Source of the DNA: Eggerthia catenaformis OT 569 = DSM 20559
Lineage (GTDB): Bacteria; Bacillota_I; Bacilli_A; Erysipelotrichales; Coprobacillaceae
Direction of reading: 5' to 3'
Assembly (NCBI RefSeq): GCF_000340375.1
Contig: NZ_KB446646.1
Span: 62,001 to 126,000 of the forward strand
Length of the DNA stretch: 64,000 nucleotides
Shown: one piece after another, positions 1 to 64,000 of the stretch
How the letters are laid out: the number at the start of each line of letters is the position of its first letter
Position numbering within the stretch: position 1 is the stretch's first letter
Translations under genes and position numbers: made by a program
Notes under the pieces: generated by a model
The model's database searches: none
What the model was told of the DNA's origin: nothing
What the model saw: only the letters and a program-made list of their open reading frames with translations

Positions 1-1424
1 TTCATAATACCATCTAAATAATATTCTGCCATATTACTTACTGATGAACTCTTTAAATTAGAACTTCGAGTATTATGAGCAACTGCCGAACTGTCATATC
101 GAATAAAATACCCTTTAGCATTATTATAATGAGAAGGTATTCTTCTTGTATAATCTAATGATTTAGTTTTAGCTCTTTCTGATGAAATAATCTGATAAAA
201 TATTTCATTTGTATCGAAGACTAATACTTTAGGCTTTTGTGTTTTTAATGCTTCTTTAAATAATCCATAAGCCATAGAAACATCTTGTAATGCTTCCCCA
301 AATACATAAGATGTAATGCCTTTTTTTTGATACATCCACATTGGATTAATAGCACTATATATATCACTGTTTCCGATATGAAATACATCTATAGACTTTG
401 ATATTTCATGATAATAACTTGTTGGTGCAGAAGCTCTATTTATTTTATTTGAAGATGATGTATTTTTAGAAGATGGTATTAGTAAAGCTCTATATTTTTC
501 ATATACTTCAGTAATTTCTTCTTTTGTCATCCTCGCAAGAATCTTTAAATAATTCTGATAATACTTTTTCCAAGCTTCTGATTTATTTTTATAATTGTCT
601 AACTTATATGTTTTACTTAAATAATAAGCAAGATAAGAAGATACTTTATAAGATCCTAATATATTTAATAAGTTCTTACTATAAAAATCATATTGATAAT
701 TCATTTTAATTTGAGTTCTATACTCATTCTGATTAAAATCAAGATAAGAAACTTTATATTGATCAGCAAGTGACTTAACTGCTTTATATCTATTATTATT
801 CCATCCTATTATATTCGGTAATGAAACAAATAAGACTTTTATATTATTCTTATTTGCATAAGAAATCATTTTATCTAAATCAGATAAATTCTCTTTATTA
901 ATCTGATAAGATAACTGATTAGAAGTCATATAATCTGTTTGTGTCATAGAACTATTATTTAAAGTAATCTGATATCCCTTAGTATTATCTAATGAATCAT
1001 ATTTTGGTTTACTAAACTGATTACTGATAACTCTTTGTAAATTAGAAAAACGAGTAGGAAATGAATTATCATAATCAAACAAAGCTGATGTTTCTACAAT
1101 GACAGCTTTTGGTTTCTGTTTCTTAAGAGAATAAGCTAATAAATCATAATATTGTGTCCTATAACTGCTGCCACTGATTGCATTATATGATCTAATACCG
1201 AATTTATGATACATATCCATAGGATTGATGCCATAAGATAATTTTCTATTACCTATAGATAATACATCTATCGTATTTTCTTTTTCCTTTAATAAATCAT
1301 CTATATTAACTAGAGTATTCCTATCAGTTAAAGGAATTATATAAAGACTGGACATAAAAATAAGACCGGTAAGAATAAAACAAATGATTATTTTTATTTT
1401 CAAAGCAGGTTTAAATCTCTTCAT
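1..1424 (-). CDS. Membrane-anchored tandem SGNH/DltD-like protein (partial)
   Basis: The gene starts at 1424 behind an AAGGAG ribosome site and stays open to the left edge, so at least 474 residues are seen and the C-terminus is missing. One N-terminal membrane segment (about residues 9-31) is followed by two copies of the same extracytoplasmic module. Each opens with a strand, a GN-x-x turn, an INPM-x-MY motif and a GI-x-SY motif, the pattern of DltD/SGNH acyl-esterase-like proteins of Bacillota. The second copy has GNSD, keeping the serine expected as nucleophile. The first has GNRK and appears to lack it. Such proteins usually modify cell-surface polymers, often beside an MBOAT acyltransferase, but the neighbour here lies outside the window. 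The substrate is unknown. Confidence 0.7.
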   Translation of the reverse strand, partial: MKRFKPALKIKIIICFILTGLIFMSSLYIIPLTDRNTLVNIDDLLKEKENTIDVLSIGNRKLSYGINPMDMYHKFGIRSYNAISGSSYRTQYYDLLAYSLKKQKPKAVIVETSALFDYDNSFPTRFSNLQRVISNQFSKPKYDSLDNTKGYQITLNNSSMTQTDYMTSNQLSYQINKENLSDLDKMISYANKNNIKVLFVSLPNIIGWNNNRYKAVKSLADQYKVSYLDFNQNEYRTQIKMNYQYDFYSKNLLNILGSYKVSSYLAYYLSKTYKLDNYKNKSEAWKKYYQNYLKILARMTKEEITEVYEKYRALLIPSSKNTSSSNKINRASAPTSYYHEISKSIDVFHIGNSDIYSAINPMWMYQKKGITSYVFGEALQDVSMAYGLFKEALKTQKPKVLVFDTNEIFYQIISSERAKTKSLDYTRRIPSHYNNAKGYFIRYDSSAVAHNTRSSNLKSSSVSNMAEYYLDGIM

Positions 1425-1528
1425 AAGATCTCCTTATAACATAGTATACAATATCATGATTTTTAATAAGTACAATACAATATTTTAAAAATTAAGAAAT
1501 AATTAATATTTATAAGTTATATGATATG

Positions 1529-1558
1529 AAAAATTAGAGAGATATCTCTCTAATTTTT
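1529..1558 (-). terminator. Terminator of the gyrase-serS operon
   Basis: This is a perfect 30-base palindrome (15-base arms, AAAAATTAGAGAGAT and its complement) ending in five T on either strand. It overlaps the serS stop codon and closes the leftward origin operon before the SGNH gene. Confidence 0.75.
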
Positions 1559-2836
1559 AGGTTCAATTATTTTTTTACCACCCATATAAGGATGCAATAC
1601 ATGAGGTATAGAAATACTTCCATCTTCATTATAATTATTTTCAATAACCGCAATTAATCCTCTAGGTGAAGCAGTCACTGTATTATTTAATGTATGAAGA
1701 TAATATGTTCCTCTATCATTTTTTGCTCTAATCCCAAGTCTTCTAGCCTGCGCATCTCCTAATGTAGAACAAGAACCTACTTCAAAATATTTCTTCTGGC
1801 GTGGAGACCATGCTTCAATATCACATGATTTTACTTTTAAATCGGCTAAATCACCACTGCAACATTCAAGCTGTCTAACCGGAACATCCATATTTCTAAA
1901 GACTTCTACTGTATATCTCCACATCTTTTCATATTCTTTCATAGAATCTTCCGGTTCACAAAGAACTATCATTTCTTCTTTTTCAAACTGATGAACTCGA
2001 TAAAGTCCTCTTTCTTCAATACCATGACTTCCTCCTTCTTTTCTAAAACATGGAGAATAAGAAGTCATACGAATAGGAAGCTCTTCAGATTTAATAATCT
2101 GACCTTGAAATTTTCCAATCATTGAATGTTCTGATGTACCAATAAGATATAAATCTTCATTCTCAATCTTATACATCATTGCATCCATTTCTTCAAAAGA
2201 CATAACCCCATTAACAACACTTGATCTAATCATAAAAGGAGGTATAGCATATGTAAATCCCTTTTCAATCATATAATCTCTAGCATAAGCAATCATTGCC
2301 TCATGAAGTCTTGCAATATTACCTAATAAGTAATAAAAACCTTCACCACTGGTTCTTCCGGCTGATAATTTATCCATACCATTAACTCTTTCAATAATAT
2401 CAGCATGATGAGGTATTTCATAAGATGGTACAAAAGCATCTCCAAATCTTTCTACTTCCACGTTCTTTGAATCATCTTCACCAATAGGTACTGATGAATC
2501 AATGAAGTTAGGAATTTGCATCATAATTTCTTTAAGCTTTTCACCGACTTGTTTTTCTTTTTCTTCTAAAGCAGGCAAGTCATCATTAATCCGTTTAACT
2601 TTAGCTTTTGCTGCTTCCGCTTCTTCTTTCTTACCTTCTCTCATTAAAGCACCAATAGACTTAGAAATAGTATTCTTGCTTGCTCTGTATTCACTAGCTT
2701 TAGTAAGTGTCTCTCTATATTCTTTATCTAATGCAATTGCTTCATCCACCAAAGGAAGCTTATGATCCTGAAATTTCTTTTTAATATTTTCTCTTACTGC
2801 TTCAGGATCTTCTCTTAATTTTGCAATATCAATCAT
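1550..2836 (-). CDS. serS: Seryl-tRNA synthetase
   Basis: A full-length 428-residue class II aminoacyl-tRNA synthetase that charges tRNA-Ser. An N-terminal alpha-helical arm (about residues 25-105, rich in Lys and Glu) precedes the catalytic domain, which carries the class II motifs: a TSEH-type serine-binding segment, the FRKE motif 2 near residue 265, and a C-terminal [10 protein letters not shown] motif 3 stretch. The start overlaps the end of gyrA by 8 bases, so the two are likely translationally coupled. It is the last gene of the leftward operon and runs into a palindromic terminator. Nothing unusual is seen. Confidence 0.97.
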
Positions 2837-5294
2837 TTTCTTCTATCTCCTGATCTTCTTCATTTTTTTCAACAACAGAGATTGAAGAGACAACAGAATC
2901 ATTAACTCTAATCAAACGTACTCCCTGTGTTGCTCTGCCGGCTTCTTTGACTTGTTCCATAGGTAAGCGAATAATAATACCTTCATTAGTCATAATCATC
3001 AAGTCTTCATGACCTTCAACAGCTTTCATGGCTACCAGTTTACCATTTTTTGAAGAAATGTTAAGTGTTTTTACACCCTTACCTCCTCTTTTAGCAAGTC
3101 TATAATCATGTGCCGGTGACATTTTACCATAACCATATTCTGTAACAACAAGAATCTTACTTCCTTCAAGACTGGTTGTCATACCTATAATCATTTCATT
3201 CTTTTCAACATTCATTCCCCGAACACCGGCTGCCGTACGTCCCATACTTCTTACGTCTTTTTCATCAAAACGTATGGCTTTGCCATTAGTTGTAGCAATC
3301 ATAACTTCACAAGATCCATTTGTCAGCTTGACATCTACTAATTCATCTTCTTCTTTTAAAGTAATTGCTAATTTACCGGACTGTCTGATATTTTCAAATT
3401 CAGTTAAATTTGTTCTCTTAACAAGTCCTCTTCTAGTTACAAAGAATAAATAATTTTCTTTATTAACATCTTCTTTATGTAAAGAAATCATTGACTTAAC
3501 CAATTCATCTTTAGCTAAATTCAATAAATTAACAATTGGTAATCCTTTAGCTGTACGCCCAAATTCAGGTATCTGATATCCCTTTAATCGATAAACTTTA
3601 CCAAAATTAGTAAATATTAAAAGATCATCATGAGTACTCATATTAAGCATACTACTAACAACATCATCATTATTAGTAGTCATTCCCTTAATACCTCTAC
3701 CACCTCTATTTTGAGCTTTATAAGTATCTACAGGCATACGTTTTACATAACCATTATTTGTAAGAGATATAATAACATCTTCTACAGGAATTAAATCTTC
3801 ATCTTCAATATCAAATGTTCCTTGAATAATTTCAGTACGTCTCTTATCACCAAATCTGGATTTAATTTCTAATAACTCTTTTTCAATAATTTCAATAACT
3901 CTTTCTTCACTTTCAAGAATATCTTTTAAATCAGCAATAATCTCTAATAAAGCATTTAATTCATTTTCAATCTTTTCTCTTTCTAATCCGGCTAATCGCT
4001 GTAACTGCATTTCTCTAATAGCTTTAGCCTGTTTATCAGACATATCAAATTCATTCATTAATCTCTGCTGAATAATATCTGTTGTACGAGAAGATCTTAT
4101 TAATTCAATAATAGCATCTATCTGATCAATTGCTCTCTTCAATCCATCTAAGATATGTGCTCTATCTTCCGCCTTCTTTAAATCAAAAGCAACTCTTCTT
4201 CTAATAACATCTTCCTGATGCTCTAAATAAACTTTAAGCATATCTTTTAATGTCAGAGTTTTAGGTTCATCATTAACTAAAGCAATATTATTGACACCGA
4301 ATGTTGTTTGCAAAGATGTTAATTTATATAACTGATTTAAGATAATTTCAGGCTGAACATCTCTTCTTAATTCAATCACAACACGAATACCATCACGATC
4401 TGATTCATCTCTTAATTCAGTAATACCATCAATATTCTTATTTTTAACATGTTCAGCAATCTTTTCAATAAGTCTTGCCTTATTAACCATATAAGGTATT
4501 TCTGTAATAATAATAGCTTTCTTGTTATTACCAATCTCTTCAATATCACTCTTAGCTCTCATAACAATTAAGCCATTACCGGTTTCATAAGCTTTTTTAA
4601 TAGCACTTTTACCTAAAATATAAGCTCCTGTAGGAAAATCAGGACCCTTTATATATTCCATTAATTCAGTTACTGTAATCTCCTTATTTTTTACATAAGC
4701 CAAGAATCCATCAATAACTTCACCTAAATTATGAGGAGGCATATTAGTAGCCATACCAACTGCAATACCTGTTGTTCCATTAATTAATAAATTAGGTATT
4801 CTAGATGGTAAAACAACAGGTTCCTTTTCTTCACCATCATAATTAGGCATAAAATTAACAGTATCCTTATTAATATCTCTAATCATTTCCATTGAAATTT
4901 TAGACATACGTGATTCCGTATAACGCATAGCAGCAGCACCATCACCATCAATAGAACCAAAGTTACCATGACCATCTACTAACATATAACGATAAGAAAA
5001 ATCTTGTGCCATACGTACTAAAGCTTCATAAATAGAACTATCACCATGCGGATGATATTTACCCATGACTTCACCAACAATTCTGGCACTCTTTTTATAA
5101 GGCTTATCACTATAACATCCTAACTCATTCATACCATGAATAATACGTCTTTGAACCGGTTTTAATCCATCTCTGGCATCAGGTAAAGCTCTTGCTACAA
5201 TAACTGACATAGCATATTCAAGGAATGATTTTCTCATCTCACTTGTCAGATTAACATTCTTTATACCTTTTTCTTCTATATTATTTATATCCAT
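2829..5294 (-). CDS. gyrA: DNA gyrase subunit A
   Basis: The 821-residue breakage-reunion subunit of DNA gyrase. The catalytic tyrosine is Tyr125 in AAMRYTE. The quinolone-resistance region reads [10 protein letters not shown], so the positions matching E. coli Ser83 and Asp87 are Ser86 and Glu90, the usual susceptible-type residues in Gram-positives. The GyrA box ([10 protein letters not shown]) begins the C-terminal beta-pinwheel at about residue 525, which wraps DNA for negative supercoiling and so separates this from ParC. It lies 11 bases downstream of gyrB and overlaps serS. Confidence 0.97.
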
Positions 5295-5305
5295 GTCAAT
5301 CTCCT

Positions 5306-8313
<3,008 letters not shown>

Positions 8314-8324
<11 letters not shown>

Positions 8325-8535
8325 ACACAATATAAGAGACATGATCTAATGAAAAAATATCTCCATCTCTTAATTTCTTTCCTCTTCTTATATCAATTTT
8401 ACCATTAACGCTGACTTCCCCTTCCTGTATTCTTACTTTTGCCTCAATACCGCTAGAGACTGCTCCGGATAATTTTAAAGCCTGTCCCAAAGTAATATAA
8501 TCAGTTTTAATATGTAATTCTTTCAAAGTATACAC
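8314..8535 (-). CDS. yaaA: S4-domain RNA-binding protein YaaA
   Basis: A 73-residue small S4-fold protein found between dnaN and recF in most Bacillota. The S4 core is visible as TLGQALKLSGAVSSG followed by VRIQEGEVSVNGKIDIRRGKKL, the typical alpha-L RNA-binding loop. It is likely an RNA- or ribosome-binding protein; its exact role is not settled. It is the first gene of the yaaA-recF-gyrB-gyrA-serS unit, with its own promoter upstream after the dnaN terminator. Confidence 0.9.
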
Positions 8536-8555
8536 TTCCTCTCATATACTTGACT

Positions 8556-8584
8556 ATTATAGCATAAAATGGCTTAATTTTAAA
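8556..8584 (-). promoter_or_regulatory. Promoter of the yaaA-recF-gyrBA-serS unit
   Basis: On the minus strand there is TTTAAA, a 17-base spacer and TATAAT with an extended TGC in front. It lies between the dnaN terminator and yaaA, which makes it the likely start of the gyrase transcript. The -35 box is weak; the extended -10 is the main support. Confidence 0.6.
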
Positions 8585-8620
8585 CATAAATAAAAAACAA
8601 TATAATAACTCTAAACATAA

Positions 8621-8652
8621 TAAAAAACGCTTAAATCAAAAATTTAAGCGTT
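8621..8652 (-). terminator. Terminator after dnaN
   Basis: An 11-base-pair hairpin (AACGCTTAAAT and complement, five-base loop) is followed on the minus strand by a run of T. It separates dnaA-dnaN transcription from the gyrase unit. Confidence 0.85.
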
Positions 8653-8670
8653 ATAATCAAAAATCATCCT

Positions 8671-9774
8671 TTAAAAAGTTCTTACCGGAAGAACAATCTG
8701 AATATTATTATCAGATTCCATATCCTTAACAATAAAAGGTTTCATACTACCGGAAAACTGTAATTTAACAGTCTTAGTATTAACAGATCTAATAGCATCA
8801 TTTAAATAACGTCCGCTAAATGATATTTCCAAATTATCTCCTTTAAAGAAAGCCTTATTTAAATCTTCTTCCACAGAACCTATTTCTTGTGAAGAAGATG
8901 TTAATAAAACCTTATCAGCTGACATATTTAAAGTAACAATACTTTTCTCAGCATCAGCTAATAAAGTAGCACGATCAATAGCTCCAAGAATATCTTCACT
9001 GGATACACTTAATTCATATTCATACTGATCAGCTATTAAACGAGATGTATCAGGGAAAGTACCATCAATTAAGCGAGAAAGAATAATATAATCATCAACA
9101 ATAAATAATACTTTACGATCAGAAACATATAAATCAATAATCTCATCTTTTTCAATAATACGTGATAATTCAGTTAAAGATTTCTTAGGAATAATAACAT
9201 TAAAAGAACTCTCTTCTTCTAGTGAAGTCTTTGTCTGTGCTAAACGATAACTATCAGTAGCTATACAAGTTAAAAGATTTCCATCTACTTTAAAATTAAC
9301 TCCGGTTAAGACCGGTCTTGTTTCACTTTCGCTGGTAGCAAAAGCAGTTTTTTCAATTAAATCCTTAATCTTTAATGAATTAATAGTAAGATGAATACCC
9401 TTCTTATTTAAATCAACTCTAGGATAATCAAAAGCAGGTGTTCCATTTAAATTAAAATAAGAGCCTGTTGCTTCAATACATGTTAGCGATCCATCAGCAA
9501 TATAAATAAGAACCTCATCAGCATTAATCTTTCTAATAATATCAAAGATATAACGACTGGATAAAACAACAGAACCGGTTTCTTTAATATTAATATCCTG
9601 AGTAACTTTAGTCTGAATAACAATATCACTATCACTTCCCGTTAATACTAATCCATCACTTTCTAAATCAAACTTAATACCGGTTAATACAGGTAATGGA
9701 CTTTTCATAGATACAGCTCTTGATACTTTAGCAAGAGCATTTAATAATACTTGTCTTTTAATTGTAAATTTCAT
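8671..9774 (-). CDS. dnaN: DNA polymerase III sliding clamp (beta subunit)
   Basis: A 367-residue processivity clamp with the usual three-domain length. The N-terminus MKFTIKRQVLLNALAKVSRAV and the C-terminal QIVLPVRTF ending (matching the family's PMR-type end) are characteristic. The start has an AAAGGAGATT ribosome site. It lies downstream of dnaA in the same direction, separated by 141 bases that contain two DnaA boxes, and is closed by a strong terminator. Nothing unusual. Confidence 0.97.
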   Translation of the reverse strand: MKFTIKRQVLLNALAKVSRAVSMKSPLPVLTGIKFDLESDGLVLTGSDSDIVIQTKVTQDINIKETGSVVLSSRYIFDIIRKINADEVLIYIADGSLTCIEATGSYFNLNGTPAFDYPRVDLNKKGIHLTINSLKIKDLIEKTAFATSESETRPVLTGVNFKVDGNLLTCIATDSYRLAQTKTSLEEESSFNVIIPKKSLTELSRIIEKDEIIDLYVSDRKVLFIVDDYIILSRLIDGTFPDTSRLIADQYEYELSVSSEDILGAIDRATLLADAEKSIVTLNMSADKVLLTSSSQEIGSVEEDLNKAFFKGDNLEISFSGRYLNDAIRSVNTKTVKLQFSGSMKPFIVKDMESDNNIQIVLPVRTF

Positions 9775-9826
9775 AATAGTTAATCTCCTTTTATTATCTT
9801 ATTTATAAGATAAATAATAATAATCT

Positions 9827-9844
9827 TGTGAATAATGTGAATAA
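9827..9844 (-). promoter_or_regulatory. Tandem DnaA boxes between dnaA and dnaN
   Basis: Two abutting minus-strand DnaA boxes (TTATTCACA, at 9836-9844 and 9827-9835) lie in the 141-base dnaA-dnaN gap; a weaker TGTGAATTA follows at 9901-9909. This matches the downstream half of bipartite origins such as that of Bacillus subtilis. Confidence 0.75.
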
Positions 9845-9915
9845 GTTAAAAATATATTGATTACATCAGTATATTTTATGTGAAAAATAAAATACGGAAT
9901 TGTGAATTACGGTGC

Positions 9916-11250
9916 TTAAATCATTTTAGATTTAATTTCTTCTACTGCTTTATGATAATTAGGATCTTTTTTCATATTCTTTTCTACCTTATCACAGGCT
10001 TTCATAACTGTGGAATGATCTCTTCCACCAAATTCTTTTCCTATTTGGATATAACTAATACTATCAATTAAACTTCTTACTAAATACATAGCAATATGTC
10101 TGGCAACAATAATATTAGAAGTACGTGATTTAGAATTAATTTGTGAAACTGTCAGATTGTAATATTCAGCTACACATTTTTTAATCTGATCAACAGTAAT
10201 TTCTTCATTCTTTTTACTAACTTCATAGTTTTCTTTAAATGCTTCTAAGGCAAATTCCATATCTATCACATTCTTATTGATACCAAAAACAAGCTTATAA
10301 AATAATAATCTTTTTAAGCTTCCCTCTAATTCTCTGACATCTCTGTTAAAATGTGAAGCTATAAAATCTAAGACACTTTCTTCAATTGGATAATCGACTT
10401 TTTCTAATTCAATCTTTTTAGATAGAATAGCTTTAGATGTTTCAAATTCCGGTGTATCAATACTGACAGTTAAGCCATTAGTAAATCTTGAAACAAGTCT
10501 TTGTTCAATACCTTTTAAGTCTTTTGGAGGCTTATCGGAGCTAATAACAATCTGTTTATTTTCATTTTGCAGACTATTAAAAATATTAAAGAACATCTCA
10601 CTGCTTGCTTCTTTAGAAGCAATAAATTGAATATCATCAATTAATAAAACATCAATATGACGATAACGATAATTAAAATCATTCATTGTTCTGCTGGCAA
10701 TTGAACTTACATAATCATTTACAAACTGTTCACTGGTACAATAAATAACCTGAACACCGGGCTTATTTTCTTTAATATAGTTACCAATCGCATTTAGTAA
10801 ATGAGTCTTACCAAGACCGGAATGAGAATAGATAAATAAAGGACTATAAGCAGTCCCCGGCTTCATAGCAACAGCTAAAGATGCATTTTGAGCAATTCTA
10901 TTAGAATTACCAACCACAAAGTTAGAAAAAGTAAAATCAGGATTTAAATGATCATCATAATCATAAGAAATATTCTCTTTTTGATGTAAAAGCAAATATC
11001 TTTCATCACTCATGAGATCAATAATAATGGCTTCATTATACATTTCATTATAGAGTTCCTCAAGCTGATCTTTATAATCACTAACAATGCCAATATTATA
11101 TTCAGTTTCAGCAGTAACTATAAGATGATGATCATCAGTTATTTCACGAGCCTTTAATAAGGTGATTATAGAATCAAAAACGACTTTATCTGTAGTTGTA
11201 TGACCAAAAGCATTTAAAGTTTTAGACCAGTTAGCTTCCAGATTATTCAT
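9916..11250 (-). CDS. dnaA: Chromosomal replication initiator DnaA
   Basis: The 444-residue origin-binding AAA+ initiator. The start is set at 11250 (MNNLEANW), preceded by AAGGTGG; a longer reading from 11274 has no ribosome site. Domain I is at the N-terminus. Domain III has Walker A (GLGKTHLLNAIGN) and Walker B (DVLLIDDIQF). Domain IV has the DnaA signature DHSTVMKACDKVE, which reads the 9-mer boxes. A DnaA box sits within the putative promoter upstream, suggesting autorepression. Confidence 0.97.
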   Translation of the reverse strand: MNNLEANWSKTLNAFGHTTTDKVVFDSIITLLKAREITDDHHLIVTAETEYNIGIVSDYKDQLEELYNEMYNEAIIIDLMSDERYLLLHQKENISYDYDDHLNPDFTFSNFVVGNSNRIAQNASLAVAMKPGTAYSPLFIYSHSGLGKTHLLNAIGNYIKENKPGVQVIYCTSEQFVNDYVSSIASRTMNDFNYRYRHIDVLLIDDIQFIASKEASSEMFFNIFNSLQNENKQIVISSDKPPKDLKGIEQRLVSRFTNGLTVSIDTPEFETSKAILSKKIELEKVDYPIEESVLDFIASHFNRDVRELEGSLKRLLFYKLVFGINKNVIDMEFALEAFKENYEVSKKNEEITVDQIKKCVAEYYNLTVSQINSKSRTSNIIVARHIAMYLVRSLIDSISYIQIGKEFGGRDHSTVMKACDKVEKNMKKDPNYHKAVEEIKSKMI

Positions 11251-11660
11251 AATCCACCTTCTTTCTTTAATCATTATAGATTAAAATGTGAATAAAATGA
11301 AGATAAAAAAGTTATTCACAGGTTTTCCACATACTTATTCACCTATTAAAATATTGATAATGCTTTTTATTTAATCATTATCCACAAATTTATTAATTAA
11401 GCGAATGTGAATAATAAAAAGAAAAAATGTGAACAACTTACATATATTGTGAATAACTTTCTTTATTCACTCTTCTATGCACACTTTATTCACTATAAAT
11501 TATGATATAAAAACCATATATATCAACAATTTGAAGAAATACTGTGAATATTGTTATGCACTTGTGGATAACTTGTGATTAAGATGTGATTATAAAGGAT
11601 ATAAATAAATATAATTATATTTTTAAATATTGAAGGATATTCTATTTTTTTAAATTTTAT
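11251..11660. other. Origin of replication (oriC), upstream DnaA-box cluster
   Basis: The gap between dnaA and rpmH holds many 9-mers matching or close to TTATNCACA. On the + strand: 11312-11320 (TTATTCACA), 11323-11331 (TTTTCCACA), 11335-11343, 11378-11386 (TTATCCACA, perfect), 11463-11471, 11486-11494 and 11554-11562. On the - strand: 11287-11295, 11406-11414, 11429-11437, 11448-11456 and 11563-11571 (TTATCCACA, perfect). The stretch at about 11575-11660 is almost pure A/T and is the likely unwinding element. The switch in gene direction around this gap supports the call. Confidence 0.9.
11273..11301 (-). promoter_or_regulatory. Putative dnaA promoter with internal DnaA box
   Basis: The minus strand has TATAAT at 11273-11278 and a weak TTCATT-type -35 17 bases upstream. 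A TTATTCACA DnaA box (11287-11295) occupies the spacer, so DnaA bound there should block its own transcription. Confidence 0.5.
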
Positions 11661-11688
11661 TGACTTCAAAAAGCTTTTTTCATATAAT
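11660..11688 (+). promoter_or_regulatory. Promoter of rpmH
   Basis: TTGACT, a 17-base spacer and TATAAT: a near-consensus housekeeping promoter 60 bases ahead of rpmH, at the edge of the origin. Confidence 0.85.
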
Positions 11689-11747
11689 AGTGTGGCATAT
11701 GTTATAGAAGTATAAAGCAATAAATTTTAGTTAAGGAGAGTATAAAT

Positions 11748-11882
11748 ATGAAAAGAACATATCAGCCAAATAAAAGAAAAAGAGCAAAGACTCATGGTTT
11801 TAGAGCAAGAATGGCTACAGTAGGTGGAAGAAGAGTACTTGCTAGAAGAAGACAAAAAGGAAGAAAAGCATTAACTGTCTAA
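11748..11882 (+). CDS. rpmH: 50S ribosomal protein L34
   Basis: A 44-residue gene: [18 protein letters not shown] at the start and [11 protein letters not shown] at the end, the classical L34 sequence, very rich in Arg and Lys. AAGGAGAG lies upstream of the ATG at 11748 and TAA ends it at 11882. It binds 23S rRNA in the large ribosomal subunit. It is the first gene of the rightward origin block and is followed by a small hairpin before rnpA. Confidence 0.97.
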
Positions 11883-11886
11883 AAAT

Positions 11887-11911
11887 AGTCCACTTTTATG
11901 TGGCTTTTTTT
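11887..11911 (+). terminator. Partial terminator between rpmH and rnpA
   Basis: A short hairpin (CCAC-TTTTAT-GTGG plus flanking pairs with one bulge) is followed by seven T. It lies in the operon and probably lowers rnpA expression relative to rpmH rather than ending transcription. Confidence 0.5.
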
Positions 11912-11921
11912 CTTAAAAGGT

Positions 11922-12257
11922 ATGAAAAAAAAATATAGAGTTAAGAAGAATCAAGATTTTACAAAAATTATTCAGCATCATCAGAGTCTATCTAACAAAG
12001 AATATGTTCTTTATTATTTAAAGAATGATATGCATTTGAGAATAGGCTTATCTGTTTCTAAGAAATTGGGTCATGCTGTAATAAGAAATAAAATCAAAAG
12101 ACAGGTACGTATGCTAGCTAATGAAATATTTGATAAAGATTTGTCTTATGATTTTATCATTATTGTAAGAAAAAATTATTTAAATAATGATTATAAGACT
12201 AATAGAGATTCTCTTATTTCATTATATAAGAAAACATTAAAAAGGATGGATAAGTAA
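11922..12257 (+). CDS. rnpA: Ribonuclease P protein component
   Basis: A 111-residue protein subunit of RNase P, which trims tRNA 5' ends. The start is set at 11922 (MKKKYRVKK) after AAAAGG; a reading from 11898 would overlap the hairpin behind rpmH. The family core is clear: LRIGLSVSKKLGHAVIRNKIKRQVR, containing the RNR-type basic motif (here RNKIKRQVR), followed by DFIIIVRK. The stop codon is immediately followed by the yidC ATG. Confidence 0.94.
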   Translation: MKKKYRVKKNQDFTKIIQHHQSLSNKEYVLYYLKNDMHLRIGLSVSKKLGHAVIRNKIKRQVRMLANEIFDKDLSYDFIIIVRKNYLNNDYKTNRDSLISLYKKTLKRMDK

Positions 12258-13139
12258 ATGGTACTAGATCAGCGTACAAAGAAATATTTAAAGATTTTTG
12301 CATTAATAGCTTTTGTCTTTATTTTAGCAGGCTGTACTAACAATATGAATGCTGATGGGACTTTAAAAGCTTCACGAGCAATTACGGAAGAAACAAAATG
12401 GACACTTTCTGCAGGTATATTTGATTTCTTTTTAGTTATTCCAATTGCTAAGGGAATATTATTTATTAATAATCTGACAGGTAATATATTATTTGGAGTA
12501 GTAGGACTAACAATTGTTATTAATATTATTTTATTGCCTATAATGATTAAATCAACTGTATCATCTCAGAAAATGCAGATGTTACAGCCGGAAATGGAAA
12601 AGATTCAAAATAAATATAAGGGTAAGAAGGATCAGACAAGTCAGTTACGTATGCAACAGGAAATACAGGCTTTATACAAAAAGAATGATGTTTCAATGTT
12701 AGGCTCATTTTCAATGCTTTTAACTTTACCAATTATGCTTGCTATGTGGCAGTCTGTACAAAGAGTAAAAGTTTTATATGAGAGTACTACTTTTGGATTA
12801 AGCTTAGGATTAACACCAATGTCACAAATTCAAAAGGGGCATTGGGAATATCTGATTATTATTGTAATCATGGCATTATCTCAGTTTTTAGCTATTGAGA
12901 TTAATAATATGATGCTTAAAAGAGATAAAAATTATCATCCCAGCAAAACACAAAATTCTATGAAATCAATGAATATTATGATGACTGCAATGATTATTTT
13001 CTTTGGTATGACAATGCCGACTGCAATGTCATTCTACTGGATTACAACTAATATTATTACAGTTATTAGAACAGTTTATATTCATATTCATTATATTGAA
13101 AAAGAACAAGCTAAGAAGGATGAAAATGTGATTAGATAG
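12258..13139 (+). CDS. yidC: Membrane protein insertase YidC
   Basis: A 293-residue Oxa1/YidC-type insertase made as a lipoprotein: the signal peptide ends in a LAGC lipobox at about residue 26. It has five membrane segments. The cytoplasmic loop after the first conserved segment is charged (KIQNKYKGKKDQTSQLRMQQE), as in Gram-positive YidC1/SpoIIIJ. It inserts and folds membrane proteins, including the F0 c subunit. It starts directly at the rnpA stop and is followed by jag, its usual partner gene. Confidence 0.95.
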   Translation: MVLDQRTKKYLKIFALIAFVFILAGCTNNMNADGTLKASRAITEETKWTLSAGIFDFFLVIPIAKGILFINNLTGNILFGVVGLTIVINIILLPIMIKSTVSSQKMQMLQPEMEKIQNKYKGKKDQTSQLRMQQEIQALYKKNDVSMLGSFSMLLTLPIMLAMWQSVQRVKVLYESTTFGLSLGLTPMSQIQKGHWEYLIIIVIMALSQFLAIEINNMMLKRDKNYHPSKTQNSMKSMNIMMTAMIIFFGMTMPTAMSFYWITTNIITVIRTVYIHIHYIEKEQAKKDENVIR

Positions 13140-13148
13140 GTGAATAAA

Positions 13149-13748
13149 ATGAAAACATATGAAGGAAAAACTGTAGATGAAGCATTAAGTAATGCCTGCT
13201 TAGATCTAGGTGTTGCTTTAGATGATCTTCATTATGAAATAATTGAAGAAAAAAGAGGATTATTTTCAAAGAAAGCTGTTATTGAATGTTATGTAAATAG
13301 TATGATAGAAGAATATATGAGCAGCTTTGTTAGAAGAATCTTAACTGATATGGGATTTACTGTTGAAACAGCAACTTTTATTCAGGATAATAGATTTTAT
13401 TGTAATATTGATACTGATAATAATTCTATTCTTATTGGTAAAAATGGTGTTATTTTAAGAACATTAAATTTTATTACAAAGCATGCTGTCAATACTGAAT
13501 TTAAAGAAAAAATTGAAATATCTTTAGATATTAATGGCTATAAAGAATCTCGTTTTCAGAAAGTTACAGCAATGGGTAAAAGAATTGGTAAACAGGTTCA
13601 AAAAACACATGTAGATGTTAAATTGGATCCTATGCCTGCTGATGAAAGAAAAGTAATGCATTCAGTGATTGCTGAAATGGATCATTTAAGAACAGAATCT
13701 TCAGGAGAAGGAAAGAATAGATATATTACAATTTATTATGTGGATTAA
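13149..13748 (+). CDS. jag: RNA-binding protein Jag/KhpB (EloR)
   Basis: About 199 residues with three modules: a Jag-N domain (KTYEGKTVDEAL and FSKKAVIE), a KH domain with the GKNG loop near residue 100, and a C-terminal R3H domain (ERKVMHSVIAEM with a basic tail). The start at 13149 has AGGTGA five bases upstream; a GTG at 13140 is the alternative. In streptococci and lactobacilli the homologue binds RNA with KhpA and affects cell elongation. It is the last gene before a strong terminator. Confidence 0.92.
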   Translation: MKTYEGKTVDEALSNACLDLGVALDDLHYEIIEEKRGLFSKKAVIECYVNSMIEEYMSSFVRRILTDMGFTVETATFIQDNRFYCNIDTDNNSILIGKNGVILRTLNFITKHAVNTEFKEKIEISLDINGYKESRFQKVTAMGKRIGKQVQKTHVDVKLDPMPADERKVMHSVIAEMDHLRTESSGEGKNRYITIYYVD

Positions 13749-13770
13749 CACCTCTATTGAGGTGTTTTTT
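13747..13770 (+). terminator. Terminator after jag
   Basis: An eight-base-pair hairpin (AACACCTC-TATT-GAGGTGTT) runs into a T tract and closes rpmH-rnpA-yidC-jag. Confidence 0.9.
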
Positions 13771-13847
13771 AATAGTCTTCTTAAAAAGAAAAATTAATGA
13801 TATAATCATAAAAACTAGAAAAGTGAGGAATAGATAAGGAGATTCAT

Positions 13848-15182
13848 ATGAATGAGGATATTATTGCAGCTGTTGCTACATCACGATTAGAAGCTGCTAT
13901 TTCTATTATAAGATTATCCGGGTCAAATGTGATTGAATTTGTACAATCATTCTTTACCGGAAAAATTATAAATAAAAGAACACAGACAATATCTTATGGA
14001 TATATTGTTGATGGAGAAGAAAAAATTGATGAAGTGTTAGTTTCTATTTATCGGGGAAAGCATACTTTTACCGGTGAGGAGATGGTTGAAATTAATTGTC
14101 ATGGTGGAATCTTTATTACAAATAGAGTTTTACAGCTTTGTTTACATAAAGGAGCTAGAATGGCAGAAAGAGGAGAATTCTCTAAGCGAGCATTCTTAAA
14201 TGGAAGAATAGATCTTTCTCAGGCGGAAGCTATCAGTGATTTGGTAACTGCTCATAATGATGAAGCAAGAAAACTGGCATTAAAAGGAATACAAGGAAGT
14301 ATCAGTCATTTTATTACTGATTTAAAAGAAGATCTTATTCAGATTATTACACAGATAGAAGTCAATATAGATTATCCTGAATATGATGATATAGAAGAAT
14401 TAACAGCTGATAAATTACTGCCTAAATCTCAGAAATTAAAAGATAAGATGATGCATATCTTATCTGAATCAAAGAATATTAAATTAGTTAAAGAAGGAAT
14501 AAGTACAGTTATAGTAGGTAAGCCTAATGTAGGTAAGTCTTCTTTATTAAATGCCTTATTAGAAGAAGATAAAGCAATTGTTACTGAAATAGCCGGGACA
14601 ACCAGAGATATTGTAGAAGGAACAATCAGATTAGATAATCTTGTATTAAATATGATAGATACCGCAGGTATTCATCATACTGACGATAGAATAGAAACAA
14701 TGGGTGTAGAGAAATCATTGTCATTAATATCACAAGCTGATTTAGTATTATTGGTACTAGATGGTTCTAAACCTTTAGATAATGAAGATTACATGCTTTT
14801 AAATAAAACTAAGAATACTCATCGTATTATTATTATTAATAAACAGGATCAGGGATGTGTTATAGATATAGAAGGTATTCATATAAGTGCTAAAGATATG
14901 AATATTACAGATTTAACTGATTATATTAAGAATAGTTTTGATTTAAGTGTAATTAATGGAGAGGATGCTCATGTACTCGCAAATCAAAGACAGCTTCAAT
15001 TATTAGAACAAGCTAATGAATCATTAAATAAAGCTATTGATGCTATGAATAATAAGATACCTCCTGATTTGATTGTAACTGATTTATATGATAGTTGGGA
15101 GAAACTTAAAGAAATATTAGGAGAACAATCAAAAGAAGATCTTTTAGATGAATTATTTAAGAGATTCTGTATAGGTAAATAA
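13848..15182 (+). CDS. mnmE: tRNA modification GTPase MnmE
   Basis: 444 residues. With MnmG it makes the 5-carboxymethylaminomethyl group on wobble uridine of certain tRNAs. It has an N-terminal folate-binding TrmE domain (DIIAAVATSRLEAAISIIRLSG) and a G domain inserted in a helical domain: Walker A GKPNVGKSSLLN near residue 222, TTRDIVEG, DTAGI and NKQD. The C-terminal FCIGK holds the conserved cysteine. The start has AAGGAG. An extended -10 (TGATATAAT at 13798-13806) lies upstream, so the gene probably has its own promoter. Confidence 0.96.
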   Translation: MNEDIIAAVATSRLEAAISIIRLSGSNVIEFVQSFFTGKIINKRTQTISYGYIVDGEEKIDEVLVSIYRGKHTFTGEEMVEINCHGGIFITNRVLQLCLHKGARMAERGEFSKRAFLNGRIDLSQAEAISDLVTAHNDEARKLALKGIQGSISHFITDLKEDLIQIITQIEVNIDYPEYDDIEELTADKLLPKSQKLKDKMMHILSESKNIKLVKEGISTVIVGKPNVGKSSLLNALLEEDKAIVTEIAGTTRDIVEGTIRLDNLVLNMIDTAGIHHTDDRIETMGVEKSLSLISQADLVLLVLDGSKPLDNEDYMLLNKTKNTHRIIIINKQDQGCVIDIEGIHISAKDMNITDLTDYIKNSFDLSVINGEDAHVLANQRQLQLLEQANESLNKAIDAMNNKIPPDLIVTDLYDSWEKLKEILGEQSKEDLLDELFKRFCIGK

Positions 15183-15183
15183 T

Positions 15184-15402
15184 ATGAGTAAATATACATT
15201 TTTAAAAGAAAGATATAAGAAATATTTAAAATATTCATTAATACTATTTCTTTCTTCACTATTTATATTTTTAATAGTAACATCACTTAATGATAGTAAT
15301 AATCAGACATTAAAATTGATTAGTACAGTTACATTTTATCTTTTAACAGCTTCGGGAGTAGAAAGTATTTTATTATATGTGTTATCTAAGATATTAAAAT
15401 AA
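15184..15402 (+). CDS. Small two-span membrane protein, unknown
   Basis: 72 residues starting one base after the mnmE stop, so likely co-transcribed. The N-terminus is basic (KYTFLKERYKKYLKY), followed by two hydrophobic segments at about residues 17-33 and 43-68. I do not recognise a family. It has no cysteine pair or catalytic motif. The reading frame ends at a bidirectional terminator, which supports its being a real gene. Confidence 0.6.
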   Translation: MSKYTFLKERYKKYLKYSLILFLSSLFIFLIVTSLNDSNNQTLKLISTVTFYLLTASGVESILLYVLSKILK

Positions 15403-15423
15403 GGAACTCATAAGAGTTCCTTT
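15401..15423. terminator. Bidirectional terminator
   Basis: AAGGAACTC-ATAA-GAGTTCCTT lies between convergent genes and can serve both strands. Confidence 0.75.
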
Positions 15424-16096
15424 AAGCTTGTTTATAAAAAGCTGTCCCAAAATGAAGAATAATATAACCCAGCTCATTATCATTAAATGATTTACTGTAG
15501 TATTTTTCAACTATATCATTAAGAATTTCAGCACATTGAAATTCTCTTTGATCTTTGATAGCAGTTATATCAGATAAAGGATTACTATCAAGCTGCTGAT
15601 TTGTTTTTAATCTTTCAATAGCCGGATAGAAATGAAGAGTTATGCCATTATAAAATTCTTTATGCTGTTTTAAATCATATCCTAATTTATCTTTAATTTC
15701 TAATAATGCTTCATTCATAATATTTTCTACATCTTCACCTACAATATCACTTGATATATCAAAATCTAAATCTAATAAAGAGAGATTAGAAAGATACATA
15801 GCTGTATAATAGATATCATTTTTATCCATTTTAAGACAAAAATGTTCTTCTAAAGATGAAATAATCTTTTTAGCAATAGGATATGTTTCTAAATTTTTAC
15901 ATTGAATAAGCTGTGATTCACTATAGCTGATAAAGCTATTAGATAATAATCGGCTAATAGATAATGATAAATGAATAGATAAATTCTCTTTAGTAGAATA
16001 GGGAATATCTAAGTGATAATCATTTAAATATTGATTGATTACTTCATTTATATAGTCTTTGATATTATGGAATTCTTTTTGTATTATGATACTCAT
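15422..16096 (-). CDS. Stand-alone PRD-domain regulator
   Basis: 224 residues made of two PTS regulation domains and nothing else. The first PRD covers about residues 10-105 and the second 110-224. Such domains sense PTS sugar uptake through histidine phosphorylation in antiterminators (BglG/LicT) and activators (MtlR/LicR), where they are joined to an RNA- or DNA-binding part. Here no such part is present and the upstream start (AGAGGT site) is clear. PRD2 keeps both expected histidines (LHF-x-PAIERL and ILHFG). In PRD1 the second is replaced by tyrosine (AMYLSN). It could act by protein contacts or be a remnant. Confidence 0.7.
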   Translation of the reverse strand: MSIIIQKEFHNIKDYINEVINQYLNDYHLDIPYSTKENLSIHLSLSISRLLSNSFISYSESQLIQCKNLETYPIAKKIISSLEEHFCLKMDKNDIYYTAMYLSNLSLLDLDFDISSDIVGEDVENIMNEALLEIKDKLGYDLKQHKEFYNGITLHFYPAIERLKTNQQLDSNPLSDITAIKDQREFQCAEILNDIVEKYYSKSFNDNELGYIILHFGTAFYKQA

Positions 16097-16215
16097 TGAA
16101 AGACCTCTTTCCTAACTATTTGACATGATATATGAAAAGGAGATATTTGTCTATATCAAAATTTAAAGAAAGAAAATAGATAAGATTTTTAATATAAACT
16201 GTTTTTCATAAATTA

Positions 16216-16244
16216 TTGTTAGATTCTTGTTATTGTGCTAAAAT
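16216..16244 (+). promoter_or_regulatory. Promoter of the lysine operon
   Basis: TTGTTA, a 17-base spacer and TAAAAT preceded by TGC lie just upstream of the riboswitch aptamer. Confidence 0.65.
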
Positions 16245-16253
16245 TAAAAAGAA

Positions 16254-16449
16254 ATAGAGGTGCGGAAATTAAGAAGTGACTATTATATGAATACAGTCAG
16301 ATAGTCATAGAGGAATAACGCCGAAGAATTCTTAAAGCTGTATATGAAAGAATTCTGGTGAGATAGAGAATATCTATATCATTGTCACAAAATATTTGTG
16401 GAGAGCTATTGTATAAGAGAGGATGCAATAGGTTACTATTGCTTTTTTT
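16254..16449 (+). ncRNA. Lysine riboswitch (L box) with terminator
   Basis: The leader carries the L-box landmarks in order: AGAGGTGCGG, AAGTGA, AGAGGAATAACGCCGAAG, CTGGTGAGATAGAG and GGAGAGCTAT. P1 can form from ATAG (16254) and CTAT (16405). A terminator follows: GCAATAG-GTTA-CTATTGC with seven T (16425-16449). CTATTGTAT (16406-16414) can pair instead with ATGCAATAG (16423-16431), which would break both P1 and the terminator: a clear lysine-off transcription switch. The genes downstream are lysine genes. Confidence 0.92.
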
Positions 16450-16464
16450 ATAAGGAGGCAGATG

Positions 16465-16923
16465 ATGAAGAAAAAGAGTATCAGTCAGGTAAAAGTTAAT
16501 GAAAGCATTATTCAGGTATGCTTAAAGAATGTAGAAAAGAATTCTTTATTTGTATCTGAAATATTTAAGATTATCAGCCGACATAATGTAAATGTTGATA
16601 TGATATCAAGTATTATGTTAAGTGATGAAATGCAAATAGATTTTACAGCTGATGAAAGTTGTCAGAGTCAGTTAAATGAGGCTATTATGGAGATTCAAAA
16701 GAATCATCCTAGAATAGAAATGTATTCTTATAAGAATATAGGAAAAATATCTATATCGGGAGATATGGCTGAAGAAACCGGAGTTGCCTATCATATTTTT
16801 AAGATATTTGCAGATTGTCAAATTTCTTTTAGACAGGTTACAACTAGTGAAACAAGTATGGATTTTGTAGTAGAAAAGAAATATTTAAAAACTATTTATG
16901 AAAAGATAAAGGAGATGATGTAA
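16465..16923 (+). CDS. ACT-ACT protein resembling the aspartokinase regulatory subunit
   Basis: 152 residues, two ACT domains and no kinase domain. ACT1 (about residues 10-75) has the aspartokinase-type HNVNVDMISS followed by QIDFTAD. ACT2 (about 85-150) has SGDMAEETGVAYHIFKIF and TTSETSMDFVVEKK, matching the lysine-binding C-terminus of LysC. It resembles the separately made beta subunit of B. subtilis LysC, but stands as its own gene under a lysine riboswitch. The start at 16465 suits the AGGAGG spacing better than the ATG at 16462. It ends immediately before dapA. Likely role: lysine-responsive control of an aspartokinase encoded elsewhere, by inference. Confidence 0.75.
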   Translation: MKKKSISQVKVNESIIQVCLKNVEKNSLFVSEIFKIISRHNVNVDMISSIMLSDEMQIDFTADESCQSQLNEAIMEIQKNHPRIEMYSYKNIGKISISGDMAEETGVAYHIFKIFADCQISFRQVTTSETSMDFVVEKKYLKTIYEKIKEMM

Positions 16924-17820
16924 ATGTCATTATTTGAAGGAAGTGCTGTTGCTTTAGTCTTACCAATGCTTGAAGATGGACAGTTAGATATTGAAGGATT
17001 TAAAAGACAGGTTCAAAGAATGATAGATGGTGGGGTACAGGCTTTACTTGTGAATGGAACAACCGGTGAAACCGCAACGATTACTGTAGAAGAAGAATAT
17101 AAACTGGTTGATATTACAGTTGAAATGGCTAAAGGAACCGGAGTCAAAGTTATTGCCGGTGCCGGCAATAATGATACTTATACAGCTTTACAACTTGCTA
17201 AATATGATGAAAAGGCAGGGGCTGATGCTTATTTGGTGGTTACACCTTATTATAATAAGACATCTCAAAGAGGATTAATTGATCATTATACTTATATAGC
17301 TGATCAGGTCAATATACCAATGATTATTTATAATGTTCCGGGAAGAACAGGAATGACTATTACTCCTGAAACAGTTCAAGAGCTTGCTAAACATCCTCAT
17401 ATTATTGGTATGAAAGATGCTACTGATAATATCTCTTATTTAATGGAATGCTTAACACGAACACAGGGATTAGATTTTGATATTTATAGCGGCTGTGATG
17501 ATAATATTCTTCCTTTTATAGCAGCAGGAGGAAAAGGAGTTATTTCTGTAACATCTAATCTTTATCCAAGAGAAATAGAAATGCTAGCTCAGGCTTCATT
17601 AAAAGGTGATTTAGAATTTGCCAGAAAGCTTGCGATTGATTTAAATGATGTCTCTAAGAATCTCTTTATAGATGTTAATCCTATTATGCCTAAAGCAGCA
17701 TTAAAACATATGGGAATTATTAAAAACGCTTCTTTAAGAAGACCATTAATAGAAACGACAAAAGAGAATAAAGATAAACTCTTTAAAGCAATGGATTTAT
17801 TTGAAAGTAAGAGGTATTAA
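16924..17820 (+). CDS. dapA: 4-hydroxy-tetrahydrodipicolinate synthase
   Basis: A 298-residue class I aldolase condensing pyruvate with aspartate semialdehyde, the first committed step to diaminopimelate and lysine. The Schiff-base lysine is in IIGMKDAT. The catalytic tyrosine is in IIYNVPGRTG and the NGTTGE substrate loop is at the N-terminus. AAGGAGATGATG upstream supplies the ribosome site, overlapping the end of the ACT gene. It is second in the riboswitch-controlled operon. Confidence 0.96.
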   Translation: MSLFEGSAVALVLPMLEDGQLDIEGFKRQVQRMIDGGVQALLVNGTTGETATITVEEEYKLVDITVEMAKGTGVKVIAGAGNNDTYTALQLAKYDEKAGADAYLVVTPYYNKTSQRGLIDHYTYIADQVNIPMIIYNVPGRTGMTITPETVQELAKHPHIIGMKDATDNISYLMECLTRTQGLDFDIYSGCDDNILPFIAAGGKGVISVTSNLYPREIEMLAQASLKGDLEFARKLAIDLNDVSKNLFIDVNPIMPKAALKHMGIIKNASLRRPLIETTKENKDKLFKAMDLFESKRY

Positions 17821-17821
17821 T

Positions 17822-18568
17822 ATGAAAGTTCTTGTTTATGGATATGGAGTCATGGGAAAGAAAGTATGTCAGGCTGTTAAGGATGATCCATCATTAGAAT
17901 TAATTGCTGTTATATCACATGACTTTGATATAACACCTGATGTTCCTTATTATTATTCTTTAGAAGAAGTTAAAGAAGAAGCAGATGCTCTTATAGATTT
18001 TTCACATCCTAATAACTTAGAAGAAATTTTAATTTATTTAAAAGAAAAGAGTATCCCGGGTGTTATTGCAACAACCGGATATAATCAGAAACAACTGGAA
18101 TTAATCAAAGAGTATACAAAGATGATTCCTATCTTTCAGTCATATAATACTTCATTTGGTGTTGCTATGATTAATAAGATCGTCTCTCAATTTACCAAAG
18201 AATTCTATACAAACAATTATGATGTAGAAATTATTGAAGCCCATCATCATCGTAAGATAGATGCTCCTAGTGGAACTGCAAAAATGCTTTATCAAAGTGC
18301 TTCTGAGTCTATTAAAGACAGTTATCCTGTTTATGACAGAGAGTCTAGACATCAGAAGAGAGATAGAAATGAAATAGGAATATCTTCTATCAGGGCAGGA
18401 ACAATATGTGGAGAACATACTGTTCTTTATGGTGGAGAAGATGAATTGATAGAAATAAAACATACTGCTCTTTCTAGAGATATTTTTGCAAAGGGAGCTG
18501 TATCAGCAGTCAAAGTATTAATAAATAAAGAACCGGGATTCTATGATTTAAAGAATCTCTATGAATGA
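17822..18568 (+). CDS. dapB: 4-hydroxy-tetrahydrodipicolinate reductase
   Basis: 248 residues from the ATG at 17822 (MKVLVYGYGVMGKKV), one base after the dapA stop; the upstream in-frame ATG at 17801 lies inside dapA and is unlikely. An N-terminal Rossmann motif (GYGVMGKKV) binds NAD(P)H. The signature EAHHHRKIDAPSGTA holds the catalytic His and Lys. It makes tetrahydrodipicolinate. The later diaminopimelate steps are not encoded in this window. Confidence 0.95.
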   Translation: MKVLVYGYGVMGKKVCQAVKDDPSLELIAVISHDFDITPDVPYYYSLEEVKEEADALIDFSHPNNLEEILIYLKEKSIPGVIATTGYNQKQLELIKEYTKMIPIFQSYNTSFGVAMINKIVSQFTKEFYTNNYDVEIIEAHHHRKIDAPSGTAKMLYQSASESIKDSYPVYDRESRHQKRDRNEIGISSIRAGTICGEHTVLYGGEDELIEIKHTALSRDIFAKGAVSAVKVLINKEPGFYDLKNLYE

Positions 18569-18575
18569 GGATACT

Positions 18576-19874
18576 ATGATAATACAGACAAAATATGCTC
18601 AAATAAAGAATAATGAATTGTATATAGATGATGTTAGAGCCTCTGATTTAGTTAAGCAATATGGAACACCTCTTTATGTTATGAGTGAGGGACATTTAAG
18701 AGATAAATTGGAAGAATTACAAGTCTTTATGAATCAGTATGAAAAGAGCTTAGCTTTATTTGCTTCTAAATCATTTAGCTGTTTAGCTATGTATAAACTG
18801 ATTAAAGAATATAATATTGGGATAGATTGTGTCAGTGCCGGAGAAATGAGTATAGCTTTAAAAGCAGGTGTTGATCCTGATAAAATTTATTTCCACGGAA
18901 ATAATAAACTTCCCGTGGAAATAAATTATGCCTTAAATAATAATGTTTATCATTTTGTAGCAGATAATTTCTATGAATTAGATTTATTGGAAAGAATAGC
19001 TTCTAAGCTTAATAAGAAAGTCTTTATTACATTACGTGTTGTACCTGAAATTAAAGCGGGAGCTAATGAAAAAATACAAACCGGTATGAAAGATACAAAG
19101 TTCGGTTTTCCATCATCTGAAGGAATATATTTAAAGGCTATTCAACAGGTATTAGAATCTTCTTCTTTAGTTTATGAAGGATTACATGCTCATATAGGCT
19201 CTCAGGTCTTTGATTTAAATGCTTATAAAGAAGAAATGTATAAGTTTATGAAGTTTGCGGATGAAATCTATCAGACATTTCATATCGTAACGAGTAAAAT
19301 TAATGCCGGCGGAGGATATGGTATAGCTTATATTCAAGAAGATAAACCCTTAGATTTTAATGTAATTACTCAAACAATTATGTCTATTATTTATTCTCAT
19401 TATGATCAAAGAGGATGGACTCATCCGTCAGTTATGATAGAACCGGGAAGATATGTTACCGGGAATGCCGGTATTACTCTTTATACAATAGGCTCTATTA
19501 AAGAAATACCGGGTATGAAGACCTATGTTGCAGTAGATGGAGGAATGACTGATCATATTAGAACAGCCTTATATAATGCTAAGTATGAAGGTATTATTGC
19601 GAATAAGGCATCAGAAAAGAAAAATAAAATTGTTACTATTGCAGGAAAATGTTGTGAAAGCGGTGATATTTTAATTAGAGATATTAAAATACCTGATTCT
19701 GTTGAATCAGGTGATCTATTTACGATATTTTCTACAGGAGCTTATCACTATACGATGTCTTCAAATTATAATCAGTTACCTAAACCAGCGATTGTCTTTA
19801 CTTATAAAGGGCAATCAAGGCTTGTAGTTAGAAGACAGACATTTGATGACTTAATAGCTTTAGATATAGAATAG
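18576..19874 (+). CDS. lysA: Diaminopimelate decarboxylase
   Basis: A PLP-dependent fold III decarboxylase of about 432 residues that makes lysine from meso-diaminopimelate. The PLP lysine is in LFASKSFSCLAMY, HIGSQ and GGGYGIAY follow, EPGRYVTG binds the phosphate, and the active-site cysteine motif is CCESGDIL. The start is set at 18576 behind GAGGATA; the ATG at 18561 lies inside dapB. It is last in the lysine operon, with the stop codon inside the terminator stem. Confidence 0.95.
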   Translation: MIIQTKYAQIKNNELYIDDVRASDLVKQYGTPLYVMSEGHLRDKLEELQVFMNQYEKSLALFASKSFSCLAMYKLIKEYNIGIDCVSAGEMSIALKAGVDPDKIYFHGNNKLPVEINYALNNNVYHFVADNFYELDLLERIASKLNKKVFITLRVVPEIKAGANEKIQTGMKDTKFGFPSSEGIYLKAIQQVLESSSLVYEGLHAHIGSQVFDLNAYKEEMYKFMKFADEIYQTFHIVTSKINAGGGYGIAYIQEDKPLDFNVITQTIMSIIYSHYDQRGWTHPSVMIEPGRYVTGNAGITLYTIGSIKEIPGMKTYVAVDGGMTDHIRTALYNAKYEGIIANKASEKKNKIVTIAGKCCESGDILIRDIKIPDSVESGDLFTIFSTGAYHYTMSSNYNQLPKPAIVFTYKGQSRLVVRRQTFDDLIALDIE

Positions 19875-19892
19875 AGAAATCTATTCTTTTTT
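19868..19892 (+). terminator. Terminator after lysA
   Basis: AGAATAG-AGAAAT-CTATTCT followed by six T; it overlaps the lysA stop and abuts the convergent DUF3267 gene. Confidence 0.8.
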
Positions 19893-20514
19893 ATTGATAC
19901 CATATATATCCTTTATTACCGGGCTGAATATAAGCATTCTTAGGTACTTGCTTTAATATTAATACAATATCTCTATAATCAGGAGCGGGAGATATTAATC
20001 CCATAAACATAAGTATCATAGAGATAGTAATAAGCCATTTCATAGATACAGGAGTTATTAAAAATAAAATCATAAATAGAATACCTAATAAAGAAGGAGA
20101 TAAAGCCATTAATATAAAACGATTTCTTTTTAATCTACAAGGAGATATACAAAAAGCTCTTAATTGTCTTAAAGATATGCCGATATAAACTTTAGATTCC
20201 TTATAGTAACATAAAGCATGACATAATTCATGTAAAGGCATACCTACAAAAAAGCCTATAATTAAAGAAAGAGGAAAAAATCTAAAATCAATAAATATAT
20301 CATTTGTTTGTATTCTCTTTATAAAAACTATAATAAAACAAATAATTATAGGAATAATAAAATATAAAGTTAATCCTTTAAAAATATTATCAGGTCTCTT
20401 TAAATAAACAGCATGATTAGGAATATATGTTTCTTTTATTTCCTTATCCCATTCCTGTTTTCCATTAGTAACTGTATTCCAGTCTATATTCCCTTTCCAT
20501 ATAATCTTTGACAT
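19891..20514 (-). CDS. DUF3267 putative zinc metalloprotease (membrane)
   Basis: 207 residues. A hydrophilic N-terminus (to about 45) is followed by four or more membrane segments. The second carries MPLHELCHAL, an HExxH zinc motif, and a later ISPAPDYRDI supplies a candidate third ligand. This layout is that of the DUF3267 putative zincin family. The substrate is unknown. AGAGGT precedes the start. It is convergent with lysA and divergent from the hydrolase-lipoprotein locus, so it probably stands alone. Confidence 0.75.
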   Translation of the reverse strand: MSKIIWKGNIDWNTVTNGKQEWDKEIKETYIPNHAVYLKRPDNIFKGLTLYFIIPIIICFIIVFIKRIQTNDIFIDFRFFPLSLIIGFFVGMPLHELCHALCYYKESKVYIGISLRQLRAFCISPCRLKRNRFILMALSPSLLGILFMILFLITPVSMKWLITISMILMFMGLISPAPDYRDIVLILKQVPKNAYIQPGNKGYIWYQ

Positions 20515-20686
20515 ATGATTACCTCTCTTACTTGTATTATATACTAATTATAAATGAATATGGATATAAGTTTTTTAAGACAGAATAGACAAAAGAGTTT
20601 CTTAACTGAATTACAGGAGATAAATATAATAATATTCATTTTACTAAAGAATCATAAAAAAACATTATAAAAAGTTCACAAAAGAA

Positions 20687-20715
20687 TTGAATTATTAACT
20701 TTTAAATATTATAAT
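20687..20715 (+). promoter_or_regulatory. Promoter of the hydrolase-lipoprotein locus
   Basis: TTGAAT, a 17-base spacer and TATAAT. The 309-base gap between 20515 and 20823 also holds a short leader ORF and a hairpin, listed separately. Confidence 0.7.
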
Positions 20716-20729
20716 TTAGGAAAGGAGAC

Positions 20730-20762
20730 GTGATATCAATGGTTTCTTTATCTAAAGAGTGA
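20730..20762 (+). CDS. Short leader ORF ahead of the hydrolase gene
   Basis: A tiny frame with a long Shine-Dalgarno-like AGGAAAGGAG in front. Reading from GTG at 20730 gives MISMVSLSKE; reading from ATG at 20739 gives MVSLSKE. A frame of exactly the same length, coding MIPLVYLSKV, lies at the same place in the second copy of this locus (52129-52161), with different codons for the shared Leu-Ser-Lys. It may be a regulatory leader peptide. Its end overlaps the hairpin at 20755-20782. Expression is unproven. Confidence 0.4.
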   Translation: MISMVSLSKE

Positions 20763-20782
20763 AGGTCATAATATTCACTCTT
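20755..20782 (+). promoter_or_regulatory. Hairpin overlapping the leader ORF end
   Basis: A perfect nine-base inverted repeat (AAGAGTGAA / TTCACTCTT, 10-base loop) starts within the leader ORF and has no T tract, so it is more likely a regulatory RNA fold than a terminator. Confidence 0.45.
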
Positions 20783-20823
20783 GCTTATGTATAATAAATA
20801 TTTTAGAAAGGAAAGTGAATAAG

Positions 20824-21498
20824 ATGAAAAAAGGAATAGTATTTATTGTATCATTGTTGTTAGTTTTTAATTCGAGCTTAATTGGCGTACAGGCAAAAGA
20901 TGTATCTGAAATGAATGATAAGGAAAGAGAAGAATATATTAATAAGGTATTTGATCCTAAACTGGTTGACAGATTAAATAAACAGGGAGATAAAAAGCAG
21001 GTATATCAGCCTAAGTCGTTAACTGGGAGTAATCGTGGAGTCAGAGCCGCTAAAGGAAGGTATCCAAAAAGAAAAGGTGTTATACTTTATACTCCTGATA
21101 AATATAAAGGAGTCGTCCCTCTTGGACATGCAGGCATGGTTTATGATAGAGGTTGGATTATAGAATCCTTGGGAGATGGTGTTCAGTGGGGTTATAATAA
21201 TTGGGATACCCAGCATAGTAAGTGTTACGCTTTAGGAGTAAAAGGAACATCGGTTAAACAAGATGCCAAAGCCGGTGACTATTGTGTAAAGCAGATTGGA
21301 AAACCATATAATTATAACTATTATAATATGGGAACTAGAAAAAGTTTTTATTGTTCACAGCTTATATATGCAGCTTATCTAGATACATGCGGTGTTGACC
21401 TTAATACACCTAGTTTTGATATTGGACCTTTAAAAGCAATACATCCGGTAGAATTACTTGAAGGACCAAAGACAACCTTACTTTATAGGAGCAGTTAA
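20824..21498 (+). CDS. Secreted permuted NlpC/P60-like hydrolase
   Basis: 224 residues from the ATG at 20824 (AGAAAGGAAAG upstream). A signal peptide (about residues 1-25, ending VQAKD) and a charged linker precede a YiiX/YebB-like permuted papain-fold domain. The histidine comes first (LGHAGMVYD), and the cysteine late, in SFYCSQLIYAAY. This order is the mark of permuted NlpC/P60 enzymes, which act as amidases, peptidases or acyl hydrolases at the cell surface. The lipoprotein gene follows at once with its ribosome site inside this gene's end. In the second copy of the locus this gene is deleted. Confidence 0.75.
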   Translation: MKKGIVFIVSLLLVFNSSLIGVQAKDVSEMNDKEREEYINKVFDPKLVDRLNKQGDKKQVYQPKSLTGSNRGVRAAKGRYPKRKGVILYTPDKYKGVVPLGHAGMVYDRGWIIESLGDGVQWGYNNWDTQHSKCYALGVKGTSVKQDAKAGDYCVKQIGKPYNYNYYNMGTRKSFYCSQLIYAAYLDTCGVDLNTPSFDIGPLKAIHPVELLEGPKTTLLYRSS

Positions 21499-22584
21499 AT
21501 GAAAAAACTATTGTTATGTTTTTTTCTACTTTTAGCCACAGGATGTACTGTTAATGAAAAGAAGGAAAAGATAGACTGGGAACTAGGAGTTATTGAAACG
21601 TCTATCTATAAGAGAAATACAAAGATTGTTTATTTTGATGGCGATTTTAATATAAAGGGTGAGGATAGTTTAAAAGCAGCCGGTGTTTCAAAGAATTTAG
21701 GAGAATCTTCATACCAAAAAGAAAATGCTTATTTTGAAGCAAGAGGTTTAACTAGAAAGAATGATGACAAAAAAATCATAGAATTAAACAGGAATACAAG
21801 AAATATTAAATTTTATGATGTGGATAGGATAAACATTCAAGGTGTTATTGCGAATGATAAATACACATATACAATCAGTAATTTGGATAGAAAAGTTTAT
21901 ATAACTCAAACAGATTATAATAATAAGAAAGTAAAAGAAATTACTTTTAATGATATTATAACTTTAAATCTTTTCTTAGCCGGAGACAAGATAGTAGTTC
22001 CTTACAATCTTCTTGAAGATTCAAGGAAAGAATTTATTAATATTTATGATAAGCAATTAAACTTAATTAAGAAGATAGACTTATCTCAATATGGGCGTAG
22101 CATAACAGAAGCAGTCGTTATTAATGATAAAATCTATCTGCCTGTTTCTAGTAAAACTAATGAGGATGGAAGTGAAGAGATAAGTAATAATCTGATTGTT
22201 GAGTTGGATGTGAAGAGCTTAGATTTTAAGATTATTAAAATTAAAACAAAGGAGCTAGGCCATGTTAATAAATATGGCGATTGGCTTATTATTATGAATT
22301 CAGAGTCACCTACATATGAAGGTAGAAAGATGACTTTCTATCATACAAAAACAGGAGAAGAAAAGATATTTAATCTTAAGCATCCATTAAGGGATGTTGA
22401 GGTTTATGGTGACTTTATCTATAGTGCAAATTATTATAAAGAAAATAATGAAAGGGGGTATATATTAGTAAAATATTCAATTAAAGATAACATGAAAGAA
22501 GTGAGATATAAAAAAGTTAATTTATTGAATAAGTATAAAGAATATCATTATTATTCTGATATCTTTGTAAATTATAACAATTAG
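21499..22584 (+). CDS. Lipoprotein of unknown function, copy 1
   Basis: 361 residues. The signal peptide ends in a lipobox (LLLATGC, Cys about 16). The rest is soluble, with repeated short beta-rich segments suggesting a propeller-like fold; I see no catalytic motif. It is clearly paralogous to the lipoprotein at 52252-53319: both share ELGVIET near the N-terminus, ITQTDY-x-NKKVKE in the middle and SIKDNMKE near the end. It starts directly at the hydrolase stop codon, so the two are probably co-translated and may work together at the outer face of the membrane. Confidence 0.75.
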   Translation: MKKLLLCFFLLLATGCTVNEKKEKIDWELGVIETSIYKRNTKIVYFDGDFNIKGEDSLKAAGVSKNLGESSYQKENAYFEARGLTRKNDDKKIIELNRNTRNIKFYDVDRINIQGVIANDKYTYTISNLDRKVYITQTDYNNKKVKEITFNDIITLNLFLAGDKIVVPYNLLEDSRKEFINIYDKQLNLIKKIDLSQYGRSITEAVVINDKIYLPVSSKTNEDGSEEISNNLIVELDVKSLDFKIIKIKTKELGHVNKYGDWLIIMNSESPTYEGRKMTFYHTKTGEEKIFNLKHPLRDVEVYGDFIYSANYYKENNERGYILVKYSIKDNMKEVRYKKVNLLNKYKEYHYYSDIFVNYNN

Positions 22585-22605
22585 AGGAGCCATGCTCCTC
22601 TTTTC
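22583..22605 (+). terminator. Terminator after lipoprotein copy 1
   Basis: AGAGGAGC-CAT-GCTCCTCT followed by T residues. Confidence 0.85.
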
Positions 22606-22651
22606 TTGATTAATGAGAAAAGAAAAGCTATGATAAAAAAGAGGTGATCTT

Positions 22652-24397
22652 ATGAAAATTAAACAGTTATTGATAAGTTTTATTGTATTGGCTTTTATAT
22701 TAAGCGGATGCGATCATAAAGGTAATAATGAAAATAATCAAAAGGCTTTTGACACCTTTATTGATAATGAATTTAAAAGAGAGATATCATCAGATTATTT
22801 GAATATGCATGTTTATTTAGAGCATCCTGATAAATATGGTATTGATACAAGTAAAGTAAAGGTATCATTAGGAACCAGACCTACAAAAGAAAACATTGAA
22901 AAAGTAAGAAAAGAAAATGAGAAAGCAAGAAAGGCTTTTTCTGCATTTAATAGAAAAGATTTGACTGAGATACAAAAAGATATCTATGATACTTATAAAT
23001 TTCAATCTGATTTAGATAGTAAGATGAGTGATAGTAAGTTTGATTATTATGAACAATTTTTTAAAACAATGAATGGTATTCATACAGCACTGCCTTCTTT
23101 ATTTTCTGACTGGCAGCTGAGAAAAGAGCAGGATGCTAAGGATTTAATTGTTTTAATTAATGATATTCTTCCTTATGTGAATGATGCTTTAGAATATACA
23201 AAAATACAGGCAGATAAAGGATTATTAATAAGTGATATAGACAGTATTATCAGTTATTGTAAGAAGATTGCTGATGGAGGAATGAATAGTGCTGTTTTAA
23301 GTGAAATGAATAAGGCTATTGATCGGTTGAATTTAGGTACTATAAAGTCTAATGATTATAAGAATCAGTTAAAAGAAGCATTTCGTTCATCTTTTCTTAA
23401 AGCCTATACTAATATTATTAATACTTTTAATAGTTTAAAAAATAAGAATAATCATAGAGGATACGCATCACTCCCTAATGGTAAAGAATATTATGCTTTA
23501 TTATTACAGTCTCAAATGGGAGCTAATGATTCTATGTCTGCAATTAAGAAGTTATTATCAAATGGCTATACAGAGAGTTATCAGAAGCTTACAAAGCTTA
23601 TTACTCAGAATTATAATATTTATTCTTCTATGACTAATATTCGTACTCAGTTTAATAGCTATGATGAAATACTTCAGTATAATTTAAAAAGATATAAAGA
23701 GGACTTTCCGGAAGTAAATAATATTGAATATGAAATTAAGGATATTAATAAGACGATTGCTACTGATGGGGGTATTTCTGCTTATTTTAATATACCGGCT
23801 TTAGATTCTAAAGCTAAGAAACAGATCAGAGTGAATCCAAATGCCAGAGATATTAAGAAGATAGATACTTATATTACGGTATCTCATGAAGGTATTACCG
23901 GACATATGTATCAATATGCTTATACTTATGCTCATAATAAGAGTCATTATATGAAAGCTATCGCAAATAATAAAGGATTTACAGAAGGATATGCTGTTTA
24001 TTGTCAGTATTATTGTTTAAAGTATTTAGATTTAAATCAGAATGTTCTTAATGCGTATAAATATAATGAGATCTTATCTTATATTGCGATTATGCAGGCT
24101 GATATCGGTATTCATTATGATGGGTGGACATTAGATCGCTTTAAGAGTGAAATGAAAAACTATGGATTTAGCTTAGATGATAATGGGGCTAAAAAACAAT
24201 ATGAACAGTTATGGGCTAATCCCGGAGCTTTTGCTCCTTATTATCTGGGATATCTTCAGATTAATCAATTATTAAAAGAAACAAAAAATAGATTAAAAGA
24301 GAAGTTTGATCATAAGAAGTTTATAGCTTCATTAATAGAAAGCGGAGCAGCTCCATTCTCAGTTATTAAAAGACATATTGATAAAATCAAAGAATAA
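22652..24397 (+). CDS. DUF885 lipoprotein, putative metallo-carboxypeptidase
   Basis: 581 residues with a lipobox (ILSGC, Cys about 20), so anchored outside the membrane. It is mostly alpha-helical. Near residue 412 it has SHEGITGHMYQ, the HE-x-x-x-GH motif of DUF885 proteins, distant relatives of M32-like metallopeptidases. The C-terminal SGAAPFSVIKRHI is also typical. Family length (550-600) is matched. AGAGGTGATC precedes the ATG. It is likely a surface peptidase for nutrient peptides; no direct evidence for the substrate. Confidence 0.8.
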   Translation: MKIKQLLISFIVLAFILSGCDHKGNNENNQKAFDTFIDNEFKREISSDYLNMHVYLEHPDKYGIDTSKVKVSLGTRPTKENIEKVRKENEKARKAFSAFNRKDLTEIQKDIYDTYKFQSDLDSKMSDSKFDYYEQFFKTMNGIHTALPSLFSDWQLRKEQDAKDLIVLINDILPYVNDALEYTKIQADKGLLISDIDSIISYCKKIADGGMNSAVLSEMNKAIDRLNLGTIKSNDYKNQLKEAFRSSFLKAYTNIINTFNSLKNKNNHRGYASLPNGKEYYALLLQSQMGANDSMSAIKKLLSNGYTESYQKLTKLITQNYNIYSSMTNIRTQFNSYDEILQYNLKRYKEDFPEVNNIEYEIKDINKTIATDGGISAYFNIPALDSKAKKQIRVNPNARDIKKIDTYITVSHEGITGHMYQYAYTYAHNKSHYMKAIANNKGFTEGYAVYCQYYCLKYLDLNQNVLNAYKYNEILSYIAIMQADIGIHYDGWTLDRFKSEMKNYGFSLDDNGAKKQYEQLWANPGAFAPYYLGYLQINQLLKETKNRLKEKFDHKKFIASLIESGAAPFSVIKRHIDKIKE

Positions 24398-24493
24398 TAA
24401 AAGAGATTTGAGACAATAGAACTAAAAATGTAGTCATTTAATCGGCTTGTAAATTTAAAGCTCAGCATAAATAATAATGGAGGATGTGAATTA

Positions 24494-25249
24494 ATGAAAT
24501 ATATAAAGTTAAATACAGGTATCCCGTTTAATATTGATAATTTTGAAGATAAAACAAACAAAAACTATCCTTATTATCAAAAGGGAAAAAAGTATGCATT
24601 GTGTCCAAATTGTGGTTCTTCCGTTCAAATCATTGGTGGAAAAAATAATACAACACAAAATAGAGCAAGGAGAATGTATGCAGCTCATACACGAAGTGAA
24701 ATCAGCGGTTTGAATTTTGATGAAGAATCTAAGTTTAACTGCGTAAATTATGAAGGAAATGCTAATAACTGGCAAAGAATTTACGAGGCAAGACCGGATA
24801 CACCAGAGAATCAGGAAATTCTAGAGTTTATTAATGAACATATTGATGACATAGCTCAAGCGATTGAAGACATTATCGGTTTTAAATGTAAGTATGCAAA
24901 TAGCAGAAGCAAACTGTTTGAGGATTTATATCAATCTTTTAGAATAAATGGAGGTTTACATATAGAACCTAACCAGTTTGCTCCGGAATACTTACCTAGA
25001 ATGATTGTAGAGCGAGCAGAACCAATAAAATGCTGGGGAGCTATTCCTTTAGAAAGAGCTAGAAAACATATCATACGAAATCAAAGATTCAAAGATTCAA
25101 TGGATGGGGTTCAATTTAAACCGGTGATAGATGTTAGACTTGTTGGAACATTGGACAATGATGTAAACCCTACTCAGCTTAACATAAGGTTAATCTTTGG
25201 AGAAGAGGAGTTGGACTTACATCATATTTCAGCAAGAATAAGTTATTAG
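24494..25249 (+). CDS. Unknown protein with putative zinc-binding N-terminus
   Basis: 251 residues behind a strong GGAGG. The N-terminal third has Cys37 and Cys40 (CPNCG), His65 and Cys83 spaced as a possible zinc site, with an aromatic YAAHT segment like those of nuclease-associated zinc domains. The rest is mixed helix and strand, ending in a strand-rich part (DVRLVGTLDN, LNIRLIFGEEEL). No signal peptide, so cytoplasmic. I do not recognise the family. A broken small gene follows 22 bases later. The pair lies in an accessory region and looks acquired, but this is inference. Confidence 0.6.
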   Translation: MKYIKLNTGIPFNIDNFEDKTNKNYPYYQKGKKYALCPNCGSSVQIIGGKNNTTQNRARRMYAAHTRSEISGLNFDEESKFNCVNYEGNANNWQRIYEARPDTPENQEILEFINEHIDDIAQAIEDIIGFKCKYANSRSKLFEDLYQSFRINGGLHIEPNQFAPEYLPRMIVERAEPIKCWGAIPLERARKHIIRNQRFKDSMDGVQFKPVIDVRLVGTLDNDVNPTQLNIRLIFGEEELDLHHISARISY

Positions 25250-25271
25250 GGGATAGAAAGAATAAACTTAT

Positions 25272-25464
25272 ATGGATATACTATTAACGCTTATATTCGA
25301 AAAATTAAAAATTGATGGGTATAAATGAATCAGATGAAAGCATAATTCAGTTCCGTAAAGTATTTGACTATGCTGGGGAGTTAGTAAGAAGTAAAGAATT
25401 ACTGCGTAGATATCCGAGTATTGTAAATGTATTGCGGTCGTTACTAGAATATTTGAACAAATAA
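25272..25464 (+). pseudogene. Frameshifted small gene next to the zinc-site protein
   Basis: Reading starts at ATG 25272 (MDILLTLIFEKLKIDG) and hits a stop after 18 codons. Removing one G from the GGG near 25316-25318 gives an uninterrupted frame of 63 codons continuing as INESDESIIQFRKVFDYAG and ending in LRSLLEYLNK. The product would be a small helical protein without a known motif. It follows the zinc-site gene as a second operon member would. A sequencing error is the alternative to real decay. Confidence 0.55.
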
Positions 25465-25599
25465 AATATGTAAAATATAAACACAGATGCATTTTATATC
25501 ATCTACGTTTAAGAATAAAAGTATAGTATATAAGAGAAACTTTGATAATTTTGATAAAATGATTGAAATTAAATGAAATAAATTGTACCTCTTTCATTT

Positions 25600-25622
25600 G
25601 GAGGCTTTTAGTTTATATGATT
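25600..25622. repeat. Near-direct repeat, left copy
   Basis: GGAGGCTTTTAGTTTATATG plus ATT matches 26910-26931 with one missing T. The right copy is the end of the alpha/beta hydrolase gene and its terminator arm; the left copy has no such gene. Confidence 0.6.
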
Positions 25623-25697
25623 TCAAAAAACTATTGCTTTTATGTGAAATAAATATTAAAATAGTATTAGAAAGTATTTTATTAGGGAGGTGTGTCT

Positions 25698-25769
25698 ATG
25701 GAAAATCAATTTATTCTCTTTCTAGGGGTGATTCTCTGCTTTTCCTTAGTCATGCCTATATCCTTTTAG
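25698..25769 (+). CDS. Tiny hydrophobic peptide, toxin-like
   Basis: A 23-residue frame, MENQFILFLGVILCFSLVMP and three more residues, behind GGGAGG with seven-base spacing. It is almost wholly hydrophobic. Its 3' end lies in the left arm of a long hairpin (25751-25807). The layout of strong ribosome site, hydrophobic peptide and 3' hairpin resembles type I toxin genes of Bacillota, but no antisense promoter could be assigned. The overlapping longer frame at 25583-25780 looks spurious by comparison. Low certainty. Confidence 0.35.
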   Translation: MENQFILFLGVILCFSLVMPISF

Positions 25770-25807
25770 AGCAACAATAAAACGGTTATTCTATTCATAT
25801 AGGCATG
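25751..25807. repeat. Long-loop hairpin at the end of the tiny ORF
   Basis: An 11-base perfect inverted repeat CATGCCTATAT / ATATAGGCATG with a 35-base loop; the right arm is followed by a T-rich stretch, so it may end the tiny-ORF transcript. Confidence 0.5.
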
Positions 25808-25845
25808 CTTATTATATTTTTTTAAATACAATAGGAGGAATTTAT

Positions 25846-26607
25846 ATGAAGAAATTAAGAAAATATACACTCATTATCTTATCCGCTTTTCTGTTTTTAC
25901 TTACTTCTAATATGCATGATGCTTTTGCATATAATGGAGAAAAAGTCGTATATAAGGACAAGGATGCCATTGTCAAAGTTAATGATAGAGGCAATCAAAG
26001 AATTGTAGAAGTCATCAGTTATAAGAATCATAAAAGATTTCTATATACAATTAATAAGTCCGACATTCAGTTGAAGACTTTTGATGCCAAAGGCAGACCG
26101 ATTGAGTCCGGGATACTGGCTTCCAAAAAGGATGATAGAATTAATCCGATATTATCATCAGATAAGATGCTAAAGGCAAGAAAGCCAATTTCATGGGGAA
26201 AGATTGTTGAAACAACAACGATTTTTGCTCAGAGATTATGGTATCAGATGGGGTATAGAAATAAGACAACTTATATGAGAATAGGCTGCAAGGCTAGATA
26301 TACCATCAACTATAATGGTTTAAGCAGCTGGCAAATAAGAAGATGTGAGTGGTATTCTAAATCTATTAGATTATATAACGGTTATACGGATCAATTATCT
26401 CTTTGTTTTGCAGGTTTTACTATTATTGTGTCAATGCTTCGTTTTGCTTTTCCTTTGATTACAGGTGGGCTAGGAATACCGGCAGCAGCGGCGGCAGTTG
26501 GAGCAGCATTTGGAGTTCTTTATAAATTTGCTGATTTAGTAGCTAAAGCTGCAAACGAATATGCAGATGCTGATTACTTCTATGATATTATTAAGGTCTG
26601 GGCATAA
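25846..26607 (+). CDS. Secreted protein with Gly/Ala-rich hydrophobic end
   Basis: 253 residues. The signal peptide (1-28) ends DAFA before YNGEK. The middle is basic and strand-rich. Near residues 185-240 there are hydrophobic segments with GGLGIPAAAAAVGAAFG, a glycine-zipper-like element often seen in membrane-active bacteriocins and toxins. No catalytic motif is visible. AGGAGG precedes the ATG. A small two-span membrane protein follows 15 bases later, the usual arrangement of a bacteriocin and its immunity protein. This role is inferred from layout alone; a surface or envelope-stress protein is also possible. Confidence 0.55.
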   Translation: MKKLRKYTLIILSAFLFLLTSNMHDAFAYNGEKVVYKDKDAIVKVNDRGNQRIVEVISYKNHKRFLYTINKSDIQLKTFDAKGRPIESGILASKKDDRINPILSSDKMLKARKPISWGKIVETTTIFAQRLWYQMGYRNKTTYMRIGCKARYTINYNGLSSWQIRRCEWYSKSIRLYNGYTDQLSLCFAGFTIIVSMLRFAFPLITGGLGIPAAAAAVGAAFGVLYKFADLVAKAANEYADADYFYDIIKVWA

Positions 26608-26622
26608 AAGGAGATAAAAACA

Positions 26623-26895
26623 ATGAAATCTAAAATGTCCTTTCGTCAATATTGCATACTTGGGAAAGTGAAATATCCTCGGTACTTAAAGGTATTAGGG
26701 CGCATATTTCAAGCTTTATCAATACTGGCTTTCATCTATTTTGGGTTTTTAAATAGAATAAATCCTCTTCCACTTGAGATAGTTTGCATAATTATATGTT
26801 TTTGGTTATTATACTTTGTCTTACTTCCAATATTAGCTTGTAAGGAATCATTAAGACAGTATAGAGAGTATTACAATAGTGATGATGAAGAATAA
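26623..26895 (+). CDS. Small two-span membrane protein, candidate immunity protein
   Basis: 90 residues with a basic N-terminus (MKSKMSFRQY), two membrane segments at about 26-44 and 50-70, and an acidic cytoplasmic tail (YNSDDEE). AAAGGAG precedes the ATG. It follows the secreted Gly/Ala-rich protein in the same operon and ends just before a bidirectional terminator. The size and topology suit an immunity protein, but the family is not recognised and the role is inferred. Confidence 0.5.
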   Translation: MKSKMSFRQYCILGKVKYPRYLKVLGRIFQALSILAFIYFGFLNRINPLPLEIVCIIICFWLLYFVLLPILACKESLRQYREYYNSDDEE

Positions 26896-26897
26896 TA

Positions 26898-26918
26898 AAA
26901 GCCTCCAATGGAGGCTTT
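26898..26918. terminator. Bidirectional terminator
   Basis: AAAGCCTCC-AAT-GGAGGCTTT sits between convergent genes; its right half is part of the near-direct repeat. Confidence 0.8.
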
Positions 26919-26931
26919 AGTTTATATGATT
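26910..26931. repeat. Near-direct repeat, right copy
   Basis: GGAGGCTTTAGTTTATATGA plus TT, matching 25600-25622 with one base missing; it includes the stop codon of the alpha/beta hydrolase. Confidence 0.6.
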
Positions 26932-27831
26932 ATCTAAAAATTCTTTGAGTTTTTCAAAATATAGATCAGGATTAGTAATGATACTGTCGGCATGCTCTGC
27001 TCCTTTTACAATAACAAGTTCTTTTTCTGCATTACAGGCATTATATAATTGAGAAGCATTACGGACAGGAACAACTGTATCTTGGTCTCCATGGATAAAT
27101 AGAGTAGGTATATGTGATTTTTCTACCTGTTTAATGGCATCTGCCTTTCTTATATCATAGCCTAAGATATTCTTAGATAAGATAATAGCACTGGAAAGAA
27201 TTGTTCGTGATGGCAGTTTTGCTTCTTTTAAGAAATATCTAAATTCTTCTTTAATATTAGAGTAGGCACAGTCAGAAATAATGCATTTTACATCAGAAGA
27301 TAAATCTTCACCGCTAGCCATTAAGACTGTAGAAGCTCCCATAGATATGCCATGTAAAGCAATCTGAATAGGTTGAAAACGGAAATATTTTTGTAATTCA
27401 TGTATCCATTCAATCAGATCTAAACGATCCTGCCATCCAAAGCCGATATATTTACCTTGACTATCTCCATGAGCACGATCCTCAGGAAGTAAGATAGTAT
27501 ATCCTAATTCATGATAGAATCTAATGAAATATTGAAAATCTCTATAACCGCTTGAATGATATCCATGTACACAGATAACAGCTTTATTTGTATTTCCTTT
27601 AATAACTGTTCCTTTAAGTCTAATCCCATCAAATGATGTAATAGATAAAGTTTCCTTTTCTAAATTCTTAATATAGTCTAATTCATTTTGTGTTAATGGA
27701 TGTAATATAACAGAAGAATGTTTTCTTCTTCTGGCAGCATATAATAAACCTATATATCCTGATACAAAGTAACCTGCTGCAAGTGTAGATACTATTGATG
27801 TTCCGATAAGTACTTTAGTTTTTGTTTTCAT
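26917..27831 (-). CDS. Alpha/beta hydrolase, membrane-anchored
   Basis: 304 residues from the ATG at 27831 (AGAGGTG upstream; a GTG at 27840 would sit on the ribosome site). One N-terminal membrane segment (about 7-30) is followed by an alpha/beta hydrolase domain. HGYHSSG is the oxyanion region, GISMGAS the nucleophile elbow with Ser, HGDQDTVVP supplies Asp and GAEHADS His, so the triad is complete. It resembles the YqkD/FrsA-like serine hydrolases of Bacillota. The substrate is unknown. Confidence 0.85.
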   Translation of the reverse strand: MKTKTKVLIGTSIVSTLAAGYFVSGYIGLLYAARRRKHSSVILHPLTQNELDYIKNLEKETLSITSFDGIRLKGTVIKGNTNKAVICVHGYHSSGYRDFQYFIRFYHELGYTILLPEDRAHGDSQGKYIGFGWQDRLDLIEWIHELQKYFRFQPIQIALHGISMGASTVLMASGEDLSSDVKCIISDCAYSNIKEEFRYFLKEAKLPSRTILSSAIILSKNILGYDIRKADAIKQVEKSHIPTLFIHGDQDTVVPVRNASQLYNACNAEKELVIVKGAEHADSIITNPDLYFEKLKEFLDNHIN

Positions 27832-27920
27832 AAAAATCACCTCTTATATTAAGTGTAACATAATTAAAATAAGATTGAAAAATGAATTTTGTTAAAAAAG
27901 AATATATCTTTTATCAATGA

Positions 27921-27969
27921 AAAACCTCTTAGACAATAGTAGTTGATATATACTATCTGCTAAGAGGTT
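27921..27969 (-). terminator. Terminator after the GH16 gene
   Basis: AACCTCTTAG and its complement, with a nested ATAGTA/TACTAT stem, followed on the minus strand by T residues. Confidence 0.75.
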
Positions 27970-27978
27970 ATTTAAATA

Positions 27979-30216
27979 TTAAGCCTTTTGTTTTTTACTA
28001 AAGTATAAAACAAATAAACTGATTAATGAGATAAGCACAAATCCCATTATTGATGTTGTATCAGATGTTTTTGGAGACATTCTTTCTTTATTTTTAGGTA
28101 TTTCTTTTTCTATACCGGGCTTTGATGAGTCTTTTGCTTTTGGTGTTTCTTTAACACTTGGCTTTGATGGGGTTTTTGGTTTTGATGACTCATTATTGCT
28201 TTCTGATGCAATTACTTTCTTATTCACTTTAAATAATGCTGTAGCACTTCCTTCTTCAGAGACAATAGAAAGAGTATGGTTCTCTGCTGATAAAGTACTT
28301 GTATAATCTTTTGATAAAGTTACAACAGTACTTCCACTTTTTACAGTATAGAATTTCTTATCAATGACTTTATTGTCAACCATAACTTCTTTAAATGTAT
28401 CAAATGGGGCTTCTGATTTAAAGACAGCTTCTTCTCCTTGTGTGACTGATTTTGGATTTTCCAGCATTTTAAATACTTTTTTCTTTTTAACAATAGTCAA
28501 TGTTGTTGACTTTCTTGCCAGTAGATAATCTTTTTCCGCACTTAAGCCTTGATGAGTATATTTAATATCATTTGGCAGAGCTGTGTAATGAATTGTATAT
28601 TGTCCCGGTTTTAATGCTTTTAATGATGAAAGATCATCTTTACCTTTACATAACAGATTAACTTTAGTCAATCCGCCTTCCGCTTTAAACTGAGGAGAAT
28701 CTTCAATAGAATAATCAATATGATAATTATTAGAAGTAGTAAGACCTTTTAATACATCAGTATCTCCTTCCTCTATAGTAAGAGGCTTAACTCCTTCTAA
28801 TTTTGGAGCTTTAGCATAGTATTCCTGAGCATCTTTTTCCTGCTGCTGATTTCTTGCATAAACAACATGATCAATTTCAAATTCAGTACCGGCTAAGTTT
28901 TTACCGACTTCTCCCGGCCAAGAACCGCCCATTGCTAAATTTAATTGAATATAATGAGGTCTGTTTAATGCTGTTTTAGCAATTTTATCATGACTGTAAT
29001 CAACACGTGCTACAATTTTATTGTCAACGTACCATTCAATAGAATCTTTATTCCAGTTAATACCGAAAGTATGATAGCCGTTATTAAAATCTTCATTAAT
29101 AGTATGGCTGGTACCGCCCAGCTTATGGTCATTCTCCGAGTTAGCCGTACCGGTATGTAATGTTTGCCATACTCTCTTATTATCCGGATGATTTCCTGCT
29201 TTCCCTGTTAATTCCATAATATCAATTTCACCGCAGCGGGGCCATCCATATCCTTGTTTACCATTGATATTGCCATCTAATGTGAAATCATGACCCAATG
29301 TCCAGAACGCCGGGAAAACACCCTGTCCTTTAGGAAGCTTAGCTCTTATTTCTATACGTCCATATAAGAACTCTTTATGACCATGAGTCCTTACACTGCC
29401 GGAATTATAGATAACCGTTCTGCTTGGATTTCTTGGATTTTGATACTGATCTTTTTTATCTCTATCTGTAGCTCTTAAAACAAGCTTACCATTTCTTATA
29501 AATACATTTTCTTTATTGTTAACATAGTGCTGCTGTTCATGACCGCGAATTGAACCCAATTCATATTCCCAGTCTTTAAGATTTAATGACTTTTGATCAA
29601 AATTATCATACCAGAGTGTTTTATAAGTCTGATTCTGCTGTTGATTGTTACCTTCTTCAAATAACTGAATATCATCAGCCTGAATCTGAGAATTAATAAT
29701 ATTTTGATCCTTATCAGTCCATTTCATAATACAAATTGCTACATTTGTATAGTTTTTTGTATTGAATTTTAATTCAACATCCTGATATTTCCAATCATAT
29801 TCTTTTTTGTAAGAAACAGATACCTCAGCTCCATTAATAAGAGTAGAAACATCTTGTGTTTTGACATTAAAGTATGCCAATCCTCCTTGTTTCCCTACAA
29901 GAACCTTTGCTTTGGCAATATAATTGGTGTTGGGCTTTAAAGTCACCTTTTGATATGCACAGGCATTACGTGATCCTTGAGGAAGTAAACAATACCAGTT
30001 TCCTGATGCAGCCGAATTCCCATAGCTGGAGAATTGGGCATCACCGGTTTTTAGCCAGTGATTATGGTGGTTTTCAAATGAGGAGTCTTGTAATAAATTC
30101 CCTGTATCCTGTTGTATAGGGACAAGTGGTGGAGCACTTTGAGCAAATGCAAGATGCATTTGAGAACAAGACATCCCAAGGGCTAAAGTAAGCATTAACT
30201 TTTTCTTTAAATTCAT
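27979..30216 (-). CDS. Cell-wall GH16 glucanase (laminarinase type)
   Basis: 745 residues from the ATG at 30216 (GAAAGGAGAG upstream). A signal peptide (to about 25) is followed by a CBM4/9-like galactose-binding domain (NLLQDSSFENHHNHWLK). A GH16 catalytic domain follows with GEIDIMELTG, where the two Glu flank Asp as nucleophile and acid/base of endo-beta-1,3(4)-glucanases. The C-terminal third has strand-rich Ig-like parts, a Pro/Lys/Ser linker, then SPKTSD, a hydrophobic stretch and KKQKA: a sortase-type anchor with a degenerate LPXTG. It probably degrades beta-glucans at the cell surface. Two direct repeats upstream look like an operator. Confidence 0.9.
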   Translation of the reverse strand: MNLKKKLMLTLALGMSCSQMHLAFAQSAPPLVPIQQDTGNLLQDSSFENHHNHWLKTGDAQFSSYGNSAASGNWYCLLPQGSRNACAYQKVTLKPNTNYIAKAKVLVGKQGGLAYFNVKTQDVSTLINGAEVSVSYKKEYDWKYQDVELKFNTKNYTNVAICIMKWTDKDQNIINSQIQADDIQLFEEGNNQQQNQTYKTLWYDNFDQKSLNLKDWEYELGSIRGHEQQHYVNNKENVFIRNGKLVLRATDRDKKDQYQNPRNPSRTVIYNSGSVRTHGHKEFLYGRIEIRAKLPKGQGVFPAFWTLGHDFTLDGNINGKQGYGWPRCGEIDIMELTGKAGNHPDNKRVWQTLHTGTANSENDHKLGGTSHTINEDFNNGYHTFGINWNKDSIEWYVDNKIVARVDYSHDKIAKTALNRPHYIQLNLAMGGSWPGEVGKNLAGTEFEIDHVVYARNQQQEKDAQEYYAKAPKLEGVKPLTIEEGDTDVLKGLTTSNNYHIDYSIEDSPQFKAEGGLTKVNLLCKGKDDLSSLKALKPGQYTIHYTALPNDIKYTHQGLSAEKDYLLARKSTTLTIVKKKKVFKMLENPKSVTQGEEAVFKSEAPFDTFKEVMVDNKVIDKKFYTVKSGSTVVTLSKDYTSTLSAENHTLSIVSEEGSATALFKVNKKVIASESNNESSKPKTPSKPSVKETPKAKDSSKPGIEKEIPKNKERMSPKTSDTTSIMGFVLISLISLFVLYFSKKQKA

Positions 30217-30255
30217 ATTTTCTCTCCTTTCGTTAGTGCTTTCATAAAGCATATC

Positions 30256-30300
30256 ATTATTAATACTAACATTCAAGATTATTATTAATACTAACATTCA
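30256..30300 (-). promoter_or_regulatory. Direct-repeat operator upstream of the GH16 gene
   Basis: ATTATTAATACTAACATTCA occurs twice, at 30256-30275 and 30281-30300, exactly 25 bases apart, 40-85 bases ahead of the GH16 start. Perfect 20-base repeats in this place suggest binding of an AraC-like or other regulator as two units on nearly the same helix face. Confidence 0.55.
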
Positions 30301-30324
30301 TGTTTAAATTAAAATAAAAAAGAG

Positions 30325-30380
30325 TTGTATTTATGATAAGTAAAGCATATAATAATAAAAATGACTAATGGTCATTTTTA
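30325..30380 (+). promoter_or_regulatory. Promoter and leader hairpin of the tsaC-atp operon
   Basis: TTGTAT, 17 bases and TATAAT (30348-30353) are followed by AAAAATGAC-TAATG-GTCATTTTT, a terminator-like fold at 30358-30380. The hairpin could lower read-through into the operon; a second promoter nearer the gene is possible. Confidence 0.5.
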
Positions 30381-30452
30381 TATAAAAATATATTAAATAG
30401 TATTTTTTTAATAGTTTTTATGATATTATATGCCTGATTGAGGTGAATTATT

Positions 30453-31055
30453 TTGACAACTGTTGTAGAAGAAAAAGAGATTGATTTAATAGCACAAGCT
30501 ATTGGTAATGGAGAGATTGTTGCTTTTCCTACAGAAACAGTATATGGATTAGCCTGTAAGTTTAATGATTCAGATGCTTTAGATAAACTTATGGACGCTA
30601 AAGAGAGAGATTATTCTAAGGCTGTAACGTTAATGCTGAAAGATATAGATGATATTGGCAAGTATGGTGAAACAGATGAGAATATCATGAAGATAGCAAG
30701 AAAATTTATGCCGGGAAGAATCACTTTAGTGCTTAAAAGAAAAAAAACAGTAGATCCAATAATGACAAATTATCTTCCAACAATAGGAATAAGAATACCT
30801 GATAGTCAGTTTGTATTAAATCTTATTGATAAGACAGGACCTATTTTGGTAACAAGTGCTAATTTATCAGGTCATCCTAATACTACTAATGAAAAAGAGG
30901 TTCTTCATCAGCTTGAGGGACGCATTAGTTATGTAGTTAAAGGACAGTGTTCTTCTGCTTTGGCGAGTACAGTTGTCTTACTTACTGATGGAAAGATAGA
31001 GATATTAAGAGAAGGATTAATTCATAAAAAGGATATAGAGGAGGCTCTTTTATGA
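30453..31055 (+). CDS. tsaC: L-threonylcarbamoyladenylate synthase
   Basis: 200 residues of the Sua5/YrdC/YwlC fold, making threonylcarbamoyl-AMP for the t6A37 modification of tRNA. The YrdC signatures are FPTETVYGLAC near the start, KERDYSKAVTLML and ILVTSANLSGHPNT. The length fits the short TsaC type without a Sua5 tail. It starts at TTG with GAGGTGA upstream. It overlaps rpiB by four bases (ATGA), as in the conserved Bacillota order leading to the atp genes. Confidence 0.93.
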   Translation: MTTVVEEKEIDLIAQAIGNGEIVAFPTETVYGLACKFNDSDALDKLMDAKERDYSKAVTLMLKDIDDIGKYGETDENIMKIARKFMPGRITLVLKRKKTVDPIMTNYLPTIGIRIPDSQFVLNLIDKTGPILVTSANLSGHPNTTNEKEVLHQLEGRISYVVKGQCSSALASTVVLLTDGKIEILREGLIHKKDIEEALL

Positions 31056-31498
31056 CAATCGCAATTGCATGTGATCATGGCGGATACAGATTAAAGAATG
31101 TTTTATTCAAAGAATTACAAAGACAAGGATATAAAGTTAAAGACTTTGGAACATATAGTGAAGAATCATGTGATTATCCTGATTATGCTGCCAAGGCAGC
31201 AAAAGCTGTTGCATCAGGAGAATGTGATAAAGGTGTTGTAGTCTGTGGAACAGGTATTGGAGTTTCAATAACTGCTAATAAGGTTAAGGGGATCAGATGT
31301 GCTTTATGTCATGATGTTTTTAGTGCTAAAGCAACAAGAAATCATAATGATGCAAATATGTTGGCTATGGGACAGAGAGTTATCGGGGAAGGTTTAGCAA
31401 TTGAAGTATTAAATGCATGGCTATCTTCAGATTTTGAAGGTGGTCGTCATATTCCTCGTATTGAGAAAATGATGGCTTTAGAAAAGGAGCAATTATGA
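31052..31498 (+). CDS. rpiB: Ribose-5-phosphate isomerase B
   Basis: 148 residues of the RpiB/LacAB family: [11 protein letters not shown] at the N-terminus, DYPDYA, the [15 protein letters not shown] loop with the catalytic Cys, and [13 protein letters not shown]. It interconverts ribulose- and ribose-5-phosphate in the pentose phosphate pathway. The start and stop both overlap neighbouring genes by four bases. LacA/LacB paralogues are possible but the operon context fits RpiB. Confidence 0.94.
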
Positions 31499-32736
31499 GA
31501 GATCAGAAACTTTTTGAAAGTGTACAAAGAGAATTAAATAGACAAAGAGAAAATATTGAATTAATTGCATCAGAAAACTTTGTATCTGATGAAATCATGG
31601 AATTAGCCGGTTCAGTTTTAACAAATAAATATGCTGAAGGATATCCTCATAGAAGATATTATGGAGGATGTGAATTTGTAGATGAAGCAGAAGAATTGGC
31701 AATTGAAAGATTAAAAGAAATATTCGGCTGTGAATATGCAAATGTTCAGCCGCATTCCGGCTCACAGGCAAATAGTGCTGTTTATTTTGCATTATTAGAA
31801 CCCGGAGATAAAGTGCTGGGGATGAGTTTAAATGATGGCGGTCATTTAACTCACGGACACCCATTAAATTTTTCCGGCAAGACTTATGAATTTCATGCTT
31901 ATGGTGTGAATAGAGAAACAGAATGTCTGGATTATAATGAATATAAAAAGAAAGTAGAAATGATTAAACCTAAACTTGTGGTTGCCGGAGCAAGTGCTTA
32001 TTCGAGAATCATTGATTTTAAACTGATGGCGGAGATTGCTCATCAGAATGGTGCATTATTTATGGTAGATATGGCTCATATTGCCGGTCTGGTAGCTGCC
32101 AATGAACATCCATCACCTTTTCCTTATGCTGATATTGTTACCAGTACAACACATAAAACATTAAGAGGACCTAGAGGCGGAATCATTATGGCTAAGGAAG
32201 AGTTTGGCAAAGTGATTGATTCAGCCGTATTCCCCGGTATGCAGGGCGGACCGCTTATGCATATTATTGCTGCTAAAGCAGCTTGCTTCTATGAAGTAAT
32301 GCAACCTGAATTTAAAGAGTATGCAGTTAAGATTAGAAAGAATGCTAAGGCATTAGAAGAATCATTGAAAGAAGAAGGATTTAGATTAGTTGCCGGCGGT
32401 ACAGATAATCATTTATTATTGGTGGATGTAAAATCAAGTTGTGGTATTTCCGGTAAGAAAGCACAAAGATTGCTTGATGAAATTCATATTACAGCTAATA
32501 AAAATGCTATTCCGTTTGATACGGAGAAACCTTTTAAGGCTTCCGGCATTAGGTTAGGAACTCCCGCTATGACTACTAAAGGATTCAATGAAGATGATTT
32601 TAGAGAAGTAGGGAAGATTATCTCTTTACGTCTTAAGAATAAAGAAACAGAAGATATTAAGCAGGAATGCTTAAAAAGAGTTAAAATACTGACAAATAAG
32701 GTTGTTATGTATAAAGATCTTAATTATATAAAATGA
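31495..32736 (+). CDS. glyA: Serine hydroxymethyltransferase
   Basis: A 413-residue PLP enzyme converting serine to glycine and 5,10-methylene-tetrahydrofolate. The PLP lysine is in [26 protein letters not shown] at the N-terminus and [15 protein letters not shown] bind substrate. Length and all motifs are normal. Its start overlaps rpiB (ATGA), with a GGAG site inside that gene. Confidence 0.97.
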
Positions 32737-32752
32737 TATTGGGAGGACAAAT

Positions 32753-33376
32753 ATGAGTGTTAAGATTTTAGACCATGCTTTAATTAAGCATAAGTTATCA
32801 ATTATGAGGGAGAAAAGTACATCTACTTATATTTTTAAACAGAATTTAGATGAGATTGCAATGTTGATGGCTTATGAAGTATCTAAAGATTTTCCTTTAA
32901 AATTAAAGGATATTGAAACACCAATCTGTAAAACAACAGGATATGAATTAGATAAGCAGATTGTTTTAGTACCTATTCTAAGAGCCGGTATTGGTTTAGT
33001 AGATGGATTTAGAACAATTATGCCTAATGCTAAAATAGGACATATCGGAATGTATCGTGATGAAGAAACGCTTCAGCCTCAGGAATATTATGCTAGATTT
33101 CCAAAAGGACTGACAGAATCAAAAGTGATTATTGTTGATCCGATGCTGGCAACAGGAGGTAGTGCTGATATGGCTATTCAGGATATTCTTGATCGAGGAG
33201 CTAAAGATATTATGTTAGTATGTTTAGTAGGAGCACCGGAAGGCGTTAAATTCTTGCAGGATAAATATCCTGAGCTTGATATTACATTAGCGGCTTTAGA
33301 TGATCATTTAAATGATCATGGCTATATTGTTCCCGGTCTTGGAGATGCTGGAGATCGTTTGTTTGGTACTAATTAA
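32753..33376 (+). CDS. upp: Uracil phosphoribosyltransferase
   Basis: A 207-residue salvage enzyme making UMP from uracil and PRPP. The PRPP loop is [14 protein letters not shown], and the uracil-binding [13 protein letters not shown] motif lies at the C-terminus. GGGAGG precedes the ATG. Its stop shares a base with the start of the atpI-like gene, and the glyA-upp-atp order is conserved across Bacillota. Confidence 0.97.
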
Positions 33377-33732
33377 TGATTGAATATAAGATTAGACGAC
33401 AGTCTTATATTATATTTCTTATTGGCTTAATAGCCACTCTATTTACCGGTGAGATCAGATACCCGGCAGGTTTTATGATAGGTTATCTTATTTCGTTATT
33501 AGCTTTTATGATGACTGCTAGAATGACAGATCTTCTTTTAGACAATAAAAGCAATACAAAGATTTTAACAGTTTGTCTATTTATAGGTCAGCTGTTTATA
33601 TATTCTGCCGGTCTATTAATAGGTTTACTTTTGATGGATTATGTAAGCTATATTACTGTATTTATTGCTTATTTTGTAATAAAAATGACTATTTATTGGG
33701 ATGCTTTTAAAGAAAGGAGGAAAATCGAATGA
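33376..33732 (+). CDS. atpI: ATP synthase-associated membrane protein, AtpI-like
   Basis: 118 residues with four hydrophobic segments, directly ahead of atpB and overlapping its start by four bases. The sequence is poorly conserved, as is usual for AtpI, so the call rests on position, size and topology. AtpI helps assemble the c ring in some species and has been linked to cation uptake. The acidic and basic residues at the last segment (KMTIYWDAFKERRK) are typical. Confidence 0.65.
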   Translation: MIEYKIRRQSYIIFLIGLIATLFTGEIRYPAGFMIGYLISLLAFMMTARMTDLLLDNKSNTKILTVCLFIGQLFIYSAGLLIGLLLMDYVSYITVFIAYFVIKMTIYWDAFKERRKIE

Positions 33733-34403
33733 GTACATTCTTTAATAACTTACAGCCGGAACTGATCAGTTCAATTACAGTTATGATTATTCTTTCTATA
33801 ATCTTTATAAAGGTAGGGAAAAAAGCAGAAGCTGCTGATCCTTTAGAAAGACCGAAGGGAGCACTATTAGTAGCTGAAGTAGGCATTAAGACAATTTATG
33901 ATTATTTAAAAGGATTAATGCCTAAAAAGTTTGAAAAGAATTATTATCCTTATTTTGCGATGTTATTTGCTTATCTTATTGTTTCTAACTTATGGGGACT
34001 GACAGGATTTGAAGCTCCCACTACAAACTATTCAATAACATTATCGCTAGGTTTGATTACATTTGTATTGATACAATGGAATTCTATTAAAGCTCATGGC
34101 ATAGGATCTTATATAAAAGACGCTTTATTGCCGCCTACTAATTTATTAGGTAAAGTATCACCGTTGATATCATTATCAATGCGTATATTCTGTAACTTAT
34201 TAAGCGGCTCATTTATTATGGGATTAGTCTATGGAGCTACAAAATGGGTATCTTATCATTTGATCCCATTCAATTTTTTAGGACCGGTCATTGCTCCGAT
34301 ATTACATATCTATTTTGATGTGTTCTCAGGAGTTATTCAGGCTTTGGTCTTTATGACATTATCTTCAATTCTGATTTCTATTGAGAATCCGGATGAGGAA
34401 TAA
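33729..34403 (+). CDS. atpB: ATP synthase F0 subunit a
   Basis: 224 residues, five to six membrane segments. The essential arginine of the ion path is in LSLSMRIFCNLLSG; the last segments show IQALVFMTLSSILIS. An AAGGAGG site lies within the end of atpI. With the c ring it forms the ion channel of F0. The ion appears to be sodium, judged from the c subunit. Confidence 0.93.
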   Translation: MSTFFNNLQPELISSITVMIILSIIFIKVGKKAEAADPLERPKGALLVAEVGIKTIYDYLKGLMPKKFEKNYYPYFAMLFAYLIVSNLWGLTGFEAPTTNYSITLSLGLITFVLIQWNSIKAHGIGSYIKDALLPPTNLLGKVSPLISLSMRIFCNLLSGSFIMGLVYGATKWVSYHLIPFNFLGPVIAPILHIYFDVFSGVIQALVFMTLSSILISIENPDEE

Positions 34404-34432
34404 AAAAATTCAATTTTAGGAGGAAAAATTTT

Positions 34433-34660
34433 ATGACAAGAGGTTTAGTTGCGATTGCTGCCGGAATTGCAGTATTAGCTGGTTTAGGAACAGGTATTGG
34501 TGAAGGATTAGTGGCTTCAAAAGCAGTTGAAGCTATTGGCAGAAATCCGGAAGCAGAAAATTCTATTAGAACAACTATGATTTTAGGTATTGCTTTAACA
34601 GAGACAGTTGCTTTATATGGTTTATTAACTGCTTTAATTTTAATTTTCGTATTCAAATAA
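34433..34660 (+). CDS. atpE: ATP synthase F0 subunit c, two-carboxylate type
   Basis: A 75-residue two-helix rotor subunit. Helix 1 ends GLGTGIGEGLVASKAVE and the RNPEA loop follows. Helix 2 holds the ion-binding ALTETVALYG. Glu24 and Glu57 are 33 residues apart, the spacing of Glu32 and Glu65 in the Fusobacterium nucleatum c subunit, and Thr58 follows, a ligand in sodium-type rings. In many proton-type subunits the helix 1 acid is absent. Sodium coupling is therefore likely, by analogy. Confidence 0.93.
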   Translation: MTRGLVAIAAGIAVLAGLGTGIGEGLVASKAVEAIGRNPEAENSIRTTMILGIALTETVALYGLLTALILIFVFK

Positions 34661-34682
34661 ATATTTTAAAGGAGGATAGGCT

Positions 34683-35195
34683 ATGGAATTAAATTTACCG
34701 GATATAGCTAGTAAATTAGCTCCTAATATTCAGACAATCATTGTTCAGTTATGTTCAACAGGTATCTTACTATTTGTCTTTAAAAAATATCTTTGGAAAC
34801 CAATGATGGCTTTCTTTGAAAAGAGAGCTGATTATATTGAAAAGAATATAACAGATTCTAAAGAAATGAGAGAACAGGCTCAGGTCTATTTAAATGAAAG
34901 TGAAAAACAGGCTAGAGAATCTGCTTCTCAATATAAGATGATAGTTGAACAGGCAAAAGAAGATGCCAATAAACAAAAACAGATGATTATTGCGGATGCA
35001 AATCAACAGGCAAGAAAAAAATTAGAACAGACAAGATCTGAAATTGAATCAGAAAGGCTTCAGGCTCAGGATTCAATGAAGAAAGAAATTGTAGATATTG
35101 CAGCTGAAGTAGCAGAAAAAATTATGAATAAAGAAATGGATTTATCTGCAAATAATGAAATGGTTCAAAAGTTTGTAGATGAGGTTGTTAATTAA
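34683..35195 (+). CDS. atpF: ATP synthase F0 subunit b
   Basis: 170 residues: one N-terminal membrane segment (about 18-36, QLCSTGILLFVFKKYLWKPM) and a long charged coiled coil rich in Gln, Glu and Lys that forms the peripheral stalk. The Trp-Lys-Pro after the membrane segment is typical. AAAGGAGG precedes the ATG and its stop overlaps atpH by one base. Confidence 0.94.
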   Translation: MELNLPDIASKLAPNIQTIIVQLCSTGILLFVFKKYLWKPMMAFFEKRADYIEKNITDSKEMREQAQVYLNESEKQARESASQYKMIVEQAKEDANKQKQMIIADANQQARKKLEQTRSEIESERLQAQDSMKKEIVDIAAEVAEKIMNKEMDLSANNEMVQKFVDEVVN

Positions 35196-35727
35196 TGGAT
35201 ACTGTCAGCGAAAGATATGCAGAGTCTTTATTTGAACTTGCCTTAGAAAATAATACTGTTAAAGCTTATTTGGATGATATAAAGTTGGTTGATACAGTAT
35301 TAGAAAGTGATCCTGAATTTGTGGTTTTCTTTTCTCATGTACTTATTGAAGATCAGATAAAGTATCAGCTTTTAGAAGATAGTTTTAAAGATAGTGTAGA
35401 TCATTATATTTTAAATTTTTTAAAGCTTTTAGTTAAGAAAAGAAGAATTCGCTATATTAGAGAAATAGTCAAAGCTTTTATTAAGCTTTGTAATAAGCAG
35501 TTAGGTATTGAAGAAGGTATTATTTATAGTGCCTTTGATTTAACTGATAAACAGATAAATTCTATTGCCCGGGCAATAAGTAAAAAAGAAAATAAAACTG
35601 TACAGTTACGCGTTATTAAAGATGAAAGTCTTATTGGCGGAGTAAGAGTACAAGTCAATACGAGAGTCTATGACGGCTCTGTAAAGAATAAAGTAAATAT
35701 GTTAAAACATAGTTTACTGGAAAGCAG

Positions 35728-35731
<4 letters not shown>
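35195..35731 (+). CDS. atpH: ATP synthase F1 subunit delta
   Basis: 178 residues, linking the b stalk to the top of the alpha-beta ring. The N-terminal helical domain starts [12 protein letters not shown], the family signature; the C-terminal domain has the typical [24 protein letters not shown]. It overlaps atpF and atpA at both ends, so the F0-F1 order is tightly coupled. Confidence 0.94.
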
Positions 35732-39927
<4,196 letters not shown>

Positions 39928-39928
39928 T

Positions 39929-39952
39929 AGTCATTCTTAGGAATGACTTTTC
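39929..39952 (+). terminator. Terminator after the atp operon
   Basis: AGTCATTC-TTAG-GAATGACT followed by TTTTC. Confidence 0.85.
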
Positions 39953-39974
39953 AAATTCTGTAAATTTTAAATAA

Positions 39975-39997
39975 TGTAAGCGTAACCGTACTATAAT
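39975..39997 (+). promoter_or_regulatory. Putative cre site and -10 box of the GH4 gene
   Basis: TGTAAGCGTAACCG (39975-39988) partly matches the CcpA operator, and TATAAT follows at 39992-39997. A site between -35 and -10 would repress the gene in rich sugar. The match is imperfect in its 3' half. Confidence 0.45.
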
Positions 39998-40018
39998 AGA
40001 TACAAATGGAGGTATTAT

Positions 40019-41416
40019 ATGGATAAGAAAAAAGTAAAGATAGTAACTATTGGCGGAGGAAGCAGTTATACTCCTGAATTAATGGAAGGATTTATCAAAA
40101 GATATGAAGAAATGCCTATCAAGGAAATATGGTTAGTAGATATTCCTGAGGGTGAAGAAAAAATGAATATTGTAGGAGCTATGGCTCAAAGAATGTGGGA
40201 TGCTTCACCTTATGATGTTAAAGTACATTTAACTCTTAATAGAAGAGAAGCTCTAAAAGATGCTGATTTTGTAACAACACAGTTTAGGGTAGGATTACTT
40301 GATGCCAGAATAAAAGATGAAAGGATACCTTTATCTTATGGTCAGCTAGGTCAGGAAACAAATGGAGCAGGAGGTATTTTTAAGGCTTTCAGAACTGTTC
40401 CGGTTATACTGGATATAGTTAAAGATATGAAAGAATTATGCCCGGATGCATGGCTTATTAATTTTACTAACCCTAGCGGTATGATTACTGAAGCTATTAT
40501 TAGATATGGTCATTGGAATAAAGTTATAGGATTATGTAATGTACCTGTTAAATCTATTTTAGATGAACCACCAATGATAGGATTAAAACCTGAAGATTGT
40601 ATTTTTAAGTTTGCCGGATTAAATCATTTCCATTGGCATAGAATATGGAATGCTCATACGGGAGAAGAAGTGACACTTAAGGTTATTGATGCATTATTTG
40701 AATGTGATGATAAATCAGCACCTGAAAATATATTTAAGATTCCTTATTTTAAAGAACAGCTTTATGCAATGGGAATGATACCTTGTGGATATCATAGATA
40801 TTATTATTGTGAACAGGAAATGCTTGCTCATTTAATTGAAGAGTATCAGACTATTGGAACAAGAGCAGAACAGGTAAGAGAAATTGAAAGAAAACTTTTT
40901 GAATTATATAAAGATCCGAACCTTAATTATAAGCCTGAAGAGCTTGCTAAAAGAGGAGGAGCACACTATAGTGATGCAGCCTGTGAAACAATTGTATCAA
41001 TCTATGCGAATAAGAATACACATATTGTAGTATCTACAAAGAATAATGGAGCAGTACCTAATCTTCCTTCAGACTGTGTTGTAGAAGTGAGTGCCTATAT
41101 AGGCAGATCAGGACCTCTTGCGATTGCTTTTGGAGATCTTCCATCTGCACAAAAAGGATGGCTTCAGGTTATGAAGAATATGGAATTGACAGTTTTAGAA
41201 GCAGCCGTTAAAGGTGATTATGGACTGGCATTAGAAGCTTTTACCGTTAATCCGCAGATTGTATCAGGAGGGGATGCAAAACATATTCTGGATGAATTAT
41301 TTATTGCTCATAAAAAATATCTTCCTCAGTTTAAAGATACAATTAAACGTTTAGAAGAGGAAGGAATTACTATAAAAGATGATAAAGCAAGATCATTAAC
41401 AGAAGCAGGAGTATAA
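40019..41416 (+). CDS. GH4 family 6-phospho-beta-glucosidase
   Basis: 465 residues of the NAD- and metal-dependent family 4 hydrolases. NAD binding is shown by IVTIGGGSSYTPEL. The metal-binding Cys is in GLCNVP and the His in GLNHFHW. The length and the CNVP motif fit the LicH/CelF/BglT group that splits phosphorylated beta-glucosides delivered by a PTS, using an oxidation-elimination mechanism. It stands alone with its own promoter and terminator. The exact sugar is not readable; phospho-cellobiose is likely. Confidence 0.88.
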   Translation: MDKKKVKIVTIGGGSSYTPELMEGFIKRYEEMPIKEIWLVDIPEGEEKMNIVGAMAQRMWDASPYDVKVHLTLNRREALKDADFVTTQFRVGLLDARIKDERIPLSYGQLGQETNGAGGIFKAFRTVPVILDIVKDMKELCPDAWLINFTNPSGMITEAIIRYGHWNKVIGLCNVPVKSILDEPPMIGLKPEDCIFKFAGLNHFHWHRIWNAHTGEEVTLKVIDALFECDDKSAPENIFKIPYFKEQLYAMGMIPCGYHRYYYCEQEMLAHLIEEYQTIGTRAEQVREIERKLFELYKDPNLNYKPEELAKRGGAHYSDAACETIVSIYANKNTHIVVSTKNNGAVPNLPSDCVVEVSAYIGRSGPLAIAFGDLPSAQKGWLQVMKNMELTVLEAAVKGDYGLALEAFTVNPQIVSGGDAKHILDELFIAHKKYLPQFKDTIKRLEEEGITIKDDKARSLTEAGV

Positions 41417-41420
41417 ATTA

Positions 41421-41450
41421 AAAAGAAATCGATTAAGTTCGATTTCTTTT
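41421..41450. terminator. Bidirectional terminator
   Basis: AAAAGAAATCGA-TTAAGT-TCGATTTCTTTT lies between convergent GH4 and MATE genes. Confidence 0.8.
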
Positions 41451-42785
41451 TATAAAATCATTTGTCCAAAAAGCATAAAGAAGATAAATAGTCATAACAA
41501 TCCAAATGACAGGTTCACAGAATATAACTGCCATATAATGATATTGAGGAATAAAAACATAAACAAAGATAATCTTACCAATAAGTTCTATAATACTTGA
41601 TATTAAAGGGAGCATCTTTTGACCAATACCTTGTAAGGCACTCCTTGTTTGCATAAGAATACCTAGAATAAAATAATTAGGAGCTACTATTCTTAAATAA
41701 AGAGAACCATTATAGATGATTTCAGGACGAGAAGAACTGGAAATAAATGTAATCATATTATCAGAGAAAACCCATAATAGGAATGTTAATAAGATAGTTA
41801 CGAATAAATCATAGAGATAAGCATTTTTTAAACCTTTACGTACTCTATCAGGATTATTAGCTCCTTTATTCTGTGATATAAAAGTAGCAATACCATGACT
41901 CATGGAAACAAATGGCATATTACAGAACATATATAGCTTTCTTGCTGAAGTATGACCGGCAATAATATATTCTCCTAAACCATTAATTCCTGATTGTAAT
42001 ATAACAGATCCGCTATTAACAATAGAAGTCTGTAATGCCATCGCATATCCTTGTCCGATTAATTCTTTATACAATTGTTTATCAAAGATAAAATGCTCTT
42101 TTTTAGGAATTAATAGAGGTGTAAATTTTAAAATATAAATAAGACATAGAATGACTGATACACCCTGAGCAATAACAGTTGCAATAGCAGCTCCTGAAAT
42201 ACCCATATGTAATGAAGTAATAAAGAAAATATCCAGAATAATATTAAGTATTGAAGAAAATATGAGAAATACTAGAGGTATAATACTATTACCAATAGAT
42301 CTTAATAATCCGGCGAGAAGATTATAGGCAAACATAATTGTTAAAAATACTACAATCCAGAATATATAGCTATATGCTTCATTGAATATATGTGCAGGAA
42401 CATTAATTTTAATTAGTAAAGGTTTAAGTCCTATTAAAGCAATAATAGTAATTAAAACACTTGATATAAGTCCAATCACAAGACTTCCGGCTACTGATTT
42501 CTTCAGTAAAGTATTATCTCCTGAACCATAAGATCTTGCTGTTACAATAGCCAGACCATTTCCTATACCTAAAGCAAAGCCATTAACTAAATCAAAAACA
42601 GAATTAACAGATCCTATAGCGGAAAGAGAAGTACCGCCTAGATATTTAGCTACTATAAAAGTATCCATAGCATTATAAAATTGTTGAAAAATACTTGAAA
42701 TAAATATTGGTATTGCAAAGATCACTATACTTCTAAAGATTGGACCATGAAGCATATCAACATTCATAAAACTCTTTTTATTCAT
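41433..42785 (-). CDS. MATE family efflux transporter
   Basis: 450 residues with about twelve membrane segments in two related halves. The first half starts with GPIFRSIVIFAIPIFISSIFQQFYN and FIVAKYLGG, the usual opening of DinF/NorM-like MATE proteins, and the second half has the matching LIGQGYAMALQTSIVN. It probably exports drugs or metabolites in exchange for sodium or protons; the substrate is unknown. A 578-base gap with an inverted repeat lies upstream. Confidence 0.92.
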   Translation of the reverse strand: MNKKSFMNVDMLHGPIFRSIVIFAIPIFISSIFQQFYNAMDTFIVAKYLGGTSLSAIGSVNSVFDLVNGFALGIGNGLAIVTARSYGSGDNTLLKKSVAGSLVIGLISSVLITIIALIGLKPLLIKINVPAHIFNEAYSYIFWIVVFLTIMFAYNLLAGLLRSIGNSIIPLVFLIFSSILNIILDIFFITSLHMGISGAAIATVIAQGVSVILCLIYILKFTPLLIPKKEHFIFDKQLYKELIGQGYAMALQTSIVNSGSVILQSGINGLGEYIIAGHTSARKLYMFCNMPFVSMSHGIATFISQNKGANNPDRVRKGLKNAYLYDLFVTILLTFLLWVFSDNMITFISSSSRPEIIYNGSLYLRIVAPNYFILGILMQTRSALQGIGQKMLPLISSIIELIGKIIFVYVFIPQYHYMAVIFCEPVIWIVMTIYLLYAFWTNDFIKRNRT

Positions 42786-43363
42786 ATAAAAAACTACCTT
42801 TCTTATCTATTATAAGACAAAGTTAATATAATATAGTATATTTTCATCATCAGAAAGAGCAATATAAGTAGTATTGATATATAAATCTATCTCATAGTAA
42901 AATACATAGTACTCATAAAAATAATAGAATATGAATACTATGTATTTTTTAGTGAACGAAATTACATAAAAAAAGTAAGATATATGTAAGTTATGCCATA
43001 TTTTGGTATGTTATTCCATATAAGTTCACTTGTAATTAGAAACATTGTATTTTGTATATGAAAAGATAGAGGTAAGTTGCTTAGTAAGAGAAGGTGAAAA
43101 CTATAAATTTTATATATCACTGATAGTTATGACATTCTATGGGTATAGAACTAGAGAAAGGGTAATATTTTTCTGTAGTATGCTCAATTTTAACAAACCT
43201 TACAGAGAGTTGTAATTATTGTGGTGGTGGAACATTAACAAAAACTTGTGGTTAAGATTTTGAAAGTACATGATAAAATAAATTAACTTTATTTGTAAGT
43301 AACATTGGTATAATATAAATGTAAGTACTAAGATTATTTTAAATATTAAAGGAGAAACTAATT
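42786..43363. other. Intergenic region between MATE and PH-like genes
   Basis: This 578-base gap holds an inverted repeat (42900-42947) and a 23-codon open stretch without a start (about 43178-43253) whose end reads CNYCGGGTLTKTCG, a cysteine-rich zinc-finger-like remnant. No convincing gene was found on either strand. It reads as partly decayed DNA. Confidence 0.5.
42900..42947. repeat. Inverted repeat upstream of the MATE gene
   Basis: AAATACATAGTA / TACTATGTATTT, 12 base pairs with a 24-base loop, followed on + by more T. It lies about 115 bases ahead of the MATE start and could be a leader fold, operator or orphan terminator. Confidence 0.5.
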
Positions 43364-43864
43364 ATGGAAGAATTAAATTATTTACCGGTACATATGATTG
43401 TTGAAAATCATGAAATTGGCTTTGATAATAAAAGCAGAAAATTTGACTTGATTATTGTGAATAGCGAAGAAATAGAAATCATAAATAAGAATATTTCTAC
43501 TAAGATTAAGTATGATGAAATAGATAAAGTAGAAATATCTCTGTGCAGTATTATGTCTTTTATTAGGATTTTATCTGTTTGGATGATTTATCATATTTTT
43601 ATTACTATTTATGATAAGAACGGCAATATCTATTCATTAGAATGTGAGAATGATGATGTATTGATATTCTTCCTTCAGAAGCTGCATGATGAAAATATTG
43701 AGATTATTGATATATTAGACTTAGAGGAAAGCTATCTTAAGTATAGAGATAAAGTCGAAAGAACCGGTTATTTTGAAAGAATAATGCCGAAGAAAGCCAA
43801 AGAGCATCATATTGAATATCCTACTAGAACTAATATTGCAAGAACAAAAAGTAAGACCAGGTAA
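43364..43864 (+). CDS. Unknown protein with a PH-like layout
   Basis: 166 residues with AAAGGAG upstream. The N-terminal 110 residues alternate strands (FDLIIVNSEEIEII, TKIKYDEIDKVEIS) with one hydrophobic stretch at about 67-85 (FIRILSVWMIYHIFITIYD), resembling bacterial PH-like membrane-associated domains. The C-terminus is charged and basic (KAKEHHIEY, RTKSKTR). No family recognised and no clear operon partner. Confidence 0.5.
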   Translation: MEELNYLPVHMIVENHEIGFDNKSRKFDLIIVNSEEIEIINKNISTKIKYDEIDKVEISLCSIMSFIRILSVWMIYHIFITIYDKNGNIYSLECENDDVLIFFLQKLHDENIEIIDILDLEESYLKYRDKVERTGYFERIMPKKAKEHHIEYPTRTNIARTKSKTR

Positions 43865-43957
43865 TATTTCGTTAATATTAGCTTAAATGCGACACTTAAA
43901 ATATAAATAATGTTTTAAAACAATCAAATAACTAGTAATTAATATTTTAAAGATAAT

Positions 43958-43981
43958 AAAGAGACTCTAGTGAGTCTCTTT
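43958..43981 (-). terminator. Terminator after the histidine kinase
   Basis: AAAGAGACTC-TAGT-GAGTCTCTTT overlaps the 3' end of the kinase gene. Confidence 0.75.
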
Positions 43982-45097
43982 AAACTGTATATGTCTTGGC
44001 AGCATAACAATAAATGTTGTGATATTATGATGGGAAGTAATAAGAATTTTTCCTTTATGCATTTTTACAATATTTTTACTGATTGCCAGTCCTAATCCTG
44101 TTCCTCCCTGAGTAGTGCCTCTGGCACTATCTGCACGATAGAATTTATCAAAGATATAAGGGATATCATTCTTATCAATAGTATCTCCCATATTCATTAT
44201 TTTAATAGATACTGTTTCATTATCACTTAATACTTCTATTTTTAATTCACTATGATCATATCCATACTTTAATGCATTAGATATAATATTTTCAAATACT
44301 CTTGCTAGAAGCTGTCCATCACCAATAATTGTTACATTACGATCCTGTATGTTTAAGACGGGAGTAATACCATGTTCCTGAAAATTAACAAAGAATTCAT
44401 CAGTAATCTGCATAATAAGTTCAGATATATTAATAACATTAAGTTGCATCTTTACTTTAGTATTATCTAATTTTGTAAATTCAAATAAGTCATCCATCAT
44501 AGATTGTAAACGTAAAGACTTGGAATAAGCAATATGAGCATAATTATTAATATCTTCCTGAGATAAATCATTACTTTGAATAAGATCAAGATAACCAATA
44601 ATAGTAGTTAATGGAGTACGTAAATCATGAGCTATGTTAGTAATAAGATCATTTTTCTGTTTCTCGGCATTTCTTTCAGCATCATAAGCTAAGCGTTCAT
44701 TCTGTTTTAATATCTCACTCTCTTTCTGATTCTCTTTTAATGTTTGTGCTAAAGCATTAATATTAGCAGCTAATAATCCTAATTCATCATCATATTCAAT
44801 TTCACACTTTACATCATAGTTACCCATAGTAACTTCTTGAATAGATTCATTTAAAGTATTAATATAACGCAAGGTTAAATTCATCAGCATAAAAAAGATA
44901 GCAACAAAGAGAAAGAAAGCTAAAACAAAGTTAAAAACAAGAGTGGTTGTATCATTAAAATCAAATAAATGAAACAGATCAAGAAGATATTCAATAATAC
45001 TGCTTAAAAGCATCGCAATTAAATAACTAAAAGAAATATTAATAAGAATGCGCCATCTAAAAGATGATATAAATAAATGTCTAAATTTCGCAATCAT
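43967..45097 (-). CDS. Sensor histidine kinase, VanS-like
   Basis: 376 residues. Two membrane segments (about 18-36 and 54-74) enclose only a short outside loop, then a HAMP-like linker and the kinase core. The phospho-accepting His is in NLITNIAHDLRTPLTTIIGYLDL; N box NIISNALKYG, the DKFYRADSARG F box and GGTGLGLAISKNIV follow. The short sensor loop suggests envelope sensing, as in the VanS group. It overlaps its response regulator by four bases. The target genes are not evident here. Confidence 0.9.
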   Translation of the reverse strand: MIAKFRHLFISSFRWRILINISFSYLIAMLLSSIIEYLLDLFHLFDFNDTTTLVFNFVLAFFLFVAIFFMLMNLTLRYINTLNESIQEVTMGNYDVKCEIEYDDELGLLAANINALAQTLKENQKESEILKQNERLAYDAERNAEKQKNDLITNIAHDLRTPLTTIIGYLDLIQSNDLSQEDINNYAHIAYSKSLRLQSMMDDLFEFTKLDNTKVKMQLNVINISELIMQITDEFFVNFQEHGITPVLNIQDRNVTIIGDGQLLARVFENIISNALKYGYDHSELKIEVLSDNETVSIKIMNMGDTIDKNDIPYIFDKFYRADSARGTTQGGTGLGLAISKNIVKMHKGKILITSHHNITTFIVMLPRHIQFKETH

Positions 45098-45792
45098 AGA
45101 GTAAACTTATACCCAATACCCCAAACTGTTTTAATATGTCTGGGATTTCTAGGCTGTCTTTCTACTTTCTCTCTTAGTTTTCTAATATGTACCATTATTG
45201 TATTATCAGCATTGGTAGGTTTCTCATTCCAGATTGTTTCAAAGATGTCTTCAGTAGAATAAACCGTTTCAGGATGAGTCGCAAGTAAGACAAGAATATT
45301 ATATTCAATTCTTGTCAGATTAATCGGCATATCATTAATAGTAACAATTTTACGTTTGATATCAATCTTTAAATCATTCGCATTAATAATGCTTGTTTCT
45401 TCTTTCAATGGACTATTTAAGACAGTATATCTTCTTAATTGAGATTTTACTCTGGCAACCAGCTCATTAGAGCTAAATGGTTTCCCAATATAGTCATCAG
45501 CTCCCTTTAATAATCCTTCAACTTTATCATCTTCAGTAGTCTTAGCAGATAAGAAGATAACAGGAATATTAGAATTCTTTCTTAATAATTCTAATGCCTG
45601 AAAACCGTCAATACCGGGCATCATAATATCAAGAATAACTAAATCAATAGAGTGTTCTTTAATATCTTCTATAATATGCGCGGCATCATAAGCCTTAAAG
45701 ACCTGAAAGCTTTCCTGAGTTAAATAGATTTCAATCAGATCACATATTTCTTTTTCATCATCTATTACTAATATATGAGGTATATTATTCAT
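45094..45792 (-). CDS. Response regulator, OmpR/VanR family
   Basis: 232 residues. The receiver domain has the acidic pair (IDDEKE), the phospho-accepting Asp in DLVILDIMMPG and the Lys in DYIGKPFSSNEL. The C-terminal winged helix ends MVHIRKLREKVERQPRNPRHIKTVWGIGYKF in the OmpR style. It is translated with the kinase downstream. A promoter (TTGTCA, 17 bases, TATTAT on the minus strand, 45842-45814) lies close upstream. Confidence 0.92.
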   Translation of the reverse strand: MNNIPHILVIDDEKEICDLIEIYLTQESFQVFKAYDAAHIIEDIKEHSIDLVILDIMMPGIDGFQALELLRKNSNIPVIFLSAKTTEDDKVEGLLKGADDYIGKPFSSNELVARVKSQLRRYTVLNSPLKEETSIINANDLKIDIKRKIVTINDMPINLTRIEYNILVLLATHPETVYSTEDIFETIWNEKPTNADNTIMVHIRKLREKVERQPRNPRHIKTVWGIGYKFTL

Positions 45793-45813
45793 TTCTTATC
45801 TCTCCTTATTTAT

Positions 45814-45842
45814 ATAATAATAGAATAAGACAGCTTTGACAA
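45814..45842 (-). promoter_or_regulatory. Promoter of the two-component operon
   Basis: TTGTCA (45842-45837), 17-base spacer and TATTAT (45819-45814) on the minus strand. Confidence 0.65.
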
Positions 45843-45888
45843 TGAAAGACTTTTTAATAATAAAATTATTGCAATGTAATAAGCGCTT

Positions 45889-45934
45889 TATTGTTTTGAA
45901 GGGCAGCCCCTAATAAAAGGGAACTGTATTTTTA
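45889..45934 (+). promoter_or_regulatory. pyrG-type attenuator leader (GGGC start plus hairpin)
   Basis: A TATTGT -10 box (45889-45894) puts the start at GGGC (45901). Right after it CAGCCCC (45904-45910) can pair with GGG-AA-CTG (45919-45926, two-base bulge), followed by TATTTTTATT. In B. subtilis pyrG, stuttering on the initial GGG when CTP is low makes extra G that pair with a C-rich arm and block such a terminator. The same parts are visible here, directly ahead of a pyrG remnant. Confidence 0.5.
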
Positions 45935-45947
45935 TTGGGAGGCATAT

Positions 45948-46165
45948 ATGACTAAATTTATATTTATAACCGGTGATGGTGCAAAAACAGCTCAGGATTT
46001 AGGTTATTATGAGAGATTTATTGATAAAGAAAGAAGAGAAGAGTATCTTGGTGCTACTGTTCAAGTTGTTCCTTATATTACTAACGAGATAAGCAGGATC
46101 TTCATCAGATGCAAATATTGTGATTACTGAAATAGTAGGTGATAGAGAATCATTGATTCTTCTTT
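45948..46165 (+). pseudogene. pyrG: Decayed CTP synthase gene
   Basis: The frame begins MTKFIFITG like PyrG, but then jumps to [17 protein letters not shown] (normally near residues 70-85). It jumps again to [22 protein letters not shown] (near 100-120). After another gap and a frameshift it reads [20 protein letters not shown], matching the AG-x-x-x-NADVVITEI-x-GTVGDIES region. All of the rest, including the glutaminase domain, is gone. Three internal deletions and a frame change make it non-functional, so a working pyrG is expected elsewhere. AGGAGG-type GGGAGG still precedes the ATG. Confidence 0.85.
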
Positions 46166-46206
46166 TTTATATTAAAATTTGTTAATATGATAAGGGAGGA
46201 ATCATT

Positions 46207-46683
46207 ATGAGAATTGGACAATCAATTGATATACATCAGTTATCAGATCATAGAAAGCTTATTTTAGGAGGAGTAGAAATCCCTTATGAAAGAGGATTGA
46301 AAGGACATAGTGATGCGGATGTATTGTTGCATGCGGTTATAGAAGCTATTATTGGTGCTATGGGAGAAGGAGATATTGGAAAGCATTTTCCTGATACTGA
46401 TCCTAAGTATAAAGGAATTTCTTCAATGATATTATTAGAAGAAACTTATAATCTTATGTGTAATCATCATTATAAGATAGGAAATATTGATACTATTATT
46501 ATGTGTGAAGAACCAAAGATGGCTCCTTATATTCCATCTATGAGAGAAAATATTGCAAGGGTTCTTCATACTGATATTTCTAATATTAATATTAAAGCCA
46601 CAAGAGGAGAAAAATTAGGCTTTATAGGCAGAAAAGAAGGTATTGTTTCACAGGCTGTAGTATTATTAGAAGAAGATAAGTAA
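46207..46683 (+). CDS. ispF: 2-C-methyl-D-erythritol 2,4-cyclodiphosphate synthase
   Basis: 158 residues of the MEP isoprenoid pathway, releasing CMP from CDP-methylerythritol 2-phosphate. Metal ligands Asp8 and His10 (SIDIHQL) and the later HSDADVLLHA are present; KHFPDTD and EKLGFIGRKEGI are typical. In the N-terminal motif Ser6 replaces the common Gly. GGGAGG precedes the ATG. It lies downstream of the pyrG remnant and may depend on the same leader. Confidence 0.93.
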   Translation: MRIGQSIDIHQLSDHRKLILGGVEIPYERGLKGHSDADVLLHAVIEAIIGAMGEGDIGKHFPDTDPKYKGISSMILLEETYNLMCNHHYKIGNIDTIIMCEEPKMAPYIPSMRENIARVLHTDISNINIKATRGEKLGFIGRKEGIVSQAVVLLEEDK

Positions 46684-46746
46684 TATATTATCTTTGAAAT
46701 ATTTACTAAATAAAAGTATAATGGTTAAAAGACAGGTGGTGATAAT

Positions 46747-47529
46747 ATGAAGAATAAAATAACTGTATGTATTTTATTATTCTTCATTATATTAGAAGCC
46801 TGTTTTATTTATATTGCTGAAACTATGACTGTTTTTAGTTTAAAAAAGAATGTTTTTACTTTTGAATATGGAACTGTTATACCTACTAATCCTGATTATT
46901 ATGTTAATTGTTCTCATAATATTAAAGATTCTATTCAGCTTAATCTTAATAAAGTGCAGACAAAAACAGGAACTTATAGTGCATCTGTAACTTATATTAA
47001 TAAGACTTATGACTTTAAAATTATTGTTGAAGACAATACCAGACCATATCTTGATTTAAAAAAGATTGTTTATAAAATACAGGCAGGAGAAATACTGTAC
47101 GCAAGTAAAATAGAAACTCAGCTTAAAAAATCCAGTAAAAGTCATGTCTATTTTTTGTATAGTACTGAAAGTGAGAGTTTAGTAAAATATAAGAAATACA
47201 ATCAGATGGGAACTTACATAGAAAGAGTCTTAATAGTTGATAAGAATGGAAATAAGTCACAGCCTAAAAGAGTAAAAGTTATTGTCTCTAGAAATAAAAT
47301 TAAGCCTGTAATAAAAGGTGTTTCAGATATTACAATAGCTTTAGGTTCATCTTTTGATCCATATAGCGGTATTAGTGCTCATGATGATTTAGATGGTAAT
47401 CTGACTTCAAAGATTAAAATCAAAGGACAGGTAGATACTTTAAAAAAGGGTGAATATACTCTTACTTATAGTGCTACTGATAGTTCAGGTAATACAGCAG
47501 TTAAGAAAAGAAGGGTAAGTGTAAAATGA
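46747..47529 (+). CDS. Membrane-anchored protein with Ig-like DUF5011 domain
   Basis: 260 residues. An uncleaved-looking N-terminal membrane segment (about 5-27) is followed by two poorly conserved strand-rich modules and a C-terminal Ig-like domain (about 190-260): ALGSSFDPYSGISAHDDLDG and YTLTYSATDSSGNTA, the DUF5011/HYR-like pattern of Gram-positive surface proteins. No enzyme motif. It overlaps the rhomboid gene by four bases (ATGA), so the two are co-translated and may be functionally linked. Confidence 0.75.
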   Translation: MKNKITVCILLFFIILEACFIYIAETMTVFSLKKNVFTFEYGTVIPTNPDYYVNCSHNIKDSIQLNLNKVQTKTGTYSASVTYINKTYDFKIIVEDNTRPYLDLKKIVYKIQAGEILYASKIETQLKKSSKSHVYFLYSTESESLVKYKKYNQMGTYIERVLIVDKNGNKSQPKRVKVIVSRNKIKPVIKGVSDITIALGSSFDPYSGISAHDDLDGNLTSKIKIKGQVDTLKKGEYTLTYSATDSSGNTAVKKRRVSVK

Positions 47530-48092
47530 TTACAAATATTTATATGCTTGTATGTATAGGTTTATTTATTTATATTAGATTTATTGAAAGCACAAAAGAC
47601 TTTAATTATACAGCTTTAAAATTAGGAGCTATGTATCCGCCAAAGATTCATGAAAAAAAGGAATACTGGCGTATTCTAACATGTCATTTTATTCATATAG
47701 ATCCTATTCATTTATTTATGAATATGTACTGTATCTATTATCTTGGGCATTTCTTTGAATCAATGATGGGAACATTACAATATGGAATATTAGTTTTTTC
47801 TTCTATGATTTGTTCAGGATTAATTACTTATTTTGCTTCTTATTATAGTGATCATGCGATGCATACACTCACTTTAGGAGCAAGCGGTGTATTCTATGGA
47901 TATTTAGGAGCTGTGATCGGATTAGCTTTATTTCGAGGAGGAAACTTTGTTTCTCTTTTACAGAACTATCTTTTTATGATTGTGATTAATTTAGGGTTTA
48001 CATTATTTGCACCCGGTATATCTAAATCCGGTCATTTGGGAGGATTGCTGGGAGGATATCTTTATATATTTGTGATAACACAGTTTTTTTAA
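47526..48092 (+). CDS. Rhomboid family intramembrane serine protease
   Basis: 188 residues, six membrane segments. HLFMNMYCIYYLG matches the HxxxN oxyanion helix. The nucleophile is in GASGVFYGYLGA and the catalytic His in SGHLGGLLGG, so the dyad is complete. It cleaves membrane proteins within the bilayer. It is shorter than GluP, lacking tetratricopeptide repeats. The overlapping DUF5011 protein upstream, with a single membrane anchor, is a possible substrate. Confidence 0.9.
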   Translation: MITNIYMLVCIGLFIYIRFIESTKDFNYTALKLGAMYPPKIHEKKEYWRILTCHFIHIDPIHLFMNMYCIYYLGHFFESMMGTLQYGILVFSSMICSGLITYFASYYSDHAMHTLTLGASGVFYGYLGAVIGLALFRGGNFVSLLQNYLFMIVINLGFTLFAPGISKSGHLGGLLGGYLYIFVITQFF

Positions 48093-48114
48093 GAGAGGCA
48101 ACTCTCTTTTTTTT
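48091..48114 (+). terminator. Terminator after the rhomboid gene
   Basis: AAGAGAG-GCAA-CTCTCTT with a further run of T. Confidence 0.8.
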
Positions 48115-48185
48115 ACATTATTCAAACGTAAATATCACATAATTCTCTTTTATGATAATTATAAGATCACAGATAGGAGGCAATT

Positions 48186-49814
48186 ATGAATAAACCATTA
48201 AAGAATACAATCGCAATAAGCACTTTAATAGGATTAATGGCATTGACAGGAGGAACTTGTTACAGTGATCATAAAAGCATGAATAATGTATTTCCATTAG
48301 AAATGAGAAAAAATATATCAAACAATCATCAGTCACAAAAAACTGCTGAACCTTCAAATAAAAAAGCACCTTTGGGGAGTAAACCGCCACAAATGAAGAA
48401 AAAGTCATTAAATCCTTTATATTATGGAGTTTTTACTGCTGAAGCATTAGCCATTTCTTTAGCAGCCGCATATCTGATTATGACAAAAGGATCTAAAAAA
48501 GATATTAAAGATGTCTTGAAAAATAAGGATCAAAAAATTATAGCCGGATTAACAGTTGCATTGCTTACCGGAGGAATAACTTATGTAAATACTAAAATAG
48601 CCTCAGTACAAACAAATAGAATGACTATGCAGGTATCACAAAATTCAGCATCTGCTTCAGGAACGGTTACAGTATCTAAAGATAAGACTTTAACAGGTTC
48701 TTATAGTTCATCTTCTCAAGATCAGTCTGTTATTTTGGTGAATGGCGGAACTGCTTCTATTAATAATGCACAAATTATAAAGAAAGGTGATACAGGTAAT
48801 ATTGAAAATTCAGAATTTTATGGTATAAATTCCGGTATACTGGTACAAAAAAATAGTACAGCAATTATTAAAAACAGTACTATTAATACATCTTCTAAAG
48901 GTTCAAATGCAGTTTTTGCAACCGGTACAAAAGCTAAGATAACAATATCTGATTCAACAATAAAAACAACAGGATCGTCAGGATCAAGAGGACTGGATGC
49001 AACTTATGGAGGGAGTATTATTGGAAATAACTTAAAAATCAGTACTCTTGGTCAGAGCTCAGCAACTTTAGCTACAGATCGAGGTGAAGGGAATATTCAT
49101 GTTTCTAACAGTACTCTAAAAACAAATGGCGGCGGATCACCATTGATCTATTCTACCGGTAATATATCTGTTAATAAAACCACAGGAATTGCTAATAATT
49201 CACAAATAGCTGTTGTTGAAGGAAAAAACAGTGCTTCAGTTAGATCTTCTACATTATATGCAAATGGCAACGGTAATAGGAATCATGTGGATGATGCCGG
49301 GATAATGATCTATCAGTCAATGAGTGGTGATGCATCAAGCGGTACAGGAGTCTTTAGTGCTTCTCAGTCTTCTTTAAATATCTCAAGTACATCCAAATAT
49401 TATAAAACGGCACCAATGTTTTTTATAACTAATACAAATGCTAAGATTAATTTGACAAATACACAGTTAAATTATGGAAGCGGAATATTATTAAATGCCG
49501 CTGCAACAAGTGAATGGGGAAAATCCGGTTCTAATGGAGCTACAGTTACATTAAATGCTTCATCACAGACACTGGCAGGGAATATTAATGCAGATAAGCT
49601 TTCATCAGTTACACTTCATCTTAAAACATCTTCCTATAAAGGGGCTATTAATAATAAGAATACAGCTAAGAATATAACACTGACACTGGATAAGTCATCA
49701 TCTATTACATTAACCGGTGATACTTATATAACATCATTAAATGATGAAGATACAAGCTATAGTAATATTCATTTAAATGGCTATAAACTATATGTAAATG
49801 GGAAAACTCTCTGA
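48186..49814 (+). CDS. Beta-helix surface protein (putative adhesin)
   Basis: 542 residues. Three hydrophobic segments near the N-terminus (about 9-24, 80-98 and 118-133) are followed from about 160 by a long Ser/Thr/Asn/Gly-rich part with repeated short strands (IKNSTINTSS, ISDSTIKTTG, VSNSTLKTNG, ASVRSSTLYANG), the mark of a right-handed parallel beta-helix. No sortase signal is seen; anchoring would be by the membrane segments. Such proteins are often adhesins or polysaccharide-active, but no catalytic residues can be assigned. AGGAGG precedes the ATG. Confidence 0.65.
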   Translation: MNKPLKNTIAISTLIGLMALTGGTCYSDHKSMNNVFPLEMRKNISNNHQSQKTAEPSNKKAPLGSKPPQMKKKSLNPLYYGVFTAEALAISLAAAYLIMTKGSKKDIKDVLKNKDQKIIAGLTVALLTGGITYVNTKIASVQTNRMTMQVSQNSASASGTVTVSKDKTLTGSYSSSSQDQSVILVNGGTASINNAQIIKKGDTGNIENSEFYGINSGILVQKNSTAIIKNSTINTSSKGSNAVFATGTKAKITISDSTIKTTGSSGSRGLDATYGGSIIGNNLKISTLGQSSATLATDRGEGNIHVSNSTLKTNGGGSPLIYSTGNISVNKTTGIANNSQIAVVEGKNSASVRSSTLYANGNGNRNHVDDAGIMIYQSMSGDASSGTGVFSASQSSLNISSTSKYYKTAPMFFITNTNAKINLTNTQLNYGSGILLNAAATSEWGKSGSNGATVTLNASSQTLAGNINADKLSSVTLHLKTSSYKGAINNKNTAKNITLTLDKSSSITLTGDTYITSLNDEDTSYSNIHLNGYKLYVNGKTL

Positions 49815-49878
49815 TAGACTTGACCTTTTATAAAAAATATCATATATTAGGAAAGGTTTTGAATAAGGGGGTAGAACC

Positions 49879-50061
49879 ATGGATAAGAAATTACCAAGTG
49901 ATGCACACATATTAGTGAGTTTCTTAAATACACAATTAAGAGATCATTACCAGTCTTTAGATGCATTATGTGAAGATTACCATGTTAATCGGGATGAATT
50001 GATTTTAAAGGCATTATCTGTAGATTATACATACAATACTCAAGCTAATCAGTTTAAATAA
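49879..50061 (+). CDS. DUF4250 small protein
   Basis: 60 residues that match the DUF4250 pattern from end to end: LPSDAHILVSFLNTQLRDHY near the start, then SLDALCEDYHVNRDEL and a final Asn-Gln-Phe-Lys. Probably a small cytoplasmic helical protein; function unknown. AGGGGGTAG precedes the ATG and a terminator follows directly. Confidence 0.8.
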   Translation: MDKKLPSDAHILVSFLNTQLRDHYQSLDALCEDYHVNRDELILKALSVDYTYNTQANQFK

Positions 50062-50085
50062 GCACCTCATTTTGAGATGCTTTTT
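50060..50085 (+). terminator. Terminator after the DUF4250 gene
   Basis: AAGCACCTC-ATTTT-GAGATGCTT (one mismatch) followed by T residues. Confidence 0.75.
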
Positions 50086-50090
50086 CAATA

Positions 50091-50237
50091 CTATTCTTTT
50101 TGACTAAGCCATTTATATATTCTATAAATAACATAAACAATAAACTCTAGAGAAAACAGGAAGAATCCGATAAATAAAAGATAAGGAAGATATCGTAAAA
50201 ATAATGCAAAGATGTAAGTTATCAAGCTTTCTATCAT
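50091..50237 (-). CDS. Small membrane protein, unknown
   Basis: 48 residues from the ATG at 50237, chosen because AAAGGAGGG precedes it; a longer reading from 50288 has no ribosome site. Nearly the whole chain is hydrophobic (about residues 4-40), ending in a basic YKWLSQKE tail. It has no recognised family. It is convergent with the DUF4250 gene and divergent from the large membrane protein at 50381. Confidence 0.5.
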   Translation of the reverse strand: MIESLITYIFALFLRYLPYLLFIGFFLFSLEFIVYVIYRIYKWLSQKE

Positions 50238-50380
50238 ATAAAGCCCTCCTTTATTATGAAGTGTATGATATTTTAATATGAAAGTCAAAACATCCTGTCA
50301 TCTATTTGTTAAAGTTTCATAGAGTCTTTTTATTCACTGATTGAGAAAGATATGATAAAGTAAATTAAGGGGGTAAGTCT

Positions 50381-52048
50381 ATGAATAATATATTTAAAAG
50401 CTTTAAAGGAAATATAAATGGCTTATTTAAGCCTGGACTTTCTAAAAAAACATCAATTTTTACTGCGATAGGATTAATTGTACTGATGGCCGGATATTAC
50501 TATTTTAATCATCCTGCGATTAACTTAAAAGATCCGGAGTTTTTACCGATATTATTTATCTTTGTATTAATATTATTGGTCTTTATAAGTATCTTTTTTA
50601 ATGGTCATGAGAAAGTTAAAGGAACATTACAGAGTACTTTAGGTATTGTTTTAGGACTCATTATTATCGGCGGGATAGGAGGTATGTTTTTTACTAGTAA
50701 AATATTCCATGCTAAGCTATATTCACAAAGAATTAAAGTTGAAGAAGTTAAATTTAATTCAGATACATTGAAAGAAGTAGACTTTAATAAAACACCGATT
50801 ATAGATAGAAAGAGTACAATTAAGCTTGGAGATAAAGTTATGGGTGAAATACCGGAGCTTGTTTCTCAGTTTGAAGTTTCAGATGCTTATACTCAGATTT
50901 CTTATAAGAATAGTGTATATCGTGTAACACCATTGGAATATCCTGATTTTATTAAGTATTTCTCTAATCAGTCTAAAGGTATACCCGGTTATATTCTTGT
51001 TAATAGTACCAACGGAAAAGCACAGCTTGTTAAATTAAAAGATTTAGGACTGGGAGGTATGAAATATGTACCATCTGCTTATTTTAATCATAATTTACAA
51101 AGAAAGCTTCAATTAGATTATCCCACTACAATATTTGGCTCACCGTCATTTGAAATAGATGAAGAAGGACATCCCTGGTATGTATGTACAACTTATGGAT
51201 ATTACGGTGTAGGGACAAAGAAATATGTTAATGGAATGATTTTATTTGATCCTATTACGGGACACTCTAAGAAATATAAAGAAGGAGAATTTCCTAAATG
51301 GGTAGATAGAGTCTATCCGGAAGATTTAGTTATCAAAGAAATTGATGATAATGGATCATTAAAAAGAGGATATCTCAATTCAGTCTTATCACAAAAGAAT
51401 GTTACTTATACTTCTGATGGATATAATTATCTGGAAAAAGATGGAGATATATGGATCTACTCAGGTATTACATCAGCAAATACTGATTCTTCAAATCTGG
51501 GTTTTGTTCTTACAAACCTAAGAACACATAAGACATTAAAATTTGCTTGTTCAGGAGCCAATGAAAAGGCGGCTATGGAATCAGCTGAAGGGGAAGTAAA
51601 GAATTATGGCTATAAAGCAACTTTTCCATTATTAGTGAATGTTTCAGGCAATCCGGTTTATCTGTTATCTTTAAAAGATAATGGCGGATTAGTCAAACAG
51701 TATGCCATGGTAGATGCTAAAGACTATCAAAGAGTTGTCGTCTATTCGGCTGATACCTATCGTAATCTTTCTAAGTTACAAAAGTCTTATATTAAAACGT
51801 TATCAGGAGAAGAAATCACATCTTCTTCTAAAAAAGAAACCATTAAAATTAAAACCATACGAATTTTAAATGTAGATGAGAAAACAAAGATTTATCTTAC
51901 TGATACAAACAATAAAAAATATAAGATTGAAGCTACATCTTCTAATGAAGATACTATAGCCTTTCTAAAGGAAGGAGATAATATTACTATTCAGTATATT
52001 GAATCAGATGTTAATATTATCAAAGAGATTTCTAAGACCGGTTCTTAA
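50381..52048 (+). CDS. Large membrane protein with extracellular domain, unknown
   Basis: 555 residues. Three membrane segments (about 25-42, 56-74, 87-107) are followed by a large domain, probably outside, with aromatic-rich strands (HPWYVCTTYGYYGVGTKKYV) and a segment resembling a sugar- or wall-associated fold. The last 70 residues form a separate strand-rich module after a Ser/Lys linker (SSSKKE). No catalytic motif and no family recognised. GGGGGT precedes the ATG; the stop codon lies in the loop of its terminator. Confidence 0.6.
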   Translation: MNNIFKSFKGNINGLFKPGLSKKTSIFTAIGLIVLMAGYYYFNHPAINLKDPEFLPILFIFVLILLVFISIFFNGHEKVKGTLQSTLGIVLGLIIIGGIGGMFFTSKIFHAKLYSQRIKVEEVKFNSDTLKEVDFNKTPIIDRKSTIKLGDKVMGEIPELVSQFEVSDAYTQISYKNSVYRVTPLEYPDFIKYFSNQSKGIPGYILVNSTNGKAQLVKLKDLGLGGMKYVPSAYFNHNLQRKLQLDYPTTIFGSPSFEIDEEGHPWYVCTTYGYYGVGTKKYVNGMILFDPITGHSKKYKEGEFPKWVDRVYPEDLVIKEIDDNGSLKRGYLNSVLSQKNVTYTSDGYNYLEKDGDIWIYSGITSANTDSSNLGFVLTNLRTHKTLKFACSGANEKAAMESAEGEVKNYGYKATFPLLVNVSGNPVYLLSLKDNGGLVKQYAMVDAKDYQRVVVYSADTYRNLSKLQKSYIKTLSGEEITSSSKKETIKIKTIRILNVDEKTKIYLTDTNNKKYKIEATSSNEDTIAFLKEGDNITIQYIESDVNIIKEISKTGS

Positions 52049-52065
52049 TAAACCGGTCTTTTATT
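52034..52065 (+). terminator. Terminator after the large membrane protein
   Basis: AAGACCGGTT-CTTAATA-AACCGGTCTT followed by T residues. Confidence 0.85.
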
Positions 52066-52093
52066 TACTTTGTATATCAAATTATTATATAAT
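52064..52093 (+). promoter_or_regulatory. Promoter of the second lipoprotein locus
   Basis: TTTACT, an 18-base spacer and TATAAT (52088-52093), in the same relation to the leader ORF as in the first locus. Confidence 0.5.
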
Positions 52094-52128
52094 TTAATTA
52101 GAAATACAAAATATATTAGAAAGGAGTT

Positions 52129-52161
52129 GTGATTCCCTTGGTGTATTTAAGCAAGGTATAA
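52129..52161 (+). CDS. Short leader ORF, second copy
   Basis: It codes for MIPLVYLSKV from GTG at 52129 (or MVYLSKV from TTG at 52138), behind AGAAAGGAG. Same length and place as the leader at 20730-20762 and similar in five to six of ten residues, with Leu-Ser-Lys kept through different codons. Possible regulatory peptide; expression unproven. Confidence 0.4.
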   Translation: MIPLVYLSKV

Positions 52162-52207
52162 GAATTATATTTATAATTAATAAATTAAAAATTCAGGAGA
52201 GAAAAGC

Positions 52208-52255
52208 ATGAAAAAAATCGACAATTCAGATTACTTTATAGGAGTTTTTAAATGA
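52208..52255 (+). pseudogene. Remnant of the permuted NlpC/P60-like hydrolase gene
   Basis: Only 15 codons remain (MKKIDNSDYFIGVFK). The start ATGAAAAAA resembles the start of the hydrolase gene at 20824, and the end TTACTTTATAGGAG matches its 3' end exactly, but in another frame. The middle of the gene appears deleted, leaving the ribosome site that serves the lipoprotein gene, whose ATG overlaps the remnant's stop. Confidence 0.6.
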
Positions 52256-53319
52256 GTAAGCTATTATTATGTATACTTTTAGTACTGGCTTCAGGCTGTT
52301 CATTTTCTAAGAAAGAAGCTATTGATTATGAATTAGGTGTTATTGAAACGACTACTCTGGATCGTAAAACAAGATTTCTTTATCTTGATAAGAATTTGAA
52401 TATTGTCAGAAAAGACCATTATAAAGCAAGTACAACTTCTTCCAGTGCTGAAAATCCTTCTTATCAAGGCAGAAAAGTTTATTTTGTTCCTAATGGATTA
52501 ACTGATGAAGGAATTGAAAAGAAGATATTAGAAGTTGATAGGGATACTCATCAAATTAAATCTTATGATGTAAATAGGGTAAATCTTCAAGGTATTGCTG
52601 TCAATGAGAAATATACTTATACGATAAGTAATGATAATACAATTACTTATATCACACAAACAGACTATCATAATAAAAAAGTAAAAGAATTAACTTTTCA
52701 TGATATTATTACTCTTACTGTTTTAAAAGCTAATGATAAGATTATTGTTCCTTATGGGCTTATAAAAAAGACAGAAAAACAATTAATAAATATTTATGAT
52801 ACAGAATTAAATTTAATTAAGAAACTGGATTTATCAAAATATGGTCATGGTATTACAAGATTAATAGTTATAGGAAATAAAGCTTATATGCCTATTTCAT
52901 CAAAGTTTAATTATAATACTTATGATAATGATAATAATAATTTGATTGCAGAGTTAGATTTAAAGACATTGAATTATAATATTATTAAGCTTAAGGCATC
53001 TGAGGTGGGAGATGTATCTTTTTATAAAGATTGGCTGGTAGTGGTTAATTCTGATGCACCTCGTTATGAGGGAAATAAAATAACATTCTATCATACCAAG
53101 ACTAAAGAAGAGAAAGTTTATGAATTAAAGGATCATCTTGCCAGAATAGAAAGGACAGGAGATTATTTTTATGGATTGTCATATATAAAGGATGGTTATA
53201 AGATTACCAGATATTCAATTAAGGATAATATGAAGGAGCTGAACAGTAAGAAATTTTATCCGTCTAAAGGGTATAGTGTACATTATTATTGTTCAAATAT
53301 TTTTGTAAAGAATAATTAA
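52252..53319 (+). CDS. Lipoprotein of unknown function, copy 2
   Basis: 355 residues with a lipobox (VLASGC, Cys about 16) and the same beta-rich layout as the lipoprotein at 21499-22584. Shared stretches include ELGVIET, ITQTDY-x-NKKVKEL and FYHTKTKEEK. The divergence is spread over the whole length, so the duplication is not recent. It has lost its hydrolase partner but kept promoter, leader ORF and ribosome site, so it is probably still expressed. Function unknown. Confidence 0.75.
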   Translation: MSKLLLCILLVLASGCSFSKKEAIDYELGVIETTTLDRKTRFLYLDKNLNIVRKDHYKASTTSSSAENPSYQGRKVYFVPNGLTDEGIEKKILEVDRDTHQIKSYDVNRVNLQGIAVNEKYTYTISNDNTITYITQTDYHNKKVKELTFHDIITLTVLKANDKIIVPYGLIKKTEKQLINIYDTELNLIKKLDLSKYGHGITRLIVIGNKAYMPISSKFNYNTYDNDNNNLIAELDLKTLNYNIIKLKASEVGDVSFYKDWLVVVNSDAPRYEGNKITFYHTKTKEEKVYELKDHLARIERTGDYFYGLSYIKDGYKITRYSIKDNMKELNSKKFYPSKGYSVHYYCSNIFVKNN

Positions 53320-53324
53320 ATTTT

Positions 53325-53354
53325 AAAATCCGACTTATAAGAGTTGGATTTTTT
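53325..53354 (+). terminator. Terminator after lipoprotein copy 2
   Basis: AAATCCGACTT-ATA-AGAGTTGGATTT (with one G-U pair) followed by T residues. Confidence 0.7.
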
Positions 53355-53388
53355 CTTTGTATGGCTTACAATATAAAGGGTGATAAAA

Positions 53389-54216
53389 ATGAATATCGTA
53401 TTACAGACAGATTTTTCTAATACATGGGGCGGAGTAGCCAGTATGAAAGGAATTATAAAAAGTGTCAATGATTCATTAGATATTATTGATTTAACACATG
53501 ATATTGATAAATTTAATGTCTTTGAAGCATCACTTTCATTACATCGAGTCATTCCTTACTGGCCTTCTCAGACTATCTTTATTTCAGTGGTAGATCCGGG
53601 AGTAGGCAGTGAAAGACTGCCGCTGGCTTGTCTGACGAACAGTGGCAAGTATATTTTTTCTCCTGATAATGGATCTTTAACACATATGAAGAAACATATT
53701 GCTCAATCAAGAATAATAGATTGGAAGTATGGTTTAAGAAATGAAGGATCTGTTTTTGATGGCAGAGATTTATTTGCGAATGCTGCCGCATTACTGGCAG
53801 ATGAGCAGATTACATTTGAAGAACTGGGTAAAGAATATCCTGTAGAATATTTATCAGAGTGTGAAGAATATAGTATTCGTCCTTTTTTAGAATTGCATAA
53901 GACTTCAGGATTTATAATGACCGGTAATAGGCATTTTGGCGGTATTGAATTAAACATTAAGAATAAGGATTTTGATAATTGTGACTTTGATTTTGGTGAT
54001 AAGGTTAATATAGTTATTAAGAATAATGAATGTATTTTATTTGATGAAGAAGTTAAGTATCATAAAGCTTTTAGTTTTGTTTCTAAAGGAAAGGCTATTC
54101 TTTATCCCGGAAGCAGCGGTTTTTTATCTTTAGATATTAATCAGGGACATTTTATGAATACTTATAATGTTAGTGCCGGTAAAGATTATCAAGTAATAAT
54201 ATCTAAAAAACCATGA
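53389..54216 (+). CDS. SAM hydrolase/adenosyltransferase family (DUF62) protein
   Basis: 275 residues from the ATG at 53389 (AAAGGGTG upstream; a GTG at 53380 is less likely). The DUF62 motifs are in order: QTDFS at the N-terminus, IDLTHDI, VVDPGVGSER, FSPDNGSL, then VFDGRD, where the family normally has FHGRD. The enzyme class turns S-adenosylmethionine into adenosine and methionine; relatives are SAM chlorinase and fluorinase. Asp124 replaces the histidine thought to orient the attacking water. It may have altered chemistry or be inactive. Confidence 0.85.
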   Translation: MNIVLQTDFSNTWGGVASMKGIIKSVNDSLDIIDLTHDIDKFNVFEASLSLHRVIPYWPSQTIFISVVDPGVGSERLPLACLTNSGKYIFSPDNGSLTHMKKHIAQSRIIDWKYGLRNEGSVFDGRDLFANAAALLADEQITFEELGKEYPVEYLSECEEYSIRPFLELHKTSGFIMTGNRHFGGIELNIKNKDFDNCDFDFGDKVNIVIKNNECILFDEEVKYHKAFSFVSKGKAILYPGSSGFLSLDINQGHFMNTYNVSAGKDYQVIISKKP

Positions 54217-54241
54217 AATTTCTTTCCCTTTCTAAGATGAA

Positions 54242-54270
54242 TTGAAAACGCTTAGAATTAATGATATGAT
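54242..54270 (+). promoter_or_regulatory. Promoter and cre site of the mannose PTS operon
   Basis: TTGAAA, a 17-base spacer and TATGAT. TGAAAACGCTTAGA (54243-54256) overlaps the -35 and matches the CcpA operator consensus at all but one defined position, predicting repression in the presence of preferred sugars. A short inverted repeat (AAGACT-ACCAAG-AGTCTT) lies just downstream. Confidence 0.75.
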
Positions 54271-54323
54271 GATATTAAGTAAGACTACCAAGAGTCTTAA
54301 ATAATTTGGAAGGGAGAGATAAA

Positions 54324-55301
54324 ATGGTAGGAATTATCATTGCGAGTCATGGAAAGTTTGCTGAAGGTATCTTTCAGTCAGGCAGTATGATCTTTGGTGA
54401 TCAGGCAAATGTTAAAGCATGTACATTAATGCCCAGTGAAGGTCCTGAAGCAATTAAGGCAAAGATGGAAGAAGCCATTGCTTCATTTGATGATCAGGAA
54501 GAAATATTATTTCTGATTGATTTATGGGGTGGGACACCATTTAATCAGGCAAGTGCTTTAATCGATGGTCATGAAGACAAATGGGCAATTGTTGCCGGAT
54601 TAAATTTACCTATGCTGATTGAATGTTATGCTTCACGCTTATCTATGACTTCAGCACACGATATTGCAGCACATATCTTAAAGACTGCTAGAGAAGGTGT
54701 AAAAATCAAGCCGGAAAGTCTCGATATTGCTGAAGAAAGGAAGATTGAGATGCCAATTCATCAGGGAGCTATTCCTGAAGGAACAGTACTTGGTGATGGC
54801 AAGATCAAGTATGTACTTGCTAGAATTGATACAAGACTGCTTCATGGTCAGGTTGCTACTGCATGGACAAAAGCAGTGAGTCCGACACGTATTATTGCTG
54901 TATCGGATGCTGTATCAAAAGATAGTCTTAGAAAAACAATGATTGAGCAAGCTGCACCGCCGGGTGTTAAAGCAAACGTTGTTCCTATTTCTAAGATGCT
55001 TAAGGTGGATCAGGATCCACGGTTTGGGAATACTAAAGCGATGCTTTTGTTTGAAAATCCACAGGATGCTTTAGAAGCTATTGAAGGCGGTATTAAGATT
55101 AAAGAGCTGAATCTAGGTTCTGTTGCTCACAGCAACGGGAAGGTTGCAATCACAAAAGCCGTTTCTTTAGGAAAAGAAGATGTTGATGCATTAGAAAAGC
55201 TGATTTCTTTAGGTGTTAAGATTGATGTCAGAAAAGTACCATCTGATAGTCCGGAAGATATTCAGTCAATATTAAAAAAAGCAAAAGCGGAATTAAAGTA
55301 A
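54324..55301 (+). CDS. manX: PTS mannose-family component IIAB
   Basis: 325 residues from the ATG at 54324 (AAGGGAGAG upstream); an upstream TTG at 54306 would include the ribosome site. The IIA domain has its phospho-His in IIASHGKFA and LWGGTPFNQA. A linker (about 130-165) joins it to the IIB domain, whose phospho-His is in RIDTRLLHGQVATAW. It passes phosphate from HPr to the sugar. It is the first gene of a IIAB-IIC-IID operon. Confidence 0.96.
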   Translation: MVGIIIASHGKFAEGIFQSGSMIFGDQANVKACTLMPSEGPEAIKAKMEEAIASFDDQEEILFLIDLWGGTPFNQASALIDGHEDKWAIVAGLNLPMLIECYASRLSMTSAHDIAAHILKTAREGVKIKPESLDIAEERKIEMPIHQGAIPEGTVLGDGKIKYVLARIDTRLLHGQVATAWTKAVSPTRIIAVSDAVSKDSLRKTMIEQAAPPGVKANVVPISKMLKVDQDPRFGNTKAMLLFENPQDALEAIEGGIKIKELNLGSVAHSNGKVAITKAVSLGKEDVDALEKLISLGVKIDVRKVPSDSPEDIQSILKKAKAELK

Positions 55302-55311
55302 AGGAGATATT

Positions 55312-56124
55312 ATGTCAATAATTACAATAATAATGATTGTTATCGTTGCATTTTTGGCTGGTATGGAAGGTATTTTGGATCAATGGCAGTTCCATCAGCC
55401 ATTAGTTGCATGTACATTAATTGGTTTAGTTACAGGACACTTGCAAGAAGGAATTGTTCTTGGCGGTGCTCTTCAAATGATGGCTCTTGGCTGGGCTAAT
55501 GTTGGGGCGGCAGTTGCACCCGATGCGGCATTAGCTTCTGTAGCTTCAGCAATCATTCTGGTATTAGGCTTAAAGGGTGGAACAACAAATGTTACAACTG
55601 CTATTAATACATCAATTGCAGTTGCTATCCCTTTATCAGTAGCCGGTTTATTCTTAACTATGATTTGTCGTACAATTGCTATTCCGATGGTTCATTTTAT
55701 GGATGCAGAAGCTGAAAAAGGCAATATTAAAGGTGTTGAACTCTGGCATATTCTAGCGATTGGATTACAGGGTATTCGTATTGCGATTCCGGCACTGGCT
55801 TTGTGTATTGTTCCTCCGGAAGCAGTTACCAATGCTTTAAATGCTATGCCGGCATGGTTATCAGGCGGTATGGTTGTTGGCGGCGGTATGGTTGCTGCTG
55901 TCGGTTATGCGATGGTTATTAATATGATGGCAACAAAAGAGGTATGGCCATTCTTCATTATCGGTTTCTGTTTAGCAGCAATCAGTCAGTTAACACTTAT
56001 TGCTTTAGGTTTAATCGGTTTAAGCTTAGCACTCATTTATCTTGGATTAAAAGAGAAGTCAGGTTCATCAGGCGGTAATTCCGGATCAGGAGATCCGTTA
56101 GGTGATATTCTGAATGATTATTAG
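55312..56124 (+). CDS. manY: PTS mannose-family component IIC
   Basis: 270 residues, many membrane segments. The N-terminus (MEGILDQWQFHQPLVACTLIG) and GGALQMMALGWANVGAAVAPDAALASV are hallmarks of ManY. The C-terminus is Gly/Ser-rich. With IID it forms the sugar channel. Lactococcal homologues are the receptor for class II bacteriocins. AAAGGAG precedes the ATG. Confidence 0.96.
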   Translation: MSIITIIMIVIVAFLAGMEGILDQWQFHQPLVACTLIGLVTGHLQEGIVLGGALQMMALGWANVGAAVAPDAALASVASAIILVLGLKGGTTNVTTAINTSIAVAIPLSVAGLFLTMICRTIAIPMVHFMDAEAEKGNIKGVELWHILAIGLQGIRIAIPALALCIVPPEAVTNALNAMPAWLSGGMVVGGGMVAAVGYAMVINMMATKEVWPFFIIGFCLAAISQLTLIALGLIGLSLALIYLGLKEKSGSSGGNSGSGDPLGDILNDY

Positions 56125-56141
56125 GATCGGAGGTAAAGAAA

Positions 56142-57059
56142 ATGACTGAAAAAATAAAGCTCACAAAGAAAGATAGATTTGCGGTTGCAGTTAGACATCA
56201 GTACCTTCAAGGTTCTTGGAACTATGAGCGTATGCAAAATGGCGGTTGGTGTTATTCTATTATTCCTGCAATCAAGAAGTTATATAGTAATAAAGAAGAT
56301 AGGATTGCTGCATTAAAAAGACATTTGGAGTTCTATAATACACATCCATATGTTTCTGCACCTGTTATGGGTGTTACACTGGCTTTAGAAGAAGAAAGAG
56401 CCAATGGTGTTGAAGTCGATAATGCAACAATCCAAGGGGTAAAAGTCGGTATGATGGGACCTCTTGCCGGGGTTGGAGATCCTGTATTCTGGTTTACGGC
56501 TCGTCCTATTTTAGGAGCATTAGGGGCATCATTAGCTTTAGGTGGCAGTATTATCGGACCTTTATTATTCTTTGTAGTATGGAATATATTAAGATTTGGG
56601 TTTATCTGGTATACACAGGAATTTGGTTATAAACTGGGAACAGAGATTACTAAAGACTTATCCGGAGGATTGCTTGGTAAAATCACTCAGGGGGCCTCTA
56701 TTCTTGGTATGTTTGTGATTGGCAGCTTAGTACAGCGCTGGGTAAGTATTAACTTTACACCTATTGTTTCAAAGGTTACACAATCTCCGGGAGCATATAT
56801 TGACTGGGGCAAGCTTGCATCAGGAGCAAGAGGTATTAAAGAAGCATTAATCCAGTATAACAGTCTCGGTGCTAACGGCTTAGATAAAGTAAAGATCACA
56901 ACTCTTCAGGAAAACTTGGATTCATTGATTCCGGGTCTGGCTGCTGTATTGTTAACTTTATTGATTTGTCAGTTATTAAAGAAAAAGGTATCGCCAATTG
57001 TTATTATTGTTTGTCTGTTCGTTGTCGGTATCTTAGCTAGATTAGCACATCTTATGTAA
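56142..57059 (+). CDS. manZ: PTS mannose-family component IID
   Basis: 305 residues. The soluble N-terminal part has GSWNYERMQNGGWCYSIIPA and HPYVSAPVMGVTLALEEE, followed by MMGPLAGVGDPVFW, all standard for ManZ; the C-terminal half is membrane-bound. It completes the IIC/IID pore. CGGAGG precedes the ATG. Confidence 0.96.
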   Translation: MTEKIKLTKKDRFAVAVRHQYLQGSWNYERMQNGGWCYSIIPAIKKLYSNKEDRIAALKRHLEFYNTHPYVSAPVMGVTLALEEERANGVEVDNATIQGVKVGMMGPLAGVGDPVFWFTARPILGALGASLALGGSIIGPLLFFVVWNILRFGFIWYTQEFGYKLGTEITKDLSGGLLGKITQGASILGMFVIGSLVQRWVSINFTPIVSKVTQSPGAYIDWGKLASGARGIKEALIQYNSLGANGLDKVKITTLQENLDSLIPGLAAVLLTLLICQLLKKKVSPIVIIVCLFVVGILARLAHLM

Positions 57060-57080
57060 TAAATATCAGGGAGAAATGAT

Positions 57081-57461
57081 ATGGTTCGTTCACTCAATTC
57101 AAGGGTTGATTTAACAATTGATGCAACATCCTATTTCGGATTGGCCAGCTATGGTAAGGTCATGATAGGAAATACAGCATTTGAATTTTATAATGATCGT
57201 AATGTATCGGATTATATTCAAATACCTTGGGATGAGGTTGATTATATTGCCGCCTCTGTAATGATAGGTGGAAAATGGATCAGCAGGTTTTCTATCTTTA
57301 CAAAGAGTAATGGAAATTTCTCTTTTTCAACGAAGGATAATAAAAAAACTTTAAGAGCTGTCAATCAATATATCCCTTCAGAAAAATTACGTAAATCACT
57401 GACATTTTTACAGGTTATTAAAAGAGGATTCTTCTCTCTTTTTAAGAAGAAGGATTCTTGA
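57081..57461 (+). CDS. manO: DUF956 protein (ManO)
   Basis: 126 residues of the DUF956 family that regularly follows manXYZ in Bacillota. VDLTIDATSYFGLASYGKVM at the N-terminus and WDEVDYIAASVMIGGKWISRF are the conserved parts. It has been suggested to influence the mannose PTS. It is soluble with a basic tail. The last gene of the operon before a strong terminator. Confidence 0.85.
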   Translation: MVRSLNSRVDLTIDATSYFGLASYGKVMIGNTAFEFYNDRNVSDYIQIPWDEVDYIAASVMIGGKWISRFSIFTKSNGNFSFSTKDNKKTLRAVNQYIPSEKLRKSLTFLQVIKRGFFSLFKKKDS

Positions 57462-57466
57462 TATTA

Positions 57467-57498
57467 AAAAAAGTATATCAGTTATGATATACTTTTTT
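57467..57498 (+). terminator. Terminator after the mannose PTS operon
   Basis: AAAAAAGTATATCA-GTTA-TGATATACTTTTTT, a 14-base-pair stem. Confidence 0.9.
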
Positions 57499-57524
57499 GA
57501 TTGTTTTTATTTTTGAAATAGTCC

Positions 57525-57553
57525 TTGAAATACAAAATTTTTCGTTATATACT
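57525..57553 (+). promoter_or_regulatory. Promoter of carAB
   Basis: TTGAAA, a 17-base spacer and TATACT, about 20 bases ahead of the leader ORF. Confidence 0.75.
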
Positions 57554-57574
57554 ACTACAGAAGGAGTGAGAGGA

Positions 57575-57658
57575 ATGACTTTAGTATATAGAAAAAATAA
57601 GAAAGACAATCCTATATATCTTCAGGTGTTTTATTCTCATTTTTATATTTCTATTTAA
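57575..57658 (+). CDS. carAB leader peptide
   Basis: A 27-residue frame, MTLVYRKNKKDNPIYLQVFY and seven more residues, behind GAAGGAGTGAG-type spacing. Its last dozen codons are extremely U-rich in the RNA, and its stop codon (57656-57658) touches the 5' arm of the terminator hairpin. There is one Arg and no Arg run, which speaks against arginine-codon stalling. The layout matches the E. coli pyrBI leader, where U-rich pausing lets the ribosome catch up and block the terminator when UTP is low. Confidence 0.6.
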   Translation: MTLVYRKNKKDNPIYLQVFYSHFYISI

Positions 57659-57692
57659 GACATATCATCGTATATTGATATGTCTTTTTTTT
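57658..57692 (+). terminator. Attenuator hairpin ahead of carA
   Basis: AGACATATCA, an eight-base loop, TGATATGTCT and eight T. It lies between the leader ORF and carA, so it must be bypassed for carAB expression. Confidence 0.8.
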
Positions 57693-57712
57693 AAAAGAAA
57701 AGAGGTTAAATG

Positions 57713-58789
57713 ATGAAAGCATATTTGATTTTAGAAGATGGTCATGTATTTGAAGGAGAAAGCTTTGGATCAGATAAGGAAATTATCAGTGAATTTGTTT
57801 TTAATACATCTATGACAGGCTATACAGAAGTATTAACTGATCCTTCTTATGCCGGTCAGAGTGTTGTGATGACATATCCATTAATAGGAAACTATGGTGT
57901 ATCTTATAAGGATCAGGAATCTAATCATCCTTTTGTAGAAGGATTTGTGATTCATGAACTATCAAGAATAGGATCAAACTTTAGAATGCATATGAGTCTT
58001 AATGATTATATGATAGAAAATAATATTCCCGGTATTCAAGGTGTAGATACCAGAGCTATTACTAAGATTATTAGAATGCATGGCTGTATGAATGGGATGA
58101 TTACAACACATAAATATCAGGTTCATGAAGTTTTAGATAAAATCAAAGCTTTTAAAGTAACAGGAACTGTTGAAAGATGTACCTGTGATACCAGCTATAA
58201 GATAGGGAATGGAAATATAAGAGTGGCTTTATTAGATTTTGGAGCAAAAAGAAATATTGCTAAAGAACTTGCAAAAAGAGGATGTGAAGTTACCGTTTTA
58301 CCGGCTTCTACTAAAGCAAAGACTATTATTAATGATCATTATGATGGTATTATGCTTTCTAATGGCCCCGGAGATCCATCAGAGAATATAGAGATTATTG
58401 AAGAAATAAAGATATTATCACAAACAGATATTCCTATTTTTGCGATTTGTTTAGGACACCAGATGTTAGCATTAGCTCATGGGTTTGAAACAGAAAAGCT
58501 TAAATTTGGACATCATGGAGCTAATCATCCGGTTAAGGACTTAAATACAGGAAGAGTTTATATTTCTACTCAGAATCATAATTATGTGATTAAAGATCAT
58601 ACGATTGATAAGAATATCGCAAAACCATGGTTTATAAATGTAAATGATGGAACAATAGAAGGAATGGATTATCTTAACAAAAGAATTAAGAGTGTCCAGT
58701 TTCATCCTGAAGCAAGTGCCGGACCGCATGATACAGCTTATTTATTTGATGAATTCATTAAAATGATAGGAGGAAATAAAAATGCCTAG
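57713..58789 (+). CDS. carA: Carbamoyl-phosphate synthase small chain
   Basis: 358 residues from the second of two adjacent ATGs (57710 and 57713), which gives better spacing to AGAGG. The glutaminase domain has its nucleophile in AICLGHQMLALAHG and the His/Glu in QFHPEA; the N-terminal domain opens MKAYLILEDGHVFEGESFGS. It passes ammonia to CarB for carbamoyl phosphate, used for pyrimidines and arginine. It overlaps carB by eight bases and lies behind the attenuator. Confidence 0.96.
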   Translation: MKAYLILEDGHVFEGESFGSDKEIISEFVFNTSMTGYTEVLTDPSYAGQSVVMTYPLIGNYGVSYKDQESNHPFVEGFVIHELSRIGSNFRMHMSLNDYMIENNIPGIQGVDTRAITKIIRMHGCMNGMITTHKYQVHEVLDKIKAFKVTGTVERCTCDTSYKIGNGNIRVALLDFGAKRNIAKELAKRGCEVTVLPASTKAKTIINDHYDGIMLSNGPGDPSENIEIIEEIKILSQTDIPIFAICLGHQMLALAHGFETEKLKFGHHGANHPVKDLNTGRVYISTQNHNYVIKDHTIDKNIAKPWFINVNDGTIEGMDYLNKRIKSVQFHPEASAGPHDTAYLFDEFIKMIGGNKNA

Positions 58790-61700
58790 AAGAGAAGATA
58801 TTAAAAAAGTATTAGTCATTGGTTCTGGTCCTATTATTATTGGACAGGCAGCAGAATTTGATTATGCGGGAACACAGGCATGTCGTGCTTTAAAAGAAGA
58901 AGGAATAGAAGTTGTGTTAATTAATTCCAATCCGGCTACTATCATGACAGATAAAGATATTGCTGATCATGTTTATATTGAACCGCTCACAATACCAACT
59001 GTAAAACATTTGATTGAAGTAGAAAAACCGGATTCTATTTTACCTACATTGGGTGGACAGAATGCTTTAAATATTGCGATGGCATTGGCTGATGAAGGCT
59101 TCTTAGAAGCACATCATGTACAAACGATTGGAACTGATACAAATACAATTAAAGAAGCGGAAGATCGGGAATTATTTAAAGAATTAATGGAGAAAATCAA
59201 GGAACCGATAGCTCCAAGTACCATCGTGAATGAAGTAGAAGATGCTTTAATATATGCTAAAGAAATAGGTTATCCGGTCGTTGTGAGACCGGCCTATACT
59301 TTAGGAGGAACAGGAGGAGGCATTGCTTCTAATGAAAAAGAGCTTCATGATATTTGTTCCAATGGACTAAGGCTTTCAAGAGTTTCTCAATGCTTAATTG
59401 AAAAGAGTATTGCCGGATGGAAAGAGATAGAATATGAAGTTATGAGAGATGGTGAAGGGAATTGTATTACAGTATGTAATATGGAGAATGTAGATCCGGT
59501 AGGTGTTCATACCGGAGATAGTGTTGTTGTTGCACCATCACAGACATTGGGTGATCGAGAATATCAGATGTTAAGAAGCTCAGCATTGAATATTATTACT
59601 GCTTTAAATATAAAAGGGGGATGTAATGTCCAGTTTGCATTAAATCCTTATAGTTTTGAATACTGTGTGATTGAAGTCAATCCCAGAGTATCACGTTCTT
59701 CCGCTTTAGCTTCTAAGGCAACAGGATATCCTATTGCTAAACTGGCTGCTAAAATAGCTTTAGGTTATACATTGGATGAAATAGTTAATGCTGTTACAGG
59801 AAAAACTTATGCTTCATTTGAACCGGCATTAGATTATATTGTATGTAAGATACCAAAATGGCCATTTGATAAATTCTATGATGCTTCAAGAACATTGGGA
59901 ACACAAATGAAAGCAACCGGAGAAGTAATGTCTATCTGTGATAACTTTGAAGGAGCTTTAATGAAAGCATTACGTTCATTAGAACAGAATGTTTATTATT
60001 TAAATCTAGAATCATTAAAGGATAAGGATACTCTTTATCTAAGAAAGAAATTAAAAGATATAGATGATCAAAGGTTATTTGTGATAGCTGAATCATTAAG
60101 AAAAGGTATATCTATTCAAGAGATTCATGAAATTACAAAGATAGATATATGGTTTATAGATAAGATAAGATATCTTGTTCAGATAGAAGAAAGGTTAAGA
60201 TCCCAACCTCTTACAATAGAATTATTAAAAGAAGCAAAGAAAAGAGAATTTCCTGATTCAGTAATCTCAGAGCTATCAGGAATGAAATCAGATAGAATTA
60301 GACAATTAAGATTAGAAAATAAGATTACAGCAGCTTTTAAGACTGTTGATACATGTGCTGCTGAATTTGATGCAGATACACCTTATTTCTATTCAATCTT
60401 TGGCGGTGAACATGAAATACAGCCATCTCATAATCGTAAAAAGGTCATGGTCTTAGGATCAGGACCAATTAGAATAGGGCAAGGTATTGAATTTGATTTC
60501 TGTTCAGTTCATTGTGTCTGGGCATTAAAAGAGATTGGATATGAAACAATTATTGTGAATAATAATCCTGAAACTGTATCAACAGATTTTGATATTGCAG
60601 ATAGATTATATTTTGAACCGCTGACAGATGAAGATGTCAGAGAAATTGTAGATTTAGAACAGCCTGATGGTGCTATTGTTCAGTTTGGCGGACAGACTGC
60701 TATTAAGCTGACACAGGCATTAATGGAAATGGGAGTTAAGATTCTGGGAACATCTGCTGATGATGTAGATGCCGCTGAAGATAGAGAAAGATTTGATGAA
60801 ATATTAGAAAAATGCGGTATTGACAGACCGCAGGGACAAACAGTCTTTACTGTTGAAGAAGCTTTAGAAGCAGCGAATGAACTGGGCTATCCGGTTTTGG
60901 TCAGACCATCTTATGTATTAGGTGGAGCAGGTATGGAAATAGCCTTAAATGATGGAGATGTAAAGAAATTTATCGGTCATATTAATGAACAGTTTCAGGA
61001 ACATCCAATTTTAATAGATAAGTATCTATCGGGTAAAGAATGTGAAGTAGATGCAATATGTGATGAATATGGTGTTTTAATCCCCGGTATTATGGAACAT
61101 GTAGAAAGAGCCGGTGTTCACTCGGGAGATTCTATCTCCGTTTATCCTCCACAAAAGATTAAACAAGAAATGAAAGATATAATTGTTGAATATACAAAAA
61201 GATTAGCTGATGCATTACATGTTAGAGGACTTATTAATATTCAGTTTATTGTCTATGAAGATCAGGTATATGTTATTGAGGTTAATCCAAGATCATCACG
61301 TACAATTCCTTATATTTCTAAAGTAACCGGTATTCCTCTTGTTAAAGTGGCAACTAAGGTCATTATGGGACAGTCTATTAAAGATCAGGGATATGATTAT
61401 GGGATTGTTCCGGAAAAAGAAACAATCGCAATTAAAATGCCGGTATTCTCGTTTGAAAAGATTACCGGAGCTGAAATAAGTTTAGGACCGGAAATGAAAT
61501 CAACAGGAGAAGTATTAGGAATCTCTAAAGACTTTGATGAAGCAATGTATAAAGCATTTATTGGAACAGGTATTGATCTTCCTAAGAAAAAAAATATTAT
61601 CTGTACAATCAAAGAGTCTTCAAAAAATGAATTTCTTCCAATCGCAAAACAATATCATGACTTTGGTTATGATCTCTATGGTACCAAAGGAACCTATCAG

Positions 61701-61976
61701 TTTCTTATTGATCATGGAGTACCATGCCAGCTGGTTAATAGAATTAATGAAAAGCATAATACATTATTTGATCTAATGTTAACAGATACAGTAGATCTGG
61801 TAATTGATATTCCTACAAGAAATAACAATCTGAAGGATGGCTTTATGATTAGAAGATTTGCAGTAGAAGCAGGAATTCCTATCTATACATCATTAGATAC
61901 GGCTCAGGCATTAATTAATTCTCTGGAATTAAGAAGAAAAGGAAAAACATCCTTAATTGATATTGCTCGGCTATAG
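58782..61976 (+). CDS. carB: Carbamoyl-phosphate synthase large chain
   Basis: 1064 residues in two homologous ATP-grasp halves. The first half opens [22 protein letters not shown] and has [12 protein letters not shown]. The second opens [21 protein letters not shown], with [14 protein letters not shown] C-terminal MGS-like allosteric domain (from about 930) includes YDLYGTKGT. Length and all substrate loops are normal. AGGAGG precedes the ATG within carA. No other pyrimidine or arginine genes lie beside it here. Confidence 0.97.
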   Translation: [1064 protein letters not shown]

Positions 61977-62007
61977 TAAGCATAAAGACAGATTGATATT
62001 GATATGA

Positions 62008-62095
62008 TACTTCCAAAGTAGACAGTCTAATTAACTAAAATTAGATTATCTACTTGGAGGTATTTTTTATGGGAAGAAAAGCGAAGTATAGTATT
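62008..62095 (+). mobile_element. IS3-like remnant: inverted repeat and orfA start
   Basis: TACTTCCAAAGTAGACAGTC... (62008-62032) forms a near-perfect inverted repeat with 62039-62062. The right arm contains the ribosome site of a frame that begins MGRKAKYS at 62069. This is how many IS3-family elements of Bacillota start: a terminal sequence, a hairpin over the ribosome site and orfA beginning MGRKAKYS. After eight codons the match ends. The rest of the element is missing. Confidence 0.5.
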
Positions 62096-62118
62096 CTTTG
62101 GCTAATCTATAAAAATAA

Positions 62119-62148
62119 TTGTATATTCATAATAAAACTTGATATAAT
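62119..62148 (+). promoter_or_regulatory. Promoter of lemA
   Basis: TTGTAT, an 18-base spacer and TATAAT, just after the IS remnant. Confidence 0.6.
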
Positions 62149-62174
62149 AATGGTGTATCAAGGAGGTAAGAACT

Positions 62175-62723
62175 ATGGTATGGATTATTATAGTAGCAGT
62201 AATTGCTTTAATATTATTATGGGCAGTATCTACTTATAATGGATTAGTTAAATTAAGAAATAAAGCAAAAGCGGCATGGGCACAGATTGATGTTCAGCTG
62301 ACAAGAAGAGCTGATTTGATTCCAAATGTTGTTGAAACGGTAAAAGGTTATGCTAAGCATGAGGAAGAAACTTTAGAAAAGGTTATTCAGGCAAGAAATA
62401 AGTATGTAACATCTTCTACTATTGACCAGCAGATGGCTTCAGCAGGAGAATTGACACAGGCACTTTCAAGACTGATGGTTTTAGCGGAGTCATATCCTGA
62501 GTTAAAAGCCAATCAGAATTTTATGCGGTTACAGTCTGAACTTTCAGAAACAGAAAATAAGATTGCTTATGCAAGACAGTTTTATAATGACGATGTAGCT
62601 AAATATAAGAATATGATTGAAATGTTCCCGTCTAGTCTGATTGCTTCTTTGTTTAATTTTAATGCTTTACCATTTTTTGAAGCAGAACAGGAAAGCAAGC
62701 AGGCACCAAAGGTCAGCTTCTAA
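62175..62723 (+). CDS. lemA: LemA family protein
   Basis: 182 residues: an N-terminal membrane anchor (WIIIVAVIALILLWAV) and a helical LemA domain, with LRNKAKAAWAQIDVQLTRRADLIPNVVETVKGYA and AYARQFYNDDVAKYKNMIEMFPSSLIA, the two family signatures. Function is not settled; a link to envelope biology is common. AGGAGGT precedes the ATG. The stop overlaps the DUF2207 gene (TAATG), the standard partner. Confidence 0.94.
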   Translation: MVWIIIVAVIALILLWAVSTYNGLVKLRNKAKAAWAQIDVQLTRRADLIPNVVETVKGYAKHEEETLEKVIQARNKYVTSSTIDQQMASAGELTQALSRLMVLAESYPELKANQNFMRLQSELSETENKIAYARQFYNDDVAKYKNMIEMFPSSLIASLFNFNALPFFEAEQESKQAPKVSF

Positions 62724-64000
62724 TGAAGAAATTATTGAGTATAGCTACAGTCATTCTTGTAGCTATCTTTTGTATCACACCAATCAGTGCTGCTGACACT
62801 CATATCTCTTCTATTACAATAGATTGTACGATCAATGATGATGGCAGTGCTGTTTTTACAGAAGTATGGGATATGCATGTTTATAGGGGAACAGAAGTTT
62901 ATAAAACATTTAAGAATATGTATCAGAAAAAACTGACACTTTTATCAGTTTCTGAATCAGGGCATCAGTATACTAATATTGGAAACTGGAATACGAATGC
63001 TAATAAAGCTGATAAGGCTAATAAAAGCGGTATTCATACAATTAGCGGAGGCTATGAATTATGTTTTGGAATAGGGGAATATGGACATAAAGTCTATACG
63101 ATGAAATATTCTATTTCAAACTTTATTAATCAATATAAAGATTATCAAGGTATTAATTATGCTTTTATGGGTAATATGTCTTTAAATGTTGGTAAGGTCA
63201 CAGTTGATATTCATGCTTCTACTTCTATTAATAATAAGAACTCTAAAATATGGGGTTATGGTTATGAGGGAAGATGTGATTATTTAGATAACGGTCATAT
63301 TCATATGACTACCACTGGAAAAATAAGCAAAGTACAATTATTAGCTCGTTTAGATGAGGGACATTATACTCAGACTGATAAAACATATAAGTATAAAGAA
63401 TTCGAAAAAGTATCTGATGAGGCAAAAAAAGGATCATCTTATGATAAAAAAGATAATGATTCATTTTTAAATTATATCTATCTTGCTCTTATTCTGCCGA
63501 TTATTGCTTTGCTGATTTCAATTATCAGTAAATTCGGTTTCTTTTCTTCAATAAAAGTAAAAGAAGTATTTACTGATGGAAGTACTTTTGATAAAGAAAG
63601 TGTTCATCCTTTTAGAGATCTTCCTACTAAAGATTTATTTTATTTCTATTATTTAGCGGATATGGCAGGATTAATCAATGATAGTAATAAATCAGGTATT
63701 TTATCGGCCTATCTGTTAAAGTGGATTAGAAATGGTTATGTTCACTTTGAAAAGGGTGAAAAAGAAGGTTTTATCTTTAAGCATGATACTTATACTATTG
63801 ACTTTACAAAAAATTTTCCTACTGATGATAACCTTGAAAATACACTTAAAAATTATTTTATTCAGGCATCAGGATCAAATCATATTTTAGAAACTAAGGA
63901 ATTTGAAAAATGGGCTAAAAACAATTATACAAAAGTTCGTAGCTTTTTTAGCAGAATTATATCTGAAACAAAAGAGAAGTTAAGAACAAATCATCTTTTA
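62723..64000 (+). CDS. DUF2207 membrane protein (partial, right edge)
   Basis: The frame is open from the ATG at 62723 to the window end (426 codons), so the C-terminus is missing. A signal peptide ends in ISAAD (about 25). The extracytoplasmic domain has the DUF2207 opening SSITIDCTINDDGSAVFTEVW and TYTMKYSI-type strands. One membrane segment at about 250-270 follows (YIYLALILPIIALLISII), then a cytoplasmic part with LPTKDLFYFYYLADMAGL and a winged-helix-like LSAYLLKWIRNGYV. The pairing with lemA is common in Bacillota. Function unknown. Confidence 0.9.
   Translation, partial: MKKLLSIATVILVAIFCITPISAADTHISSITIDCTINDDGSAVFTEVWDMHVYRGTEVYKTFKNMYQKKLTLLSVSESGHQYTNIGNWNTNANKADKANKSGIHTISGGYELCFGIGEYGHKVYTMKYSISNFINQYKDYQGINYAFMGNMSLNVGKVTVDIHASTSINNKNSKIWGYGYEGRCDYLDNGHIHMTTTGKISKVQLLARLDEGHYTQTDKTYKYKEFEKVSDEAKKGSSYDKKDNDSFLNYIYLALILPIIALLISIISKFGFFSSIKVKEVFTDGSTFDKESVHPFRDLPTKDLFYFYYLADMAGLINDSNKSGILSAYLLKWIRNGYVHFEKGEKEGFIFKHDTYTIDFTKNFPTDDNLENTLKNYFIQASGSNHILETKEFEKWAKNNYTKVRSFFSRIISETKEKLRTNHLL

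Follow-up and report, generated by a model that had tools for sequence, protein, structure and literature searches.

A bulged, over-long Shine-Dalgarno sequence and a short reading frame ahead of two copies of an amidase-lipoprotein operon in Eggerthia catenaformis: a possible ribosome dock

Introduction

Two sites in the genome of Eggerthia catenaformis, separated by 31,399 bases, raise the question of why a very strong Shine-Dalgarno (SD) sequence should stand before a reading frame of only a few codons, with the genes further downstream. Both lie in the window analysed here, a stretch of 64,000 nucleotides (contig NZ_KB446646.1, positions 62,001 to 126,000) with 31% GC in a genome of 1.94 Mb. 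A first-pass annotation of the window had described the two frames and their SD sequences, and both were found exactly where it placed them; the pattern common to the two leaders matches these two sites and no other in the window, and had no match in 100 shuffles. The best explanation, to which a probability of about 45% is given, is a ribosome dock in the 5' leader that is common to two copies of one operon. A control element of this sort is uncommon, but not unprecedented. In Bacilli, whole mRNAs are stabilised by a strong SD close to their 5' end, even without a start codon (PMC3997798), and the STAB-SD of cry3A, which does not direct initiation, stabilises its mRNA by blocking RNase J1 (PMC4113751). 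The features of the two loci are collected in Table 1. Elsewhere in the window, at 16247-16416, an ordinary lysine riboswitch aptamer (Rfam RF00168) lies 5' of a gene starting at 16462.

Table 1. Features of the two leaders and of the genes that follow them (positions in the window)
Feature	Coordinates	Strand	Remarks
Predicted promoter, TTGAAT-17-TATAAT	20687..20715	+	10/12 matches; weak, 4 sites versus 3.6 by chance
Super-Shine-Dalgarno 1, GGAAAGGAG-AC-GTGATATC	20719..20737	+	2-nt bulge against the 16S tail; -17.6 kcal/mol
Putative mini-ORF 1, MVSLSKE, from inner ATG	20739..20762	+	10-codon version starts at GTG 20730
Perfect 9-bp hairpin	20755..20782	+	arms 20755-20763 / 20774-20782; holds the mini-ORF 1 stop codon
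Competing helix	20766..20827	+	20766-20779 / 20814-20827, 12/14 pairs; covers the amidase start codon
YiiX/YaeF-type permuted papain-like amidase gene (Peptidase_C92)	20824..21498	+	N-terminal signal-like stretch
Lipoprotein gene 1	21499..22584	+	start adjoins the amidase stop codon
Super-Shine-Dalgarno 2, AGAAAGGAG-TT-GTGATTCC	52118..52136	+	two-base bulge; -20.4 kcal/mol
Putative mini-ORF 2, MVYLSKV, from inner TTG	52138..52161	+	
15-codon frame, MKKIDNSDYFIGVFK	52208..52255	+	3' part left over from the deleted amidase gene, together with the SD of lipoprotein gene 2
Lipoprotein gene 2	52252..53319	+	paralog of lipoprotein gene 1

Two leaders of one duplicated operon

The leaders had been described as standing ahead of two lipoprotein loci 31 kb apart, which is accurate for locus 2; at locus 1 the first gene is the amidase and the lipoprotein gene comes second. 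The two lipoproteins share 51% identity over 348 residues, and at locus 2 the amidase gene is gone, save for a 42-bp match (21478-21519 versus 52231-52272) that includes the SD of the lipoprotein gene. By sequence comparison, locus 2 derives from a duplicate of the locus-1 operon that lost the intervening YiiX-type amidase gene. Since the lipoprotein genes are paralogous, the leaders are duplicates and do not count as two separate cases, and the match to the amidase 3' end likewise indicates that the 15-codon frame at locus 2 is partly a residue of the deletion.

The amidase-lipoprotein pair is also found in G020, G034, G259 and a Lachnospiraceae MAG, and its recurrence in several genomes points to an old operon. 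The lipoproteins had no match in NCBIfam or the PDB, and a search of plasmids returned only distant YiiX matches, on two Bacillaceae plasmids, with none in the phage search. In G034 (L025 2129-3304, minus strand) a permease-like gene lies immediately 5' of the pair, and in G020 (L067 12428-15253, minus strand) an ABC transporter ATPase and a large permease-like protein are encoded a few kb 5' of it; a functional link between such transporter or permease genes and the pair is possible. A lipoprotein homolog in G025 (L015/L012) has in-frame stop codons, no amidase gene being seen directly 5' of it, and is apparently a pseudogene.

Shine-Dalgarno strength and the position of the start codon

The 3' end of the 16S rRNA of this genome is GGATCACCTCCTTTCT, the complement of which is AGAAAGGAGGTGATCC, and both leaders (AAAGGAG-NN-GTGAT) nearly match this full complement, save for the two-base bulge. 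Predicted pairing strength was compared with a background drawn from the window and 400 kb of stretches of this genome, in which the median for sampled gene starts is -10.2 kcal/mol and just one start in 292 is as strong as the leaders. When 162 5' regions are ranked by SD strength, leader 2 comes first and leader 1 fourth, the other two of the top four being a normal gene start and a site ahead of a 23-codon frame. The ribosome-binding sites of the leaders are, in short, among the strongest in the sampled genome. Across the whole genome, AAAGGAG-N(0-3)-GTGAT has 13 matches, seven of them antisense to 16S ends; the remaining six are the two leaders, three sites that precede long genes and one that precedes an 11-codon frame.

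Several other sites came to light in these searches. A near-match of the leader pattern elsewhere in the genome (L005) proved to be an ordinary gene start and was set aside. At L079 (G000:C4 near 214582, minus strand; ~1512..1460 in the locus) a super-SD, AAAGGAGGTGAT, precedes an 11-codon frame, MIASKSLYQCI, that is followed by a terminator-like hairpin, ACACGAGAGTGTCTTTTTT; this is possibly a second leader of the same general type, ahead of a small gene. Within the window, an SD-led 23-codon frame at 25698-25769, MENQFILFLGVILCFSLVMPISF, lies about 150 bases 5' of a gene at 25846, and a small membrane protein is a possible product.

The two frames had been read as 10-codon leader ORFs, GTG ATA TCA ATG GTT TCT TTA TCT AAA GAG TGA at 20730-20762 and GTG ATT CCC TTG GTG TAT TTA AGC AAG GTA TAA at 52129-52161. 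The frames are present as described, but the GTG start is probably wrong. In both, the GTG begins two nucleotides after AAAGGAG, inside the stretch that is complementary to the anti-SD, and it more probably belongs to an extended SD than serves as a start codon. The inner ATG (20739) or TTG (52138) lies four bases after GTGAT, at normal start-codon spacing from the SD. Given this spacing and the involvement of the GTG in SD pairing, the usable start is likely the inner ATG or TTG, and the ORF one of seven codons, not ten.

Conservation between the copies and among relatives

When the two copies are compared in ungapped register, the SD core is identical at 8 of 9 positions and the inner frame at 14 of 24, with flanks (12/30 and 11/30) near background. 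The first-pass annotation had taken the residues shared between the copies as a hint of selection on the peptide. In a neutral simulation with 10 differences, a same-length frame with at least four of six residues identical was retained with P = 0.00013 for random positions and P = 0.0018 with the differing positions fixed as observed. Selection on the frame gains modest support, frame and peptide appearing better kept than neutral drift predicts, a suggestive result from a single post hoc comparison.

A search for the same short frame gave no further copy in 98 relatives, among which the leader pattern produced only background-level matches with 2 mismatches, and no leader was seen ahead of distant YiiX homologs in Lachnospiraceae and Bacilli. 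In G020, a member of the same family but another genus, an orphan super-SD, AAAAAGGAGAGTGAT (-15.7 kcal/mol), lies ~78 nt ahead of the amidase gene, and no start codon follows it at a workable distance; it is the third strongest in 19 kb, behind the two gene SDs of the operon itself, and is a single case with a ~2% chance per 5' region judged from the G000 background. G034 has no leader, because another gene directly precedes its amidase gene. Two further candidates were not counted: a 16-codon SD-led frame 5' of the operon in G259, with a weaker SD, another position and no sequence match, and an SD-like stretch at the lipoprotein gene of G213, which is part of a terminator-like hairpin. From these sequences, the SD appears to be the most widely kept part of the leader, and the frame is known from this genome alone. 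Conservation of the SD only had been named in advance as grounds for abandoning the leader frame, and that outcome is found in part, G020 keeping the super-SD without the frame and the two copies here keeping the frame.

Alternative explanations

Mini-ORF 1 overlaps the perfect nine-base hairpin that had been reported for it, which is real, and the 3' arm of this hairpin has an alternative partner in the amidase start region, through a competing helix with a core of 8 perfect pairs (20772-20779 / 20814-20821). The two helices are mutually exclusive, and could serve translational attenuation in which the leader ORF is translated. A ribosome arrested at the start of the leader would keep the hairpin folded and the amidase start codon accessible; one that has moved on to the leader stop codon would open the hairpin, so that its 3' arm pairs over the amidase start and lowers expression. 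Perfect stems of 9 and 8 bp so arranged were found in 0 of 2000 shuffles, and stems of 7 and 7 bp in 1 of 2000, in a test devised after the helices had been seen. Predicted pairing of the amidase start region rises from 0.22, with a ribosome at the leader start, to 0.82 when the RNA is masked to 20760, but is only 0.42 with a ribosome at the stop codon, and the locus-1 fold as a whole is ordinary in comparison with shuffles (z -1.0). Retention of frame and peptide between the copies fits attenuation; locus 2, however, has no equivalent competing structure and no stem of at least 7 bp in the tested stretch. An Rfam scan found no RNA family at either leader. As in ermC/ermA and other ribosome-mediated attenuation leaders of Firmicutes, a short SD-led frame lies 5' of a gene at both loci and, at locus 1 only, alternative hairpins reach the gene start codon; unlike them, the genes downstream are an amidase and a lipoprotein and not resistance genes, no known stall motif is recognised, and locus 2 has not kept the structure. 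The earlier proposal that translation of the short frame controls the downstream genes is therefore plausible at locus 1, with its competing helices, and lacks the structure at locus 2, and attenuation as the general explanation is possible though somewhat improbable. A further mechanism from the literature, Rae1-type cleavage of short ORFs, was considered as well.

The leader might instead be an evolutionary residue, a functionless extra copy of a gene start that was carried along when the operon was duplicated. The SDs of the locus-1 leader and of the amidase gene have a 13-nt repeat in common (ATTTAGGAAAGGA / ATTTTAGAAAGGA), the element is missing from most homologs, and SD-led mini-ORFs in general occur at the rate expected by chance (7 of 162 5' regions versus 6.0 in shuffles). 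Divergence of the flanks as against the SD core and frame speaks against a relic, of which exceptional SD strength in both copies would also be unexpected, and this origin is judged unlikely. Far less probable still is the idea, raised in the first-pass annotation, that the short peptide is itself the product, as a signal or regulatory peptide. The frame is retained and its codon changes preserve Ser and Lys, but the peptide has only seven residues and lacks an export signal, neither a receptor nor a transporter dedicated to it is seen beside the leader, and the 98 relatives hold no further copy; with no supporting gene or copy found, this reading was rejected.

A ribosome dock at the 5' end

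The ribosome dock supposes that the 5' end of the RNA lies near the SD, and the predicted promoter at locus 1 would place the mRNA start only a few bases from the super-SD, although promoter matches occur at chance density, which counts against the dock. Near such an end the over-long SD would capture 30S subunits very tightly, and on a seven-codon mini-ORF, which is probably translated, ribosomes would initiate and terminate at once. Ribosomes parked at the start of the message would most likely protect or tune the mRNA, their occupancy of the 5' end most likely shielding it from 5'-3' decay by RNase J, and this shielding would set the lifetime of the amidase and lipoprotein mRNA. Two genes of the RNase J family in the genome score above the curated cut-off. 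Also counting against the dock, an element that only stabilises could do without a reading frame, whereas here the frame and four of six residues are kept; G034 and the more distant homologs lack the element, and G020 is a lone case.

Like the STAB-SD of cry3A in Bacillus thuringiensis, each leader carries a very strong SD that is complementary to the 16S tail and is located in the 5' UTR, some 80-130 nt ahead of the gene, and the genome likewise has RNase J genes. Unlike the STAB-SD, both leaders have a start codon at a workable distance and keep a seven-codon frame; the G020 element is without a usable start. Both leaders thus have the strong, 16S-complementary 5'-UTR SD that marks a STAB-SD, but they are not assigned to the class as such, since a STAB-SD does not direct initiation whereas a usable start follows here. 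A fuller version of the dock would have the bulged, over-long SD and seven-codon frame govern the YiiX amidase and lipoprotein envelope operon, the stop codon of the frame lying in a hairpin in competition with the amidase start codon. That would make it a leader switch in a class of genes in which such switches are not known; this combination is doubtful.

Absent confirmation of the dock or of control by the mini-ORF, the result is a modest annotation matter, an example of an extended Shine-Dalgarno sequence that mimics a GTG start codon in the annotation of short ORFs. If the dock is true, control by a 5' ribosome dock or mini-ORF would reach beyond the mRNAs of Bacillus toxins and antibiotic resistance, from which it is mainly known, to an envelope operon that is uncharacterised and belongs to another Firmicute lineage.
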